Source of the DNA: an uncultured Bacteroidia bacterium
Lineage (GTDB): Bacteria; Bacteroidota; Bacteroidia; Bacteroidales; Prolixibacteraceae
Assembly: GCA_903927965.1 (NCBI GenBank)
Contig: CAIYPA010000348.1
Coordinates: 1-64,000 of the forward strand
DNA: 64,000 nucleotides
Direction of reading: 5' to 3'
The notes beneath the pieces are model-generated. The model made no database searches. It saw nothing but the letters and a program-made list of their open reading frames with translations, and was not told where the DNA came from. Numbering within the stretch: position 1 is the first letter of the stretch; each line of letters starts with the position of its first letter. A program made the position numbers and the translations under genes. This document shows positions 1 to 64,000 of the stretch, piece by piece.

Positions 1-1119
1 AACAGCATAAGCCGTACTCAGATCTTTCTTTGCAATTAAAATATTGATTGAAATCTGAGATGTTAGAACAGAACTGATATTGATTCCTGCAACATGAAGC
101 GCAGTGGTCACTTTTGCAAGAATTCCAGGTTTAGCTCCCACACCGGATCCTTTAAGTTTAAGAATCCCAAAATCTTCGCTATAGGTCACACTTTTTACTA
201 TTCCCTTTGTGACAATCTTTTCTGCACTAATAACAGAAAGTGGATTGTTTACATCCAATACACCATAAATATTAAAAATCCTAATGGGTATGTGAGGATC
301 GCTTAAAGGTTCAACAGTCCGCGGGTGAAGGATCTTCGCACCAAAATAGGCCAACTCCGCAGCCTCATTATAGGTAAGCTTCTGTATCTGAATAGGATGT
401 TCAACAATTTTAGGATCAGCACTTAAAAAACCATTCACATCTTTCCATATATCCAAAGATGACGCACCGATACAACGGGCAATGGCAGCAGCAGAATAAT
501 CACTACCGCCACGACCGAGCAACGTTGTTTTCCCTTCAGACGATATACCATAAAATCCGGGAACAACATAAATGATTTCTCCTGATAGTGATTCCCTCAC
601 CCGATTGGTTGATTTCACAAAATCAACAGATGCTGTTCCAAACTCCCCGTCAGTAATCAGACCAATGGTTTCTGGAAAAGCAACCTTAGCCTCAATTCCT
701 TCATTATTGAGAATTCCGTTAAGAAAAACAGCGGAGATGCGCTCTCCAAAAGCCAAAACCTGGTCTTCGAGTGCCGGTGAAGCATCACCCGTAAGGGCAA
801 TTCCTTGAAGTAATTTACCCAGATCTTCCAATAAATGGTTGATCTCTGAAAGAATTTTATTCCTCAACTCGGAATCCTGAATATGCAATTCAAGTGTTTC
901 CTTTTTTAAGCTATACAAATAGTTTATGGTTTTCGCAGAAACATGCTCATCATGACGTGCTTTTTCCAATGCTTCTATGAGGTAATTTGTTACACCAAAG
1001 AATGCTGATACAACAATTACGATGGGTTTATTATAATTTTTGACGACCTGAATTACCCGTCCGATATCTTCCTTACATTTAAGGTTTGATCCGCCGAATT
1101 TTACGACAGTTTTAGACAT
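1..1119 (-). CDS. Aspartate kinase (N-terminal 373 residues; gene runs off the left edge)
   Basis: Phosphorylates L-aspartate, the first step to lysine, threonine and methionine. Translating the minus strand from the ATG at 1119 gives an open frame to base 1 with no stop, so the 3' end lies outside. Visible: the N-terminal kinase motif KFGG at residues 7-10 (followed by SN where most homologues have TS), FGER in the middle, GRGGSD before the end of the kinase domain, and an ACT-like region from about residue 300 (KGSGVGAKPGILAKV). Whether it is monofunctional LysC or a ThrA fusion with homoserine dehydrogenase cannot be told, so no symbol is given. It is preceded by a strong promoter and a leader of about 230 nt. 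Confidence in the family is high. Confidence 0.92.
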   Translation of the reverse strand, partial: MSKTVVKFGGSNLKCKEDIGRVIQVVKNYNKPIVIVVSAFFGVTNYLIEALEKARHDEHVSAKTINYLYSLKKETLELHIQDSELRNKILSEINHLLEDLGKLLQGIALTGDASPALEDQVLAFGERISAVFLNGILNNEGIEAKVAFPETIGLITDGEFGTASVDFVKSTNRVRESLSGEIIYVVPGFYGISSEGKTTLLGRGGSDYSAAAIARCIGASSLDIWKDVNGFLSADPKIVEHPIQIQKLTYNEAAELAYFGAKILHPRTVEPLSDPHIPIRIFNIYGVLDVNNPLSVISAEKIVTKGIVKSVTYSEDFGILKLKGSGVGAKPGILAKVTTALHVAGINISSVLTSQISINILIAKKDLSTAYAV

Positions 1120-1208
1120 AATAAATTGATTAAATATTTGCAACTACTGAATTGTCCGATAGGACGTTGTTTTTTATGCCTCCAAACAGGTTTCAACCCG
1201 AATGAAGG

Positions 1209-1322
1209 CTATCGCATGAACATAGAAGTGGAAAGCATGAAAATTATAGAGCATAGCTGAACAGAAAAACATGGCTGTTCCCCCTTACCTTTTAGTCCGC
1301 TATAAAAACTCTTGTTGTTCAT
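1209..1322 (-). other. Possible 37-codon leader ORF in the aspartate kinase 5' region
   Basis: Within the long leader an ATG at 1322 opens a 37-codon frame (begins MNNKSFYSG, ends STSMFMR) closed by TAG at 1209. It contains a short inverted repeat, GAACAG at 1259-1264 against CTGTTC at 1275-1280. Aspartate kinase genes are often controlled by end-product attenuation or riboswitches. I see neither a lysine riboswitch core nor a run of Lys or Thr codons, so this is only a candidate uORF and may be chance. Confidence 0.2.
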
Positions 1323-1357
1323 CCTGTAAAAATAATAAAATGAATTTTAAACCGATG

Positions 1358-1389
1358 CAAACATAGTATTCTGAACTTAAATTTCCAAA
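1358..1389 (-). promoter_or_regulatory. Bacteroidota-type promoter of the aspartate kinase gene
   Basis: On the minus strand TTTG (1386-1389), a 20-nt spacer and TATGTTTG (1358-1365) match the Bacteroidota consensus TTTG-N19-21-TAnnTTTG. The -33 box lies inside the last codons of the upstream haemoglobin gene. Transcription would start near 1350, leaving a leader of about 230 nt before the kinase ATG. Confidence 0.6.
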
Positions 1390-1754
1390 TTTGAAGCTCT
1401 ATTTATCTTTGACAAAAATGCCCTGGCCATTGTATTTCCGCGAAATTTGGCCCTTTCTGCAATCATCCCTTCAAAATAATCATCTACTGTTTGAGACCAA
1501 ATGATCAACCATTGATCAAAATGGCTCTGGTTGATATTCAAACTAAAATGCATGGGAACTGGGTCACCAAAATAATCGGGACGACGTAGCAACACAGTAT
1601 GCCAGAAACGGTAAAGTTTGCGATGGTGCATATCCCATTTTCCAGCAAGTCTTTTATTAAATATGGGTCCCAGATAAGGATCTTCCTGAACCTGAGCATA
1701 AAATTTATCGACAAGGAACTGCACATCTTTCAGTGTTGATATATCATTTTTCAT
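1377..1754 (-). CDS. Group III truncated haemoglobin
   Basis: Small haem protein of the 2/2 globin family (TrHb3), likely binding O2 or NO in the cytoplasm; the physiological role is unknown for most members. The ATG at 1754 gives 125 residues, the usual length. A TTG 48 nt further upstream extends the frame but adds an atypical tail, so the ATG is preferred. The likely proximal haem ligand is His78 in the QSHFDQWL segment, with the group III helix-E region HHRKLYRFW before it. Divergent from the aldo/keto reductase gene. The 3' end overlaps the -33 box of the aspartate kinase promoter, so the two transcription units are packed tightly. Confidence 0.85.
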   Translation of the reverse strand: MKNDISTLKDVQFLVDKFYAQVQEDPYLGPIFNKRLAGKWDMHHRKLYRFWHTVLLRRPDYFGDPVPMHFSLNINQSHFDQWLIIWSQTVDDYFEGMIAERAKFRGNTMARAFLSKINRASNLEI

Positions 1755-1814
1755 TTGAAAACTATTTTTTCCAAATTTGACAATTTCTTGTAAAGCAATC
1801 AAGTTTTGAACAAC

Positions 1815-1822
1815 TATATTTG
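1815..1822 (+). promoter_or_regulatory. Candidate -7 element for the aldo/keto reductase
   Basis: TATATTTG matches TAnnTTTG about 60 nt before the ATG at 1885. No convincing TTTG sits 19-21 nt upstream (the nearest TTG gives a 24-nt spacer), so support is weak. Confidence 0.3.
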
Positions 1823-1884
1823 AGCAATATTTAGATTAGTTTTAAAATTGCATATCAGACAAGGCCAAAATTGAATGAATTATC

Positions 1885-2718
1885 ATGATAATAACTGACT
1901 TACAAGGAACTGTCAAATTATCCAACTCGGTTGAAATGCCCTATTTCGGGTTGGGAGTATTTAAAACCAAAGAAGGTACAGAAGTTGAAAATTCTGTTAA
2001 ATGGGCCCTGGAAGCTGGTTACAGGCACATTGATACAGCTGCAATTTACCAAAATGAAAAAGGTGTTGGGAATGCGGTTAAGGCGAGTGGGATTCCTCGT
2101 AATGAGCTATTTATTACGACTAAAGCATGGAACGAGAACCAACGGCAGGGAACAGTCTTAAAAGGGTTTGAAGAGAGCCTGGATCTTTTACAAACGGAAT
2201 ATATTGACCTGTACCTCATTCACTGGCCAGTAAAAGGGAATTATGAGGTAACCTGGAAAATTATGGAGGAAATCTTCCGGTCAGGTCGAGCCCGTGCAAT
2301 AGGTGTCAGTAATTTTCTTCAGCACCATCTTGAAGATATCTTTAAAATCTGCGACATTAAACCAATGGTCAACCAGGTGGAGTGCCACCCCTACCTTGTG
2401 CAACAATCATTGATCGATTTCTGTGACTTACACAATATCGTTTACGAAGCATGGAGCCCTATTATGCGTGGTGCAGTCAATGATATACCCCTTTTCCAGG
2501 AACTCTCAAAAAAGTATAAAAAGAATCCTGTTCAAATTGCACTTAGATGGGATCTGCAAAAAGGAATCGTCACAATTCCCAAATCAGTCCACAAAGAGCG
2601 GATTGTTTCCAACGCTGAACTATTTGATTTTGAAATCACAAATGAAGATATTCTGAGAATTGACAAACTTGACCGGAATGAGCGTTTCGGGTCTCATCCT
2701 GATACTTTTACATTCTGA
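1885..2718 (+). CDS. Aldo/keto reductase (2,5-diketogluconate-reductase-like)
   Basis: NADPH-dependent carbonyl reductase with a TIM-barrel fold. The catalytic tetrad is complete: Asp50 and Tyr55 in GYRHIDTAAIY, Lys80 in ITTKAW, and His113 in LIHWP. The NADPH-binding stretch IPKSVHKERI lies near residue 228. At 277 residues it has the typical length of the prokaryotic AKR5-like branch. Substrate cannot be read from sequence. It ends 8 nt before the convergent end of the large membrane protein gene. Confidence 0.9.
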   Translation: MIITDLQGTVKLSNSVEMPYFGLGVFKTKEGTEVENSVKWALEAGYRHIDTAAIYQNEKGVGNAVKASGIPRNELFITTKAWNENQRQGTVLKGFEESLDLLQTEYIDLYLIHWPVKGNYEVTWKIMEEIFRSGRARAIGVSNFLQHHLEDIFKICDIKPMVNQVECHPYLVQQSLIDFCDLHNIVYEAWSPIMRGAVNDIPLFQELSKKYKKNPVQIALRWDLQKGIVTIPKSVHKERIVSNAELFDFEITNEDILRIDKLDRNERFGSHPDTFTF

Positions 2719-2726
2719 TTATAAGC

Positions 2727-5700
2727 CTATTTTGTGGTTCCACTTTCTTTTCTAGTTAATAGCCCCGTCAGATTAGTAATTAGAACTGTTCCTCCCCCCA
2801 GTACAATGAAGAGCTTATTCAAATTATCCAGTATCGATCTGTTTGCTATAAAAAGGAAAGACAACAATCCTACCATAAAAAGCACCAGAAAAAGCTTGTA
2901 TCCTTGCCAGCTAGCACCTGTATCTCCAAGCTTCGCTTTAATCCGCAACTTTTCTTCAGGCGTAAACTTTAACAAAATATACTTCCTGAAGCTTTCATTC
3001 ATAAAACGGATACTGCAACCTTTTACAACAAACAATCCTCTATTTATCAGCATGTTGACGACTCCTTTATTCTTTATATTAATGACCATGTCCTGGGCCA
3101 TATCACTCATTACAAAAAGCTCCATGGGCGTACACGAATCCAGAATACTTTCATAGTACAGGCTGCCCAACTCCAATATTTTCTGACTTATCCGGTTTTT
3201 AAGGATAGCATGTGAGAGTTCCTTTGAGACCAGATACTCATAGAATTCCACTATTTCCGCAGAAAACCTTAAGAGATAAGTACTTGAATTCAGCTCATTA
3301 CTGATAAAATCCGATATGTCTCCATTTTGATTTTTGATGAAATCAATGTCATTGTTTTTTCCCAAAGAAATGGGTTGATTTCTATTTTCAAGGTTAGAAC
3401 CATCATAATTTTGAGGAACAAAAAACACATTTACTTTTGAAAGGATGGTTTTAAACTGTATAAACACCTGTTCCCAAGTTACAGGAGTTGTATCTGACTT
3501 AATACTCGCATTTTCGCTACTATTCGTATTGGCCTTGCCTTCAAGATAATCAAGAATTTTATAAGGAGAGATAGTGCAGTATATAAGGATCTGCTCTTTA
3601 AATTGGATTTTATCACAAATTAGGTTCATTTGTAAAATCCAGTCAGATGAAAAATAATAATTTTCGGCAAAATTTTCAATTAGAATCAATTCCTTTTTAT
3701 CAAGCAAAGCATCCCTGTCACTTTTCATTTCCTGACCCACAACACCTATGATATGTGTTTCAAATTTTTGATCAAGCAGTTTTCTAATCAATCCGAACTT
3801 ATTTTCAAATGAGGAGCCAATGACCATAAGTGACTGTCCTGAATTGATCTGAGCACAAATCCTGTTCCCAAAATTACATTCAGTGTGCATTTCAAGAATT
3901 GAAATACCAAACATCCGCCTAATGCCGAATCGAACAAGAAGGTATATGCAATAAAAAACAACAAATAAAAGTAACATGAAAAGGAGGTCAAACATTTGAA
4001 ATAATGCCAATTGATTGATTTCCCTTTCAGAACCAAATGGATTGAAGATATGTGGCTGATGATAAATTGAATTTACCCTATATGTATTAATCATCTTTGA
4101 ATCTGTTAAAGAAGGTGATAAGTAATCAAAAACGATAGTATCATTTTTTGATTGCCAGACTTGATTTTTATTCCGAAAACTTTCTTCCTCCAGGTATTTG
4201 GTTTCGACTGAAATATCATCATACATCGGTCTGAAAAAGTCGACAATGCCCTCAAAGTCATTGTTAAAATTAACAGAATAATTTTCCGACAGGTTCAATT
4301 TGGAATCAACTTTTGGGATAATTTGTGGTCCAACAAAACTTTTGAAAGTTGTACCTGTGAATTGTGAATATATACCCAGTGCAACTCTTTCGTCATAAAT
4401 ACGGCTAACAGACGGATTAAGTTTGTGATTGTGCTCCATAAGTTTGTAATAATTCCGAAGTTGCAGGTTTCGTTTATCATATTGTCTTACCAATTCCAAT
4501 TGATCGTGTTTGATTCCCCTGATCAATTCATGGTTGATCGATGCCTCAAAAATCTTTACTGAAGGCACAACGCTGAAAGTAAAAATCAATCCCGACAAAT
4601 ACAAAAGATAAAAAGTGACAGTATATGGTTTGTAAATTAGGGTAAACCCTCTTTTAAGTATAAAAAAGCATATCATTGATAACGCAATAATGAAGCTTTC
4701 AAATATTAATAGTCTATTGAAATCCGTATGATCAACTATTCCCAATGAGCTAAAATTCAACCCAATAAGTAAAATTATATTAATTAAAGCAAAGAGATTG
4801 CGGCTTTGGGATTTTATGGAGAATCCGTTTATTGCATAAATTGAATAAGGGATAACGAATAAAGTCATAACAATTCCAAAGAGAAGAGGATTCATCATAT
4901 TGATTGGACTTACAACCATTAGATAGAATATGGCAATCAATAACAGCCAAATACTCAGCACTAAATATACCTTATTGTATTTTTCCCGAACATTAAAAAA
5001 CTCCAATACCTGGTTTTTCAATGTCGATTTCCGAAACAGCCGTTTACAAAAAATAAAAGTGAAAATCAAACCAATTAAGAAAGTAGTTAGTGACGTAGCA
5101 ACCAGGAGCGTACTTACAAGAGATTGTATTTGATAAGCATATTCCCTTTTCTTATCAAACATTGTCACAAGGTACAAGGGAATAGGAGAAAGGGGGACGA
5201 TGCGGATCCGGTATGGATCATCATAATAATTTACATCCAATGTCTTTACTGCATTTGAAAAAATAGCTGCCGAAATAGCTTTATCCTGATTGCATTCGCT
5301 GATTAGATTCTCCTGCATATTCCGTTGTTTGTCAGAATGAAACCACACTGTACCATTTTCATCAATAATACAAAATTTATAATCATGAGGTAATAGTGGT
5401 TCGATTATAGAATAAAACCTGCCGGTTATTGCGATGACAGTATTGTTCAGTTCAGACTTTTTAGACAAAGCAACTTTGCTAACCCCACTTGTCACAGATA
5501 CGATTGATTCCATCCTAAATCTGCGCTTTTCGTCTTTAGGAAGTTGCCAATCATCTGGTGTCTTAAAATAATCACGGTTTGCCAACTTTGAAGCTTTCTC
5601 CTTAACCGAAAATGGTGATAATATTCCAATCTGATACCCTGTTGAATCCAACCAGAATGAATAGTCAAAATAGGGGTAATAGGAGGGCTTATGTGGATTC

Positions 5701-6893
5701 GCCATTAAAATATCGGCGCTCGAAGGAATTGGGGCTCCAGATCTATAGGCTATTGAATCATAATAACATAGTTGATTATATACACTGTTTATCTCCGCAT
5801 TAAGCGAATTATTTATTTCATTTGACAAATCTTGCAATCTCGTTTCATTTTGCCGGTCATACCAAAAAGCATTTGACACAAATAGAATAAACCAAAAAGT
5901 AAATCCCGTAATCAAATATAGCGAAATCCCGAAATTGATCAAAGTACTGGAGGACAATTGCTCAGTTGGTGACATCACCTTAAGTTTAATAAACGGTAAT
6001 CCAAGGATGATCATGCCAAGGATCATCAACATTAAAATAACGATCCAGGGTGCCATAGCCCTTTTTGCTTGATTTATCTTTTCTTTCTCTACCAGGCCAC
6101 ATACATACCATGTTTTATTTTCAACTTGCACCTGGCATACAAACATCTTGTATTGGTTGCTGGAAATATTTATTTCATAAGAAGTAACACCATTGATTGA
6201 ACCGAGTCCCGCCTTTGATATTGTTGAAAGATTAATGATACCATTTAAGTTCTCATTTGTAATGGTGTTTTCGCTTCCTGTCGGCTGGCTTTTTTCAGAA
6301 TTAATAAATGTCAGGACCGGTTTTCCAGGAAGTGTTGTAAAGACGACATTATTATCGATAATAAGAATATACTGGCTGAAAATTTCACGTTGCACAAAAC
6401 CAGACATCAATGAGTTATATTGTGCTTTAAATTCGATAGCCATATTCTTCCCGGTATCGGCTTTATTTGCAATATTCAGATTAAAGGTTAAAAAATCTGG
6501 TTTAGCTTCGGATTTGACGTTATTAATTAAATCCGCCTTGTATATTTTCCCATTTGGTCTAATTTCGGATTTAACAAATTCAAGGTCAGTATTAAAATAG
6601 CTAAGGTCCTTTTTATCCTCCAGCATCTTACTAATATCTTCTATGGTTGAATTCTTCCGATTTTGGGACAAGTCCAAAAGATGCCTGACATATTCCTTTG
6701 AATTTGTCTCCATAGATTGAACTTTCAGATTTAAGTCTTTGCTCAATTGTTCAAGTATCCGGGATTTCGTTCGAATAATATGAGCTTCCTTGCTATTCGT
6801 ATATACCTCAATATAAATGTAATAACCGATCGCAAAAAGGAGCAGGGTGGCAAAAACTATAAACAAATTAAGGTTCAATTGTTTGCTCTTCAT
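2727..6893 (-). CDS. Large multi-pass membrane protein with Cache-like sensor and degenerate ATPase-like domain
   Basis: 1388 residues; I do not recognise a named family for the whole protein. Order seen: TM1 (about 8-30), an extracytoplasmic domain to about 280, two TM helices (about 281-345), a second extracytoplasmic region resembling a double Cache domain (ANRDYFK, SVTSGVSKVALSKKS, then FCIIDENGTVWFHSD), a block of about six TM helices, a third extracytoplasmic stretch, one more TM, then a cytoplasmic domain from about 1002 to 1325 and two C-terminal TM helices. The cytoplasmic part has a P-loop-like turn VIGSSFENKFG (about 1023-1033), a Walker-B-like strand ELILIEN (about 1068-1074) and a possible winged-helix region (about 1255-1310), recalling STAND ATPases. 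The Walker A Gly-Lys-Thr is not intact, so nucleotide hydrolysis is doubtful. Likely a sensor; the output is unknown. Confidence 0.75.
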   Translation of the reverse strand: MKSKQLNLNLFIVFATLLLFAIGYYIYIEVYTNSKEAHIIRTKSRILEQLSKDLNLKVQSMETNSKEYVRHLLDLSQNRKNSTIEDISKMLEDKKDLSYFNTDLEFVKSEIRPNGKIYKADLINNVKSEAKPDFLTFNLNIANKADTGKNMAIEFKAQYNSLMSGFVQREIFSQYILIIDNNVVFTTLPGKPVLTFINSEKSQPTGSENTITNENLNGIINLSTISKAGLGSINGVTSYEINISSNQYKMFVCQVQVENKTWYVCGLVEKEKINQAKRAMAPWIVILMLMILGMIILGLPFIKLKVMSPTEQLSSSTLINFGISLYLITGFTFWFILFVSNAFWYDRQNETRLQDLSNEINNSLNAEINSVYNQLCYYDSIAYRSGAPIPSSADILMANPHKPSYYPYFDYSFWLDSTGYQIGILSPFSVKEKASKLANRDYFKTPDDWQLPKDEKRRFRMESIVSVTSGVSKVALSKKSELNNTVIAITGRFYSIIEPLLPHDYKFCIIDENGTVWFHSDKQRNMQENLISECNQDKAISAAIFSNAVKTLDVNYYDDPYRIRIVPLSPIPLYLVTMFDKKREYAYQIQSLVSTLLVATSLTTFLIGLIFTFIFCKRLFRKSTLKNQVLEFFNVREKYNKVYLVLSIWLLLIAIFYLMVVSPINMMNPLLFGIVMTLFVIPYSIYAINGFSIKSQSRNLFALINIILLIGLNFSSLGIVDHTDFNRLLIFESFIIALSMICFFILKRGFTLIYKPYTVTFYLLYLSGLIFTFSVVPSVKIFEASINHELIRGIKHDQLELVRQYDKRNLQLRNYYKLMEHNHKLNPSVSRIYDERVALGIYSQFTGTTFKSFVGPQIIPKVDSKLNLSENYSVNFNNDFEGIVDFFRPMYDDISVETKYLEEESFRNKNQVWQSKNDTIVFDYLSPSLTDSKMINTYRVNSIYHQPHIFNPFGSEREINQLALFQMFDLLFMLLLFVVFYCIYLLVRFGIRRMFGISILEMHTECNFGNRICAQINSGQSLMVIGSSFENKFGLIRKLLDQKFETHIIGVVGQEMKSDRDALLDKKELILIENFAENYYFSSDWILQMNLICDKIQFKEQILIYCTISPYKILDYLEGKANTNSSENASIKSDTTPVTWEQVFIQFKTILSKVNVFFVPQNYDGSNLENRNQPISLGKNNDIDFIKNQNGDISDFISNELNSSTYLLRFSAEIVEFYEYLVSKELSHAILKNRISQKILELGSLYYESILDSCTPMELFVMSDMAQDMVINIKNKGVVNMLINRGLFVVKGCSIRFMNESFRKYILLKFTPEEKLRIKAKLGDTGASWQGYKLFLVLFMVGLLSFLFIANRSILDNLNKLFIVLGGGTVLITNLTGLLTRKESGTTK

Positions 6894-7093
6894 ATTATGA
6901 GGTATTAGAATACTTTTAAACTTTCATTATTGAACAAAGGAAAATACTGCATAAAGAATCCAATCGATATTATGCTTAATTTCAAGCAAATATAACGATT
7001 TTCGTAAATTCCCAAGTATCCGGGAAAAATCATTCGTGAAATGATTCAAAAAAGATATTTTTAGCAAAAATAATTAAATCAAATTTTGCATTT

Positions 7094-9016
7094 ATGAAAA
7101 GAATTTTGACAGTAAGCCTATTCATCTTTTTTGCAGTCTCTGTTTCAGCGCAAAAAGAGAGGAAAGATATTGGAGATCAATACAAATGGGACTTAACCCA
7201 CTTATTTTTAAATGACAAATCCTGGGAGGAAGCTAAAAATAAAGTAGTAGCTGAAATGCCCGGAATTGATAAGTTCAAGGGCAAACTTACCAAGTCCTCA
7301 GCCGATCTTCTTGCCTGCCTTGAGTTTTCAACCAAACTGGATAAAGAGGCTTCCCTGCTATTTATTTATGCGAGCTTGAATAGCGACCAGGATACCCGTG
7401 ACATGAAATACATGGCGATGCAACAAAGCCTTCAACAAATTTTCACGGCTTATGCGACAAAAACTGCATTCATTGAACCTGAACTTTTATCAGTTGATTG
7501 GAAAACAATTGAAACTTTTATTAAAGCTGAAAAAGGTCTCAAAGTTTATGAAAAGGATTTGTATGATTTGTTTAAAAAGAAAGAACATACTTTATCAGAA
7601 CCAGAGGAGCGGATCATTGCCAGGTCATCAATGATTTCGGGTGTGGCGAATACCATTTATGGAACGTTTAAAGATGCTGAGATGCCTTCTCCTGAGATTA
7701 CCCTAAGCAATGGAGAAAAAATAAAATTAACAATATCTGCCTTTAATAAGTTAAGGACTTCCCCTGTCAGGGCAGATCGCCAAATCGCATTTGAAGCTTA
7801 TTGCAACAATTTCAATAATTTCAAAGCAACCTATGGGCAAATGCTATATGGAAATGTCAAGGAGCATATCTTTAGGGCACAAACCCGTAAATACAGCTCT
7901 GCGATTGAAGCTTCCTTATCACCGAAGGACATACCTGTAGCTGTATATCAAAGCCTGATTGACAATGTCAATAAAAACCTCCCCTCCTTTCATCGTTACC
8001 TCAATATCAAGAAAAGAATGTTGGGAGTAGACACATTAAAATACCTTGATTTGTACACATCGGTTGTAAAAGATGTCGATTTAAAATACAATTACGAAGA
8101 GGCAGGCAAAATTATTTTGGAAGCTCTTGCCCCCCTCGGCTCTGATTATACAAAAACGATAAAGAAAGCAATTGAAGAACGGTGGATAGATGTTTTCCCA
8201 GCCCAGGGTAAACGTTCGGGAGCGTACTCAAATGGAGGAGCTTTTGATATTCATCCATATATTCTTTTGAATTTCAATGAGTCCTATTCAGATGTAAGCA
8301 CATTGGCCCATGAATTGGGACACACCATGCAAAGTTATTTGTCCAATAAGAATCAACCCTATCCAAAAGCCCAATACACTACTTTTGTTGCTGAAGTTGC
8401 TTCGACATTTAACGAGGTTTTATTGTTCAATTATATGATCAAGAATGTCAAAAATGAAGACGTAAAACTCTCATTGTTAATGAATTGGCTGGATGGTTTT
8501 AAAGGGACCCTATTCCGTCAGACTCAGTTCGCCGAGTTTGAGAAAAAAATCCACGAGGAGGTAGAAAATGGGAAACCGCTCACTGGAGACCATCTTTCGG
8601 AACTTTATAAGGATATCCTTATAAAATATTACGGTCACGATCAAAACGTTTGTTATATTGATGATTACCTCAAAATCGAATGGGCTACTATTCCCCATTT
8701 CTATATGAATTATTATGTATATCAGTATAGTACGTCGTTTACTGCTTCAATTTCCCTTGCAGAAAGAGTACTGAACAAGGAACCGGGGGCACTTGATAAG
8801 TATATTAAATTCCTCTCCTCCGGTGGATCCGAATACCCCATCGAACTTCTTAAAAGTGCCGGTGTCGATATGACCACATCATCGCCCTTTGAGAAAACGA
8901 TGCAGGCAATGAATAAGGTAATGGATGAAATTGAAACAATATTGAATAAGAGCGATAAGGAAAAAAGAAATAAAGAAATGAAAAGAGCGGTTACCAAAGA
9001 AAACCGCTCTTTTTAA
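7094..9016 (+). CDS. pepF: Secreted oligoendopeptidase F (peptidase family M3)
   Basis: Zinc metallopeptidase cleaving short peptides. The zinc motif HELGH is at residues 406-410, with Glu434 in VAEVAS as the probable third ligand. The N-terminus (MKRILTVSLFIFFAVSVSAQ) is a clear signal peptide, so unlike cytoplasmic PepF this copy is probably periplasmic. Full length at 640 residues. The last dozen codons are encoded inside a transcription terminator hairpin, giving a basic tail (MKRAVTKENRSF) that is probably outside the folded domain. Convergent with ychF. Confidence 0.9.
   Translation: MKRILTVSLFIFFAVSVSAQKERKDIGDQYKWDLTHLFLNDKSWEEAKNKVVAEMPGIDKFKGKLTKSSADLLACLEFSTKLDKEASLLFIYASLNSDQDTRDMKYMAMQQSLQQIFTAYATKTAFIEPELLSVDWKTIETFIKAEKGLKVYEKDLYDLFKKKEHTLSEPEERIIARSSMISGVANTIYGTFKDAEMPSPEITLSNGEKIKLTISAFNKLRTSPVRADRQIAFEAYCNNFNNFKATYGQMLYGNVKEHIFRAQTRKYSSAIEASLSPKDIPVAVYQSLIDNVNKNLPSFHRYLNIKKRMLGVDTLKYLDLYTSVVKDVDLKYNYEEAGKIILEALAPLGSDYTKTIKKAIEERWIDVFPAQGKRSGAYSNGGAFDIHPYILLNFNESYSDVSTLAHELGHTMQSYLSNKNQPYPKAQYTTFVAEVASTFNEVLLFNYMIKNVKNEDVKLSLLMNWLDGFKGTLFRQTQFAEFEKKIHEEVENGKPLTGDHLSELYKDILIKYYGHDQNVCYIDDYLKIEWATIPHFYMNYYVYQYSTSFTASISLAERVLNKEPGALDKYIKFLSSGGSEYPIELLKSAGVDMTTSSPFEKTMQAMNKVMDEIETILNKSDKEKRNKEMKRAVTKENRSF
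8981..9015. terminator. Bidirectional terminator overlapping the pepF stop codon
   Basis: AAAAGAGCGGTT (8981-8992) pairs with AACCGCTCTTTT (9002-9013) around a 9-nt loop. There is a T-run in both directions, so it can end both pepF and the convergent ychF transcript. The left arm and loop lie in pepF coding sequence. Confidence 0.75.
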
Positions 9017-9047
9017 ATGTTATTACTTTAAAAACTGAATAATTCAG

Positions 9048-10148
9048 TTAAACATTAAACCTGAAATGCATGATATCGCTATCCTGCACAACATATTCTT
9101 TGCCTTCAACAAATACCTTTCCAACTTCGCGACAAGCAGCCTCTGAACCGAGTTTGACGTAATCATCGTATTTGATCACTTCGGCACGAATGAAACCTTT
9201 TTCAAAATCGCTATGAATGATTCCTGCCGCTTTTGGCGCTTTTATTCCCTTGACGAATGTCCAAGCCCGGCTTTCGTCGGCACCTGTAGTAAAATAAGTC
9301 TGAAGATTAAGTAGTTTATAAGCTGAATGAATCAGTTTATTAACACCAGGTTCGTCTAGTCCCAGGTCCTCAAGGAACATTTGTTTTTCCTCATAACTTT
9401 CCAAACCGGCAATATCGGCTTCAGTTGCAGCAGCAATGATCAATATTTCAGCCTTTTCACCTAATACAGACTTTTTAAATTGCTCGGTATATTTATTTCC
9501 TTTAGCGGCAGAAGCCTCCTCAACATTGCAAACGTACAAGACTGGTTTCTTTGTCAATAGAAAAAAATCGTGGATGAGTGACTCTTCGTCATCGGTAAGT
9601 TCCAATGTCCTGGCACTTTTCCCAGTTACCAATACAGATTTAAGGCGTTCTGCAATGGCAACTGTTTTTTGTGCTATTTTGTCATTTCCAACCTTGGCTT
9701 GTTTTTGAAGTTTGGCAATCCGGTTTTCGACGGTTTCAAGATCCTTCAATTGTAGTTCTATATCAATCACCTCTTTGTCCCTGACAGGATTGATCGACCC
9801 ATCAACATGGATAATGTTGTCATTATCGAAACAACGGATAACATGAATAATGGCATCAACCTCACGAATATTAGCAAGAAACTGATTTCCAAGCCCTTCA
9901 CCCTTACTAGCCCCTTTTACCAAACCAGCAATATCCACAATTTCCACGGTTGTAGGGACAACCCTTTTCGGTTTATCGATTTCTGCCAGTTTGATCAATC
10001 TTTTGTCGGGAACTGTAATCACACCTACATTGGGTTCGATTGTGCAAAAAGGAAAATTCGCAGCCTGAGCTTTTGCATTCGACAGGCAATTAAAAAGCGT
10101 CGATTTTCCAACATTTGGAAGCCCAACTATTCCACACTGTAAAGCCAT
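9048..10148 (-). CDS. ychF: Redox-regulated P-loop ATPase YchF
   Basis: Obg-family P-loop protein that binds ribosomes and hydrolyses ATP rather than GTP. The G1 motif GLPNVGKST is at residues 9-17. The usual NKxD specificity motif is replaced by NVEE (near residue 201), as in YchF. The C-terminal TGS-like domain ends in the typical DIMHFRFNV. 366 residues is the standard length. It stands alone on the minus strand with a -7 element close to its ATG. Confidence 0.97.
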   Translation of the reverse strand: MALQCGIVGLPNVGKSTLFNCLSNAKAQAANFPFCTIEPNVGVITVPDKRLIKLAEIDKPKRVVPTTVEIVDIAGLVKGASKGEGLGNQFLANIREVDAIIHVIRCFDNDNIIHVDGSINPVRDKEVIDIELQLKDLETVENRIAKLQKQAKVGNDKIAQKTVAIAERLKSVLVTGKSARTLELTDDEESLIHDFFLLTKKPVLYVCNVEEASAAKGNKYTEQFKKSVLGEKAEILIIAAATEADIAGLESYEEKQMFLEDLGLDEPGVNKLIHSAYKLLNLQTYFTTGADESRAWTFVKGIKAPKAAGIIHSDFEKGFIRAEVIKYDDYVKLGSEAACREVGKVFVEGKEYVVQDSDIMHFRFNV

Positions 10149-10174
10149 TATAAATTCAATTTATTTTTGTGTCG

Positions 10175-10182
10175 CAAAATTA
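10175..10182 (-). promoter_or_regulatory. Candidate -7 element for ychF
   Basis: TAATTTTG on the minus strand matches TAnnTTTG and lies 27 nt before the ychF ATG, implying a very short leader. No clear -33 box is visible. Confidence 0.3.
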
Positions 10183-10281
10183 CTAATTTAGCTGAGAAAA
10201 TAAGGCTACGGATCTTCGGATGAACACTTGTTTTATTTTGGTATTTAACGGATTAATTAATCAAGAAAAATTATTTACAAC

Positions 10282-11094
10282 ATGAGAAAAATTTTATTGG
10301 TTATACTGGTTATAAATGGTTTATACTTTAATGGCTACACCCAGGACTTGATTATCAAGACAACTAAAGACACGATCGTTTGCCTGATCAAAGAAATCGG
10401 GGATGATGAAATAAAATATACACAGCAAGGTTTTCGTGGGGATGTCATCTTTGGTATTGATAAAAACAAAGTCAGCAAGATAATATTCAGTGATAAAAAG
10501 GAACTCTCCTTTCAGAATTCAATGGAAGACCCATCAAAATACATGGTACAGCATAAAAATGCCATAAAGTTTGGGTTTTTATCGCCTCTAATGGGTGCGA
10601 CTAGTTTTTCATATGAACACTCCCTGAAACCGGGTAGCAGTATTGAGGGTACCTTAGGTATAATTGGTCTAGGAGTGGATATGACTGGGAACAATGCAAG
10701 TGGCATTTACATGAAATTTGGATATAAATTTATTAAAAGCCCCGATTTTTACCTCAAAGGTATGCAATATGCCCATTTATTAAAAGGATCCTATATTAGG
10801 CCTGAAATTTCATTTGTGACTTATAAATCAGAATCCGGCAATAGATACGATTACAACGGTGTGCTTATGACTAACAGTAAATCCGTAGGAAGTAGCACGA
10901 TGTTTGCGGTTATGATAAACCTGGGAAAACAATGGGTCTTTCAGGACAGATTTTTATTTGATTGGTTTGTTGGATTTGGATATGGGTTTGGGAATAGCCA
11001 TAATGATGATATTTACCACTTTGCATTTGAGGGAGGGTCATCAGGCTCTTCATTTGCTGCAACATCAGGCTTCAGAATCGGAATTCTTTTTTAA
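10282..11094 (+). CDS. Secreted hypothetical protein, probably a small outer-membrane beta-barrel
   Basis: 270 residues with a signal peptide (MRKILLVILVINGLYFNGYTQ). The first part (LIIKTTKDTIVCLIKEIGDDEIKY) resembles a short N-terminal module common in Bacteroidota exported proteins. The remainder alternates hydrophobic and polar residues with many glycines and aromatics and ends in an FRIGILF-type terminal strand, as in small outer-membrane barrels. No function is assignable. It lies 76 nt upstream of the ECF sigma gene on the same strand. Confidence 0.7.
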   Translation: MRKILLVILVINGLYFNGYTQDLIIKTTKDTIVCLIKEIGDDEIKYTQQGFRGDVIFGIDKNKVSKIIFSDKKELSFQNSMEDPSKYMVQHKNAIKFGFLSPLMGATSFSYEHSLKPGSSIEGTLGIIGLGVDMTGNNASGIYMKFGYKFIKSPDFYLKGMQYAHLLKGSYIRPEISFVTYKSESGNRYDYNGVLMTNSKSVGSSTMFAVMINLGKQWVFQDRFLFDWFVGFGYGFGNSHNDDIYHFAFEGGSSGSSFAATSGFRIGILF

Positions 11095-11170
11095 AATTTA
11101 TTGGATATTTAAACTATTTTTTGATTATCACGTCTGAAATGCAAAATATCTTTAATTGCTTGTCACATTA

Positions 11171-11725
11171 ATGGATTTAAACGAAAAGGAGCTAATTGCC
11201 AATCTAAAATCTTCTGGGAAAAAAGAGGGTGCATTTCAGGTTCTGGTAAAGACTTATCAGGAACGATTGTATTGGCATATCCGAAAAATCGTTATGAACC
11301 ATGATGATACCGATGATATATTACAGAACGTTTATATTAAGGTGTGGAAAAATGTTGAGGGATTCAGGGAGGATTCCACCCTTTTTACATGGCTTTTCAG
11401 GATTGCGACAAATGAGTCGTTAAGTTTTTTACAAAAGCAGAGGAGGCATTCTGTTTTTTCGATGAACGAGATAAGCGAATACCTTGCAGATTCACTGGAG
11501 TCGGATGTCTATTTTGATGGAGATGAAATACAAAAGAAACTTCAGTTGGCGATTACAAAACTACCTGAAAAACAAAGAATTGTGTTTAATATGAAATATT
11601 TTGATGAAATGAAATATGAACAAATGTCGCAAATACTACAAACATCTGTAGGGGCCTTAAAAGCTTCCTTTCACTTTGCGGTAAAGAAAATAGAGGAATT
11701 TCTTGAGGAAGATCATAAAAAGTGA
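11171..11725 (+). CDS. ECF-type RNA polymerase sigma factor
   Basis: 184-residue sigma-70 family factor with only regions 2 and 4. Region 2 includes the DDILQNVYIKVWKNV and FTWLFRIATNES signatures; region 4 has LPEKQRIVFNMKYFDEMKYEQMS followed by a helix-turn-helix. The ATG at 11171 is preferred over a TTG 15 nt upstream. It is followed closely by a single-TM protein that could be its anti-sigma factor and a Spy-like periplasmic protein, so the three genes look like an envelope-stress module. The target regulon is unknown. Confidence 0.9.
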   Translation: MDLNEKELIANLKSSGKKEGAFQVLVKTYQERLYWHIRKIVMNHDDTDDILQNVYIKVWKNVEGFREDSTLFTWLFRIATNESLSFLQKQRRHSVFSMNEISEYLADSLESDVYFDGDEIQKKLQLAITKLPEKQRIVFNMKYFDEMKYEQMSQILQTSVGALKASFHFAVKKIEEFLEEDHKK

Positions 11726-11753
11726 TTAAACTATTTTCAATCATGAATGTCAA

Positions 11754-12224
11754 ATGAAAGCGATGAAAGAACAAGACGAAAATATAGAAAATCCGTTGGG
11801 AAAACTTAATAAGGAACATCCATTTTACGTTCCTGAAAATTACTTTGAAACTTTTGCTGACCGGCTAAAGTCCAGAATAGAGGATGAAGAAAAGTCGGGT
11901 AGAAAAAAAACATTGTACTTTTACTTGAAACCAGCATTGTCAATAGCAGCGAGTATCGCTCTTATTGTGCTTTTGATAAATGTTCCACTCACGAAATTTC
12001 CCCCTTCAAATCAAGGTTATCTTTCTCAAAACCAGCCAAGTAAAGATTCAGTAGATTCTGATGGGGTCATTCCGGTAGAATTGATCACATATTTTACAGA
12101 AGGACAATTCCTTTCTGCAGTTTCCGAAATGAACGAACTTGATAAACGGAAATTGTCACCTGATTCCCTCGGTGATTATATTGCGGCTAATTACAATGAT
12201 TATGAGATAATTGCAAATAATTAA
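11754..12224 (+). CDS. Single-TM protein, putative anti-sigma factor
   Basis: 156 residues: a charged cytoplasmic N-terminus (about 1-60), one TM helix (about 62-83, KPALSIAASIALIVLLINV), then a short acidic extracytoplasmic part. No named domain is recognised. Position directly after an ECF sigma gene and single-pass topology suggest it holds the sigma factor at the membrane; this is inference. A second in-frame ATG at 11763 is an alternative start. The next gene begins 7 nt after its stop. Confidence 0.7.
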   Translation: MKAMKEQDENIENPLGKLNKEHPFYVPENYFETFADRLKSRIEDEEKSGRKKTLYFYLKPALSIAASIALIVLLINVPLTKFPPSNQGYLSQNQPSKDSVDSDGVIPVELITYFTEGQFLSAVSEMNELDKRKLSPDSLGDYIAANYNDYEIIANN

Positions 12225-12231
12225 TTTAGAT

Positions 12232-12696
12232 ATGAAAACCCTATTAATTTTAATCGTTTTGAGCCTCGTTTCAATTACGGGTATAGCTCAACGACAATTC
12301 GACCCTCAAACGATCGAGTTGATAAAGACTAAAAAGATTGCTTTTTTGACGGAAGCCATCGGGTTGAGTTCACAAGAAGCCCAGAAATTCTGGCCAGTTT
12401 ACAATGAACTCGAAAAAGAACGTTTCGCGATTATTGACAAGAAAAGGGAGCTTGAAGAGAAAAGTGCGACACCAAAACCAGGAATGACAGAGGCTGACTA
12501 CAGGAAATTGGCCAATGAGATTGCTGCAACCCATGCTAAGGAAGGTCACCTGATCGAGGATTACAATTTGAAATTTTTAAATATCCTTCCTGCTGAAAAG
12601 GTTGTAAAATTGTATGTGGCAGAAGGAAAATTCAGGGGATATTTAATGCACGAATATCGGAAAGAACAAGAAAATAAAGAAAAAGACAAAAAATAG
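12232..12696 (+). CDS. Spy/CpxP-like periplasmic protein
   Basis: 154 residues with a signal peptide (MKTLLILIVLSLVSITGIAQ) and an almost entirely helical, highly charged mature part. The stretch IAFLTEAIGLSSQEAQKFWPVYNELEKERF resembles the LTxxQ-type helices of Spy/CpxP chaperone-like proteins and of Bacteroidota sensors next to ECF sigma genes. The ATG at 12232 is chosen because the longer TTG frame would overlap the upstream gene. Last gene of the sigma operon, followed by a terminator. Role as chaperone or stress sensor is inferred. Confidence 0.65.
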   Translation: MKTLLILIVLSLVSITGIAQRQFDPQTIELIKTKKIAFLTEAIGLSSQEAQKFWPVYNELEKERFAIIDKKRELEEKSATPKPGMTEADYRKLANEIAATHAKEGHLIEDYNLKFLNILPAEKVVKLYVAEGKFRGYLMHEYRKEQENKEKDKK

Positions 12697-12728
12697 GTTC
12701 GTTTTAGGTTAGTAAATGTAGTTTTGGT

Positions 12729-12773
12729 AAGAGGTTGTCCTAAACATCTGTTTAATGACAACCTCTTTTTTAG
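12729..12773 (+). terminator. Terminator of the sigma/anti-sigma/Spy-like operon
   Basis: AAGAGGTTGTC (12729-12739) pairs perfectly with GACAACCTCTT (12757-12767) and is followed by a T-run. It lies 33 nt after the last stop codon of the operon. Confidence 0.85.
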
Positions 12774-13104
12774 TTCTCAATATTAATTTGAAATTCAACG
12801 ATAACTTATTTCATGAATCCATTTTTTTTGTGTTTACTTTGATCATCTTGTTTTCAACAAATACCAGGAGATATTTATTTTGTTTCAACCAGCTATTAAA
12901 GAAATTTCAAAATTGGCTATTGCAATAAAAATCAACCTGATCAGAGAACACTTAAAAAATTGCCGTCATTAAAATATTCCGTGAAAAATTGCCTTTCACT
13001 CTTCGTTTGCACCTTGGCAATTCCAACACTATACGAATTCAACATAAGTTATTGTATTTGTAATTGTATAAACATTTTAGTGCCTATATTTGAGGCTTTA
13101 AGAA
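12774..13104. other. AT-rich gap with no supported gene
   Basis: Lies between two terminators. A TTG-initiated 79-codon frame (12960-13199) runs through the downstream hairpin and has no plausible protein features. A promoter-like TTG-N18-TATATTTG (13064-13092, plus strand) is the only motif seen. Confidence 0.4.
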
Positions 13105-13154
13105 TCAAAAAAAGCAGTAAAGTACAAGGTTTTCAACCTGTATTTTACTGCTTT
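13104..13154 (-). terminator. Terminator of the first Oar-like receptor gene
   Basis: A long hairpin: AAAGCAGTAAAGTACAAGG (13111-13129) against a near-perfect complement at 13137-13154. On the minus strand it is followed by a run of seven T. It lies about 85 nt after the receptor's stop codon. Confidence 0.75.
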
Positions 13155-13239
13155 AAATTTAATGACCTTAACCACAAGGCACTTTTTCAATGCCCTTAAC
13201 AAATGATGAAGATTATTTTAAACTAAATATTCCAAACTA

Positions 13240-16200
13240 TCAATTGAATAGGTATTTAATACCAAACATCATTTGCCATCTTGACCCAAGACCTGTTGAG
13301 TTTTGGTATGGTTGAGTAAATGGAGTTGTACCTGTTTGGAATGGAAATGAGAATGAAGGAGTTTTACCATCAGCAGCTAAACCTTCATATTTAAGGATGT
13401 TTGTTGCTGTTGGAATTTTAACTACACCCCAATCCCTATTGATAAAGTTTCCAGCATTAATCAAGTCTAATGAAAATTTAACAGCGTGAGATTCTTTACC
13501 AAATTTAAGTTTTACATCTTGTGTTATATTTAAATCCAATTTACTAAAGTAGGGTGTTACAGCTGCATTTCTTTTTGCGTATTCTCCTCTATGTGTATTT
13601 AAGTAAGTTGAATTAGAAATCAAAGCATCAACCTGTGACCAGATTTGAGCTGCTGTTCTTGTGTCAGTTACACCGGTTGTGCCTGTTCCTAAACCGCCTG
13701 AACCAACTTTTACCAAGTTAATATCAGATTGAGTTTTTGGAATGTAAATCAAGTCATTACCACTATTACCATCACCATTCAAGTCACCATTGTAAACATA
13801 AGAACTCACACCGTTATTTGCCAATTCATAGATTGCTCCGAATGTTGTTGAAAGATATTTCCCTTCATTTAATTTATAAGCAAAGTTGGCAATAATTCTG
13901 TTTGGTTGATAATAAGATGCATAGCCCAAATTAGCGGCATTGGGATCCTGATTGGCAACTGTAGCCGCACTCCATAATGAAGATGCTGTTGAACCACCCT
14001 CTGCAGTATTCTTAGATACAGAACGAGTGTAAGCTACACCATATGATAAATTTTCAGTATTTCGTTGAATTTTAAAAGTTAAAGTGTAAACAAAACCCTG
14101 ATTCGTATTGCTCATTAATATTGCATTGCCAATATTAGGATTTGCCAATGTTGAACCATAATAGTATTTATTGGTATTTGCAACAGAAGTTAAGAAACGT
14201 GTTCTGGCATCAACACCACCTAAACTAAACCCATTTGATTCATTTAAGTTTACATTGGAATAATAAACTGCATTAATATCCTTTGTATAAGTATATTCTG
14301 CTCCAAAAAGCCATCCACCATTTAATCTCTTATCAATTGCCAAAGATGACTTCCATGCTGTAGGATATTTAAAATTATTCGCAACCAAAGCAGTACTGTA
14401 TGAAGTGTTTGGCGCACCTGCTGTTGGTCTGTAAACATTAGGATCAGCATTAAATGCTTTGTTGGCGACAGTAAAGGATCCAAATTGAATACCATTATTC
14501 GAAGCCTGGTTAGAAATCCAAACAAAAGGTGGAGGTCCTGCAAAAATTCCTGTACCACCTCTAACTTGCAATGTTTTATCACCTTTGGGATTCCAGTTGA
14601 AGCCTAACCTCGGTGAAATAATAACATTGTTCATTGGTGCGTCACCAATATTATAGGTTACGCCATCTTTGAATGTTAATGCGTCAAAGTAAGGATTATC
14701 AGTCATTGCTTGTTTGTAGAAAGTCTCATCAATTCTCAAGCCATAAGTAAAAGTAAAGTTATTTGTCACTTTCCATTTATCTTGTACGAATTGGGACAAC
14801 TCTGTTGAACCAGCATACGCCCAAGGAAAGTCCCCGCCAGGTAATGCTGAATACTGCAAGTAATATGATTTTGCATTTGCAAGCCCATTTTTGGCTGAAT
14901 TATAGAAATCGGTTAAACTATTGAATTGGTAGACTCCTTGATAGCCAGGTGCAAATGCGTTTTGATATTTTTTAAGTGAATTTTGAGTTCCAACAGTAAT
15001 TTCATGCGCTCCTTTATAGAAAGTTAAGATGTCATTCAATTGGTAAACATTGGTATTCAATTTATTGTTGTAGGTGTACATCTCATAACCAAAAGATGTA
15101 TAAATGTTGCCATTGTTTAAAATATCAACCAACGGTAATGCATCATTGGTAGAGTGAGGTGAACGGAAGTCTCTTAATGCCGTAAACCCAATTTGTAATT
15201 TGTTTGACAACTTATTGCTGAAACGGGTATTCAACTCAGCAATTAAAATGTTAAAATTGTTGTTAATTACATAACCACTACCGTAGAAAGGCATCGAATA
15301 AGTACCTGGTTGCCCGCCTGTTACTTGTCCACTGCCAGGTCTTGATGTTGATGCAAACTGGTCAGCAAACGATTTTAAGTAATTGTACTTTAATGTAAAA
15401 GTGTTCTTGGCATTGATATTCCAATCCAATTTTGCAGTAATCTTGTCGGAATAAGTTTTGAAGGTGTAACCTTGAAATGCTCCGGGGTCATATCCAAATT
15501 TTGTATTTAAGAAACTAGACAAAGCAGTTAGCGTATCTGCATTTGCTTGAGAATAGTTTCCTCCGGCAGCGTGAGAAGCGTCAGACGGCAGCATTGAAGT
15601 TGCAGGGGCGTCTTGCCTTACCTGTTCGGCACTTACAAAAAAGAACAATTTGTTTTCAATAATTGGTCCGCCAATACTAAATCCTTTAATCTTATAATTA
15701 AAAGGTGTTTTTACAACTGTCGTAGGTCCAACTTTATAACCTAAATAATTTTCATTTCTTGAATATTGATAAATGCTACCTTTAAAGGTATTTGTACCAC
15801 TTTTGGTTACGGTATTAATACCTGCTCCGGCAAACCCACCTTGCTTAACATCGTATGGCGATACGTTAACTTGAATTTCTTCAATAGCGTCCAATGAAAT
15901 TGGTTGTGCTGCTGTTTGTCCTCCGAGGATAGATGATAATCCAAATGAATTATTAAAATTGGCACCATCGACTGTCATGTTATTGTATTGGTTACTTCTA
16001 CCCCCTACATTCAATCCGTTTGAGGTTGGCTCCAATTTTACAAAATCCTGAATTGAACGGTTAATTGTTGGTAAACGATCAACTTGGGTTCTGGTAATCA
16101 ACTCCTGCGAACCCATTCTTGAACTATTGAAATTCTTGTCATTTGAAGACTTGACAACAATTTCACCCAATAGTGTATTTGCATCACTTAGTGAAAAGTC

Positions 16201-16563
16201 TTCTTTGAACGTCTGACCCAAATTCAAAAATATATCGCTTCTTGTTTCTGGTTTGTACCCTACAAAAGTAGTTGTCAAAGTATATGGTCCACCAATTTTC
16301 AAGTTTGGCAAATTGTAACGACCATCACTTCGAGTGGTAGTCATGTACTTGGTGCCGGTTGGAACATGAACAGCAGTTATGATAACATTTGGCATCGGAG
16401 ATTTACCCTCTGTTATTGTGCCTGAAATTTCAGAGGTGGTTTCCTGAGCTTTTGCTACAAAGGAATACGATAGTAAAATAGCCATCACAAGAAATAATAC
16501 TTTCTTAAATTTAAAAAGTGGGGGCCACATGAACCTGTTAAAGTTGATTTTCATAAAAGACAT
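13240..16563 (-). CDS. Oar-like TonB-dependent outer-membrane receptor
   Basis: 1107 residues. A signal peptide (to about residue 40, ending VAKAQ) is followed by a carboxypeptidase-regulatory-like beta-sandwich (about 45-125, EISGTITEGKSPMPNVIITAV), a plug domain (about 130-290, with NNMTVDGANFNNSFG and GINTVTKSGTNTFKGS) and a large beta-barrel ending in the terminal strand MMFGIKYLFN. This is the Oar family, known in Myxococcus and Bacteroidota; substrates are mostly unknown (protein or peptide import has been proposed). No SusD partner is adjacent, so a SusC role is unlikely. A close paralogue lies on the other side of hisS. Confidence 0.9.
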   Translation of the reverse strand: MSFMKINFNRFMWPPLFKFKKVLFLVMAILLSYSFVAKAQETTSEISGTITEGKSPMPNVIITAVHVPTGTKYMTTTRSDGRYNLPNLKIGGPYTLTTTFVGYKPETRSDIFLNLGQTFKEDFSLSDANTLLGEIVVKSSNDKNFNSSRMGSQELITRTQVDRLPTINRSIQDFVKLEPTSNGLNVGGRSNQYNNMTVDGANFNNSFGLSSILGGQTAAQPISLDAIEEIQVNVSPYDVKQGGFAGAGINTVTKSGTNTFKGSIYQYSRNENYLGYKVGPTTVVKTPFNYKIKGFSIGGPIIENKLFFFVSAEQVRQDAPATSMLPSDASHAAGGNYSQANADTLTALSSFLNTKFGYDPGAFQGYTFKTYSDKITAKLDWNINAKNTFTLKYNYLKSFADQFASTSRPGSGQVTGGQPGTYSMPFYGSGYVINNNFNILIAELNTRFSNKLSNKLQIGFTALRDFRSPHSTNDALPLVDILNNGNIYTSFGYEMYTYNNKLNTNVYQLNDILTFYKGAHEITVGTQNSLKKYQNAFAPGYQGVYQFNSLTDFYNSAKNGLANAKSYYLQYSALPGGDFPWAYAGSTELSQFVQDKWKVTNNFTFTYGLRIDETFYKQAMTDNPYFDALTFKDGVTYNIGDAPMNNVIISPRLGFNWNPKGDKTLQVRGGTGIFAGPPPFVWISNQASNNGIQFGSFTVANKAFNADPNVYRPTAGAPNTSYSTALVANNFKYPTAWKSSLAIDKRLNGGWLFGAEYTYTKDINAVYYSNVNLNESNGFSLGGVDARTRFLTSVANTNKYYYGSTLANPNIGNAILMSNTNQGFVYTLTFKIQRNTENLSYGVAYTRSVSKNTAEGGSTASSLWSAATVANQDPNAANLGYASYYQPNRIIANFAYKLNEGKYLSTTFGAIYELANNGVSSYVYNGDLNGDGNSGNDLIYIPKTQSDINLVKVGSGGLGTGTTGVTDTRTAAQIWSQVDALISNSTYLNTHRGEYAKRNAAVTPYFSKLDLNITQDVKLKFGKESHAVKFSLDLINAGNFINRDWGVVKIPTATNILKYEGLAADGKTPSFSFPFQTGTTPFTQPYQNSTGLGSRWQMMFGIKYLFN

Positions 16564-16827
16564 TTTTAATTATTACTAAATTGACAATAAGATTTCTTTT
16601 TTTGCAACTGTTTAATTTAACATTTTTTAAACAGTTTTAATAATCGCTAAAAATAGAATTTCTTTATTCTTATTTTCCGATTTTCATATTACAATAACAT
16701 TAAATTTTTGTTTCGAGTTCCATTTAATTGATATTTGCCGTATAACTCTGAAGCTCTCTTCAGAAAATCGAGAAAGAGCCTCAGTGTCAAGAATCCGATA
16801 TGATTTTGCTCAGAAGACAATAACTTT

Positions 16828-18189
16828 TTAATTAAATAGCGAATTTAGTCCATTTGAATTAACCATTTTCTGTTCCCCTGTTTCCATGTTTTTAATTGTG
16901 ACCTTTCCGTTATTCATCTCATTTTCACCAATTATGGCTACATATTTTACACCTTTCCTGTTTGCATAATTCATCTGCTTTTTAATTTTATCTGCATCAG
17001 GGTACATCTCACAACTTATACCTGCAGACCTCAGTTGAGAAAGGATTGGAAGACAATACAATTGCTCCTTTTCTCCGAAATTTACAAATAACAACTGTGT
17101 AGTTGTTGTTGCATCTTCCGGAAAAAGATTAAGTTGCGACATTACATCATAAATCCTGTCGGCACCAAATGAGATTCCAACTCCAGAAACTCCTTGTAAA
17201 CCAAAAATCCCGGTAAGGTCATCATAACGACCTCCACCTGTAATTGAACCGATTTGAACCTCTTTCGATTTTACTTCAAAAATTGCACCTGTGTAGTAAT
17301 TCAGTCCACGCGCAAGGGTTAGGTCAAGTTCAATTTCAGTTTCAAGCGACAAGGCTTTTAATATGCCCAAAACATAACGCATTTCGGAGATCCCTTTCAT
17401 TCCGATAGATGAATTCGCAATTACGTTTTCAATCTGCATGAGTTTTTCATCATTATTTCCACTCAATTGAAGGATCGGCTGAAGCTGATTTACTGCATCA
17501 ACCGGAATGCCATTCTGAAGTAACTCTTCGTTGACTTTCTCCAATCCAATTTTATCCAGTTTGTCTATTGCAACAGTAATATCCACAATCCTTTCCGCCT
17601 CTCCAATCGTTTCAGCAATCCCAGCCAGAATTTTGCGGTTATTTATTTTTACAACTACTTTAATCCCAAGTTTCTGGTAAACCTGATCTACGATCTGGAT
17701 CAATTCAACCTCATTCATGAGCGAATCGGAACCGATGACATCCACATCACATTGATAAAATTCACGATACCTTCCCTTTTGGGGCCGGTCGGCACGCCAA
17801 ACCGGCTGTATCTGATACCTTTTGAAAGGGAAAACTATATCATTCTGATATTGAACTACATACCTGGCAAATGGAACGGTAAGATCGTATCTCAAGCCCT
17901 TTTCGGAAATTTTTGACGTGAGCTTTGAACTATTCGACTGATTTATTTCTACAGGATTTATATTCGATAGATAATCACCTGAATTTAAAATTTTGAAAAG
18001 AAGCTTATCCCCCTCTTCGCCATATTTTCCCATAAGGGTGGAAAGGTTTTCCATTGCCGGGGTTTCAATTTGCTGAAATCCGAAGAGCTTAAAAACGCCC
18101 TTTATGGTATCGAAAATATAATTTCGCTTCGCCATCTCGGAGGGTGAGAAGTCGCGGGTCCCTTTGGGGATTGAGGGTTTTTGTGCCAT
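16828..18189 (-). CDS. hisS: Histidyl-tRNA synthetase
   Basis: Class II aminoacyl-tRNA synthetase charging tRNA-His. The N-terminus [13 protein letters not shown] is diagnostic. Motif 2 is seen in [32 protein letters not shown], the HisA motif in [15 protein letters not shown] and motif 3 in [13 protein letters not shown]; a C-terminal anticodon-binding domain follows. The ATG at 18189 (453 residues) is chosen over a TTG two codons upstream. The gene sits alone between two receptor genes on the same strand. Confidence 0.97.
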
Positions 18190-18216
18190 AGTCAAAATTC
18201 CTTTTTATAAGAGTCG

Positions 18217-18224
18217 CAAAAATA
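18217..18224 (-). promoter_or_regulatory. Candidate -7 element for hisS
   Basis: TATTTTTG on the minus strand matches TAnnTTTG, 28 nt before the hisS ATG and just after the upstream receptor's terminator. No clear -33 box. Confidence 0.3.
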
Positions 18225-18237
18225 GGGAAATAATCAA

Positions 18238-18270
18238 TAAAGAAAGGCTGCCATTTTGAAGCGGCAGCCT
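18238..18270 (-). terminator. Terminator of the second Oar-like receptor gene
   Basis: AGGCTGCC (18245-18252) and GGCAGCCT (18263-18270) form a GC-rich stem with a T-rich 3' side on the minus strand, directly after the receptor stop at 18294. It separates that unit from hisS. Confidence 0.75.
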
Positions 18271-18293
18271 TAGATTAAAGTTAACAATTCTTT

Positions 18294-21200
18294 TTAGTTG
18301 AATATGTAACGGAGTCCAATCTGAATCCCGTAAGTTCCGGCAACAGATGTCGGATCTTTGAAAGATGATTTTACATATTCTCCATTTATTTTCTGCATAG
18401 AAACCTTTAACATTCCTGTAGTAGCATCCTTTCCAACAACGGTCAAAGGCGAACCGGATACAAGGCTCTGCGAAAGGCCCCAACTTGAGTTCAACAGGTT
18501 AGAAAAGTTGACCACATCAACTGAGAATTGCAATTTATTGGTACTGGCACCAAATTTCATTTTAAATTCCTGCATTAACCTTACGTCAAAACGACTGTTC
18601 CAGGGAAGATATGCACCATAACGCTTCATGAATTCACCAGCATGTTTGGAAAGATAGGGATCCTGTTGGGCAAATGCGAAATACGCATCGGCATCAGCTT
18701 GTGTACTCCATAAAAGTTCGTTCTGGTTCTTAGGAATATACATTAACTCATGAGTTGAACTACCATCTTTGTTCATATCACCAAAATAAAGGTATGAATA
18801 CGCACCCCCTTTATAACCTGTATAAAATACTGAGATAGTTGTTGATGCCAAATGATTTGCATAATCAAGTGAGTAATTCACTTCACCAATTACCCTGTGA
18901 GGAGTGTTATTGGAAGTTAATCCTGTTTCCTCATCATTCAAGGAATTTGTAATCTGACGATATTGCCATGCTGAAAAAGGGTCAGAACCTGTTTTACCTG
19001 TAACCTCATGTCCCATACTGCGGGAATAGCCAACCATTCCTGTAAAGCCGGCAATTTTAGGCAAATCCAATTGTGCCGACAGTGTCAAACCATCACCTTT
19101 TTTGGTGTTGCGCATGATCACAACATTCTGGAAAGTAGTATTGTAATATTTGGTTGCATTTGTACTATTTGACCAATAAGGCCGGTTGTAAGGGCCTTCC
19201 TTAATTGTAGAGGCAGCATCATTCATATTGATGTTATCAAACCAGATGGAATTGATATCTTTAGTATAGATAGCATCCACTGACAATCGCATATCCTTGG
19301 GAAGTTTGATATCAGCACCAATGCTTGTACGCCAAACCTGAGGTAATTTGAAATTTTTATCGATTGCTGCAATTTTTCCTCCAATTACGTTTTTCTGCGG
19401 GAAAATATCGGCAATGGCTGTATTTGACAATAATTTTGAAGCATCTGCTTCAAATGGGATCCTGGCCAATTGCGCCTGACTAGCAGTCCCACCATTCTGG
19501 CTAACGACAAACTGATATTGTAACATACCACTATTGGTTGGTTGATTTGTAAACCATACAAAAGGAATCCGCCCGGTGAAAACACCAGTACCACCACGAA
19601 TTTTCAGCGATTTATCGCCATAAACATCCCAGTTAAATCCCAATCTCGGTGACCATAAAACCTTAACGGTTGGCCAGGAAGATAAATCAACTTTTTCGGG
19701 TACCAATGCCGATTCCCATGACCTGAACTTCTGTCCATCAAGTCCTGGATTAGCAACTGCTCCGCTCAAGTACATTGGAATGTCAATACGAAGACCCGCA
19801 GTCACTTTTAAATTGTCAAGTGCATTCCATTCATCCTGAATATATGAAGAAAATTGACCAAAAGACAGTTTAGCAGCAGGATCTGTATAGCCATTGATTG
19901 GATAAGTGTATGCAAAAGCGATTGGGTCATAACTTGTACTAAATGCTTTGTTTGAACCATCTGTATTCAAACCATCTCCATTGACGTAAGATTTAAAGGA
20001 GGCCATATCTTTAAATCTGTAATATCCAGAACCCTGACGAAGATAACTATTGGCAAAATATTGATTTTCATAGGATAAACCAAAAGTTAAAGTATGTTTA
20101 TCCATTGAGTAGGTAGCGTTATCAGTAAGAATAAGGGTATTGTTCTGTACGTTATTCATCCACGAAAACAATTCATAACCAGCAGACATATAGACAGTTC
20201 CAACTGTAGGGTCACCCGACATGATGTCGATAAACGGGAAAGTACTGCTCTTTGATGAACGTGGCTGACTATAGTTGGTATAAGCCACCAACAATTTATT
20301 CTGGATTCCCCTAAAATGACTGTTCAACTCCGCGGTTAAAGAGTTAAGCGTACTGGTATTGGAATACTGAGAATTTTCAAACGACATACCACCAAGTAAT
20401 GAATGTCGTCCATATCCTGTACTTGAGTTGATTGACGGAGAAGCATCGCCACTGTTGCTTGGTCTGAATATGGCAGAGCTTTTTGAATAGTTATAGCGAA
20501 TCGTAAATTTATTGTTCCTGTCAATGTTCCAGTCTAATTTAGCAAGAAATTTATCATTTTTCTCATTGTCCCCACCCCAATTTTCATACCTACCAGTCTC
20601 ATAACCGAACTTAGTTTTCAAAAAAGAAGAGAAATCCTGTAAATCAGATGCTGCAACTCTTGTATTTACATTTGGATCAGTTGAAGTTGTACCTGCAGCA
20701 TTAGGGTTGGCGAGAATTGTATTTCCAGGAGTAAGAGTGTTTTCTGATTCCCCACTCAGGAAAAAGAAAAGTTTGTTTTTAATAATAGGACCGCCTACAT
20801 TAAAACCAAAAACTTTCTTTGAAGACTGAGAAACAGTCAGTTCAGTGTCGCGAACTTTTTTGCCGTTAAAGCTCTGGTCGCGGTAATATGTATAACCCGA
20901 ACCCTTTATTGTATTTGTTCCACTCTTTGTAACTGCATTAATGCCTGCACCTGTAAAGTTAGATTGTGTAACATCATATGGGGCAACAGCAACCTGAATT
21001 TCTTCAATTGCGTCCATTGATATTGGTTCACCTGAAACGCCCGGCATGTTGCCACCCGAAAGGCCAAAGTTATTGTTGAAATTGGCACCATCAACGGTTA
21101 CATTGGTCATGTAGGATTCACGGCCAACAAAAGAACCACTCCCGGTCGCAAATGGAGATAGTTTGGTGTAATCATTTAAGCTTCTGTTCATGGAAGGAAT

Positions 21201-21644
21201 CAACTCCATATTGCGTGAATTGATATTGGTAGCAGCACCTGTCTTCTCAGTCGAGAAAGCAGATGGCTTCATTCCGACTACTGTTACTTCCGCAACTTCG
21301 GTCGTGCTTTCCTTGAGGTTCACATTAAGAATAAAAGTTTCACCCAGTGAAAGGTTGATTTCAGAGTAAGTTGATTTGGCGTAGCCCACAAATGAAATTT
21401 CCACCTTATAAGGCCCCCCGGTACGCATCCCTTGTAAAGAAAAGCGGCCATCTGAATTGGTTATCGTTCCATATTGTGTTCCGGATGGAACATGCACAAC
21501 AGAAATTGCTGCACCTGGAAGGCTTTCATTGTTCCCTGTGATCCTTCCACTAATTCCCGAAGTTGTCACTTGAGCAAGTGAGGAAAAAACCATTCCTGTG
21601 ATTAACAGGATGACGAGAAAGAATTTGCTTAAATTGTTTTTCAT
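18294..21644 (-). CDS. Oar-like TonB-dependent outer-membrane receptor (paralogue)
   Basis: 1116 residues with the same order as the 13240-16563 protein: signal peptide (to about 25), regulatory-like beta-sandwich (SGISGRITGNNESLPGAAISVV), plug (YMTNVTVDGANFNNNFG, GAGINAVTKSGTNTIKGSG) and barrel ending IQIGLRYIFN. Shared motifs (VPSGTQYG, APYDVTQSNF, NKLFFFLSGE) show the two are paralogues rather than unrelated receptors, but they are too diverged to be a recent duplication. Substrate unknown. It faces nadA across a 427-bp divergent gap. Confidence 0.9.
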   Translation of the reverse strand: MKNNLSKFFLVILLITGMVFSSLAQVTTSGISGRITGNNESLPGAAISVVHVPSGTQYGTITNSDGRFSLQGMRTGGPYKVEISFVGYAKSTYSEINLSLGETFILNVNLKESTTEVAEVTVVGMKPSAFSTEKTGAATNINSRNMELIPSMNRSLNDYTKLSPFATGSGSFVGRESYMTNVTVDGANFNNNFGLSGGNMPGVSGEPISMDAIEEIQVAVAPYDVTQSNFTGAGINAVTKSGTNTIKGSGYTYYRDQSFNGKKVRDTELTVSQSSKKVFGFNVGGPIIKNKLFFFLSGESENTLTPGNTILANPNAAGTTSTDPNVNTRVAASDLQDFSSFLKTKFGYETGRYENWGGDNEKNDKFLAKLDWNIDRNNKFTIRYNYSKSSAIFRPSNSGDASPSINSSTGYGRHSLLGGMSFENSQYSNTSTLNSLTAELNSHFRGIQNKLLVAYTNYSQPRSSKSSTFPFIDIMSGDPTVGTVYMSAGYELFSWMNNVQNNTLILTDNATYSMDKHTLTFGLSYENQYFANSYLRQGSGYYRFKDMASFKSYVNGDGLNTDGSNKAFSTSYDPIAFAYTYPINGYTDPAAKLSFGQFSSYIQDEWNALDNLKVTAGLRIDIPMYLSGAVANPGLDGQKFRSWESALVPEKVDLSSWPTVKVLWSPRLGFNWDVYGDKSLKIRGGTGVFTGRIPFVWFTNQPTNSGMLQYQFVVSQNGGTASQAQLARIPFEADASKLLSNTAIADIFPQKNVIGGKIAAIDKNFKLPQVWRTSIGADIKLPKDMRLSVDAIYTKDINSIWFDNINMNDAASTIKEGPYNRPYWSNSTNATKYYNTTFQNVVIMRNTKKGDGLTLSAQLDLPKIAGFTGMVGYSRSMGHEVTGKTGSDPFSAWQYRQITNSLNDEETGLTSNNTPHRVIGEVNYSLDYANHLASTTISVFYTGYKGGAYSYLYFGDMNKDGSSTHELMYIPKNQNELLWSTQADADAYFAFAQQDPYLSKHAGEFMKRYGAYLPWNSRFDVRLMQEFKMKFGASTNKLQFSVDVVNFSNLLNSSWGLSQSLVSGSPLTVVGKDATTGMLKVSMQKINGEYVKSSFKDPTSVAGTYGIQIGLRYIFN

Positions 21645-22071
21645 TAATTAATCATTTTATGTTAATGGACAAATTTTGATTTTTTTTAAATCATATCACA
21701 ATTTTTCGTAACGGTTTTTAACTTCCTATGACAAACCGTGTAAACACAACATCAATAAATCGAATAATTGTATGTTATATTTCAAAAATCTTAAATTTCC
21801 GGTCAAAATTAAACATACAAAATCATTTCATACTTGATCTGAATCACCATAGGTATTCTATTTATTAACTTATCGGCGGATTTTTATTAACAATCTTTTA
21901 AAATAATTAACATTTCAAAAAATCGACTCATTAACATCCTGAATAATAACCAAATAGATCCTTTTTGTATATAAGTAACTAACAATGTGATGGTTACATA
22001 TTGAGAGAAATTTCTGCCGGATTTTTGATTTGAATTCGTACTTTTGCGCCTATAGTTACAACGTTATTCGC
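21645..22071. other. Divergent intergenic region between the receptor and nadA
   Basis: AT-rich, no gene. It holds the nadA -7 element and, on the minus strand, a TAATTTTG (21804-21811) that could be a weak -7 box for the receptor, though 160 nt from its ATG. Confidence 0.4.
22039..22046 (+). promoter_or_regulatory. Candidate -7 element for nadA
   Basis: TACTTTTG matches TAnnTTTG and is 26 nt before the preferred ATG (22072), which also argues against a start at the upstream TTG (22030). No TTTG is at the ideal distance. Confidence 0.4.
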
Positions 22072-23064
22072 ATGGTAGAAAACAAATATCGCCAACTTGT
22101 ATTAAAGCATGGTTTTGTAAACGAACCGGTATCAGTTGATATTGATTTGTTGAAGGAGATCAACTTCTTAAAACGATCCAAAAATGCAGTGATCCTTGGA
22201 CATTACTATATTTCACCTGAACTTCAGGATATTTCTGATTTCTTAGGCGATTCGCTCGCACTTGCCCAAAAGGCACAAAAGACCGATGCCGATATAATCC
22301 TATTTGTAGGTGTTCATTTTATGGGTGAGACAGCTAAAATTCTAAATCCTGGGAAAAAAGTGATCGTTCCCGATCTGAATGCCGGATGCTCTTTGGCTGA
22401 ATCGGCCCCTGCAGGAGCATTTTTAACATTTAAAAACAACCATGCGGGACATAAGGTCATCTCTTATATCAATTGTTCTGCCGAAATTAAGGCCCTTTCC
22501 GATGTGATTGTTACATCATCTAATGCGATGAAGATTGTTGAATCATTTCCCAAACAACAACCATTGATTTTTGCACCTGATAAAAATCTGGGAAATTATA
22601 TCAACTCAGTTACTGGAAGGGAAATGGTTCTTTGGGATGGCGCCTGTATGGTCCATGAGAAATACTCGCTTGAGAAAATAATTGACTTAATGGATCAACA
22701 TCCTGATTCAGAATTTATTGCTCATCCAGAATGTACCCAACCGGTATTAATGGTAGCCAATTTTATTGGTTCTACGACCGCTTTGCTTAGTTACGTGACA
22801 AAAAGTATTGCTTCAAAATTTATTGTTGCTACCGAAAGTGGGATCCTTCATCAGATGCTGAAAGCGAATCCCGATAAAATCTTTATTCCTGCACCATCAA
22901 CAGATTCAACTTGTGGATGTAATGATTGCAGTTTTATGAAATTGAACACATTACAGAAATTATATCTTGCCCTAAAATATGAGCAACCCGAAATATTACT
23001 GGATCCTTCCCTACTCGAAAAAGCTAAAATTCCAATCCTACGGATGCTGGAACTTTCCAAATAA
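22072..23064 (+). CDS. nadA: Quinolinate synthase
   Basis: Condenses iminoaspartate with dihydroxyacetone phosphate to quinolinate in NAD biosynthesis, using a [4Fe-4S] cluster. 330 residues from the ATG at 22072. Candidate cluster ligands: Cys106 in NAGCSLAESAPAG, Cys221 in HPECTQP, and the C-terminal Cys281-x-Cys283-x2-Cys286 group (CGCNDC). The stretch VILGHYYISPELQDISDFLGDSLAL near the N-terminus is typical. nadB and nadC are not in the window. Confidence 0.97.
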   Translation: MVENKYRQLVLKHGFVNEPVSVDIDLLKEINFLKRSKNAVILGHYYISPELQDISDFLGDSLALAQKAQKTDADIILFVGVHFMGETAKILNPGKKVIVPDLNAGCSLAESAPAGAFLTFKNNHAGHKVISYINCSAEIKALSDVIVTSSNAMKIVESFPKQQPLIFAPDKNLGNYINSVTGREMVLWDGACMVHEKYSLEKIIDLMDQHPDSEFIAHPECTQPVLMVANFIGSTTALLSYVTKSIASKFIVATESGILHQMLKANPDKIFIPAPSTDSTCGCNDCSFMKLNTLQKLYLALKYEQPEILLDPSLLEKAKIPILRMLELSK

Positions 23065-23222
23065 TTATGAAAACACCAATACACAACTGTTTTCATTCAT
23101 TTAGCATCTTATATGGTATAAAATTATTTTCTTTGCGCTATGAAATTTACCGATTCATTTGCATTTTGAAAAGGGTTAAATTTACAATCGGGATTGGTAA
23201 AATCGAAAAATATTAAATATTG

Positions 23223-24569
23223 ATGAGAAAAATTAAACAGTTTTTATTCGTAACCATGCTCCTGTCGGGGATGATTTACAGTTCTTGTAAAAAGAGTAGT
23301 TCCTCCGATTCCAGCACAACAACCGTAGCCGGTGTAGGTGAGTATATTGGTTCTGTAGTTGTCCATTCCAAGACAGATACAATGCTGACCTATTTCCTGT
23401 CTAAAAATTACAACAGGATTACCGGATCGCTTGAGTTGTACACTTCGGATGATATTGATTTCGCGAAATACCTGGCAAATCTCAAATCGGTAACAGGTTC
23501 TGTTCAGCTTTATAAGATAAGAAATAGTGATCTCTCCTTCTTGTCAAATGTCACAAAGATAACAGGAGACCTTCAGATTTCTGCGTGTCCCAACCTTACA
23601 TCCCTATCGGGATTATATAAGCTCGATACGTTGACCACTGGACTGATTATTGAAAATAATCCCAAAATTAAGGATTTGCAAGGATTGGGACATGTCCTAA
23701 CAATGATGAATCTTACAATCACCAACAATGCGGCCCTTCAGTCTCTGGTTGGTCTGAACAGCCTGTCTTCAATAACGGGAAATATTTCCATTGGTGAAAA
23801 TCCGATTCTTACATCGGTCAATGGATTGGTAAGCCTTGAGACAGTAACATCGAATATCCTGATGTACAATAACCCACAGCAGCTCAACCTTTATGGCTTA
23901 AACAGTTTAAAGGGGATAACAGGAAACCTGACCCTTTCGGGTTTACCTTCACTTACTGATATTACCGCTTTAAGTTTACTTGATGACACAATTGCCTCAA
24001 TTGTTATTTCCGGTTGCAACCATTTGACCGATTTGAATGGACTAAATAACCTGCCCAAGATTTCAAAAGACCTAAGGTTGGTGAATTGCAATGAATTAAT
24101 TAATTTACAAGGACTTACTAAAATAGATACAATTGGCGGGACAATAGAACTAAGCAAACTTCCAGCTTTCAGGTCGTTTGCTGGACCGACAGCATTGAAA
24201 GGAATCAGAAAAGACCTTCGGATCGAAGAATGTAATGCATTAACATCGTTGGAAGGTTTAACGAAATTGGATAGCATTAATGGTAGTCTTGTCCTGGACG
24301 ACAATTTAAGTCTTACAAACCTCAAAGGGATTGATAAACTAAAGGTGGTCAGGGGAAATGTTGAGATCCTTAATAATGAGAATCTGGTATCACTTGATGG
24401 TATGGATAACATAACCACAATTTCAGGAAACCTTGATGTTTATTACAATCCCAAACTTACAAGTTATTGCGCAATTAAATCTTTGACCCTGACTAAATTT
24501 GCATACATTGGATTCAATGGTTATTCTCCGACTCTTACCCAAATAAAAGCTGGGAGTTGCTCGAAGTAA
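23223..24569 (+). CDS. Repeat-rich lipoprotein with LRR/receptor-L-like repeats
   Basis: 448 residues. The N-terminus has a lipoprotein signal with the lipobox ending SSC (MIYSSCKKSSSSDSS), so it is probably anchored in the outer membrane or on the surface. Almost all of the rest is a run of repeats of about 23 residues with the pattern ITGxLxIxxNPxLTSLxGLxxL, forming a predicted beta-solenoid like leucine-rich or receptor-L repeats. Such proteins usually bind other proteins or glycans; no enzyme motif is present. The ATG at 23223 is used; the TTG one codon earlier is less likely. It shares a terminator with convergent ilvE. Confidence 0.75.
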   Translation: MRKIKQFLFVTMLLSGMIYSSCKKSSSSDSSTTTVAGVGEYIGSVVVHSKTDTMLTYFLSKNYNRITGSLELYTSDDIDFAKYLANLKSVTGSVQLYKIRNSDLSFLSNVTKITGDLQISACPNLTSLSGLYKLDTLTTGLIIENNPKIKDLQGLGHVLTMMNLTITNNAALQSLVGLNSLSSITGNISIGENPILTSVNGLVSLETVTSNILMYNNPQQLNLYGLNSLKGITGNLTLSGLPSLTDITALSLLDDTIASIVISGCNHLTDLNGLNNLPKISKDLRLVNCNELINLQGLTKIDTIGGTIELSKLPAFRSFAGPTALKGIRKDLRIEECNALTSLEGLTKLDSINGSLVLDDNLSLTNLKGIDKLKVVRGNVEILNNENLVSLDGMDNITTISGNLDVYYNPKLTSYCAIKSLTLTKFAYIGFNGYSPTLTQIKAGSCSK

Positions 24570-24584
24570 AAAAAATAGAGCAAA

Positions 24585-24616
24585 TAAAAAAGCCACTTGA
24601 GAAGGTGGCTTTTTTA
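24585..24616. terminator. Bidirectional terminator between the repeat lipoprotein and ilvE
   Basis: AAGCCAC (24590-24596) and GTGGCTT (24605-24611) form a stem flanked by A6 on the left and T6 on the right, so it can work in both directions between the convergent genes. Confidence 0.85.
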
Positions 24617-24635
24617 TTTGTTAAATATCAGTAAC

Positions 24636-25649
24636 TTATTCGATCTCTTCTGTCCAATGATAAGGATCTGGTTCTAACCCATATTGAATTCCACGAAGTT
24701 TTTCATAAAGTTGAACACTAATTTTTCCCGGTTCATTTCCATAAAGATATTCAATGTCCTTGTCGGCATCATAGACCCTTTTAATTGGCGAAATAACGGC
24801 GGCAGTACCACAAGCTCCCACTTCGTCAAATTCAGCCAACTCCTCAACATCAATCCTACGTTCCTCAACCTTTAATCCCACATCGGAGGCAAGTTGCCTA
24901 AGGCTCATATTCGTTATTGAGGGCAAGATGGATTCAGATTTTGGTGTAACATAGGTATTGCCTTTAATGGCAAAAAAATTGGCAGGGCCACATTCATCAA
25001 TGTATTTCTTTTCTCTTGCATCAAGGTATAAAACAGCGGAAAATCCTTCGTCATGTGCACGATGACCCGCAACAAGACTGGCTGCATAATTTCCACCAAC
25101 TTTAATTTTCCCTGTTCCAAGCGGCGCCGCCCGGTCGTATTCACGGTAAATTACCAGATCCGTTGGTTTAAAACCTTCTTTAAAATAAGGACCAACAGGC
25201 ATTACCATTACCATAAAGAGATATTCATCAGAAGGTTTGACACCGATCTGGGGACCAGTGCCAATCAACAATGGGCGTACATACAACGAAGCACCAGAAT
25301 CATAAGGGGGAACGTAAGCCAGATTCAGCTTCACTACTTTCCTAACAGCTTCAGTAAACAACTCTGTGGGAACTTCCGCCATCATGATCCCCTGAGCAGA
25401 GTGCTGCATCCTTTTTGCATTCTCTTCCATCCTAAAGACCCTGATCTTTCCGTCTTTTCCCCTGAAGGCCTTCAAGCCTTCAAATGCTTCCTGACCGTAA
25501 TGAAAAGTAGTTGCTGCAATATGCAATGAGACATTTTCAGAATCAGAGATTTCCAAATCTCCCCATTGACCATTCCGATACCAGCAACGAATATTATAAT
25601 CTGCTTTACTATACCCAAATCCCAGGTTTTTCCAATCGATAGTTTTCAT
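24636..25649 (-). CDS. ilvE: Branched-chain amino acid aminotransferase
   Basis: PLP-dependent class IV aminotransferase for the last step of Val/Leu/Ile synthesis and the first step of their breakdown. Visible: FHYGQEAFEGLKAFR near the N-terminus, GTGKIKVGGNYAAS containing the probable PLP lysine, and YIDECGPANFFAI. 337 residues, typical for the long BCAT type. Alone on the minus strand. Confidence 0.95.
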   Translation of the reverse strand: MKTIDWKNLGFGYSKADYNIRCWYRNGQWGDLEISDSENVSLHIAATTFHYGQEAFEGLKAFRGKDGKIRVFRMEENAKRMQHSAQGIMMAEVPTELFTEAVRKVVKLNLAYVPPYDSGASLYVRPLLIGTGPQIGVKPSDEYLFMVMVMPVGPYFKEGFKPTDLVIYREYDRAAPLGTGKIKVGGNYAASLVAGHRAHDEGFSAVLYLDAREKKYIDECGPANFFAIKGNTYVTPKSESILPSITNMSLRQLASDVGLKVEERRIDVEELAEFDEVGACGTAAVISPIKRVYDADKDIEYLYGNEPGKISVQLYEKLRGIQYGLEPDPYHWTEEIE

Positions 25650-26070
25650 AGCTTAATTTTATTCTATTAAAATTCTGTTTGCTAAAATACAATTAATCTA
25701 CCAACAGGCAAAGAACAATTTTCAATCCCATTAAATCACCAATAAATTGAATTTCGATCAAAATTTTTATTAACCGAAATATCAACAATTCGAATGGGCA
25801 AGATAGGCCATATTTGCTTTTATATTACTAATTATCAAAATGTTATCCAACTCAATAAAACCATTGAAACAGTTTGGAAACTACAATAAATATCCAGCAC
25901 AAAAAAAAATTTTTTAATCCTTTTATTGGCTGAAAAATAAGCTTAAAAACTATTTAAATTTAATATACATTTGCAAAGTTTTCTACACAGATTAGTTAGT
26001 GTAAAAGCCTGATATTCTGAATAATGTAATCATTTTTCTTAACTTGGAACGTAGAGTAGCATAATTTTAA
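25650..26070. other. Divergent intergenic region between ilvE and the kamA-like operon
   Basis: AT-rich, no ORF of note. It contains a -7 element for the plus-strand operon; no riboswitch or palindromic operator recognised. Confidence 0.4.
25966..25973 (+). promoter_or_regulatory. Candidate -7 element for the KamA/ATP-grasp operon
   Basis: TACATTTG matches TAnnTTTG, 97 nt before the KamA-like ATG. The -33 region is not convincing. It is the only such element in the gap facing the operon. Confidence 0.4.
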
Positions 26071-27327
26071 ATGAAAACAGGAAATACAGTGATAGCGCCT
26101 TTAGTTTCGGAAGAGGCATCAACATCCGAATCCCCGGTTCCCATCGTACCGAGAGGGATATTCACACTATTTAATAATAACCTTCAAAATTCCATATCAT
26201 TTCCTTATGATGCTTCGGTAAGTAGTTTTATGAAAAAAAATTACCCTGAAACCACAAAAAAGGAATGGAACAACTGGATTTGGCAGGTTAAAAATAGCAT
26301 TCAAACTGATGAAAGGCTCAAAGAGATATTTGGAGAATCCTATGAAAATGTAATCGGTTCATTGCCTGACAACCATCTGCCTTTTCGGATCACACCCTAT
26401 TTTGCCTCCCTTTTAAACCGGTTTGATGCGGATCACCCACTTTTCAGAACAATGATCCCTGCAAAAGAGGAACTTACAACTGGAAGGGGCGAAAAAATTG
26501 ACCCACTCAATGAGGAATTCGATACACCTGTTCCACATATTGTCCATCGATATCCCGACAGGGTGTTATTTACCGTAACTGGTTTTTGTGCCGCATACTG
26601 TCGGTATTGTACCAGAAGCCATATGGTCGCAAAGGACAATAAAAGTCACGTATCATCACAAAGCTGGGATGTAGCCATTGACTATATTCGTAAACACAAA
26701 GAGATAAGGGATGTACTTATCTCAGGAGGTGACCCTCTTACATTATCGGATACCAGGCTGGAATATCTGTTATCACAATTAAGGGCTATTCCTCACGTCG
26801 AAATAATCAGGATTGGCACCAAAATCCCGGTTGTTCTGCCTATGAGAATTACCAATGCACTGGTTAAAATGATCAAGAAATACCATCCGGTAATGATGAG
26901 CCTTCATTTTTCCCACTTTGACGAATTGAGTATCGAAACAAAAGAGGCTTGTAACCGACTTGCGGATGGTGGAATTCCACTTGGGAGCCAGTGCGTACTT
27001 TTAAAAGGGGTTAATGATTCTGTCGAGACTTTCAAAAAATTGAATCACGAATTGTTAAAAGTACGGGTAAGGCCCTATTATATTTATCAATGCGACTTAA
27101 TTCCCGGTTCGGCCCATTTTCGCACCGAAATAAAAAAAGGTCTTGAAATAATCAAAGGTCTTCGTGGTTATACTACTGGATATGCAGTTCCACATTTTGT
27201 AATAGATGCCCCTGGTGGAGGAGGGAAAATCCCCCTTTTACCTGAATCAATTAAATGTGTAGACGAAAACGGTATCACATTAATCAATTATGAAGGAAAA
27301 GAATACTTTTATCCTGAAAAAACATAA
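26071..27327 (+). CDS. KamA-family radical SAM aminomutase (lysine 2,3-aminomutase-like)
   Basis: 418 residues. The radical SAM motif CxxxCxxC is at Cys173, Cys177 and Cys180 (GFCAAYCRYCTRS). The PLP lysine is Lys386 in DAPGGGGKIPLLPE. The two Asp residues that bind the lysine side chain in clostridial lysine 2,3-aminomutase have counterparts: Asp342 (YQCDL) and Asp379 (VIDAPGG), with the same 37-residue spacing. That favours lysine over glutamate as substrate, giving beta-lysine. The protein ends about 32 residues after Lys386, so the C-terminal extension of clostridial enzymes is missing, and the N-terminus is longer. First gene of a four-gene operon, 15 nt before the first ATP-grasp gene. 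No EpmA partner is adjacent, so an EpmB role is unlikely. Confidence 0.88.
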   Translation: MKTGNTVIAPLVSEEASTSESPVPIVPRGIFTLFNNNLQNSISFPYDASVSSFMKKNYPETTKKEWNNWIWQVKNSIQTDERLKEIFGESYENVIGSLPDNHLPFRITPYFASLLNRFDADHPLFRTMIPAKEELTTGRGEKIDPLNEEFDTPVPHIVHRYPDRVLFTVTGFCAAYCRYCTRSHMVAKDNKSHVSSQSWDVAIDYIRKHKEIRDVLISGGDPLTLSDTRLEYLLSQLRAIPHVEIIRIGTKIPVVLPMRITNALVKMIKKYHPVMMSLHFSHFDELSIETKEACNRLADGGIPLGSQCVLLKGVNDSVETFKKLNHELLKVRVRPYYIYQCDLIPGSAHFRTEIKKGLEIIKGLRGYTTGYAVPHFVIDAPGGGGKIPLLPESIKCVDENGITLINYEGKEYFYPEKT

Positions 27328-27342
27328 CTTGAAACCCACAAC

Positions 27343-28335
27343 ATGATAAAAGTAGGCTTAACCTTCGACCTTAAGGAAGATTATCTAAAGCTCGGATATT
27401 CAAATGAGGAAGTCGCTGAGTTTGATTCACCCGATACGATTGATGCCCTTGATAACGCCATTACAACCTTGGGTTTTGAAGTTGTCCGGATTGGAAATAT
27501 TTTCAACCTTGTAAACTTCCTGAACTCAGGAAAAAAATGTGACCTTGTATTCAATATTTGTGAGGGAATGTTTGGCATTGCCCGGGAAGCCCAGGTTCCC
27601 TGCCTTCTTGATGCCTATCGAATTCCATATGTTTTCAGTGAACCGGACGTGTTAAACCTCACTCTAGATAAAGGACTTACCAAATTGGTTGCGGAACAGG
27701 CAGGAATACCTACAGCACGGTTCAAGGTAATCTCACATCGATCTGAAATACAATTAATTAATTTGCCATTCCCTTTGTTTGTAAAACCAGTGGCAGAAGG
27801 GACAAGTAAGGGAATTGATGGGTATTCACTTGTAAGTGATCGATCTCAACTAAATGAGTCGGTCAATTACCTGTTGGAAACCTTCCATCAACCTGTCCTG
27901 GTTGAAACTTTCCTTCCCGGAAGGGAGTTTACTGTGGGAATTACAGGAAGTGGTAACCATACAAAAGCATTGGGTACCATGGAAATCTTGTTGAACGATC
28001 AGGCTCCCCACCCTATCTATTCTTATTCGGTAAAGAAAGATTGGGAAAAATATGCAAGTTACCGAATTGCAACAGATCCGGTAGCAGTTCAATGCGCTGA
28101 ACTTGCAGTTGAGATTTGGAAACTGATCAAAGGTAAAGATGCAGGGCGCATTGACTTCAGGTTAGATGCAGACGGAAATCCCAACATGATTGAAGTTAAT
28201 CCGCTGGCAGGTCTCAATCCAACCTATTCCGATCTTCCCATCCTTGCCAGGTTAAACGGAATTACTTATGAGACTCTCATCGCTGAAATTATGAATTCTG
28301 CTGTCGAACGATTTCATTTAAAGATCCGCCAATGA
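27343..28335 (+). CDS. ATP-grasp ligase, D-Ala-D-Ala-ligase-like (first of two)
   Basis: 330 residues with an ATP-grasp fold. Lys148 in LFVKPVAEGTSKGID is the probable ATP-binding lysine; Glu284 and Asn286 in EVNPLAGLNP are the metal-binding pair, preceded by RIDFRLDADGNP. The N-terminal half (VFNICEGMFGIAREAQVPCLLD) matches the Ddl-like substrate-domain layout, but the terminal motif differs from true Ddl, so it is probably not the cell-wall enzyme. Expected chemistry is ATP-dependent joining of a carboxylate to an amine. It overlaps the second ligase by ATGA, implying coupled translation; the neighbouring aminomutase suggests a beta-amino acid substrate. Confidence 0.85.
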   Translation: MIKVGLTFDLKEDYLKLGYSNEEVAEFDSPDTIDALDNAITTLGFEVVRIGNIFNLVNFLNSGKKCDLVFNICEGMFGIAREAQVPCLLDAYRIPYVFSEPDVLNLTLDKGLTKLVAEQAGIPTARFKVISHRSEIQLINLPFPLFVKPVAEGTSKGIDGYSLVSDRSQLNESVNYLLETFHQPVLVETFLPGREFTVGITGSGNHTKALGTMEILLNDQAPHPIYSYSVKKDWEKYASYRIATDPVAVQCAELAVEIWKLIKGKDAGRIDFRLDADGNPNMIEVNPLAGLNPTYSDLPILARLNGITYETLIAEIMNSAVERFHLKIRQ

Positions 28336-29273
28336 AAAATATCCACATACTGCATAATCCTGTTAACGATACATCAAACGAGGATGAACTTGATGTATTG
28401 GAACAGGCAGAACTGATCGAAAATGCACTGACGGAATTGGGCTATACCTTTCAAAGGGCTGCTTTTGATTTGAAAAGCAATACTTTAGCTGAGATTAACA
28501 AACTTCAACCTGTTGAAATGGTTTTCAATCTTGTTGAGGCTATCAACGATTCAGGGAAGTTCAGCTATGTTGTACCTGCCCTTCTTGAGTTACAAAAGAT
28601 ACCATTTTCCGGATCAGGCGCAGAAGCAATTTTTAAGACAACAGATAAGGTATTGTGCAAGACCATTCTCCGCTTTCATAAAATAAATACACCTGATTGG
28701 GCTGAAGATCCGGCAGATTTGGTCTCTGATAAATACTATATTGTAAAGCCCATTTCAGAAGATGGCTCTGTTGGAATAGATGATGCAACAATTATCCTTG
28801 GGGAAAAAATAAAAATGATTCCAAAAGATTTTTTTGCGGAGGAATATATTCATGGCCGTGAATTCAATATTTCGGTTCTCGGAGGACAAGAAGATTTTGA
28901 GATTATGCCTCCTGCTGAAATGTGTTTTTCTGAAGAATACTATGTTTCAAAACCCCGTATCCTTGGTTACAAAGCAAAGTGGGATGAAACCTCTCCCGAA
29001 TATCTCAATACAACCAGAAGTTTTCAGTTTGATTTTTCTGACAATGAATTACTTATTGGAATAAAAGAAATTGCTGCTAAATGCTGGGAAATATTCGGAC
29101 TGAATGGATATGCCAGGGTTGATATAAGAGTTGACAATCACAAAATTCCTCAGGTAATTGAAATAAATGCCAACCCATGTATTTCACCGGATAGTGGATT
29201 TATTGCAGCCTGTGAAAAAAAAGGATTGACGCACATTGAAGTGATTAACAGAATAATAAAAGCCTCAAAATAA
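28332..29273 (+). CDS. ATP-grasp ligase, D-Ala-D-Ala-ligase-like (second of two)
   Basis: 313 residues. Lys139 in YYIVKPISEDGSVGID and the pair Glu277/Asn279 in EINANPCISPDSGF mark the ATP-grasp site. The N-terminal part (VFNLVEAINDSGKFSYVVPALLE) parallels that of the first ligase, so both arose from one ancestor but are well diverged. The end ISPDSGFIAACEKKG is unlike Ddl. Two consecutive ligases suggest either two sequential couplings or a heterodimer. It starts inside the previous stop codon and ends 1 nt before the acetyltransferase ATG. Confidence 0.85.
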   Translation: MKNIHILHNPVNDTSNEDELDVLEQAELIENALTELGYTFQRAAFDLKSNTLAEINKLQPVEMVFNLVEAINDSGKFSYVVPALLELQKIPFSGSGAEAIFKTTDKVLCKTILRFHKINTPDWAEDPADLVSDKYYIVKPISEDGSVGIDDATIILGEKIKMIPKDFFAEEYIHGREFNISVLGGQEDFEIMPPAEMCFSEEYYVSKPRILGYKAKWDETSPEYLNTTRSFQFDFSDNELLIGIKEIAAKCWEIFGLNGYARVDIRVDNHKIPQVIEINANPCISPDSGFIAACEKKGLTHIEVINRIIKASK

Positions 29274-29274
29274 T

Positions 29275-29769
29275 ATGAAACAAGAATTCAAATCAGTCGG
29301 GTTTAGAAAGATGGTCGTACCAAGTGACGTCATGAATGTAACCCAGATTTTAAAATCCACTGGATATTTTAAGCCTTACGAAATTGATGTTGCCATCGAA
29401 CTGATTGAGGAACGATTAAAAAATGGGGAAGGGTGCGGTTACCTGTTTTATTTCCTTGAAATTGAAGGCCGTACGGTAGCATACGGCTGTTATGGCGAAA
29501 TCCCATGCACAGTAAAGAATTACGACCTTTATTGGTTGGCCGTTGACGGCAACCTGCGAGGAAAGGGACTTGGTACTCTTTTATTGGCTAAAATAGAGTC
29601 TGAAATTAAGTCACATTCCGGAAGGGGAATCTATATCGAAACCTCCAACAAGGAACAATACACTTCTACCATAGCATTTTATCAAAATTGTAACTATAGA
29701 CAAATTGCAGTTTTTGAAGATTTCTATGATCTCAACGACAACAAAGCGGTTTTTTATAAAAAACTCTGA
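29275..29769 (+). CDS. GNAT-family N-acetyltransferase of the aminomutase operon
   Basis: 164 residues. The acetyl-CoA-binding motif A is seen as RGKGLGTLLL from residue 95, and motif B-like residues are in AFYQNCNYRQIAVFEDFY. Lysine 2,3-aminomutase with a GNAT enzyme recalls AblA/AblB, which make N-epsilon-acetyl-beta-lysine in methanogens; that is family knowledge, and the two ligases between them are not part of that pathway. Likely acetylates the amine of a beta-lysine-derived product. Last gene of the operon, 11 nt from the convergent DUF308 gene. Confidence 0.85.
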   Translation: MKQEFKSVGFRKMVVPSDVMNVTQILKSTGYFKPYEIDVAIELIEERLKNGEGCGYLFYFLEIEGRTVAYGCYGEIPCTVKNYDLYWLAVDGNLRGKGLGTLLLAKIESEIKSHSGRGIYIETSNKEQYTSTIAFYQNCNYRQIAVFEDFYDLNDNKAVFYKKL

Positions 29770-29780
29770 TTATCTGTATT

Positions 29781-30359
29781 TTAAAGCTCCTCATAGGTGG
29801 TATCCTGAATAGGTGCCCCCCGATATGTCTCCTGGGCCCTTCCAGCTTTTTTCGTCATGAGCAGTTCCGAAATCCCATTCAGGATCAAAATTGCCCCAAG
29901 AAATGATAGAATTGTCTGGGCACTCTTGAAAGGATCGGTAAATAAATAGGCCCCTGCTGCCAATGTCAATAATGCGATCATTAGGAAAATCCAGGACCAG
30001 AACGATTTTGACAGTGTACTTAAAGATCCCATTAGTTGGGCAAATCCCATCATTAACAGTAAGATTCCTAAAAAGACGACAAACACTTTGATCATTGCTT
30101 CAGGTGATGAAATAAATATAATACCAAATATTATATTAAAAATTCCTTGCAAAGACCAAACCCCGCTTTGACTCCCTGTTTTTTTGAAATTTGACAATAT
30201 CATTGTAATCAACCCTTTAAGGCAAAGCATTGAACCAATTATAATTAGCACTGTTTGCATGGTAAGTCCAGGGACAAAAAGAAACACACATCCGATTGTA
30301 ATTGTCAGGATGCCCCGAAAAACTGAAGTACTTGAGTTTGGTGTAAAAATATTCTTCAT
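29781..30359 (-). CDS. HdeD/DUF308 family membrane protein
   Basis: 192 residues with about six TM helices in three hairpin pairs (FRGILTITIGCVFLFVPGL, TVLIIIGSMLCLKGLITMIL, GIFNIIFGIIFISSPEAM and so on), the repeated layout of DUF308/HdeD proteins. HdeD is linked to acid resistance in E. coli, but the molecular function is unknown in most members. A short hydrophilic tail ends the protein. Alone on the minus strand between two plus-strand operons. Confidence 0.85.
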   Translation of the reverse strand: MKNIFTPNSSTSVFRGILTITIGCVFLFVPGLTMQTVLIIIGSMLCLKGLITMILSNFKKTGSQSGVWSLQGIFNIIFGIIFISSPEAMIKVFVVFLGILLLMMGFAQLMGSLSTLSKSFWSWIFLMIALLTLAAGAYLFTDPFKSAQTILSFLGAILILNGISELLMTKKAGRAQETYRGAPIQDTTYEEL

Positions 30360-30483
30360 AACGAATTATTATTAATTAAGATCCCACTAAAGTACGAAGT
30401 TAGTCCAAAAAATTAATAATCTCAAAATTGCTTTTTATTTTCCATTAAATGCACTAATTTGTGACCCAATTTAAAGCAAACTA

Positions 30484-31503
30484 TTGGAACACTCTTTAAT
30501 TGTCAGATCAAGCGACCAGATTATTTTTACCAGCGACCAACACTGGCTTTATCCGCTTTTCGAACTTGAAGATTATCTGGAGCAGAAAAATTTAACTACT
30601 CAGGATCTGATACTTACAGACAAAATCGCCGGGAAAGCTGCTGCCTGCCTGATTGTAAGGCTTGGAATAAAACAATGTCATATCGAATTGTTAAGCGAGC
30701 GTGCAATTCCTGTGTTTAAGTTACACGGCATCAGCTTCACTTATGATCATCTTGTTGATCACATTCAATGTCGGACTGAAGACCTGATTTCAGATAAAAT
30801 GAGTATTGATGATGCATGGCTTTTTTTAAGGAAACGTGCTGGCAGGGTACAGGGATTATCAGTCAAAATTGATAAACTTTCGGTGAGGATCGAGGATAAA
30901 CTGGTCATCAATCAGCTTGATCTTGAAATGGGACGTGGGGAGCAATTGGTGATCCATGGTGCAAATGGAGTTGGTAAAACGACGTTCCTCAGGGCAATTT
31001 TAGGTCTTATTCCTGTATCAGAAGGAGTTATAAAGGTTGGGGATTATCTTGTTGGCAGCAATCTCTGGAAACAATTCAGGAGTGTGATTGGGTATGTCCA
31101 TCAGGAGACGATAAAGAATAACTTTCCGATTTCAGCAGGTGAAGTTGTGCAGATAGGGTTGGGAACAACTTCTGTTTCAAAAAGTGAGAATGAATATCGG
31201 ATTGAAGTCGCAATGCGTCGGACCGGATCGTTTCATTTGGTCAATCAACCCTACCTAACTTTATCGGGTGGCGAAAAACAGCGGGTCTCATTGGCAAGAT
31301 GTTTGTGTCAGAATGCCAGGGTATTTTTAATGGACGAACCCACATCTTTTCTTGATCCCCAGGGCCGCGAAGACTTGTTGCTGTTATTGCATGAATTAAG
31401 CAGAAATGAGGCTCCAACAATGATATTGGTTTCACACGAACAGAATTGGACAGGGCAATTGGACTGGCCACGCAAAGAGCTGAAAGGGGGAAAGTTGTGT
31501 TAG
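30484..31503 (+). CDS. Metal ABC transporter ATPase with N-terminal DUF1893 domain
   Basis: 339 residues in two parts. Residues 1 to about 130 resemble DUF1893 (deaminase-like fold): LILTDKIAGKAAACLIVRLGI, LLSERAIPVFKLHGI. From about 135 follows an ABC ATPase: Walker A GANGVGKTT from residue 159, signature LSGGEKQRVSLARC from 260, Walker B FLMDEPTSF. The only in-frame start is TTG at 30484, since a TAA lies four codons upstream and no ATG precedes the DUF1893 part. The permease start overlaps its end. Context with a TroA-like binding protein points to zinc or manganese uptake. Confidence 0.85.
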   Translation: MEHSLIVRSSDQIIFTSDQHWLYPLFELEDYLEQKNLTTQDLILTDKIAGKAAACLIVRLGIKQCHIELLSERAIPVFKLHGISFTYDHLVDHIQCRTEDLISDKMSIDDAWLFLRKRAGRVQGLSVKIDKLSVRIEDKLVINQLDLEMGRGEQLVIHGANGVGKTTFLRAILGLIPVSEGVIKVGDYLVGSNLWKQFRSVIGYVHQETIKNNFPISAGEVVQIGLGTTSVSKSENEYRIEVAMRRTGSFHLVNQPYLTLSGGEKQRVSLARCLCQNARVFLMDEPTSFLDPQGREDLLLLLHELSRNEAPTMILVSHEQNWTGQLDWPRKELKGGKLC

Positions 31504-32294
31504 AACTACTTTCACTACCCCCAATCCTGAAGGGACTTATTGTCCTTGCAATCGCTGGCCTGACCTTTCCAATCACAGGTGTTTATCTTTTCCGTCTTAA
31601 CCTCCTGCCTTTGAGGTTTATGTTGATGCATGGGGCAATACTGGGTGGAGCAGTGGCTCTTGCATTTCAAATCAACCCATTCTGGACAACAATTGCCATC
31701 AACCTTCTGCTTGTTTTGTTTATGGCGAAAACATCACGGTCGATGAAAGCCGATGCAGGACAGATCAGTACTTTCTTCATGGTGATCTCCATTTCATTGG
31801 CCTTTATTTTTATTTATAAATTCAACGTGCCGGCAAAGGATACCCTGACACTGTTGTGGGGAAACTTGTTTACTCTAAGCTGGCCAGAAGTTATCGGAAT
31901 AGGTTTCTTTGCCCTTGTCCTGACCGGATTTCAATATTTCTTTCGTCAGCAATTAAGGGCACTTTTTTTTGATCGCGAAATAGCTTTCACATCCGGGATC
32001 GATGAAAGCCGTCTATATTATTCGGTCATTTTTCTTACAGCCATTACTGTGGCACTTGCAATGAAACTAATCGGCGCCCTGTTATTGGATGCCATTTTAC
32101 TCCTACCACCTATAATTGCCTCTTTTCAGGCGAAAAGTTTAAAACAGATGATTTTAGGTTCTGCCCTTTGGGGCGGGGCATTTGCGACCGGAGGTTTTCT
32201 GCTTTCAATCGCCATCGATATTCCTGCAAGCTCTTCCATTGCAGCACTGGCATCTTTGGCATTTATTATAATCTATCTCACTCAAAAAAAATGA
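31497..32294 (+). CDS. Metal ABC transporter permease (ZnuB/MntB-like)
   Basis: 265 residues from a GTG at 31497 that overlaps the ATPase stop by 7 nt and follows a purine-rich AAAGGGGGAAAG. A longer TTG frame inside the ATPase gene is unlikely. About eight TM helices; the stretch FMLMHGAILGGAVALAFQ and the segment SVIFLTAITVALAMKLIGALLLDAILLLPPIIA are typical of the ABC-3 permease family for Zn, Mn or Fe. Its stop overlaps the next ATG. Confidence 0.9.
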   Translation: MLELLSLPPILKGLIVLAIAGLTFPITGVYLFRLNLLPLRFMLMHGAILGGAVALAFQINPFWTTIAINLLLVLFMAKTSRSMKADAGQISTFFMVISISLAFIFIYKFNVPAKDTLTLLWGNLFTLSWPEVIGIGFFALVLTGFQYFFRQQLRALFFDREIAFTSGIDESRLYYSVIFLTAITVALAMKLIGALLLDAILLLPPIIASFQAKSLKQMILGSALWGGAFATGGFLLSIAIDIPASSSIAALASLAFIIIYLTQKK

Positions 32295-33043
32295 AACACA
32301 TCTTATTTATCCTTTTATTCTGGTTTTCAATAATATCGTGCAGCACAAAAAAAATAAATTCCGTGACAGTTGTAGCCACTACCAGTTGGACTGCAGCATA
32401 TGCAATGGCTGCAGGTGCTGCTGATGTCTCTGTACTTGCACCTTACGAAATGGTACATCCAAGTGAATACGAACTCCGTCCGGGTGATATTGCAAGATTA
32501 AATTCGTCAAGATTAATCGTTTATGCAGGTTATGAAGTCATTGTTTCACAACTTAAAACAGGACTAAACCTTCCAGATAACAAAATGGTGAAAATCGCCA
32601 CGAGCTATAACTACGAAGAGATCGAAAAATCGGTCCTTCTGATTGCTGCAAAGCTTGGTACTGAACAAATAGCCATTAAAAATCTGAAAGAAATCAAGGA
32701 TTTGCTATTAAAAGGCAAAGCCGAAGTACAAAAAATAGGCTTCGATAAGCAACCTGTATTGGTCCACTTTTTTCAGGATTCGTTTGCCAAAGAGATGGGA
32801 ATCACGGCTGCCGCTATTTTTGGACCAGCTCCGCCAGAGCCAAAGCAAATAATGGAAATGGCGCAGACAAAAGCAATATTGATTTTAGACAATGCCCACA
32901 GTCCGGTTGGAGGACCAATAAGTGAAATCCTAAAAAAAAGGGAGTACCGGCTTTTATTGAATTTTCCTGGCCTTTATAATACCCGCTCAATAGCAGATGT
33001 TATAAGGTACAATACATTACAGATTACTTCTGGCAATAAATAA
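32291..33043 (+). CDS. Metal-binding lipoprotein of the ABC importer (ZnuA/TroA-like)
   Basis: 251 residues; the ATG overlaps the permease TGA (ATGA). The lipobox FSIISC puts the acylated cysteine at residue 17. A cluster A-I fold is indicated by VTVVATTSWTAAYAMAAG, VLAPYEMVHPSEYELRPGDIARLNSSRLIVYAGYE and DNAHSPVGGPISEI. His residues in VHPSEYEL, LVHFFQDS and NAHSP could bind metal. There is no His-rich loop, so a high-zinc ZnuA is not certain. The longer frame starting at 32168 lies inside the permease gene and is rejected. Confidence 0.87.
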   Translation: MKHILFILLFWFSIISCSTKKINSVTVVATTSWTAAYAMAAGAADVSVLAPYEMVHPSEYELRPGDIARLNSSRLIVYAGYEVIVSQLKTGLNLPDNKMVKIATSYNYEEIEKSVLLIAAKLGTEQIAIKNLKEIKDLLLKGKAEVQKIGFDKQPVLVHFFQDSFAKEMGITAAAIFGPAPPEPKQIMEMAQTKAILILDNAHSPVGGPISEILKKREYRLLLNFPGLYNTRSIADVIRYNTLQITSGNK

Positions 33044-33113
33044 CCGGAAACGGTTTTTGCAAATTTCATATTGGAATATTTTGATCCAATTCCCGTATAT
33101 TAGAAAATCAGTG

Positions 33114-33121
33114 TAAATTTG
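33114..33121 (+). promoter_or_regulatory. Candidate -7 element for yebC
   Basis: TAAATTTG matches TAnnTTTG, 32 nt before the yebC ATG. No TTTG at the standard spacing. Confidence 0.4.
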
Positions 33122-33152
33122 CAGCCTAATTAAAAGATTTTTAACAAATACT

Positions 33153-33866
33153 ATGGGACGCGCATTCGAATACAGAAAGGCTAGAAAAATGAAACGTTGG
33201 GGATCCATGGCCAGGACTTTCACAAAAATCGGAAAAGAGATCGCAATTGCAATAAAATCCGGGGGACCCGATCCTACATCCAACTCCAGGTTGCGTGTAT
33301 TGATGCAAAATGCGAAAGCTGCCAGTATGCCTAAGGAAAATGTTGAAAGGGCTATTAAGAAAGCGACATCCAAAGACCAGACAGATTACAAAGAGGTCGT
33401 TTATGAAGGATATGCACCTCATGGAATAGCAGTGCTTGTTGAAACGGCAACCGATAATACAACCCGGACAGTCGCCAATGTGAGAAGTTATTTTAACAAA
33501 TGCGGTGGATCACTCGGAACCTCAGGGTGTGTCGAGTATTTATTTGAACACAAATGCCTTTTCAAAATAAAGAGCAAAGAAGGGATTGATATTGAAGAAC
33601 TTGAATTAGAAATGATCGATTTCGGGATACAGGAAATATTTACAGAAGAGGACAATATCATCATATATGGCGATTTTGAAGCCTTTGGCCCGATTCAAAA
33701 ATACATTGAGGAAAACGGATTTGAAATTGTAAATGCAGAATTTGAAAGAATTCCATCCGAGACAAAAGAACTAACCGAAGAGCAAATTGCCGATGTTGAA
33801 AAACTACTTGAAAAGCTTGAAGATGACGAAGATGTAACAAATGTCTTCCATAATATGAAGGATTAG
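33153..33866 (+). CDS. yebC: YebC/PmpR-family protein
   Basis: 237 residues. The N-terminus MGRAFEYRKARKMKRWGSMARTFTKIGKEI is the Bacteroidota form of the YebC signature, followed by NSRLRVLMQNAKAASMPKENVERAIKKA and YEGYAPHGIAVLVE. Members were long called transcription regulators; more recent work links some to relief of ribosome stalling at proline runs. The acidic C-terminal tail is normal. Followed by a short tandem repeat and a terminator. Confidence 0.95.
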   Translation: MGRAFEYRKARKMKRWGSMARTFTKIGKEIAIAIKSGGPDPTSNSRLRVLMQNAKAASMPKENVERAIKKATSKDQTDYKEVVYEGYAPHGIAVLVETATDNTTRTVANVRSYFNKCGGSLGTSGCVEYLFEHKCLFKIKSKEGIDIEELELEMIDFGIQEIFTEEDNIIIYGDFEAFGPIQKYIEENGFEIVNAEFERIPSETKELTEEQIADVEKLLEKLEDDEDVTNVFHNMKD

Positions 33867-33995
33867 TCAAAATTCCGTTTGATTCTGGCAATATTTAGTT
33901 AGTCAATTTGTGCAGGAATGTATATTATTGTATTGTTAATTAAGAAATAAAACACTTAAAATATTAAAAGCATCCTTTCACACGCTGAAAGGTTA

Positions 33996-34028
33996 TTTAG
34001 GTTAGGTTTAGGTTAGGTTTAGGTTAGG
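33996..34028. repeat. Three tandem copies of an 11-bp unit, TTTAGGTTAGG
   Basis: Exact head-to-tail copies between the yebC stop and its terminator, followed by a partial unit. No ORF; function unknown. Confidence 0.85.
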
Positions 34029-34032
34029 TTAG

Positions 34033-34058
34033 CAAGGGGTCTCTCGACCCCTTGTTTT
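34033..34058 (+). terminator. Terminator of yebC
   Basis: CAAGGGGTC (34033-34041) and GACCCCTTG (34046-34054) with a TCTC loop, followed by TTTT. There is no T-run on the other strand, so it serves the plus strand only. Confidence 0.85.
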
Positions 34059-34064
34059 ATTGTA

Positions 34065-34943
34065 TCAATCCTCAGAAAGCAATAGTAGCCTTCCCTTCTC
34101 AAGATTTTCTGCTTGTCGGGCTGAAATTTTGGGATATTCGATACCCAAAGATTCCAATTTATCATTAATAATCTGAGAAACAGCTATTTGCATAAACCAC
34201 TTATGGTCGGCTGGAATGATATACCAAGGGGCTATATCTGTTGATGTATGGAAAAAAGCTTGCTCATATGCCATTTGGTAATCGTCCCAAAATTTTCGTT
34301 CTGCAACATCACGGTCAGAAAACTTCCAATTTTTTCCCGGATCCTCTATCCTTTTGAGAAAACGTTTTTTCTGTTCCTCTTTTGAAACGTTCAGGAAGAA
34401 TTTCAATACAATTGTCCCATTGTTTACAAGATATTTTTCGAAGTTGTTGATATCTTCATACCGTTGCAACCAGAAAGAATTATCAGGTCCGGTTTTACCA
34501 AAATCCAGAGGAAGGTTTTGGTTGTCAAGGATATCTGGATGAACCCTTGTTATCAGGACTTCTTCGTAATACGATCTGTTAAAAATCCCTATATCCCCTT
34601 TCGCAGGTGTCATTTTCATACACCGCCATAAGTAGGCATGGTCGAGTTCTTCAACCGATGGGGCTTTAAAACTTGTCACATTACAACCTTGTGGGTTAAT
34701 TCCCGTCATGACATGTTTGATGGTACTGTCTTTTCCGGCAGCATCCATTGCCTGAAAAATAATCAGCAACGCATATTTATCCTGGGCATATAAAATATCC
34801 TGAAATTTTGAAAGAGTTTTTACTCCCTTCGCCAATTCCTCATAAGTACCCTCCTGATTACTGAAAGGGCTGATGTCACTTGTAGGGAATTCAGATAATC
34901 TTCGGCTCTGATCCAATGGAAAAATAAACCTATTGTATTTCAT
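34065..34943 (-). CDS. Polyphosphate kinase 2 family protein
   Basis: Transfers phosphate between polyphosphate and nucleotides. 292 residues from the ATG at 34943 (a TTG two codons upstream is rejected). Walker A AMDAAGKDST is at 65-74 and the second PPK2 signature FNRSYYEEVLITRVHP at about 121-136. A single PPK2 domain. Direction and AMP/ADP preference (class I, II or III) cannot be read securely by eye. Confidence 0.93.
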   Translation of the reverse strand: MKYNRFIFPLDQSRRLSEFPTSDISPFSNQEGTYEELAKGVKTLSKFQDILYAQDKYALLIIFQAMDAAGKDSTIKHVMTGINPQGCNVTSFKAPSVEELDHAYLWRCMKMTPAKGDIGIFNRSYYEEVLITRVHPDILDNQNLPLDFGKTGPDNSFWLQRYEDINNFEKYLVNNGTIVLKFFLNVSKEEQKKRFLKRIEDPGKNWKFSDRDVAERKFWDDYQMAYEQAFFHTSTDIAPWYIIPADHKWFMQIAVSQIINDKLESLGIEYPKISARQAENLEKGRLLLLSED

Positions 34944-35146
34944 AAACAATTGATTGAATATTAGACGTTAAATTTACGATTTTACTCTATTCCATTCAGA
35001 CATTAGCTTGAATATTTTAAAATTCAAGCTAAATTTTATCAACTCAACAGATTTCATGGCAAATTCTTTCATTGAGCACAACCAGTTGCCAGTTACCAAC
35101 AGACAGTTGCGATTTGAAATACCAAACGTTATAGGTCCATTTTAAT

Positions 35147-35154
35147 TATCTTTG
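35147..35154 (+). promoter_or_regulatory. Candidate -7 element for mnmE
   Basis: TATCTTTG matches TAnnTTTG, 26 nt before the mnmE ATG. No TTTG at the standard spacing. Confidence 0.4.
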
Positions 35155-35179
35155 CAGACAGTCCATTAATACAACTACA

Positions 35180-36574
35180 ATGTTAGACCAATCGACCATA
35201 TGTGCAATTTCGACCCCGCCAGGAACAGGGGGAATTGCGGTAATCCGTTTATCCGGTGAAGATGCATTTTTAATTGCCGACAAGGTTTACAGATCACCAG
35301 CGGAAAAGAAAAGATTAATAGATCAACCAGCGAACTCGCTTCATTTTGGTACAATAGTTTCGGAAGAGACTTTAGTTGACGAAGTTGTTGTCGGTCTTTT
35401 TAAAGCACCACACTCTTTTACAGGCGAAGATATTGTAGAAATTTCCTGTCATGGGTCTGTTTATATACAGCAGCAGATCCTACAGTTGTTAATTTCACAA
35501 GGTGCCAGACTTGCGCGGCCTGGTGAATTCACGCAAAGGGCATTTTTAAATAGGAAAATGGACCTCTCACAGGCTGAAGCTGTTGCGGATCTTATTGCAT
35601 CCGGGAATGCCGCTTCGCATAAACTGGCAATGACGCAAATGCGCGGTGGGTTTTCAAAAGAGATCCATCAATTAAGGGAAGAATTGTTGCGGTTCGCTGC
35701 CCTGGTCGAACTTGAGCTTGACTTTAGCGAAGAGGATGTTGAATTTGCAGATCGGAAGGCCCTGATTGAACTATCGACCCGTATTGGTACATTGCTCAAA
35801 AAACTCACCGATTCCTTTAAACTTGGAAACGTCATCAAAAACGGGATTCCGGTTGCCATTATCGGGGAAACCAATGTTGGAAAATCGACACTGTTAAACG
35901 CGCTGCTAAATGAAGAAAAGGCAATTGTATCCGAAATCCATGGCACCACCCGAGATGTTATAGAAGATGTTGTTAACATCGATGGGACACTTTTCCGTTT
36001 TGCCGACACTGCCGGCCTCCGCGAAACCAAAGATACCATTGAAACCATTGGGATCGGGCGGAGTTATCACCAGCTTGGAAAAGCCGAAATTGTATTGCTT
36101 GTTACAGATATCAGCGGGGATGTCAAACACATCTTTAACAGGATCTTACAAATAAGACAGAAAATTACGGGTCAGAAAGTAATCATTGTTGCCAATAAAG
36201 TCGATGTTGCTACCCAGGAGGCAATTACTCAGTTGTCGGAATTTTCACTTTTGTCAAACGAATCCCTTGTATTTATTGCGGCCAAAAGCAAAACAAACAT
36301 TGACCAGTTGATCGGAATGATGAAGCAGGCCCTCGATTTTAAATCGATTGGCACACAGGATATTGTAGTCTCGAATGTCCGCCATTTTGAAGCTTTGACC
36401 ATGGCACTTCAGGCAATCGAACGGATAATTGAAGGTTTAGGCTCTGGTATATCAGGCGATTTCCTTGCCCAGGACATCCGCGAGTGTCTCCACTACCTTG
36501 GGGAGATAACAGGTGAAATATCCACAGATGAGATCCTTGGGCATATTTTTAAGAATTTTTGCATAGGAAAGTAA
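35180..36574 (+). CDS. mnmE: tRNA uridine-5-carboxymethylaminomethyl modification GTPase MnmE
   Basis: Works with MnmG to modify U34 of several tRNAs. 464 residues: an N-terminal folate-binding domain (STICAISTPPGTGGIAVIRLSG), a helical domain, an inserted G domain with GETNVGKST at about 229-237, and the C-terminal CIGK whose cysteine is functionally important. All landmarks are intact. MnmG is not in the window. Confidence 0.97.
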   Translation: MLDQSTICAISTPPGTGGIAVIRLSGEDAFLIADKVYRSPAEKKRLIDQPANSLHFGTIVSEETLVDEVVVGLFKAPHSFTGEDIVEISCHGSVYIQQQILQLLISQGARLARPGEFTQRAFLNRKMDLSQAEAVADLIASGNAASHKLAMTQMRGGFSKEIHQLREELLRFAALVELELDFSEEDVEFADRKALIELSTRIGTLLKKLTDSFKLGNVIKNGIPVAIIGETNVGKSTLLNALLNEEKAIVSEIHGTTRDVIEDVVNIDGTLFRFADTAGLRETKDTIETIGIGRSYHQLGKAEIVLLVTDISGDVKHIFNRILQIRQKITGQKVIIVANKVDVATQEAITQLSEFSLLSNESLVFIAAKSKTNIDQLIGMMKQALDFKSIGTQDIVVSNVRHFEALTMALQAIERIIEGLGSGISGDFLAQDIRECLHYLGEITGEISTDEILGHIFKNFCIGK

Positions 36575-36642
36575 GTTTCAGATTATTGAAATAAAGTTAT
36601 TAAATCTATAATAATTCAGCTTTATACAAAAAACTAAATCCT

Positions 36643-37137
36643 ATGTTCGAAGACGATGATGAAGACGAAATTGGCATAGATCCAAGGGAACTGCCAATAT
36701 TTAAAAAGGGGAGGGAGATTTACGACCTGGTTTACCAAATCTGTGAACTGATCCCTGACGACAATGACCATTTGGCTTTCGTGAAAAGTGAGATGCTCAG
36801 CGATGCGAGGTTATTGACTGTCAAGGTGGCCGGGGCAGAAGCTGGTGGTCTGTACGACATTAGAATGGAAGCTGCTGCCATTATCCGTAAGGCGGCCCAT
36901 GATTTGAAGCTTCAAAACCATTCGTTGGAAATGTTTGGATTTGAGCATGTTGAGTATTTTATGATCGTGCGGGATTTGATTGAGGAGTACAGGTTGTTGT
37001 TTATTGATTGGGTCGCCTCGTTCGACAAGTGGAACTACATCACCGACCGCTGGGGTCTTTTCAATCCTCCCGGTGTTGGCCCCTTCGACCATGATCCTGA
37101 TGATGATATTCCATTTAATGGGTTTGACGAAGAATAG
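36643..37137 (+). CDS. Hypothetical acidic helical protein
   Basis: 164 residues, not recognised. Both ends are very acidic (FEDDDEDE at the start; DHDPDDDIPFNGFDEE at the end) around a predicted helical core (about 20-140) containing YDLVYQICELIPDD, EAAAIIRKAAHDLKLQ and YFMIVRDLIEEYRLLFIDWV. No signal peptide or TM. The helical bundle loosely recalls four-helix-bundle proteins of the 23S-rRNA intervening-sequence type, but I do not assign it. It follows mnmE by 68 nt and may share its transcript. Confidence 0.7.
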   Translation: MFEDDDEDEIGIDPRELPIFKKGREIYDLVYQICELIPDDNDHLAFVKSEMLSDARLLTVKVAGAEAGGLYDIRMEAAAIIRKAAHDLKLQNHSLEMFGFEHVEYFMIVRDLIEEYRLLFIDWVASFDKWNYITDRWGLFNPPGVGPFDHDPDDDIPFNGFDEE

Positions 37138-37154
37138 GCCTAATTCAATGAATC

Positions 37155-37198
37155 GCAATTCGCGAATTGCATATATTCCTAATCGGAATTCGGAATAT
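37155..37198. repeat. Pair of short palindromes downstream of the acidic protein gene
   Basis: GCAATTCGCGAATTGC (37155-37170) is a perfect 16-bp palindrome. ATATTCC (37173-37179) and GGAATAT (37192-37198) form a second stem. There is no T-run, so these are not standard terminators. Confidence 0.6.
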
Positions 37199-37203
37199 TT
37201 AAT

Positions 37204-37289
37204 AACCTGACCTCCGCGAAAATCTGCGAAATCTGTGGAAAAAAAGTTTCCCGCAGATTTCGCAGATTCTCGCAGATATTTAACAGGTT
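37204..37289. repeat. Imperfect inverted repeat of the CGCAGATTT type
   Basis: A left arm at about 37213-37240 (core AATCTGCGAAATCTG) faces a right arm at about 37248-37277 (core CAGATTTCGCAGATT). The outer pair AACCTG (37204-37209) and CAGGTT (37284-37289) extends the stem. From general knowledge such motifs are common dispersed hairpins in Bacteroidota genomes. Lies between the acidic protein gene and the convergent rtcB end. Confidence 0.65.
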
Positions 37290-37300
37290 ACAACTCTCCC

Positions 37301-38473
37301 TCATCCTTTGATTACCGCCAAAGGGCTCAATTCGACCAGTATATCCACAAGGTCACGCTGGTTTTCCATCACAACCTGAATATCCTTATAGGCTCCAGGG
37401 GCTTCGTCAAGATCTTTAAGGAAGCGGATGGAGTGGAGTATCCCCTGTTCATTGAGGTTGCAGATCTCCACTTCGAGATTAAGTTCACGCTGTGCCTGTT
37501 TCCGGCCAAGCGAACGCCCTGCCCCATGCGAACAGCTTTGGAAACTTTCAGCATTCCCTTTCCCACGGACAATATAGCTTTTTGTCCCTTGCGAACCAGG
37601 GATAATCCCGATCTCACCCTCCCTTGCACTTGTTGCACCCTTACGATGGACAATCACATTTGTCCAAAAATGGGATTCCCACCTGGCATAGTTATGGGCA
37701 ATATTGATAAAATCAATTTTTGTAAACTCCTCCCCCATCGCTTTTACAAACACCGATTTTATATTTTCCATCATCAGCTTACGGTTGGCAAAAGCAAAGT
37801 CAACGCAGTACTGCATTTCGGCAAAATAGTCCTTGGCCTCATGCGTTTCGATGGGCAAAAAGGCGAGGTCCATATTCTTTGTAACCGATGAATGCCACCT
37901 TTCGTTAAGCTGAGTGGCAATCCTGTTGTAATGGTCGGCTACCTTTAAGCCAATGTTCCGGCTGCCCGAATGGACCATCACCCAGATATGGCCATCGGAC
38001 CCTTTCTGGATTTCGATAAAATGGTTACCGCCACCCAATGTCCCGATCTGTTTTTTAGCAGCCGTATATTGCCTCTTGACTACCCCATTTTCAGGTACAT
38101 GTTCGAGAGAAGGCATCAGGTTTTCGTCCTGTGCCTTATCATGATGGTCGAATCCAAGTGGAACCAATTCCCTTATTCGGGACATGACCTGCTTAATTTC
38201 ATCAATGTTGATTCCTGTCAATGAAGTCTTTATGGCACACATGCCACAACCGATATCGACACCGACTGCATTAGGGACAATGACACCCTGAGTTGCCAGG
38301 ACACCGCCAATTGGCATTCCATAACCCTGATGGCAGTCTGGCATAAGGGCAACATGTTTGAATACAAACGGCAGGTTTGCAAGATTTCGGGCCTGCTGAA
38401 TTGCTGTAGGTTCCACATCGTTCAACCAAATTTTTATAGGGACTTTGCAACCCTCTGTAATTACCTGTATCAT
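37301..38473 (-). CDS. rtcB: RNA-splicing ligase RtcB
   Basis: GTP-dependent ligase joining 2',3'-cyclic phosphate or 3'-phosphate RNA ends to 5'-OH ends; used in RNA repair. 390 residues. Metal and nucleotide motifs are intact: GVDIGCGMCAIKT (metal-binding Cys), GGGNHFIEIQ, and SHGAGRSLGRKQA containing the guanylylated His. Divergent from a WYL-domain regulator with a palindrome between them. No RtcA, archease or RtcR gene is seen in the window. Confidence 0.95.
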   Translation of the reverse strand: MIQVITEGCKVPIKIWLNDVEPTAIQQARNLANLPFVFKHVALMPDCHQGYGMPIGGVLATQGVIVPNAVGVDIGCGMCAIKTSLTGINIDEIKQVMSRIRELVPLGFDHHDKAQDENLMPSLEHVPENGVVKRQYTAAKKQIGTLGGGNHFIEIQKGSDGHIWVMVHSGSRNIGLKVADHYNRIATQLNERWHSSVTKNMDLAFLPIETHEAKDYFAEMQYCVDFAFANRKLMMENIKSVFVKAMGEEFTKIDFINIAHNYARWESHFWTNVIVHRKGATSAREGEIGIIPGSQGTKSYIVRGKGNAESFQSCSHGAGRSLGRKQAQRELNLEVEICNLNEQGILHSIRFLKDLDEAPGAYKDIQVVMENQRDLVDILVELSPLAVIKG

Positions 38474-38586
38474 AATATATTAATGTATTCATAAATTCGA
38501 AGCCGAAAAAATAGTTTTTAGCAAAAGCTCAATATCTTTTAATTCCAGGAACTTCTTTGTAATTTATGCTGCAAAGATGAAATACT

Positions 38587-38609
38587 ACTGCGCAACCTTT
38601 TTGCGCAGT
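38587..38609. promoter_or_regulatory. Perfect inverted repeat between rtcB and the WYL regulator, candidate operator
   Basis: ACTGCGCAA (38587-38595), a 5-nt spacer, then TTGCGCAGT (38601-38609): 9-bp arms without mismatch. No T-run follows, so it is not a terminator. It covers the -33 area of the regulator's promoter and lies 114 nt before the rtcB ATG. Likely bound by the adjacent WYL protein (inference). Confidence 0.6.
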
Positions 38610-38615
38610 TACAAA

Positions 38616-38633
38616 TATTTTTGTTTATTTTTG
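38616..38633 (+). promoter_or_regulatory. Two overlapping-range -7 elements for the WYL regulator
   Basis: TATTTTTG occurs twice (38616-38623 and 38626-38633), just before the ATG at 38644. The second has TTTG (38600-38603) 22 nt upstream, inside the right arm of the palindrome, so operator occupancy would block the promoter. Confidence 0.4.
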
Positions 38634-38643
38634 AAAAAAAACG

Positions 38644-39666
38644 ATGCCGGTCAACAGGAATGCTTTAATCAGGTACAAAACAATCGATTTATGCCTTCAG
38701 AACAGGTACAGAAAATGGACTTTGGACGACCTGGTCGAAGCCTGTTCTGAAAGTCTGTACGAATATGAAGGGATAAAGAAAGGGGTGAGCAGAAGAACTG
38801 TTCAACTCGACATCCAACTGATGAGGAGCGACAAACTGGGTTACAATGCCCCTATCGTTGTAAGGGATAAGAAATTCTATTCTTATGAAGATCAAAGATA
38901 CAGCATCATGAATATCCCGGTATCGGAAAATGACCTGAACAAATTGATGGAAACCGTTGATTTCCTCAAACAATTTAAGGGCTTCTCCTATTTCAGGGAG
39001 CTATACACAGTGGTCCAAAAGTTGGAAGACCACGTTTATTCAAAGAAGATCAAAAGGAAACCAGTTATTGATTTTGAGAGGAACGACAATCTGAAAGGGC
39101 TTGAATTCCTTGAAACCCTTTATCAATCTATCATCAGAAAGAATATCATCGATGTGACCTATCAATCATTTAATGCCAGGCAGGCGCATACTTTCCCATT
39201 TTATCCTTATTTACTCAAAGAATTCAGGAACAGGTGGTTTTTGATCGGGTCCAAAAACAATACCCGTCCCTTGCTGAATCTGGCCATTGACAGGATCTAT
39301 GATGTCAAAAGGACTGAAAAGACATTCACCGAAAACCAAGAATTTGATGCAGAATGTTATTTTAAAGATGTGATCGGTGTCACAGTCAGCCCGGATATCG
39401 AGGCTGAAACCATAATTTTGTTTGTTTACAGGAAACATGCACCCTATGTTTTGACGAAACCATTTCATCACTCACAAAAACTGATTTCCAGGGATGAACA
39501 AGGAATTACAATTTCGTTGATAGTGCAGCACAATTTTGAACTGGAGAAAGATATCCTTGGTTTGGGAGATGGTATTGTTGTCATTTCCCCGGAAAGGCTT
39601 AAAAGAAATATATTCAACAGGTTAAATAAAGCCACCGATCAATACCAATCAATAAATAAGCCTTAA
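38644..39666 (+). CDS. WYL-domain transcriptional regulator
   Basis: 340 residues: an N-terminal winged-helix-like part (about 1-75, YKTIDLCLQ and SRRTVQLDIQLM), a helical linker and a WYL domain (about 165-250, IIDVTYQSFNARQAHTFPFYPYLLKEFRNRWFLIGS), then a C-terminal WCX-like extension. WYL proteins are known to sense nucleic acid or nucleotide ligands in several systems. Position suggests it controls rtcB and itself. The 3' end overlaps the convergent TonB receptor frame by 18 nt. Confidence 0.88.
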   Translation: MPVNRNALIRYKTIDLCLQNRYRKWTLDDLVEACSESLYEYEGIKKGVSRRTVQLDIQLMRSDKLGYNAPIVVRDKKFYSYEDQRYSIMNIPVSENDLNKLMETVDFLKQFKGFSYFRELYTVVQKLEDHVYSKKIKRKPVIDFERNDNLKGLEFLETLYQSIIRKNIIDVTYQSFNARQAHTFPFYPYLLKEFRNRWFLIGSKNNTRPLLNLAIDRIYDVKRTEKTFTENQEFDAECYFKDVIGVTVSPDIEAETIILFVYRKHAPYVLTKPFHHSQKLISRDEQGITISLIVQHNFELEKDILGLGDGIVVISPERLKRNIFNRLNKATDQYQSINKP

Positions 39667-42220
39667 TGATACCCGCGGGGAAAATGGGAGAGCCTCTGAA
39701 TAAATGTTTATCGAACTCGATTGGTCAACAGGTACCCTCTCAAAATTTGAATACCTGATATTCTGTGAATTAAAAAGGTTCAGGATAGACACACCTGTTT
39801 CACATGCCACCATTTTTAAATTAAACCGATAATTAACAGCCACATCCATCCGATTGTAATCAGGTTGAATATAGGTTGGATTGGAAAATGTTCCTGTACT
39901 CAATGGGAAACCGGAACCATAAACGTAGTTTGCGGAAAAATTGAATTTTTTAATATTAAACAAAACGGCAGCTTTTACTTCATGTCGTTGATCCTGGGGC
40001 GATATACGGTAATTGTTGTTCGGGTAATAGGAAAAACGTTCTTCTGTTTTGCTCAATGTATAAGAAACCCATGCAGAATGGCCCTTATAGTCTTTTTTTT
40101 ATGAAGAAGTCGAGCCCATAACTCCTACCTTCCCCTTTATATATCAAATCCTTAAACCGTTGGTTCCTATTGATGAAACGTGTCATTCCGTCGGTGTGCT
40201 TAAAATAAGCTTCAAGACTGATCGTTAAATCATTTTTGTGATAGGAACCTCCGGCAACCCAGTGAACTGCTTTAAGGACTGGTATATCTTTGTTGTTGCA
40301 TGACGTCCAGAAATAACGGTAATTTCCGAGGTCATCGACCACTGAACTTTTGGTGATAAACTGGTTGTAAATTCCCCAGGCTGCATTGAATTTTGTGGAT
40401 TCACTGAGATTCACACTTGTTGAAACCCGCGGCTGAAGATACAATTGACCCAGGTTAAAGGGGTAATCGGCACGAAATCCCAATTTAATATCAATACCTC
40501 CCGACAAAGTAAGATGATCCTGCAAATATCCATTAGCCCTGGAGACCAATGTTTTTAAATTTGTCTGGTTAATCCCGGCAGAATCGGCACGTAAAAGGAC
40601 ATCGTTCATTTCGTATCCAATCCCCACTTCAAGTAGATGTGACTTATTGATGGTTATATAATTATCTACGCGAGCTGTGGACTCCGCAATCCTGTTGTGG
40701 GTAAGATTATCGTGTTTGACAATCACATCACTGCTTGCATTATTATTAATATATTGCTGTATATCAGATAAATCTGTTTCAAGTGAAGACCAGGAAGTTG
40801 AAAAATTGGTTATGTTGCCATTTTTCCAGGTTCGGCCATAGAAACTTGAGGCCCCAAACTGATAATTATTCTCTGAATTGATTTTAAAAAGGCTTCTGGT
40901 CGTTCCCAAATGGTTAATTGTATATTTAAACCGGTCCTCCCCTCCCAATAAACTGATATAAAAAAGCTCCCCACTATCGGAACGGGCCGTGAACTTTAAA
41001 TTGGCATCGCGGTAATTGTAATCGGGAAAAACCGTATAGTCGATATTGGGTCTTGATTTACTGGTTATAGCCTCCTGATTTTGACTGTTGCCAATCCCCA
41101 TATTTTTGTTGTTGTAAAGATTGTAATAAGTCTGACGAAAAGACATCAACAGTGAGCTATTTTTCCAGAGGGGAACTTCCGCCATTCCATTCAATGTTAC
41201 ATTGTTAATGTTTAGGTTAATAGATGGTTTTGATGTACTGCCCGATTTCCCCGCAATTCGCACAATTCCACCGATACGGTCACCATAAGTTACGTCATAA
41301 CCTCCCTTAAAAACCTCTATTTCTTTGGCAATCAATGGATTTACTGCATCTATATCGTCATTGAAACTTTTTAAACCCCAGATTGTAAAACCATCGAGAA
41401 GTATTTGACTATGACCTTCGTAAGCACCCCAGATGATCAGTCCATTTGATTGTTCGCTTGCTGCAAGGATTCCTGGCATTAACCTCAAGAGCGTAAAAAC
41501 TGAATTGTCATCATTTCCAGATAAATATCTAGCTATCAAATGGTTGATCTTCATAGTGCCAGGTTTATTACCGATCTGGGTGGACCTGTCTGTGGTCTTG
41601 TCCTTTATTACAATTTCGCCAATACCAATTCTTGAAGGGGTTAAATACAATTGATGGTTTATTCCTGCCACCAGAACTGTATCGATTTTATAATATCCTA
41701 AATGTGAAACATTTACTTTAAAGATACTGTCGCCGGCACTAAAATAGGAGAAACTCCCTTTCTGATCAGAAAAGATGATTCGGTTATTTACAAAAATATG
41801 GGAAAAGGGAAGTGCTTCATTTGATTGGGCTTCCACAATCTGGCCAAACAAAATATAGTTCTTTGGTAAAACTTGTTTTTTTTCAGGAAGTATCATAAAA
41901 ACATCACCATGCTTCCTGTATGTTAGTGGTAATCCTGAAATCAAGGATTGGATCGCTTCCTCCGGAGAGTCATATTTATGGTTGATGGATCGGTTGAATT
42001 GTGAAAGTAAATGGTCATTAAAGGAAAATTGAAGCCTGTATTTGTCGCGCAAATCAATTAATATTTTATTTAAAGGCGTATTATTCGACACTATTTCAAC
42101 AGGTTCCGAAAAACAGGTCAAAACAGGAAGAAAAAAAAATATAATGGAAAGAAGATACCGCCGCTTCACGCTAAACCAAATATTAATTGACCAGAAATTC
42201 GCTTCCTGATTTGGCTTCAA
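39649..42220 (-). pseudogene. TonB-dependent receptor with STN domain, frameshifted in an A8 tract
   Basis: Two frames make one receptor. 42220-40085 encodes 711 residues: signal anchor, STN domain (about 45-110), regulatory-like beta-sandwich (NYILFGQIVEAQSNEALPF), plug (ILLDGFTIWG, VFKGGYDVTYGDRIGGIVRI) and most of the barrel, stopping at FFIKKRL. The barrel continues in another frame to 39649, ending in a terminal strand SPRVSLRLIY. Dropping one A from the A8 run at 40093-40100 joins them as FFIKKDYKGHSAWVSYTLSK, giving about 860 residues. It could be a sequencing error, a phase-variable tract, transcriptional slippage or a real loss. It belongs to the sigma/FecR cassette upstream; substrate unknown. 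Confidence 0.85.
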
Positions 42221-43040
42221 ATGTAAGACCTAAGGAGGTGCAAACCAAATCCAATACCTCTTTTTGTGATAATGTTTTTGAAAAATTTCCCGTATAGGTA
42301 AGTTTAGTATCGCCCCTAAAAACAACCTTAACATTGTATTGTCTTTCGATCTCCTGAATTACTGAAATGACCGACGATCCAGTAAAGATGAACATATTGT
42401 CACGCCACGATTTGACCAGAAGGGAATTTATGCCCTGGACAAATTGTAAAATTCCATCATCATTAATAAAAGCCTGTTCATCAGGACTTAACAATACCGC
42501 CTGTTTATTTTCACTTGAAACAACCCGAACTTTTCCTGTAAAACAGGTCACGTTATAATCATTGTTACGCGAATAGATATTAAAACTCGTCCCCAACACA
42601 GTTGTTTCACCTTTCTGAGAAAGAACAGAAAACCGGTTGCCACTTGTAACCTTGAAAAAAGCTTCGCCGTCCAACGAAATATTCCTGGCGATTTTATACC
42701 AGTAAGGATGATAAGTTACTTTAGTCTGTGCATTTAATTCGATGTATGAACTATCGGGCAAATAAAATGAAAAATGCTGTCCAGCCGGGCAATCAACAGT
42801 TTTGGTATATAACCTTAAAAAGGCGGTCAAGCTCATTAAAATAACGAGAGAAGCAGCAATGGATAAGCGGAAAAAATGGACAAGCACAACTCTTTTTAAT
42901 TGGGGTTGAGGACTTTGGATCTGAGCCATCAGCCTGTTCCATACTTCCTCTTTTGAGACCTGGTAATGCAGCTCAATCTCAGGGAATATCTGCCCATGAT
43001 CATTTTCAGAAAAATCAATTTTAAAATCTCTCTTATTCAT
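42183..43040 (-). CDS. FecR-family anti-sigma factor / signal transducer
   Basis: 285 residues: a cytoplasmic N-terminus (about 1-50), one TM helix (about 52-77), a periplasmic FecR domain (FSFYLPDSSYIELNAQTKVTYHP, ISLDGEAFFKVT, TTVLGTSFNIYS) and a C-terminal STN-like DUF4974 region (SVIQEIERQYNVKVVFRG). It transmits receptor occupancy to the sigma factor. It starts directly after the sigma stop codon (TAA-ATG, no gap) and overlaps the receptor start by 38 nt. Confidence 0.93.
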   Translation of the reverse strand: MNKRDFKIDFSENDHGQIFPEIELHYQVSKEEVWNRLMAQIQSPQPQLKRVVLVHFFRLSIAASLVILMSLTAFLRLYTKTVDCPAGQHFSFYLPDSSYIELNAQTKVTYHPYWYKIARNISLDGEAFFKVTSGNRFSVLSQKGETTVLGTSFNIYSRNNDYNVTCFTGKVRVVSSENKQAVLLSPDEQAFINDDGILQFVQGINSLLVKSWRDNMFIFTGSSVISVIQEIERQYNVKVVFRGDTKLTYTGNFSKTLSQKEVLDLVCTSLGLTFEAKSGSEFLVN

Positions 43041-43526
43041 TTAGTTAGTTATTGCCTTTCTTAAGTATTCGAGTGCATTTTTCATTCGTTTTTCAACAGC
43101 TTTAATGCTTATTCCTACGTTATCAGCAATCTCGTAATATTTCAATCCATCCATCCTACTTAAAAGAAACACTGTCCTTTGCTTTTCTGGCAGGCTTTCA
43201 AGTGCGTTTTCATAGTTTTTCACCAGCTCTTTATAGTGCAATATGTCTGCCGGGCTTTCGCTTAATTCTTCAGAAATTATTCTAGCCTTGTAGTTTTTAA
43301 CAACCTTGTGCTTCCGTAAATTTGTAATCAAGATATCTCCCGCGATTTTATAAAGCAATGCTTTAATGTTTGAAGTCTCAAATTCGGCAACTTTTTCCCA
43401 CAATTTTAAAAAAGTCTCCTGTGCAACATCGGTCGCCAGGTCCTTATCCCCCGACCGATAATATATGTAGTTCCGAACACCCTCAAAATGACTGTCAAAT
43501 ATATTTTTAAATTCTTCCCGTGTCAA
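43041..43526 (-). CDS. ECF sigma factor of the surface-signalling cassette
   Basis: 161 residues, sigma-70 regions 2 and 4 only: DVAQETFLKLWEKVAEFE in region 2 and LPEKQRTVFLLSRMDGLKYYEIADNVGISIKAVEKRM in region 4, typical of Bacteroidota FecI-like sigma factors. First gene of a sigma-FecR-receptor operon, which should switch on the receptor when its ligand is bound. Distinct from the sigma factor at 11171. Confidence 0.93.
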   Translation of the reverse strand: MTREEFKNIFDSHFEGVRNYIYYRSGDKDLATDVAQETFLKLWEKVAEFETSNIKALLYKIAGDILITNLRKHKVVKNYKARIISEELSESPADILHYKELVKNYENALESLPEKQRTVFLLSRMDGLKYYEIADNVGISIKAVEKRMKNALEYLRKAITN

Positions 43527-43620
43527 AATTGTAATTGCTTTATAAGGACACGAATATATAAATATTTATTTATTTTCAAAGAACCTAAAATCCTAATTAA
43601 ACAACCATCAAAAAAAGATT

Positions 43621-44655
43621 TCAAGCACGATTATTCCTATGGTGAAAAATAGGAATAAATTTCCTTTCAGGATTGTTAACCGATTGATTTGTAAATTGAT
43701 ATTTTACAGACCTGGGACTCATCCAGGTATCCTGAACCAGTGCATTGGAATAATACTGAAGAAGCCGTCCATAAATTAATGTAGCAGTGGCCAGTCTTTT
43801 ATTGAAAAAGAAAATCAGCCCAAGAATTGCAGGTATTAATCCCGACAGAAGATTGTTCAATATCAGGAAGGTCTGCATAAATACCTGCCTTAAACCCTTC
43901 TCATGCATCGAAACATACTCGTGTTTTGAGATGTTCACTTCAGTTTTGGTGAGAGCCGTTACTTCAATGTTGGCACGTGAAGATCCTCCATGGTCGTGTA
44001 CAACAGAGACATTTTTAAGAAGATAAATTTGCCCACCCAATTCTTTGGCCCGATAACAGAAATCAATATCTTCGGAATACATCCAAAATCGCTCGTTCCA
44101 GCCACCAATTTTATTAAAACTTGATTTACTGATCATTAGCACAGAACCAGAAACCCATTCAGGAAATATGAAACGGTCGGTCTGATACGGTGCAAAATTT
44201 ATATTAAACAATTTTGCCAAAGCTCTTGACCATCCTGTTAAGGAAAAAGGGGATGGGAAAACACCATAAGGTTTGTCTTCTTTTCCATTTTCAGTAAACT
44301 GCCGACACGAAATAATTGAGTTTGCTTTACCAACCCTGGCTTGATCCAACATTGTGAACAGGGCTTTTTCAGTAACAACTGTATCTGGATTTAAAAATAA
44401 AAGATATTTGCCTTTGGCAAAGGCAGACCCTAAATTACAACCGTTGGCAAACCCATAGTTTCCCATATTTGCAATAAAACTGAATCCAGGGTATAACATC
44501 CGATATTCAGGCAATTTATTATCCCTGGAATCATTGTCCACAACAATCACCTCAAAAGCAAAATTGGTCTCCGGTATTGTAGCCAACGAATTGAGACAAG
44601 CTGAGAGCTTATCCCAGCAACGATAATTTACAATAACTATTGATAAGTCTTTCAC
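43621..44655 (-). CDS. Family 2 glycosyltransferase
   Basis: 344 residues with a GT-A fold. The N-terminus LSIVIVNYRCWDKLSACLNSL and VIVVDNDSRDN, and the DxD-like NPDTVV, are typical of rhamnosyl-/galactofuranosyl-type GT2 enzymes. WVSGSVLMISKSSFNKIGGWNERFWMYSEDIDFCYRAKELG is the acceptor-side signature. One or two hydrophobic helices near residues 265-290 suggest membrane attachment. It stands outside any polysaccharide cluster, so the acceptor is unknown. Confidence 0.9.
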   Translation of the reverse strand: MKDLSIVIVNYRCWDKLSACLNSLATIPETNFAFEVIVVDNDSRDNKLPEYRMLYPGFSFIANMGNYGFANGCNLGSAFAKGKYLLFLNPDTVVTEKALFTMLDQARVGKANSIISCRQFTENGKEDKPYGVFPSPFSLTGWSRALAKLFNINFAPYQTDRFIFPEWVSGSVLMISKSSFNKIGGWNERFWMYSEDIDFCYRAKELGGQIYLLKNVSVVHDHGGSSRANIEVTALTKTEVNISKHEYVSMHEKGLRQVFMQTFLILNNLLSGLIPAILGLIFFFNKRLATATLIYGRLLQYYSNALVQDTWMSPRSVKYQFTNQSVNNPERKFIPIFHHRNNRA

Positions 44656-44805
44656 AATATTCTTGTGTTTACTGGATTAATCAAGACACCCTGATAATTA
44701 AACTCAATTAATTGAAACTAAAATAACTTATTGAGTCCCTCTGGGTTTGTTGTCTTTATACCGCATCACAAGATTTGTACCCTACCGGAAAAATGGAAAT
44801 ATGTT

Positions 44806-44867
44806 GAAATAAATAGAAATAAGGAGGGTTACGAAATAAATAGAAGTATTTTGAAATAAATGAAAAT
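44806..44867. repeat. Three A-rich 15-bp near-repeats in the gap 44656-45019
   Basis: GAAATAAATAGAAAT (44806-44820), GAAATAAATAGAAGT (44833-44847) and GAAATAAATGAAAAT (44853-44867). The rest of this gap is AT-rich without a supported gene, apart from the terminator at 44913-44961. Confidence 0.6.
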
Positions 44868-44912
44868 AAGGGATATACCGATTTTCGATGGTATGATAAA
44901 ACCCTTGGGTTA

Positions 44913-44961
44913 AAAACACGAAATTCCACCGAAACTTGATGAGTTTTTGGTGGAATTTCGT
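44913..44961 (-). terminator. Terminator of the DUF362 gene
   Basis: ACGAAATTCCACC (44918-44930) and GGTGGAATTTCGT (44949-44961) are perfect 13-bp arms. On the minus strand the stem is followed by GTTTTT. It lies about 60 nt after the DUF362 stop. Confidence 0.8.
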
Positions 44962-45019
44962 AATGCTATTTTTGGGCAAAGAAATAGCTGATAATCTATT
45001 GTTAATCAATTAAATGTAA

Positions 45020-46579
45020 TCAGTCAATTGTTTTTTGAATGAGTTCAATTCCGTTGTTTTTGCCAAGATTTTTACTGTATTTTTTCTCTTTAGCGTTGTT
45101 CCAATGTTCCATAATGCCCAGGCTCGCACACCGTGTACCATCCTTTTCGGGGTCATAAACAGTCTTCGAGGGAGGATTATCTGCCTGAGCGGCTTCAATC
45201 AGGTACTGGTCACTGAATTTAATATCCAACATATCAGGCCATTCAGACCTAAGAAAATCAAGTCCTACTGCATCGATAGCAATACCATCCTGTGAGGCAA
45301 ACAAGCTGCATGGCCACTTGTTGTTAAAGGGTTCCATCTGCCATTTTGGGGTTGGGATACCATTGACCAGTTTTGCACCGTACAAACCATCCATCAGGAA
45401 GAGCATCGTTTTTTCTCCCAGATCCTTATGACCCAAAAAATCGACGAACGTCATATATTTTGGCATTCCCTGCCTGTCTTGGTTGAAATTATCATGTGCG
45501 TTTTTATGCCAATCGTTATTGATACTTGTAACACCATAATAGTTTTTCCCACACAGGGTAACTCCTTGTCCCACATGCCCTTTCAACAAGGCAACATTGA
45601 TCAGGTAATCGGCTTCGACTGCACAGGTTGCCAAACCTGTTGCCAATTTACCATTATCGACCGAATAGGGTATTGCGTTGTCAACATAAGTTGATTTTAC
45701 CCTACCGTTACCACCCACATTATCTACAAAAATTACATCGGGAAACTCTTTGTGGCATTTATCAAAGATATTATCGGTAATAAAGCGGCTTGCATCAAAA
45801 ACGGTAATTTTTTTTTGAGGGATGTGTGCATCCCTGATCATAGTACGTAAAAGTGCCAGTGTTACCTGTGGAGAGGCATTTATTTCATTTGAATTGGCTT
45901 GAGAACTGTTGTTGTTTTCGTTTATTTTGATCGCAATCTTTTGATCCTTTTGATAATCAATAGACTTGCCCTTTTTTGACCGATTAAAATAAACAAATAG
46001 GGCCTTCCATGCTTTTGTCAGATTCTTTTCACCTGTAATGGTGGCAATTGTTTTGTCCATCATTTTGTCGGTTTCCTCCTGTGAAGTGTTGGCATCGTCC
46101 CACCAAAAACCATTTGTCCCGTCCCATTTGGCAACCTTGGGATTATGGACCCAAACTACACTTCCTGGATTGATCCCCCGCGCAATCCCAATCGGTTCGT
46201 TGGCCTTTATGACCCATTCAGGAGAATTGATAGCAAACAGGTTCTCAGGGTTCTGTACAAAAAATGCCAACGAACCAGCCAATGTGATCAATAGAAAAAT
46301 CGAACCATACAGGTATTTGGCATTTATAAAACTTAACCTGGCTTTCCGATAGGCAGCCATTGACCCGGTCAATGTCAACAGGTAAATCACAAAACCTGAC
46401 ATCAACGGAGCTGAAGCCTGCATACACGGATAAGTGGCCCTTGATGGTTTAGGAATTACCCTAAACAGGAACCAAACTGTCGAAGTGATTCCCAAACTGA
46501 TAAAGATAATTTTTGCTACAATTGGTTTGCCAATATTGCTCTTCCAGAAATTCTGTAAATTGTGGACAATTGTTTTCAT
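45020..46579 (-). CDS. DUF362-domain membrane-anchored protein
   Basis: 519 residues from the ATG at 46579; a second ATG at 46624 would add 15 residues. About three TM helices in the first 130 residues are followed by a large DUF362 domain (VTLALLRTMIRDAHIPQKKITVFDASRFI, EADYLINVALLKGHVGQGVTLCGKNYYG, DGIAIDAVGLDFLRSEWP). DUF362 proteins often carry iron-sulphur motifs; here no CxxCxxC cluster is visible. Function unknown. It follows the thioesterase gene by 62 nt and may share its transcript. Confidence 0.83.
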   Translation of the reverse strand: MKTIVHNLQNFWKSNIGKPIVAKIIFISLGITSTVWFLFRVIPKPSRATYPCMQASAPLMSGFVIYLLTLTGSMAAYRKARLSFINAKYLYGSIFLLITLAGSLAFFVQNPENLFAINSPEWVIKANEPIGIARGINPGSVVWVHNPKVAKWDGTNGFWWDDANTSQEETDKMMDKTIATITGEKNLTKAWKALFVYFNRSKKGKSIDYQKDQKIAIKINENNNSSQANSNEINASPQVTLALLRTMIRDAHIPQKKITVFDASRFITDNIFDKCHKEFPDVIFVDNVGGNGRVKSTYVDNAIPYSVDNGKLATGLATCAVEADYLINVALLKGHVGQGVTLCGKNYYGVTSINNDWHKNAHDNFNQDRQGMPKYMTFVDFLGHKDLGEKTMLFLMDGLYGAKLVNGIPTPKWQMEPFNNKWPCSLFASQDGIAIDAVGLDFLRSEWPDMLDIKFSDQYLIEAAQADNPPSKTVYDPEKDGTRCASLGIMEHWNNAKEKKYSKNLGKNNGIELIQKTID

Positions 46580-46641
46580 AGTTGTAGTAATTTTATGACA
46601 AATGTACTCAATCCCAACAATCATGAATTTAACATGTTACA

Positions 46642-47382
46642 CTAAACTTCATGTGGCCTCCAATTTAGAACAGCTTTAAATAATAAAGAGCCTGACGAAA
46701 GTTCCAACGCGTCGATATCGGTCTTTTCCCCGAAGGTGCCCGTCCGAAGTTCGATCTCATCGCCCCAATGGGTTTCGGAAAGAAATTCGAGCGTAAACCC
46801 TGACAAAGTGTATTCATTGTATTGTTCCACCTTGAAACAATCGGTTGCCCAATCAAGATACCGGGTATTGTTGACGTGAAGGTTCTGATCTATTTCGTTA
46901 TAAGCCACAGTCTTACGGAAGACTGTCTGCTCAGTGATGGTTGTGATCCTTTCGGGAAAACTATCCAAAGCCCTCCTGCCTGTATTCTTCGGCAGGACAA
47001 TCCCGGGAATAACGGGTCTTTGTGGTCGCAGGTTGGTTACACCCACTAGCAACCAACCGGATACCCCTCGGACAATCTCCTGTTCTTTGCTGTCATAAAT
47101 AATAAAATCCCGACGGAAGAATAATCCCTCTGTACCACAGGGCCAGGTCTCAAAAAAAATGGTTTCCCCCCAGGAGGGCATCCTGATGATTTCAACCTTC
47201 AAACGTGACAAAGCCCAGAACAAACCCTTTTCGATCAGTGGGTCGTAGCCAACCCCTAAGGAGGCTGCATGGTTTGACGCGACTTCCTGAAAAAACTGCA
47301 TCAATGCCGATGGCTTAATTTTTTGTTGAAAATCAACGTTATAAGATTTAATTTCAAAATTCTCTTTCCAGATTGTGTGCAT
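46642..47382 (-). CDS. Acyl-ACP thioesterase
   Basis: 246 residues, double hot-dog fold. Releases fatty acids from acyl carrier protein. N-terminal hot-dog IWKENFEIKSYNVDFQQKIKPSALMQFFQE; the second hot-dog has AYNEIDQNLHVNNTRYLDWATD containing the conserved Asn and His of the FatA/FatB catalytic site. Length and layout match bacterial homologues. First gene before the DUF362 protein. Confidence 0.92.
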   Translation of the reverse strand: MHTIWKENFEIKSYNVDFQQKIKPSALMQFFQEVASNHAASLGVGYDPLIEKGLFWALSRLKVEIIRMPSWGETIFFETWPCGTEGLFFRRDFIIYDSKEQEIVRGVSGWLLVGVTNLRPQRPVIPGIVLPKNTGRRALDSFPERITTITEQTVFRKTVAYNEIDQNLHVNNTRYLDWATDCFKVEQYNEYTLSGFTLEFLSETHWGDEIELRTGTFGEKTDIDALELSSGSLLFKAVLNWRPHEV

Positions 47383-47420
47383 GACTATTTAATATATATA
47401 AAGATGTTTACCTAAATAAA

Positions 47421-47535
47421 AGCTACTTGCGGCTGGCAACTGGCGGCTGGCGGCTAGCGGGATCAAACTGGCGGCTAGCGGGATCGTGCCGTAAAGCTAC
47501 AAGCGGCTGGCGGCTGGCGACTTGCGGCTAGCGGA
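47421..47535. repeat. CTGGC-type degenerate repeat tract
   Basis: Many copies of a GGCGGCTGGC/GGCTAGCGG-like unit. CTGGCGGCTAGCGGGATC occurs twice exactly (47447-47464 and 47468-47485). Non-coding. Confidence 0.8.
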
Positions 47536-47621
47536 ATACTAACTGAATTTGTACTTTATTTGATGAACAAAAACTCATATTTAAATGATTGTAAGATCAT
47601 TAACAGTCGTCTATCGCATAT

Positions 47622-47701
47622 TGCCAGTCATCTGTTCCCAGTTTTCTGAAGCCAGTTGCCAGTCGCCAGTTCCTAATTGCCAGTCGCCAGAAGCCAGTTG
47701 C
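47622..47701. repeat. CTGGC-type repeat tract in opposite orientation
   Basis: GCCAGTTGCCAGTCGCCAG-like units, the reverse complement of the type at 47421-47535, so the pair could fold back on itself. These tracts occupy most of the 356-bp gap before the MutS-like gene's end. Confidence 0.8.
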
Positions 47702-47738
47702 ATTCGGAAAAAAACCCAAAATTTCTCCCAAAATCCAA

Positions 47739-49544
47739 TCAGTCAATTAAAATTCCCATTTTCTTCATCAGATAGGTCGCATTAAGATTTTGACAGACAC
47801 CCTCCCGCAATTTGTAATCGATGAACATTTCTTCATTAACGATCTGAATTTCAAAACAAAGATTGGTAATATTTTCAGGATAGTTTTTTATCAGGTCTCC
47901 CAAAACCAAATCATGGGTCGCGATTAATCCAACAGATTGATATTTAATCAATTGTTCAAGAAGTGCGATAGATCCTGCCTGTTTGTCGCGTGAATTGGTC
48001 CCTTTGAGGATTTCATCAAGCAAAATAAAAACATGCTGACTACTTTCAAGTTCGGAAATTATGTCCTTTAACCGCTTAAGTTCTGCATAAAAAAACGATT
48101 CCTTTTTTGCCAGTGAGTCGCTTGTGCGGATACTGCTGTGCAACAACACCGGGGAAAAGTCAAATTTTAAGGCAAAAACCGGTGCCCCTATCATTGCAAG
48201 AATATAATTCGTACCGACAGTCCGTAAAAATGTGCTTTTACCCGACATGTTGGCCCCGGTAATGATACAATATTGTTTCCATCCTGAAATTGAGATTGGA
48301 TTGGTCACACACTCCTCTTTTGCAATCAATGGATGGCCAAGACCGACGGCCTCCAGGTGGAATATGCCTTCTGATTTTGGATCCGGATAAATAAATTCAG
48401 GATTGTTATAAGCAAAATTGGCTAGAGACGAAAGTCCGTCAATTTCAGCCATTGTATTGAACCATTTTGGAACATCATCCCTGTATTTGTTTTTCCACTT
48501 GTCAACAGCTGCAAGCAATTGAAGATTAAACAAGAAGAGACCGTTTAAAAGTACGGCTGCAAGAATGTTCAGGTTCGTATCCATCCAATTCAGCAAACTT
48601 GAGAGCTTTTGGATAACTTTTGACGGTGGTTCAGTTCCATCATGCGCAAGCTTTTGCTTTAAATTTCCTAAAAGCTGTGACCTGAAATTGAAATTTTCGA
48701 TCAGCAAAAGGAATTGTGCATATTTTGACAATGTGTTCATCCTGGAAGAGAGGACCGATTGTGCTTTGATTGTCTTTCGCCCATACCACGATACAATCAA
48801 CAATTGCAGAATGACCATCATAACCGGGAAATGATAAACAACATGTCCGGTTAATGATAAAACAATCAGGATATTGGTAATCACTGGAAGCCATATCCGA
48901 AGGAAATTGACAGACCTGCCTTTTAAAAAGTCCTCTTCACTTTGAAGCCATCCTGTCAATTCGTAACGGTCCTTTTCTCCACATTTTTGATGATAAAAAA
49001 CCAATTGCATCTGTTGCCGGAAATCCCTTTCATCCGACAATTCCGCAATAGCCCGTTGTCTTTCTATGATTTTGTTACTAAAACAATGTGCATTGATAAA
49101 ATATTCGGCCAACCTGTTCTTTCCAAAAATTGTGACGCTACGGTTGATGCACTGAAAAAGAGAGTTATTCCCGAAAAGATCAAGGTCAAATGAGTAGGAA
49201 TGGTCCGGGTCTTTGAACTCATCACCCGGCTCAAAAGGAGAAAAATCGCCTTCAATTGCTTTAATTTCATTTTTACAAACCTGGATCAAGTGGTTTGCAC
49301 GTTCAATCCTTCGTTTCAAAACAAAATCCAACCAGCTTGAACCTACAAATACCAGAATCGAAGAAACTGCCAAGAAAATCAGAGTTATATCATTATGAAT
49401 CAAATAACTATAGATCAATATAACACCACTGACAAAAGAAACAAACCTTAATAACGGCAGGTATTTTTCTCTTTTTGAAAGTTCCTCCACATCCTTTTCA
49501 ATTTTCCCAATCTGTTTCTCGTATTCTTTCCTTATATCTGCCAT
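47739..49544 (-). CDS. Membrane-anchored MutS-family ATPase
   Basis: 601 residues. The C-terminal third is a MutS ATPase: Walker A GANMSGKST near residue 430, SIRTSDSLAKKESFFYAELKRL, and Walker B FILLDEILKGTNSRD near 510. The N-terminal part has two hydrophobic helices (about 30-70, YLPLLRFVSFVSGVILIYSYL) and further ones near 215-250. It lacks the mismatch-recognition domain of MutS and the Smr domain of MutS2. Not a classical repair protein; function unknown. Divergent from the dehydrogenase gene. Confidence 0.88.
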   Translation of the reverse strand: MADIRKEYEKQIGKIEKDVEELSKREKYLPLLRFVSFVSGVILIYSYLIHNDITLIFLAVSSILVFVGSSWLDFVLKRRIERANHLIQVCKNEIKAIEGDFSPFEPGDEFKDPDHSYSFDLDLFGNNSLFQCINRSVTIFGKNRLAEYFINAHCFSNKIIERQRAIAELSDERDFRQQMQLVFYHQKCGEKDRYELTGWLQSEEDFLKGRSVNFLRIWLPVITNILIVLSLTGHVVYHFPVMMVILQLLIVSWYGRKTIKAQSVLSSRMNTLSKYAQFLLLIENFNFRSQLLGNLKQKLAHDGTEPPSKVIQKLSSLLNWMDTNLNILAAVLLNGLFLFNLQLLAAVDKWKNKYRDDVPKWFNTMAEIDGLSSLANFAYNNPEFIYPDPKSEGIFHLEAVGLGHPLIAKEECVTNPISISGWKQYCIITGANMSGKSTFLRTVGTNYILAMIGAPVFALKFDFSPVLLHSSIRTSDSLAKKESFFYAELKRLKDIISELESSQHVFILLDEILKGTNSRDKQAGSIALLEQLIKYQSVGLIATHDLVLGDLIKNYPENITNLCFEIQIVNEEMFIDYKLREGVCQNLNATYLMKKMGILID

Positions 49545-49604
49545 CTTTAAAACATCAAATTCTACTTTTGAATTGCACTTATGGAAATCGAATTTCCCTT
49601 ATAC

Positions 49605-49612
49605 TAAATTTG
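49605..49612 (+). promoter_or_regulatory. Candidate -7 element for the zinc dehydrogenase
   Basis: TAAATTTG matches TAnnTTTG, 53 nt before the ATG. No clear -33 box. Confidence 0.35.
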
Positions 49613-49664
49613 CCAAAAATACAAAGGGAATCATTAATTTCGGGCTGTCAAAATTAATAAACAT

Positions 49665-50711
49665 ATGAAAGCAGCCGTATTGACCAAATATCGTGAGTTC
49701 GAGGTGAAAGAGGTGCCAGTTCCTGAATTCAAACCTGGGGAAGTATTGGTAAGAATAGAATATGCCTCAATTTGTGGAAGCGACATGCACATTTTCACTG
49801 GCGATTTTCACCCAAGGACCCCTATCCCCTTTATTCCGGGACATGAAATGGCAGGCATTATTGAAAAAGTTGGTGATGAAGTCGTTGATTACAAGGTAGG
49901 TGAAAAAGTTGCGATTGACCCTATCATCTGGTGCGGTAAATGTCCCGCCTGCCTTGCCGGGCATTATCCGGCTTGTACCTCGCTGAAATTGATCGGCATT
50001 GATCAGGATGGAGGTTTTTGTCAGTATGTGGCTGTTCCAGAGTCGATGCTTTACAAAGTTCCCTTTCACATTTCCTCAAAACACGCATCGTTGTTGGAGA
50101 TTTTGGCTATTGGTTTCCATGCAAACAAAAGGGCCGGTGTGAAAAGCGGTGACACGTTGGCAATCTGGGGTGCCGGAAGGGTTGGACAAGTCATCCTGCA
50201 AGCCGCAAGGACAAAAACAAGCAAACCCATTTATGTGATCGACATCATCGACAGCAGGTTAAAGATTGCAGCTTCATCGAATGACAATGTGATAACAATA
50301 AATGCATTAAATGAAAATCCTGTCGAGGCCATTAAAAGATATACAAATGGGAAAGGGGTTGACATAGCTTTTGAAGCTGTTGGGCACGCCCATCCTGTTG
50401 AGGGAGTGGTTCACCCCATCCGTGGCTGCATCCAAAGCATAAACGGTGGCGGTACCGTTTGCACCCTTGGTTTATCGGATGAAGAAGCACCCATTGTTTT
50501 CAAGGAATTGATCTGGAAAGAGGGTAAAATCCTGACTTCGAGGGTAAGCCATGGCGAATTTGCTGAAGCCATCGAACATCTTGCAAAAGGAAACCTGAAG
50601 CCTGAATCGTTGATTTCGGTAGTAATGCCAGCTGAAGATATCCAGAAAGCCTTTGAATTGTTGGAATCAAATCCTGAGAAATACCTTAAAATATTGATCG
50701 ACTTCCGGTAA
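49665..50711 (+). CDS. Zinc-dependent medium-chain alcohol/polyol dehydrogenase
   Basis: 348 residues, MDR family. Catalytic zinc ligands Cys37, His60 and Glu61 (SICGSD, GHEMAG); structural zinc Cys90, Cys93, Cys96 and Cys104 (CGKCPACLAGHYPAC). A Rossmann motif WGAGRVGQ is near 168-175. Closest by eye to the sorbitol/threonine dehydrogenase branch; substrate uncertain. Followed by a GH2 gene on the same strand, perhaps a small sugar-use unit. Confidence 0.9.
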   Translation: MKAAVLTKYREFEVKEVPVPEFKPGEVLVRIEYASICGSDMHIFTGDFHPRTPIPFIPGHEMAGIIEKVGDEVVDYKVGEKVAIDPIIWCGKCPACLAGHYPACTSLKLIGIDQDGGFCQYVAVPESMLYKVPFHISSKHASLLEILAIGFHANKRAGVKSGDTLAIWGAGRVGQVILQAARTKTSKPIYVIDIIDSRLKIAASSNDNVITINALNENPVEAIKRYTNGKGVDIAFEAVGHAHPVEGVVHPIRGCIQSINGGGTVCTLGLSDEEAPIVFKELIWKEGKILTSRVSHGEFAEAIEHLAKGNLKPESLISVVMPAEDIQKAFELLESNPEKYLKILIDFR

Positions 50712-50849
50712 CGAGAAAAGAAAAGGAGAATTCAGGGAACTGGGAAGGGGTGAAATTTTGAGATTTTAAATTCAAATCTTATAAATATTTTTCATTTAAA
50801 TTTTACATTTTATATAATTAACTGAATCACATTTAATTAACACATCTCA

Positions 50850-52664
50850 ATGAAAAGAACCTTTATCGTATTGATTGGCTTAATCGTAGCAACAAACATG
50901 GTAAATGCCCAGTGGAAACCAGCCGGGGATCATATTAAAACTGTTTGGGCGGAAAAAATCGATGTACAGAATGTATTGCCAGAATACCCACGCCCGTTGA
51001 TGGAACGCACCGAGTGGCAGAACCTGAACGGACTTTGGGAATATTCCATTCAAAAGGCAGGTGCTGCAGAACCCTCCAAATTTGATGGCTCGATTCTTGT
51101 GCCATTCGCCATTGAATCAAGCCTTTCTGGTGTACAAAAGACTGTTGGCCAGGAAAATGAATTGTGGTATAAAAGGACATTTGCAGTTTCCCCAAAATGG
51201 AAAGGCAAACGGATTTTGCTCCAGTTTGGCGCTGTTGATTGGAAATCGGAGATCTGGTTGAACGACATCAAAATTGGTTCGCACAAAGGGGGTTATACAC
51301 CTATTAGCTTTGATATCACCCCATTTCTGAACAAAACACTAGATCAAAAATTGGTTGTCAGAGTTTGGGACCCGACCGATGCAAGTTTTCAACCGCGAGG
51401 AAAACAGACCAATGCGCCTAAAGGAATTTTTTATACTTCTGTGACAGGGATCTGGCAGACAGTCTGGATCGAAGCGGTTCCTGAAAAATACATTACTTCC
51501 GTTAAAACTGTCCCCAATGTTGACAAAGGACAATTGAACATCAAGGTTTCAGCAGAAGGCACTTCAAAAGCGGAATACTTTGAAGCAAAGGTCTTTGATG
51601 GTGGAAAACTCATTACTTCGGTAAAATCGGCAGTTGCGGAAGCCGCTGACATATCAATTTCAGAAGCAAAACTCTGGAGTCCGGAATTGCCTTTTCTTTA
51701 TGACTTGCAGGTCAGCCTGATCAGCAATGGTGTCGTAATTGACCAGGTAAAGAGCTATTTTGCGATGCGGAAAATCTCGACCAAACGCGACAATAACGGG
51801 ATTGTAAGGATACAGTTGAACAACAAGGACTATTTTGGCTTTGGCCCGTTGGATCAGGGTTGGTGGCCCGATGGTCTATATACCGCCCCAACTGATGAAG
51901 CCCTTAAGTACGACATTCAAAAAACCAAAGACCTTGGCTTTAACCTGATCCGCAAGCATGTCAAAGTGGAACCTGCCCGTTGGTATTCTCATTGCGACAA
52001 GTTGGGTATCCTTGTCTGGCAGGATATGCCAAGTGGAGGCGAATCGCCAAGATGGCAAAGTCAGCAGTATTTCAATGGGATCGAGTTCCTGCGTACCGAT
52101 GAATCGGAAGCCAACTACCGTCGGGAATGGAAAGATGAAATGGATTTGTTAAGTTCCAATCCATCAGTAATTTGCTGGGTTCCGTTCAATGAAGCATGGG
52201 GACAATTCAAAACCAAGGAGATTGTCGAATGGACCAAAGGTTATGATCCAAGCCGTCTTGTTAACCCTGCCAGTGGGGGCAACCATTATCCGATAGGCGA
52301 TATGCTCGATTTGCACAATTATCCGATGCCAAAACTGTATCTCTATGATGGACAAAGACCTACAGTTCTGGGTGAATATGGTGGGATCGGTTTCCCTATG
52401 GAAGGGCACCTATGGGCATCCGACAAAAACTGGGGCTATGTCCAATTTAAAGATTCAAAAGCAGTTACCGACGAGTATGTTAAATATGGCGAAATGTTGC
52501 TGAAAATGGTCAAAACCGGTTTCTCCGCAGCAATTTATACGCAGACTACCGATGTTGAAGGTGAGGTAAACGGATTAATGACCTATGATCGAAAGGTTGT
52601 CAAAATGGAAGAAAACCGTGTAAAAGAGATCAACCAGAAGATTTGCAATTCGTTGAATAAGTAA
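50850..52664 (+). CDS. Secreted glycoside hydrolase family 2 protein
   Basis: 604 residues with a signal peptide (MKRTFIVLIGLIVATNMVNAQ), then a sugar-binding jelly roll (about 45-215, with ELWYKRTFAVSPKWKGKRILLQFGAVDW), an immunoglobulin-like domain and a TIM barrel. The acid/base is probably Glu448 in WVPFNEAWGQ and the nucleophile Glu509 in LGEYGGIG. Specificity (beta-galactosidase, glucuronidase or mannosidase) cannot be decided by eye. It is shorter than LacZ-type enzymes. No SusC/SusD pair is adjacent. Confidence 0.92.
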   Translation: MKRTFIVLIGLIVATNMVNAQWKPAGDHIKTVWAEKIDVQNVLPEYPRPLMERTEWQNLNGLWEYSIQKAGAAEPSKFDGSILVPFAIESSLSGVQKTVGQENELWYKRTFAVSPKWKGKRILLQFGAVDWKSEIWLNDIKIGSHKGGYTPISFDITPFLNKTLDQKLVVRVWDPTDASFQPRGKQTNAPKGIFYTSVTGIWQTVWIEAVPEKYITSVKTVPNVDKGQLNIKVSAEGTSKAEYFEAKVFDGGKLITSVKSAVAEAADISISEAKLWSPELPFLYDLQVSLISNGVVIDQVKSYFAMRKISTKRDNNGIVRIQLNNKDYFGFGPLDQGWWPDGLYTAPTDEALKYDIQKTKDLGFNLIRKHVKVEPARWYSHCDKLGILVWQDMPSGGESPRWQSQQYFNGIEFLRTDESEANYRREWKDEMDLLSSNPSVICWVPFNEAWGQFKTKEIVEWTKGYDPSRLVNPASGGNHYPIGDMLDLHNYPMPKLYLYDGQRPTVLGEYGGIGFPMEGHLWASDKNWGYVQFKDSKAVTDEYVKYGEMLLKMVKTGFSAAIYTQTTDVEGEVNGLMTYDRKVVKMEENRVKEINQKICNSLNK

Positions 52665-52678
52665 GCATTAGAAGGATG

Positions 52679-52745
52679 GTGGCTAGCAACTGGCAGCTGG
52701 CGTTTGGCTACTGGCAACTGGCGGCTGGCGGCTGGCCGCTGGCTA
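52679..52745. repeat. CTGGC-type repeat tract after the GH2 gene
   Basis: Units such as CTGGCAACTGGCGGCTGGC, the same family as at 47421-47701, starting 15 nt after the stop codon. Confidence 0.75.
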
Positions 52746-52823
52746 TCTTTTAAAAGTGTATTTACATTCCAAAAAATAAAAAACCATTAAGGTTAAATAG
52801 ATCAATGATACAACTATTTTCTC

Positions 52824-53022
52824 GATGTATATCGTCCCTAAAGGGACTTCGGCAATAATTTACTTTGTGTTCTACCGATATTATATCCCTAGCGGGACAT
52901 TCTGATTGGAGAATAATATTGATATAATGCCTATTCAATTTAAACGATTGTCCCGATAGGGACTGGATATTGGTAGAAGGTTGTTAACAGGGCAAAAGAG
53001 TCCTTTAAGGACGATACATCAT
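52824..53022. repeat. About 200-bp imperfect inverted-repeat element with four nested palindromes
   Basis: Palindromes GTCCCTAAAGGGAC (52834-52847), ATCCCTAGCGGGAC (52885-52898), GTCCCGATAGGGAC (52950-52963) and GTCCTTTAAGGAC (53000-53012). The first and fourth, with flanks GATGTAT and ATACATC, are inverted copies of each other; so are the second and third (flanks TTCTACCGATAT and ATATTGGTAGAA). The whole can fold into one cruciform. No ORF. Looks like a non-autonomous dispersed element. Confidence 0.7.
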
Positions 53023-53110
53023 TCACCGGAAAACAAGATTAAAATACAAGAATCCCCGTAGAGATTAATACAAATTACTGTATATTAATCCACTACTGGG
53101 CTTTTTGTGT

Positions 53111-53170
53111 GGGTCATGCGATTTCCAATCGCATCAGAAAATAATAACGCGATTGGAAATCGCGCGACCC
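53111..53170. repeat. Hairpin element GGGTC-GCGATTTCCAATCGC ... GCGATTGGAAATCGC-GACCC
   Basis: Perfect 15-bp arms (53118-53132 and 53149-53163), extended by GGGTC (53111-53115) and GACCC (53166-53170). Lies 35 nt past the convergent amidase end without a T-run typical of a terminator. Probably a second dispersed hairpin. Confidence 0.75.
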
Positions 53171-53204
53171 GATCGTTAAAACCATGTAATTTCAAATGGG
53201 CTTT

Positions 53205-54815
53205 CTATACCTTCAACGTGGGTAAAAACTGGGGCTGCTTCCTGTTTTTGGAAATTTGTTCATAGGCGTAACCGATGGCAATGATTTCGGATTCCCCAAA
53301 GGCTTTACCGATAAACGAAAGTCCCACAGGCAGTTCGCTTATAAATCCCATCGGCACGGTAATGGACGGATAACCTGCAACAGCGGCAGGGGTATAGGTT
53401 CCATAACCTGTCCAGAAATCACCATTGATCAGGTCGTTGCACCACGAAGTGCCGGTAGCTGGGCCACAAAGCACGTCGAGCTTTTGCTCAATGAATAATT
53501 TATTGATGAATTTCCGGTAAGTTTCAATTTTAACCAAAGCAGCCTGATATACCTTACTTTCAATTCCACCAAGAGCTTCAGATTTCACCAAGATTTCCTG
53601 TTTAAAAAAGGGCATCGCTTTCGGCTCGTTCTGGACATTATAATCGATGATGTCTTTTAAAGATTTCATTTTAGTTGTAGCCGTTGCAAGATAACGGTTT
53701 AATCCATCCTTAAATTCATAATGCAATATATCCGATTCGGCTTTCCCAAATTCTTCGGTCTTGTGCATAAACTCTACCTCAACTATAGTCGCCCCATTTC
53801 GCTCCATTTGGGACAGGGCTTCTTTCAATATTTTGTCGATCCCTTCATGCCGTTTGAGCATCGATTTTTCAACTCCGATTCGCTTGCCTTTTAATCCATT
53901 AATATCCAAATATTTGGTATAGTCCTTTGCAGGTTGTGCATTCTTCACGGTAGCCTCATCTTTTGGATCACTTCCTGAAATTACAGAAAGAAGAACAGCA
54001 GCATCGGTAACAGTCCTGGTCAATGGACCCGCTGTGTCCTGCGATTTGGATATTGGGATAATCCCTGCACGGCTAACCAAGCCAATTGTAGGTTTTATCC
54101 CAACGACCCCATTCATCGAAGCCGGACAAGCAATTGAGCCATCTGTTTCGGTACCAATGGCCACGGCACAAAGATTGGCCGAAACAGCAACACCGGAGCC
54201 TGAACTGGAGCCACATGGGGAGCGGTCGAGCAGGTAAGGATTTTTGGTTTGTCCACCACGGCTGCTCCAACCACTCGATGAACGCGTTGACCGGAAATTG
54301 GCCCATTCGCTCAGATTTGTTTTGCCAAGGATGACTGCACCTGCCTCCCGAAGTTTCTGAACAATCATGGCATCAACAGTTGACTTGTTGTCGAGCAAAG
54401 CAAGAGAACCAGCGGTGGTCAGCATTTTATCAGCAGTGTCGATGTTGTCCTTGATCAAAACAGGGATTCCATGCATCGGGCCACGCCATTTCCCTGATTT
54501 TAGCTCGTCGTCCATTTTTCCTGCAATAGCCAGGGCATCGGGATTGAGTTCGATGATGGCGTTCAATGCAGGTCCGCTCTTGTCCAAATCTTTAATCCGG
54601 TCGAGGTACATTTGGGCAAGTTTGGAATAAGTCAGTTTACATCTTTTAACCAAATCCTGCAACTCATTAATTGTTAATTCTTTAATATCCAAACTATTTT
54701 GAGGATTATCCTTTTCGTTTTTTGAATTTTGGGAAGTATTGCACGAAACAATCGTTAAGGTTGTCAACGAAATAGCTGCCAATGAGCCATTTTTGAGAAA
54801 TTTCCGTCTGTTCAT
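53205..54815 (-). CDS. Exported amidase-signature family hydrolase
   Basis: 536 residues. The Ser-cisSer-Lys triad reads Lys122 (PVLIKDNID), Ser203 (CGSSSGSG) and Ser227 (DGSIACPA), spaced as in peptide amidase. The N-terminus MNRRKFLKNGSLAAISLTTLTIVSC looks like a Tat-type signal with a lipobox cysteine at 25, so it is probably an envelope lipoprotein rather than GatA, which is cytoplasmic. Substrate unknown; peptide amides are a guess. Confidence 0.9.
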   Translation of the reverse strand: MNRRKFLKNGSLAAISLTTLTIVSCNTSQNSKNEKDNPQNSLDIKELTINELQDLVKRCKLTYSKLAQMYLDRIKDLDKSGPALNAIIELNPDALAIAGKMDDELKSGKWRGPMHGIPVLIKDNIDTADKMLTTAGSLALLDNKSTVDAMIVQKLREAGAVILGKTNLSEWANFRSTRSSSGWSSRGGQTKNPYLLDRSPCGSSSGSGVAVSANLCAVAIGTETDGSIACPASMNGVVGIKPTIGLVSRAGIIPISKSQDTAGPLTRTVTDAAVLLSVISGSDPKDEATVKNAQPAKDYTKYLDINGLKGKRIGVEKSMLKRHEGIDKILKEALSQMERNGATIVEVEFMHKTEEFGKAESDILHYEFKDGLNRYLATATTKMKSLKDIIDYNVQNEPKAMPFFKQEILVKSEALGGIESKVYQAALVKIETYRKFINKLFIEQKLDVLCGPATGTSWCNDLINGDFWTGYGTYTPAAVAGYPSITVPMGFISELPVGLSFIGKAFGESEIIAIGYAYEQISKNRKQPQFLPTLKV

Positions 54816-54890
54816 ATCTTAATATTTTAATTGATCGTATTTTGCTGCTAAGACACTAAGGTACAACTTGTCCCGATTCCCAGGAAAGTT

Positions 54891-55997
54891 TCAATACCAT
54901 TTAAACACTTTTAAACCTGAAACAAAGGTAACCATTCCGATTGTCGAAAGGATCAAGATTGGCTTGACCAATTCAGCCCATCCTGCACCTTCGAGGAAAA
55001 CTCCACGAATCCCATCGGCGATCATGGTCAATGGCAATGCCTGAATATAAGGGATAACTGCATCAGGAAAATTGTGGTAACTGAAATAGATCCCTGAAAG
55101 AAGCATCATCGGCATCACGACCACGTTGATGATACCATTCCCTACAAAGGTGTTCGAAGTCCGTGATGCCAATAAAAGGGCAATTCCACAGAAAGCAAAA
55201 AATCCGGCACAAAAAAGGGTGATCAAGGCTGGTATATTCCCCTCGATCGTCATGTCGAAGAAATACTTTGCAAAAAGGTACAAGACCAATGCTTCGATTG
55301 CACAAAGTACGAACCGAGCCACAAATTGTGAGACCATGAAACTGCTTTTGCTCATTGGCGTTGCGACCAACCTACGGAGCAATTTCTTTGACCGTTTTTC
55401 GATCAGCGAATAGCTTATCCCCCACATCGTGCTCATCATCAACCCCATCGCAATAAGCCCTGGAATCAGGAAGTCGATGTAACGCGTCCCTTTTTGGGAA
55501 AGTGGTTTGATCATCGCCTGTGCGAGATCGTCCTGTTTTCCTTTTAAGATACTCGAAAACTGGAGATAGGAAGCTTTGGCCTCGCCACTCTTGGGATCGA
55601 AATGAAATTGCAAACCTTCGGTTCTTTCTTCCAGGACAAGGTTAACGACCCCCCGTTTCAAAAGGACGTATGCTTGCTCCCAAGTGCCATCGATCACTTT
55701 ATAATGAGTGGTGCCTAGGCCCTGAATCGTCACATCACGCTCCTTCGCTTTTCCGTCCGGGGAATTGATATTTTTAATTTCTGTGGCCGTTTCCATAAAT
55801 TTACGGAAGGAAGGATCAGGATATTGGTCATTCTTTACCTGCATAATCGTGATCACCGACTCGTTTTCCTTGTTAAAGGCCATTCCTAACCCCCATGCCA
55901 TCAGGATAGGGAACAACAACGACCAGAATATAACTTCCGGTTCACGGGCAAAAGTTTTGAACTGAATTATAATTAATTGTAAAAGAGAGGATTGCAT
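54891..55997 (-). CDS. ABC-2 type transporter permease
   Basis: 368 residues: TM1 near the N-terminus (about 22-40), a large extracytoplasmic loop (about 45-175) and five more TM helices toward the C-terminus, with the ABC-2 signature around YSLIEKRSKKLLRRLVATPMSKSSFM. Starts 17 nt after its ATPase. Likely a small-molecule or drug exporter; substrate unknown. Confidence 0.9.
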   Translation of the reverse strand: MQSSLLQLIIIQFKTFAREPEVIFWSLLFPILMAWGLGMAFNKENESVITIMQVKNDQYPDPSFRKFMETATEIKNINSPDGKAKERDVTIQGLGTTHYKVIDGTWEQAYVLLKRGVVNLVLEERTEGLQFHFDPKSGEAKASYLQFSSILKGKQDDLAQAMIKPLSQKGTRYIDFLIPGLIAMGLMMSTMWGISYSLIEKRSKKLLRRLVATPMSKSSFMVSQFVARFVLCAIEALVLYLFAKYFFDMTIEGNIPALITLFCAGFFAFCGIALLLASRTSNTFVGNGIINVVVMPMMLLSGIYFSYHNFPDAVIPYIQALPLTMIADGIRGVFLEGAGWAELVKPILILSTIGMVTFVSGLKVFKWY

Positions 55998-56014
55998 AAC
56001 TAGTGATTGAATGG

Positions 56015-56944
56015 TTATTGATCTAAACGTCTTCCGGTCATTTCGATGAATAAATCATCAAGCGTCATCTTGTGACATTCGAGCGATTTCATACTAAATC
56101 CATTCAGTTTTACCAACGACAGAAGTGTTGGAAGCTGAACAACAATATCCGAAACGAACAGTTTATATTTTAAAGTTTTGTCATCCAGATCGATCCTACC
56201 CAAACCACTATTCCGGATAAAATCGACATTTACATCCTTCTCCTTGAATGAAAACTCAATGATTTCGTGGAAGTTATTGGCTGTTAAAATCTCGCTTAAA
56301 GTCCCCTGTGCCAGTATTTTGCCTTTGTCGAGGATAACGATCCTTTCACAAAGATATTCTGCTTCTTCCATGTAGTGCGAAGTAAGGATCAAGGAGATCT
56401 TGTGTTCCTCCCGAAGGCGCATCAGGATATTCCACATCTCGCGGCGGGCAGTTGGGTCAAGGCCTGTGGTTGGTTCGTCCAGCAACAACAGTTTAGCCTT
56501 ATTAAGCATGGCAATCCCCAATGCAAGGCGTTGCTTTTGTCCACCAGACAATTTATCGACAAATGCTTTTTGCTTTTCGCGAAGGTTGACCAACTCCAAA
56601 ACCTCCTCAACACGGGTCTTGGGCAGGTCATAAAAGCTTGCAAACAGCTTTAGAGTTTCCTTAACGGTCACTTTTTCGATAAAATGGGTCTCCTGCAAAG
56701 ATAGCCCGATCAGGTGGTGCAACTCTTTGGCATGGCCGGCCCAATGTTTTCCATCGATCAGGATTTCACCGCTGTCGGGTTGCTGTATCCCTTCGATCAT
56801 CTCTACAAGCGTAGTCTTGCCAGCACCATTGGGCCCAAGCAAAGCCAAAAATTCGCCTTGTTGCATCTCAAGGTCGATCCCATCAACAGCCTTTACATCT
56901 TTAAAATGCTTTATAACATTGGAAACCTTAACGATTGGGTGCAT
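56015..56944 (-). CDS. ABC transporter ATP-binding protein (ABC-2 exporter)
   Basis: 309 residues. Walker A GPNGAGKTT (about 38-46), signature LSGGQKQRLALG, Walker B LLLLDEPTTGLDP, and a H-loop LILTSHYMEEAEYL. The C-terminal extension is that of drug/antibiotic-type exporters. Pairs with the permease just downstream. Its own promoter is not obvious. Confidence 0.95.
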   Translation of the reverse strand: MHPIVKVSNVIKHFKDVKAVDGIDLEMQQGEFLALLGPNGAGKTTLVEMIEGIQQPDSGEILIDGKHWAGHAKELHHLIGLSLQETHFIEKVTVKETLKLFASFYDLPKTRVEEVLELVNLREKQKAFVDKLSGGQKQRLALGIAMLNKAKLLLLDEPTTGLDPTARREMWNILMRLREEHKISLILTSHYMEEAEYLCERIVILDKGKILAQGTLSEILTANNFHEIIEFSFKEKDVNVDFIRNSGLGRIDLDDKTLKYKLFVSDIVVQLPTLLSLVKLNGFSMKSLECHKMTLDDLFIEMTGRRLDQ

Positions 56945-57146
56945 ATCAAATATATTTATCTATCAAATATAATCTTTGAAATCTTCTACTGGTTCATCAA
57001 AATCTGGTGAATTGATTTTAGAATATAAATTAAGTCTTTGCATATCATTACTTTTTTACAAATATACGATTCCATTGAAGAACTGTTAACTAAAAATTCT
57101 GGTTACTGGAAATCAAAATGTAAAAAACGGAACAATCCACACGGAA

Positions 57147-57626
57147 TCAAATATTTTCATAATATTGTTCCGTTAGTTTCAGCAAGTATTCCGCACAATC
57201 GGGATGACCTTCTTTTGGAGCCCATGTAGCAAAATTCTTGTCCGAAATCTGTATGTATGGCCCATCCTTGATCTCATAGACCACAGTTCCCGATTCGAGC
57301 GAAAAAACTGTATGCCATGTCCCAGCTGGAATTTCAATCCCATGGTTTCCATGGAGATGATTGAGCAAAATGAATTCCTGGGGATTTCCTGAATTGTCAA
57401 AAATAGCAACAACCAGACTTCCACGAAGGATGATGAAAACCTCCCTTTTATCAGGGTCTTCATGCTTATGTGGTTGAATATAAGTACTTGGTTCAAAAGC
57501 ATTCAGCATTCGATTGATGGGGTCTACCAGTTCTTCATGGAAATTGAAATTTAATCTATTGCGCGGTAATAAGGCAGCCTTTTGGCTTAGATCTGTGAGC
57601 AATTCATTTGTAATAATTTTAAGCAT
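57147..57626 (-). CDS. WbuC-like cupin
   Basis: 159 residues from the ATG at 57626; a longer frame to 57746 overlaps the upstream kinase gene and is rejected. Cupin motif 1 (YIQPHKHEDPDKREVFIILRGS) and motif 2 (HGIEIPAGTWHTVFS) supply the metal-binding His/Glu residues. The N-terminal LPRNRLNFNFHEELVDPINRMLNAFEPSTY is WbuC-like; family members occur in polysaccharide loci but have unclear function. Probably co-transcribed with the kinase-like gene 70 nt upstream. Confidence 0.82.
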   Translation of the reverse strand: MLKIITNELLTDLSQKAALLPRNRLNFNFHEELVDPINRMLNAFEPSTYIQPHKHEDPDKREVFIILRGSLVVAIFDNSGNPQEFILLNHLHGNHGIEIPAGTWHTVFSLESGTVVYEIKDGPYIQISDKNFATWAPKEGHPDCAEYLLKLTEQYYENI

Positions 57627-57696
57627 ATGTGATCGATTATAATAATTAGATTCATCCCCTTCACTTGAAAGTTGTATTCTTGTATTGATTATCAAT

Positions 57697-58689
57697 TTAT
57701 TCCAATTCGAGATTATTGTAAGCAATCCATTTCTTGATCGAAGCAATAAACCGTTTTAAATGATCTTCGTTTAGAAAAAGGTTAGACCAGGTATCAAACT
57801 TCTCACATTGAACACCAAGGTAAAAGAACCAAATACTAATTACAAGTAAAGGAATAATTTTTCGCTCTTCGTCACTGATCCCGACAATCGATTCATAACC
57901 TTCTAAAAACCGGTTTAATTTATCCTGATACTCCGTTTCAACCGGATTGGTATTGTAAAGTTGAACCATAAAATAAGCAATGTCGTAACACAACCACCCG
58001 TTTCCACAAAAGTCGAAATCAAAGATCGTAACCTCATCCCCGTTGAAATGCATATTGTCGAACCAAATATCAAAATGGATTGCCCCGATCCTTAGTCCAT
58101 CCATACCAATATTTTTATATTTGGCTAACAATGAATTGGTTGTATGGACAACAAAATTCATTTCATCTGAATCATGCTTATAAAATTGCTTTGCGCTTTC
58201 CAATGAATTGACCAACAACACTTCCGGAGTATAGGTAACCCGTTGCAAATCATAACCATCTGTTACTTTATGCATCCTACCCATTGCCAAACCGACCTGA
58301 TAACTGTTCTCTGGGGTAAACCGGCTTCTTTTCTCTCCCTTTGCAAAGGAAAACAAAACGCCATACCTAGTTCCTTCAGGTGCATCAAACTTCTGGATGA
58401 AGTTTTGATCCTGATCTGAAATTGGAAAGGAAACAGGTACGTTGTATGCCTTCAAATGGATAAGCAACCTGACTTCTTCGGCTATTTCCAATCTGGAACG
58501 CCAACCTAATGTATAAATGCGGAATACAAATTTCTCATCACCGTCTGTAATGGTATAAAGATGGTTGATCCCTGTCCTGAATAACTTACATTCGGTGGCC
58601 GAACTTAAGTGGTATTTCTTTTGGAGAAAATGTCCCAAATAATAAGCTGACAATGTCGATTCGGTAACAGGGAAATTCTGATTGTACAT
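57697..58689 (-). CDS. Phosphotransferase (APH/SrkA-like kinase fold)
   Basis: 330 residues. The catalytic loop AIHFDIWFDNMHF (HxDxxxxN) and the metal site TIFDFDFCGNGWLCYDIA are clear; KFVFRIY carries the ATP-binding lysine region. Homologues include the stress kinase SrkA/YihE and homoserine kinase II. Substrate (protein, sugar or amino acid) cannot be told. Leads a two-gene unit with the cupin. Confidence 0.88.
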   Translation of the reverse strand: MYNQNFPVTESTLSAYYLGHFLQKKYHLSSATECKLFRTGINHLYTITDGDEKFVFRIYTLGWRSRLEIAEEVRLLIHLKAYNVPVSFPISDQDQNFIQKFDAPEGTRYGVLFSFAKGEKRSRFTPENSYQVGLAMGRMHKVTDGYDLQRVTYTPEVLLVNSLESAKQFYKHDSDEMNFVVHTTNSLLAKYKNIGMDGLRIGAIHFDIWFDNMHFNGDEVTIFDFDFCGNGWLCYDIAYFMVQLYNTNPVETEYQDKLNRFLEGYESIVGISDEERKIIPLLVISIWFFYLGVQCEKFDTWSNLFLNEDHLKRFIASIKKWIAYNNLELE

Positions 58690-58806
58690 TCAACTAAAAT
58701 TGTATTCCGATCCAGCTTCTTGAATCGAAAAAAATGAACCCAAAAATAGGTAAAAATTAAGATTGTCCCATATAAAGGAAATGTATAAATTTGCCTTATT
58801 GGAAGA

Positions 58807-59694
58807 CTATACGTTCATTAGAATGTTCAGGTCAAACTTTGTCATTTTCAGGAATGCCTCCATGACCCTTCCTGACTTTTCGGGATTGCCCATCAATTCC
58901 CCAAGGTTTGAAGGAACAATTTGCCACGAAACACCATATTTGTCCTTTAACCAACCACATCGATCTTCGCTTCCCCCTTCCGAAAGTTTGTCCCAAAAGA
59001 AATCAATCTCGTCCTGTGTGTCACAAAATACCTGGAACGAAATGGCTTCATTGAAATCAAACTGATGCTCCTTTGAATTGCCCATCAACATAAATGTTTG
59101 ATTTTGAAGCGTGAACTGCGCATGTTTGACAGATCCTTCTACTTCACCTTCATCTGCTCCATACCTTACAATATGTTGGATACCTGAACCAGGAAAAATC
59201 GAAATGTAAAATTGTACCGCCTGTTCAGACAATGAATGTTGGCTGCCCATAAACAAGAATGAAGGGGATATCTTGTTTTGGGATCCTTCAAGTTTGCCAA
59301 GTGAAATCTGCCACGAAAGTCCGTATCGGTCATTCAACCAGCCAAATTTATCGCTCCAGGGATACCGATCAAGTGGCATCATGACAGAACCGTTTTCGGA
59401 AAGTTTTTCCCATAGAAGGTCCACTTCCTCTTCAGTTTCACAGACCACATAGAAGGAGATTGATGGATTGAATTTAAAATGCGGGCCGCCATTTAACCCA
59501 TTGAATGATTGTCCACCAAGGCTAAACTCGACAGTTAGAGCCGTTCCTTCTTTTTTCCTATGGATCTCAAAACCCTCTTTCCCATAACGGCTGACGTTGG
59601 TGATTCCGGAGTTTTTAAACAAGGAGATATATAAACTGGCAGCTTCCTCTGCCTGGTCATCAAACCACAAACAAGGTGTAATAGGTTTTTTCAT
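58807..59694 (-). CDS. Tandem VOC-superfamily protein (PhnB-like duplication)
   Basis: 295 residues made of two related halves: ITPCLWFDDQAEEAASLYISLF / FYVVCETEEEVDLLWEKLSENG and SPSFLFMGSQHSLSEQAVQFYISIF / QVFCDTQDEIDFFWDKLSEGG, each ending GLSWQI or GVSWQIVP. This is a duplicated PhnB/3-demethylubiquinone-like glyoxalase fold. No catalytic role is clear. Upstream on the same strand lies an SRPBCC gene, a combination common in such stand-alone loci. Confidence 0.9.
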   Translation of the reverse strand: MKKPITPCLWFDDQAEEAASLYISLFKNSGITNVSRYGKEGFEIHRKKEGTALTVEFSLGGQSFNGLNGGPHFKFNPSISFYVVCETEEEVDLLWEKLSENGSVMMPLDRYPWSDKFGWLNDRYGLSWQISLGKLEGSQNKISPSFLFMGSQHSLSEQAVQFYISIFPGSGIQHIVRYGADEGEVEGSVKHAQFTLQNQTFMLMGNSKEHQFDFNEAISFQVFCDTQDEIDFFWDKLSEGGSEDRCGWLKDKYGVSWQIVPSNLGELMGNPEKSGRVMEAFLKMTKFDLNILMNV

Positions 59695-59781
59695 GTGTTT
59701 ATAATTTGTTTTTTAGCGGCCACATGGAACTCGCCATGAGATAATCATGCTTCTGTGTGTGATTGGCTCCCATGTCTCGTT

Positions 59782-60201
59782 TCATTCTGAAATTATTTCG
59801 GCATATTTTTTAAAGTTATCCATAATCGCCTGCCAGCCATTTTTCTGAAGCTCAACAGGGTTTGTACTTTCAGCTTCAAAAGATTCGGTAACAAGGGTGC
59901 TGCCCCCCTCCTCTTTAAATTCTATTTTGACCTTTCTATCGTCCCCAAGGGTATATTCAATCCGTTGGTTTTCCTCCACAACATCATAAACACCTCCAAA
60001 GTCGAAGCCAAAACTTCCATCGCGGGCTTCCATCCTCGACCTGAATTTACCTCCTACCTGTAAATCGTTTTCAGCCCATGGCGTAAACCAATCGTCAGAG
60101 GCATGGTTCCAATGTGTAATGTGTACCGGATTCGTCCACAATTCCCATACTTTTCCGACCGGACAGTTTACCTGCACTTCCACCGTAATTATTGTATTCA
60201 T
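59782..60201 (-). CDS. SRPBCC/AHSA1-domain protein
   Basis: 139 residues forming a START-like ligand-binding fold: VEVQVNCPVGKVWELWTNPVHITHWNHASDDWF at the start, then GVYDVVEENQRIEYTLGD and the C-terminal helix GWQAIMDNFKKYAE. AHSA1-type proteins bind small hydrophobic ligands or act in stress; function is unassigned. Transcribed toward the VOC gene 87 nt downstream. Confidence 0.9.
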   Translation of the reverse strand: MNTIITVEVQVNCPVGKVWELWTNPVHITHWNHASDDWFTPWAENDLQVGGKFRSRMEARDGSFGFDFGGVYDVVEENQRIEYTLGDDRKVKIEFKEEGGSTLVTESFEAESTNPVELQKNGWQAIMDNFKKYAEIISE

Positions 60202-60366
60202 AGCATTTTACTGAATTAATGTTGTTTGTATTTTAAGTCCGTTTGCTATCCAAATAGCAAATTCCTTACCTTAACAGATAAATCCATCAATTGTTGAAAT
60301 AAAAAATCATGAAAGTATTTATTGAACACGTTCATTAACTTTACCGCTTAATAAAAATCATGATCA

Positions 60367-60888
60367 ATGACAAAGTCCGAAGATAGTCCATTCGCCAAAT
60401 ACGACCGCTTACGTAAAAAAATTGACAAGATCGGCAAGTCAATGGAAAAAGTTCATGGGCAGCACCTGACCTGTAAAAAGGGTTGCGACCTGTGCTGCAT
60501 GTCCATTTCCGTATTCCCCATCGAATTTTATGCCATCAAAGCTGAACTTGACCTTTCAAATTTATCGGAATTGCCTTTACCAGGAAACGACATTGATTGC
60601 AGGTATTTGGTTGACCATAATTGTGCGATCTATCCTTCCCGACCTGTGATCTGCCGGACACATGGTCTGCCATTGCTCTACATGAGCTTCGATGCCGATG
60701 ATTATGAGTTGTCGTGTTGCGAACTGAACTTTACCGATTTTGATTTCGATGATTTTAATGAGGAGAACACCTTTCCGATGGACCGGATCAACAGTCAGCT
60801 TTACGCGATCAACAAAGAATTTGTAGCGACCTACGAAGGTGGGAAGTACTACGAAACAGATAGGATATCGCTGGCGGAGTTGGTGTAG
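60367..60888 (+). CDS. YkgJ-family cysteine-cluster protein
   Basis: 173 residues. Cys residues are arranged as in the zinc- or iron-chelating YkgJ family: CKKGCDLCC, then DCRYL, NCAIYPSRPVICRTHGLPL and SCCELNF. Likely metal-binding, possibly Fe-S; function unknown. The acidic stretch TDFDFDDFNEE is unusual but not domain-disrupting. Confidence 0.88.
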   Translation: MTKSEDSPFAKYDRLRKKIDKIGKSMEKVHGQHLTCKKGCDLCCMSISVFPIEFYAIKAELDLSNLSELPLPGNDIDCRYLVDHNCAIYPSRPVICRTHGLPLLYMSFDADDYELSCCELNFTDFDFDDFNEENTFPMDRINSQLYAINKEFVATYEGGKYYETDRISLAELV

Positions 60889-61195
60889 GGGAAGGCGGCT
60901 CGCGGTTGGTGGCTGTTGGCTGGCATTGGCTGCAAGTGCTCAAGTATAGATTTGAATTTTGGTATCCAATCCAATCAGTCAACAAAAAAGGGCCAACTAC
61001 CATACATTATTTCGAAATCATTTTTAGCAGGAATCCAATCTTTTCATGCAAAATTCATTAACATTATTAGACCGTTAAATTCCGACTTAAATTCCTTGCT
61101 TTCCCCTGTTTTATGTATTTTTGCCAATGGTTGCTGAATAGGCAACATTAATTATGCAGTTTTTATCGTATTGTTAATCAAATAGATATTAGATC
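60889..61195. other. Gap upstream of fumarase with a short CTGGC-type tract
   Basis: 60894-60936 carries GGTTGGTGGCTGTTGGCTGGC-like units related to the other tracts. The rest is AT-rich and holds the fumarase -7 element. No gene seen. Confidence 0.5.
61096..61123 (+). promoter_or_regulatory. Candidate promoter of fumarase
   Basis: TTG (61096-61098), a 17-nt spacer and TATTTTTG (61116-61123), 72 nt before the ATG. Close to the Bacteroidota consensus, with a slightly short spacer. Confidence 0.45.
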
Positions 61196-62803
61196 ATGTC
61201 AGAATTTATTTATCAAAAACCTTTCCCTGTTGGTAAAGACACCACAAAGTACAGGCTGTTGACCAAGGAATTTGTTTCTACCATCAAAGTTGAAGGGCGC
61301 AAAATATTAAAGGTCGCTCCCGAAGGGCTTGAACTGCTTGCCCGTGAAGGATTTGCAGATGTCTCTTTCTATTTAAGGGAAGCACACCTCGAAAAAGTGG
61401 CAGCCATCCTTCAGGACAAGGAAGCCAGCGACAACGATATCTTCGTGGCTTACACGATGTTGCTGAACCAGGTCGTTTCTGCCGAGGGCGAATTGCCAAC
61501 CTGTCAGGACACGGGCACTGCAATCGTAATGGGAAAGAAAGGCGAAAATGTCTGGACCGGTGGCGACGATGCCAAATCGCTTTCCAAAGGGATTTTTGAT
61601 ACATATCAGGACCGCAACCTTCGTTATTCCCAGGTCGTGCCATTCACCATGTTCGACGAGAAAAATACAGGGACCAACCTTCCTGCACAAATCGATATCT
61701 ATGCCACAGAAGGGAACAGCTACGAATTTCTCTTTGTAACAAAGGGTGGCGGTTCGGGTAACAAAACTTACCTTTATCAGCAGACCAAATCGTTGCTCAA
61801 TGAGGAGAGCCTTACCAAGTTTATCAAGGAGAAGATCAAAGATCTTGGGACTTCTGCTTGTCCTCCCTACCATCTTGCTGTTGTGATCGGTGGAACATCA
61901 GCCGAAGCCAACCTTACCACTGTTAAGAAAGCCTCTGCCGGTTATTTCGACCACCTTCCAACTCAGGGCAACATCGGCGGCCAGGCTTTCCGCGACCTCG
62001 AATGGGAAGAGAAGATCACAAAGATTTGTCAGGAATGTGGTTTAGGTGCGCAGTTTGGCGGCAAATATTTTGTCCACGATGTTAAGGTGGTCAGGTTGCC
62101 ACGTCATGCAGCATCTTGCCCTGTAGGTATTGGCGTAAGCTGTAGTGCCGACCGTAACATCAAAGCGAAGATTACCGAAGACGGGATTTTCCTTGAAGAG
62201 CTGGAACGCAATCCTGCAAGGTTCCTTCCCAAAGAAGCACCTTTTATGCAACCTGCTGTTGACATCGACCTTGACCAGCCAATGGATGAAGTCAGAAAAG
62301 AACTTTCAAAATATCCGGTAAAAACAAGGCTTAACCTAAAAGGGACCCTGATCGTTGCCCGGGATATTGCCCATGCTCAGATCAAAGAGATGATCGATGC
62401 AGGAAAACCAATGCCCGAATATTTCAAGAACCACCCGGTTTACTATGCAGGTCCTGCTAAAACACCTAAAGGGATGGCTTCCGGTAGTTTCGGACCTACA
62501 ACAGCAGGGCGCATGGACAGTTATGTTGATTTGTTCCAGGATCTTGGTGGCTCGATGATCATGCTTGCAAAAGGGAACCGCTCCAAACAGGTGACCGATG
62601 CCTGCAAGAAACATGGTGGGTTCTACCTTGGCTCCATCGGGGGACCTGCTGCAATCCTTGCCAAAGACAGTATCAAATCGGTCAAAGTGGTTGACTTTGA
62701 GGAGTTGGGGATGGAAGCCGTCAGGGAGATTTATGTGGAGAACTTCCCGGCGTTTATTATTGTGGATGACAAGGGGAATGATTTCTTTGAGCAGATAAAA
62801 TAG
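61196..62803 (+). CDS. Fumarate hydratase class I (fused alpha and beta domains)
   Basis: Iron-sulphur fumarase of the TCA cycle, interconverting fumarate and malate. 535 residues with the alpha part first ([51 protein letters not shown] with candidate cluster cysteines) and the beta part after about residue 370 ([30 protein letters not shown]). Same fused layout as E. coli FumA/FumB. Oxygen-sensitive [4Fe-4S] type, in keeping with many anaerobic or facultative Bacteroidota. Confidence 0.95.
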
Positions 62804-62863
62804 CAGGGAGCATGGGGCTTGGGGCTGGGCTGCCAGATAATAACCTTTGTGCCTTTATCAAAA

Positions 62864-62910
62864 ACCTATGTGCCTATGTGTTTAAAAATCTAACACATAG
62901 GTACATAGGT
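62864..62910. repeat. Hairpin between the fumarase and argS ends
   Basis: ACCTATGTGCCTATGTGTT (62864-62882) faces AACACATAGGTACATAGGT (62892-62910), 19-bp arms with one mismatch. A G-rich tract at 62805-62834 precedes it. It lies between two convergent genes but lacks long T-runs. Confidence 0.7.
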
Positions 62911-62997
62911 AAAATATGAGGGCACATAAAAGTTCAAAATCATCTATTTGCTATTGTCAGGTATTCCGCCTCTTTTTAAAAATTCATTAGTAAATTC

Positions 62998-64000
62998 CTA
63001 CATCCTCTCCGGAACCTCAATTCCCAATAACGAAAATCCATTCTTGATCGTACTGCCTATTGTTTTGGCGAGCAGTAACCTGAACTTGCGGATTTGTTCG
63101 TCGGGTTCGTTCATAATCGATATGTCGTGGTAAAACTGGTTGAACTCTTTTACAAGGTCATAAACAAAATTGGCAACCAATGCAGGACTGTGGTTTTGAC
63201 CGGCATCTTCGACAACAGAAGGAAATGAACTTAGTATTTTGATCAAAGCACATTCCTTTTCGTTGATCTCTATTGCAGGAACCTCAAGCGGAATTTCAAT
63301 CCCGGCATCGGCGGCTTTGCGAAGAACGCTTTGGATACGGGCATAGGTATATTGAATAAACGGGCCGGTATTCCCATTAAAATCAATCGATTCCTCGGGA
63401 TTGAACATCATCGTCTTTTTCGGATCGACTTTCAAAATAAAATATTTCAACGCCCCAAGCGCAACCGTGTGGTAAATTCTCTCCTTCTCTTCGTCAGAGT
63501 AACCATCCAGTTTGCCAAGTTCTTCCGAAACTTTGCGGGCTACATCGATCATTCCGGCAACCAAATCATCGGCATCGACAACAGTCCCTTCACGAGATTT
63601 CATTTTTCCCTGCGGCAGCTCCACCATCCCATAAGAGAAATGGTAAAGGTCTTTGCCCCATTTGTAGCCAAGTTTGTCGAGCAACAATGAAAGTACCTGG
63701 AAATGATAGATCTGCTCATTCCCTACCACATAGATCATATGGTCGATCGGATAATCGGAGTAACGGATCTTTGCAGTGCCAATGTCCTGGGTCATGTAAA
63801 CAGAGGTGCCATCCGAACGCAACAAAATTTTCCGGTCGAGGCCATCCTTTGAAAGGTCGGCCCAAACGGATGTATCGTCCATCTGCTCAAAGATTCCCTC
63901 TTTTACCCCGCGAAGCACCTCATCACGGCCAACTGTGTATGTGTTTGATTCATAGTATATCTTATCGAAGTCAACACCCAAAGTTTTGTAGGTCTCGGCA
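62998..64000 (-). CDS. argS: Arginyl-tRNA synthetase (C-terminal part; gene runs off the right edge)
   Basis: Charges tRNA-Arg. The frame stays open to base 64000 (AETYKTLGVDFDKIYYES at the edge), so the apparent TTG start at 63981 is internal. Visible are YMTQDIGTAKIRYSDYPIDHMIYVVGNEQ, the region KMKSREGTVVDADDL (the KMSKS equivalent, here KMKSR), NTGPFIQYTYARIQSVLRKA and the terminal DALR-type anticodon-binding domain ending GIEVPERM. About 334 residues are present of an expected 560-600. Confidence 0.96.
   Translation of the reverse strand, partial: AETYKTLGVDFDKIYYESNTYTVGRDEVLRGVKEGIFEQMDDTSVWADLSKDGLDRKILLRSDGTSVYMTQDIGTAKIRYSDYPIDHMIYVVGNEQIYHFQVLSLLLDKLGYKWGKDLYHFSYGMVELPQGKMKSREGTVVDADDLVAGMIDVARKVSEELGKLDGYSDEEKERIYHTVALGALKYFILKVDPKKTMMFNPEESIDFNGNTGPFIQYTYARIQSVLRKAADAGIEIPLEVPAIEINEKECALIKILSSFPSVVEDAGQNHSPALVANFVYDLVKEFNQFYHDISIMNEPDEQIRKFRLLLAKTIGSTIKNGFSLLGIEVPERM

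Follow-up and report, generated by a model that had tools for sequence, protein, structure and literature searches.

Bacteria sense their surroundings most commonly with Cache domains, and inside the cell STAND proteins are widespread as alarm switches. The STAND ATPase switch is of the kind used in bacterial immunity. The closest described systems come from both worlds. In dCache_1 receptors, such as PctA-type chemoreceptors and HK1S-Z histidine-kinase sensors, an extracytoplasmic double Cache is flanked by transmembrane (TM) helices. The output classes catalogued for Cache proteins by Upadhyay et al. are MCP, kinase, cyclase/GGDEF, phosphatase, Ser/Thr kinase, transcription factor and ion channel, and no ATPase output is among them (PMC4822843). 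In Avs4, Avs5 and other STAND NTPases, helical and winged-helix-like parts come after a P-loop core, and Avs5 needs its Walker A motif (PMC12931631). The ternary iSTAND systems, with an inactive STAND core in peptidase-rich contexts, are defined by a MoxR–vWA pair, and Cache is not mentioned for them (Kaur et al. 2020, PMC7159879). Here we describe a membrane protein that joins Cache ectodomains to a degenerate, probably STAND-derived core. No earlier description of Cache and STAND in one molecule was found. A literature search, limited in extent and not proof of novelty, returned no paper containing both 'cache domain' and 'STAND NTPase'. The preliminary description knew of no system with this domain order, which holds for Pfam, PADLOC, NCBIfam, PHROGs and the literature found.

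The window analysed here is a stretch of 64,000 nucleotides from an uncultured Bacteroidia bacterium. The 1388-residue open reading frame reported earlier at 2727-6893 is borne out and lies on the minus strand (6893→2727). Upstream lies a divergent M3-family oligopeptidase (7094-9016). On the downstream side come a convergent gene for an aldo/keto reductase (1885-2718) and then a globin; all three were assigned by Pfam. No MoxR or vWA gene adjoins it. In the window the receptor gene is thus solitary, and any partner must act in trans. The protein has no significant match in Pfam, PADLOC, NCBIfam, PHROGs or the sequences of the PDB, where nothing relevant was returned; as to anti-phage defence, it is the PADLOC search that gave no match. 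A family profile run against PDB sequences gave weak NSF and HslU matches only.

Single-sequence searches with the window protein reached its own genus only, and such a search of a wider genome contig collection gave no match; profile searches were needed beyond the genus. A profile built from the genus relatives reached further families of the order, again with full-length proteins, and after extension with these it detected relatives in 14 genomes of a sample of 395 from the class. Scanning a named genome collection with a profile yielded 77 loci. Their carriers include the Bacteroidota genera Mucilaginibacter, Pedobacter, Ferruginibacter, Dyadobacter and Zobellia, many MAGs and, outside Bacteroidota, Brocadia with a second planctomycete, Calditrichia, KSB1, Ignavibacteria, Verrucomicrobia, Solibacter and one MAG labelled Deltaproteobacteria. 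The full-length relatives gathered in total number about 80, are ~1110–1580 residues long and come mostly from Bacteroidota, but also from Planctomycetes, Calditrichota, Verrucomicrobia, KSB1 and Acidobacteria. Because full-length relatives occur in 4 of 18 genomes of the same genus (~51% identity) and in dozens of other genomes, a chance reading frame is excluded. The family is not described in any of the four libraries searched (Pfam, PADLOC, NCBIfam, PHROGs). The family alignment comprises 80 full-length members, and in the FastTree tree built from it the window protein groups with L126, L092, L131 and L089 (100% local support). A wider use of the C-terminal module in other architectures was considered and rejected, as all strong matches of a C-terminal profile in 396 genomes of the phylum are long reading frames of family-like length.

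The features of the protein are collected in Table 1. AlphaFold2 models were computed from the window sequence plus family rows for residues 1-664 (pLDDT 81.6, pTM 0.77) and 590-1388 (pLDDT 78.3, pTM 0.76). Twelve hydropathy peaks coincide with long helices of these two models, in agreement with the earlier count of about twelve TM helices and with its two C-terminal helices. The models fit a topology with both termini inside, three extracytoplasmic parts and one large cytoplasmic part (residues 990-1327). We regard this anatomy of the receptor as secure.

Table 1. Features of the receptor gene and its product; coordinates are those of the window.
Feature	Residues	Coordinates	Strand	Basis or remark
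Whole gene: 12-TM Cache / pseudo-P-loop / winged-helix-like / 2-TM receptor	1-1388	2727..6893	minus	
TM helices 1-6	8-32, 280-303, 315-340, 592-616, 637-660, 667-688			hydropathy and AlphaFold
TM helices 7-12	696-719, 722-748, 755-780, 964-989, 1328-1349, 1358-1381			hydropathy and AlphaFold
Ectodomain 1: predicted long helix and PAS/Cache-like sheet	33-279	6057..6797	minus	AlphaFold model
Ectodomain 2: double Cache (dCache_1)	341-591	5121..5873	minus	Pfam in relatives, fold
RDYF motif in dCache	440-443	5565..5576	minus	
Six-helix membrane block TM4-TM9	592-780	4554..5120	minus	
Ectodomain 3	781-963	4005..4553	minus	poorly conserved across family
Degenerate P-loop core	1015-1190	3324..3851	minus	
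Walker A remnant GSSFENKF		3795..3818	minus	GSPGSGKL or GPPGSGKT in relatives
Walker B remnant LILIENFA, with Glu1073		3666..3689	minus	Asp in canonical relatives, Asn in GSGKL group
Helical / winged-helix-like region	1191-1325	2919..3323	minus	
Terminal region with two-TM hairpin	1326-1388	2730..2918	minus	

The double-Cache-like region seen from the sequence is confirmed by relatives and by fold. Of 70 relatives, 43 match Pfam dCache_1 over the N-terminal half, the best at 9.5e-15. The window protein alone stays below the Pfam threshold and aligns with the members that match. Compared with solved structures in Foldseek, the ectodomain model best matches the sensor domains of HK1S-Z16 (E 3e-7) and PctA (9koo, TMt up to 0.73). 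In the dCache, R440 is found in 79 of the 80 family members and Y442 in 77, and the Phe of the RxYF motif in 66. Near-invariant Arg440 and Tyr442 are what would be expected of a dCache pocket, and the motif is shared with dCache_1 receptors, as is a conserved Ser in the pocket region. In dCache_1AA amino-acid sensors the motif consists of an aromatic/Arg start, Arg-x-aromatic-aromatic and a closing pocket Asp, which amine sensors share (PMC10104139). The family position aligned with this Asp, placed by sequence alignment only, is mostly Ser, Thr or Ala, and therefore the amino-acid/amine ligand class is not predicted. By profile–profile comparison with hhalign, the C-terminal part of ectodomain 1 and the membrane-proximal half of dCache are homologous (prob 84, E 7e-6); the Cache-like nature of this ectodomain was missed in the preliminary description. 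Ectodomain 3 showed no homology to dCache in the same kind of comparison and is not assigned to Cache. In contrast to known dCache_1 receptors, the catalogued outputs are absent from the window and from the Pfam families listed for the relatives. A histidine kinase, MCP, GGDEF or cyclase output was rejected, as Pfam finds none in the window protein; the same absence of kinase, cyclase and methyl-accepting outputs had been read from the sequence.

In place of such an output, the cytoplasmic side carries what is left of a P-loop core. In the Walker A columns of the 80-member alignment, the GSSFENK of the window stands against GLPGSGKS in L048, GPPGSGKT in L053 and PNSGKS in L074, with further canonical rows in L076 and L078 (PPVSGKS), L087 (PNAGKS) and L123 (PRTGKT). 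GK(S/T) is kept in 7 of 80 members, six of which also keep the Walker-B Asp. Most members from Sphingobacteriaceae and Chitinophagaceae have GSGKL with Asn, and Asn is present in 27 of the 31 members of the 'GKx' class. The window clade is without both canonical Walker motifs: no intact Walker A is left in the window protein, an acidic Glu stands at the Walker-B position (LILIENFA), and its sisters have lost even the Walker-A Lys (GSPFVNLS, GSPFLDHS, GSPSVSPV). In four further members (L049, L056, L057, L058) the core is only 40-95 residues long, compared to 176 in the window, and Cache, winged helix and 2-TM are kept. On the tree, the canonical P-loop state switches six times or more; as a full P-loop is hardly likely to have been regained again and again, repeated Walker loss is inferred. 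Joint loss of Walker A and Walker B goes in the expected direction on the tree, with too few independent pairs (median p 0.25). This family-wide trend of NTPase loss had been overlooked in the preliminary description.

The ancestry of the core is further supported by its fold. In Foldseek against the PDB, the cytoplasmic model best matches Avs4 (E 1.1e-3, poor superposition), followed by AAA+ ATPases. HMM matches are weak: nSTAND1 (0.0021), nSTAND3 (0.00027) and NB-ARC (0.002) are each matched by single relatives, those scored against a curated cut-off fall below it, AAA-model matches among relatives are weak as well, and the window protein has no significant match to a STAND HMM. We conclude that P-loop ancestry is supported and that, judged by its motifs, the window protein would not be an active STAND member. 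With relatives carrying intact motifs at the same columns and an AAA+/STAND fold match, the degenerate P-loop and Walker-B remnants proposed earlier stand. The label STAND-like stands in part: the core is P-loop/AAA+-like with Avs4 as best fold match, and specific STAND derivation is likely, short of proof, the HMM matches being weak. Compared to Avs4 and Avs5, the predicted order of P-loop core, helical and winged-helix-like parts is shared, but the receptor is membrane-embedded on both sides, has an outside-facing sensor, shows no repeat sensor domain or nuclease and, in the window, is without the Walker A that Avs5 needs.

A core without hydrolysis may still bind nucleotide and work as a ligand-gated non-catalytic switch, in the window clade too. 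In the window protein, Gly1026 is retained and the Walker-A Lys column still holds a Lys, and sister groups with 57-65% core identity strongly conserve GSGKL and N-H-F-E-Y, though the Mg-binding Ser/Thr and Asp are gone. For Avs5, Walker B was argued to serve mainly binding (PMC12931631). However, the Lys is lost in the sisters of the window protein and the core is their fastest-changing segment, which makes a nucleotide-gated core unlikely.

The distribution of constraint carries our preferred reading, in which the output leaves through the winged-helix/2-TM end. Averaged over pairs within the window clade, identity is lowest in the core (38.7%), reaches 60.2% in the helical/winged-helix region and 65.5% in dCache, and is highest in the terminal two-TM part (82.2%). 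The GSGKL clades do not show this weakness of the core, which is well kept there. The window clade has thus relaxed constraint on the core in particular and retained it at both ends, and this is the main reason why output via the winged-helix/2-TM end is proposed. The winged-helix-like region of the preliminary description is seen in a model and by position, as predicted helices and a beta hairpin after the core. It contains the family signature E..F.LxDxA.D..xN...(MN)xSFR and is strongly conserved in all clades. A segment of this kind, lying between membrane helices, with a predicted beta hairpin and so well conserved, would also be compatible with DNA binding by a membrane-tethered one-component transcription regulator, with a logic like that of ToxR or CadC. 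We consider this very unlikely. The region sits between two membrane anchors, and the 25 Pfam families listed for 76 members include no HTH family. Moreover, STAND proteins regularly contain winged helices that do not bind DNA. The membrane part suggests another function, that of a Cache-gated channel or transporter whose cytoplasmic part is only regulatory. Six of the twelve TM helices are contiguous (TM4-TM9), and Cache domains also occur in the alpha-2-delta subunits of calcium channels (PMC4822843), to which the Cache model has weak fold matches. However, TM4-TM9 is one of the more weakly conserved segments (identity 49.9% within the window clade, 20.6% family-wide), and no transporter family of Pfam matched the window protein; a channel is highly improbable.

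The receptor gene is accessory, which is consistent with a sensor or conflict role and does not prove one. The slot between the aldo/keto reductase and the M3 peptidase varies within the genus. It measures 60-69 bp only in G004, G007, G013 and G016, holds other genes in G005, G006, G010, G011 and G014, one of them CFA-synthase-like, and holds the receptor gene in the four carriers, in G009 together with a CFA-synthase-like gene. In L131 and L089, which are equally close in sequence, the gene sits elsewhere. This patchiness, with a site that in most other genus members is empty or filled by other genes and shows no pseudogene remnants, together with the lost NTPase motifs could be taken for a receptor decaying without function in the window clade. 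However, intact frames of ~1390 aa persist in three genus genomes and in L089 and L131 despite ~50% divergence, and dCache and the terminal helices remain 65-82% identical, so that decay is hardly credible.

Candidate partners are found beside some of the relatives. At 57 of 87 loci there is no co-directional neighbour within 120 bp, and most members, the window's included, are without visible effector. All eight patatin genes detected among the 961 reading frames of these 87 loci are immediate same-strand neighbours of the receptor gene, seven upstream and one downstream. They are linked to members of three separate tree groups, one of them with a distinct patatin subfamily, and this linkage is non-random. 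The patatin next to the Pedobacter Leaf194 member matches PADLOC phospholipase effectors (E 1e-24) and resembles those of CBASS. Unlike in CBASS, the receptor adjoins the patatin in place of a cyclic-nucleotide synthase, and none was recognised in the neighbour scans. An uncharacterised membrane protein recurs upstream at 8 loci. Peptidases lie near other members: caspase near L053 and L085, papain near L053, L056, L094 and L117, subtilase near L056, L085 and L115, and trypsin near L057. Tle1-like phospholipase or peptidoglycan-hydrolase domains occur near others again. By analogy, gene sets of this kind recall NTPase-centred conflict systems (PMC7159879). In contrast to the iSTAND ternary systems, whose inactive core and peptidase-rich contexts are shared, MoxR and vWA do not appear in the family listing of the 37 operonic neighbours that were scanned. 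The survey of homologues and neighbours suggested at the outset thus gives an undescribed family with patatin or peptidase genes beside some members.

We propose, with moderate confidence in the mechanism as a whole, that the protein is a transmembrane sensor relaying a Cache signal. A single-Cache-like module, the double Cache and a third ectodomain are joined via ten TM helices to the cytoplasmic core, which is followed by the putative winged helix and the terminal two-helix membrane hairpin. A small ligand would bind dCache outside, and the induced change would pass through the membrane. The winged-helix/2-TM end may then change shape or assembly and so regulate a partner. The window clade, having a pseudo-NTPase as its switch, would therefore signal without hydrolysing NTP. 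For other lineages, the neighbouring genes likely encode the partners, as patatin phospholipase or as caspase, papain or subtilase peptidases. A further-reaching and more tentative reading sees an outside-in counterpart of bacterial NLRs. Here the Cache signal would directly drive a membrane-anchored STAND-like switch of death-type effectors (patatin, caspase), and several lineages, including that of the window, would have independently discarded the NTPase and signal via the winged-helix/2-TM end alone. If true, a chemical outside the cell could in this new way arm phospholipases or caspase-like peptidases. The family would also offer a natural series for how a STAND-like core may do without ATP, from intact P-loop over GSGKL with Asn and no motif to a core that is nearly gone.

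The interval between the aldo/keto reductase and M3 peptidase genes, which holds the receptor gene in the window, varies across the genus. Depending on the genome, it is occupied by the receptor gene or by other small genes, or is no more than 60-69 bp long. Other members of the genus likewise have the gene for the window's sigma-70 (ECF-like) factor close to their receptor.

Positions of the genes and intervals discussed
Feature	Location	Strand
Interval between aldo/keto reductase and M3 peptidase	window:2719-7093	
Sigma-70 (ECF-like) factor, then probable membrane anti-sigma-like protein and small secreted protein	window:11156-12696	
Receptor gene in two consecutive ORFs (729 + 714 aa)	L124:7356-11693 (= L051)	
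Gene immediately downstream of a Dyadobacter receptor, whose 1917-aa product matches subtilase and caspase	L085:11559-17312	+

Among the relatives in other genomes, the receptor gene at locus L124 is split by a single in-frame TAA, which may reflect fission or recent inactivation. Those of Rhodocytophaga aerolata and Mucilaginibacter flavidus (L113, L114) are fragmented into several ORFs, possibly as pseudogenes or through sequencing errors. Within the genus, the edge of contig G017:C200 (the contig end of L016 / L098) carries an inverted duplicate of the receptor 3' end, whose sequence also forms the end of G017:C259; this duplicate is probably an assembly artefact. In two rows of alignment A9, CarboxypepD_reg-like domain matches (best 7.9e-12) fall inside the receptor stretch taken as cytoplasmic.

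The loci L053, L057, L072, L097, L100, L102, L107 and L108 share a membrane protein (VxxSLVFIYLLYSLLAT...) encoded upstream of the receptor, in every case 2-4 kb away and on the same strand. The copies whose length was determined have about 340-410 aa, and those tested have no Pfam match. At L072, L097, L100, L102 and L107, the gene that overlaps or abuts the receptor gene start encodes a patatin-like phospholipase. PADLOC types the L097 protein, the one tested of these five, as a phospholipase effector. The same upstream position is occupied by a patatin of a different subfamily at L101/L105.
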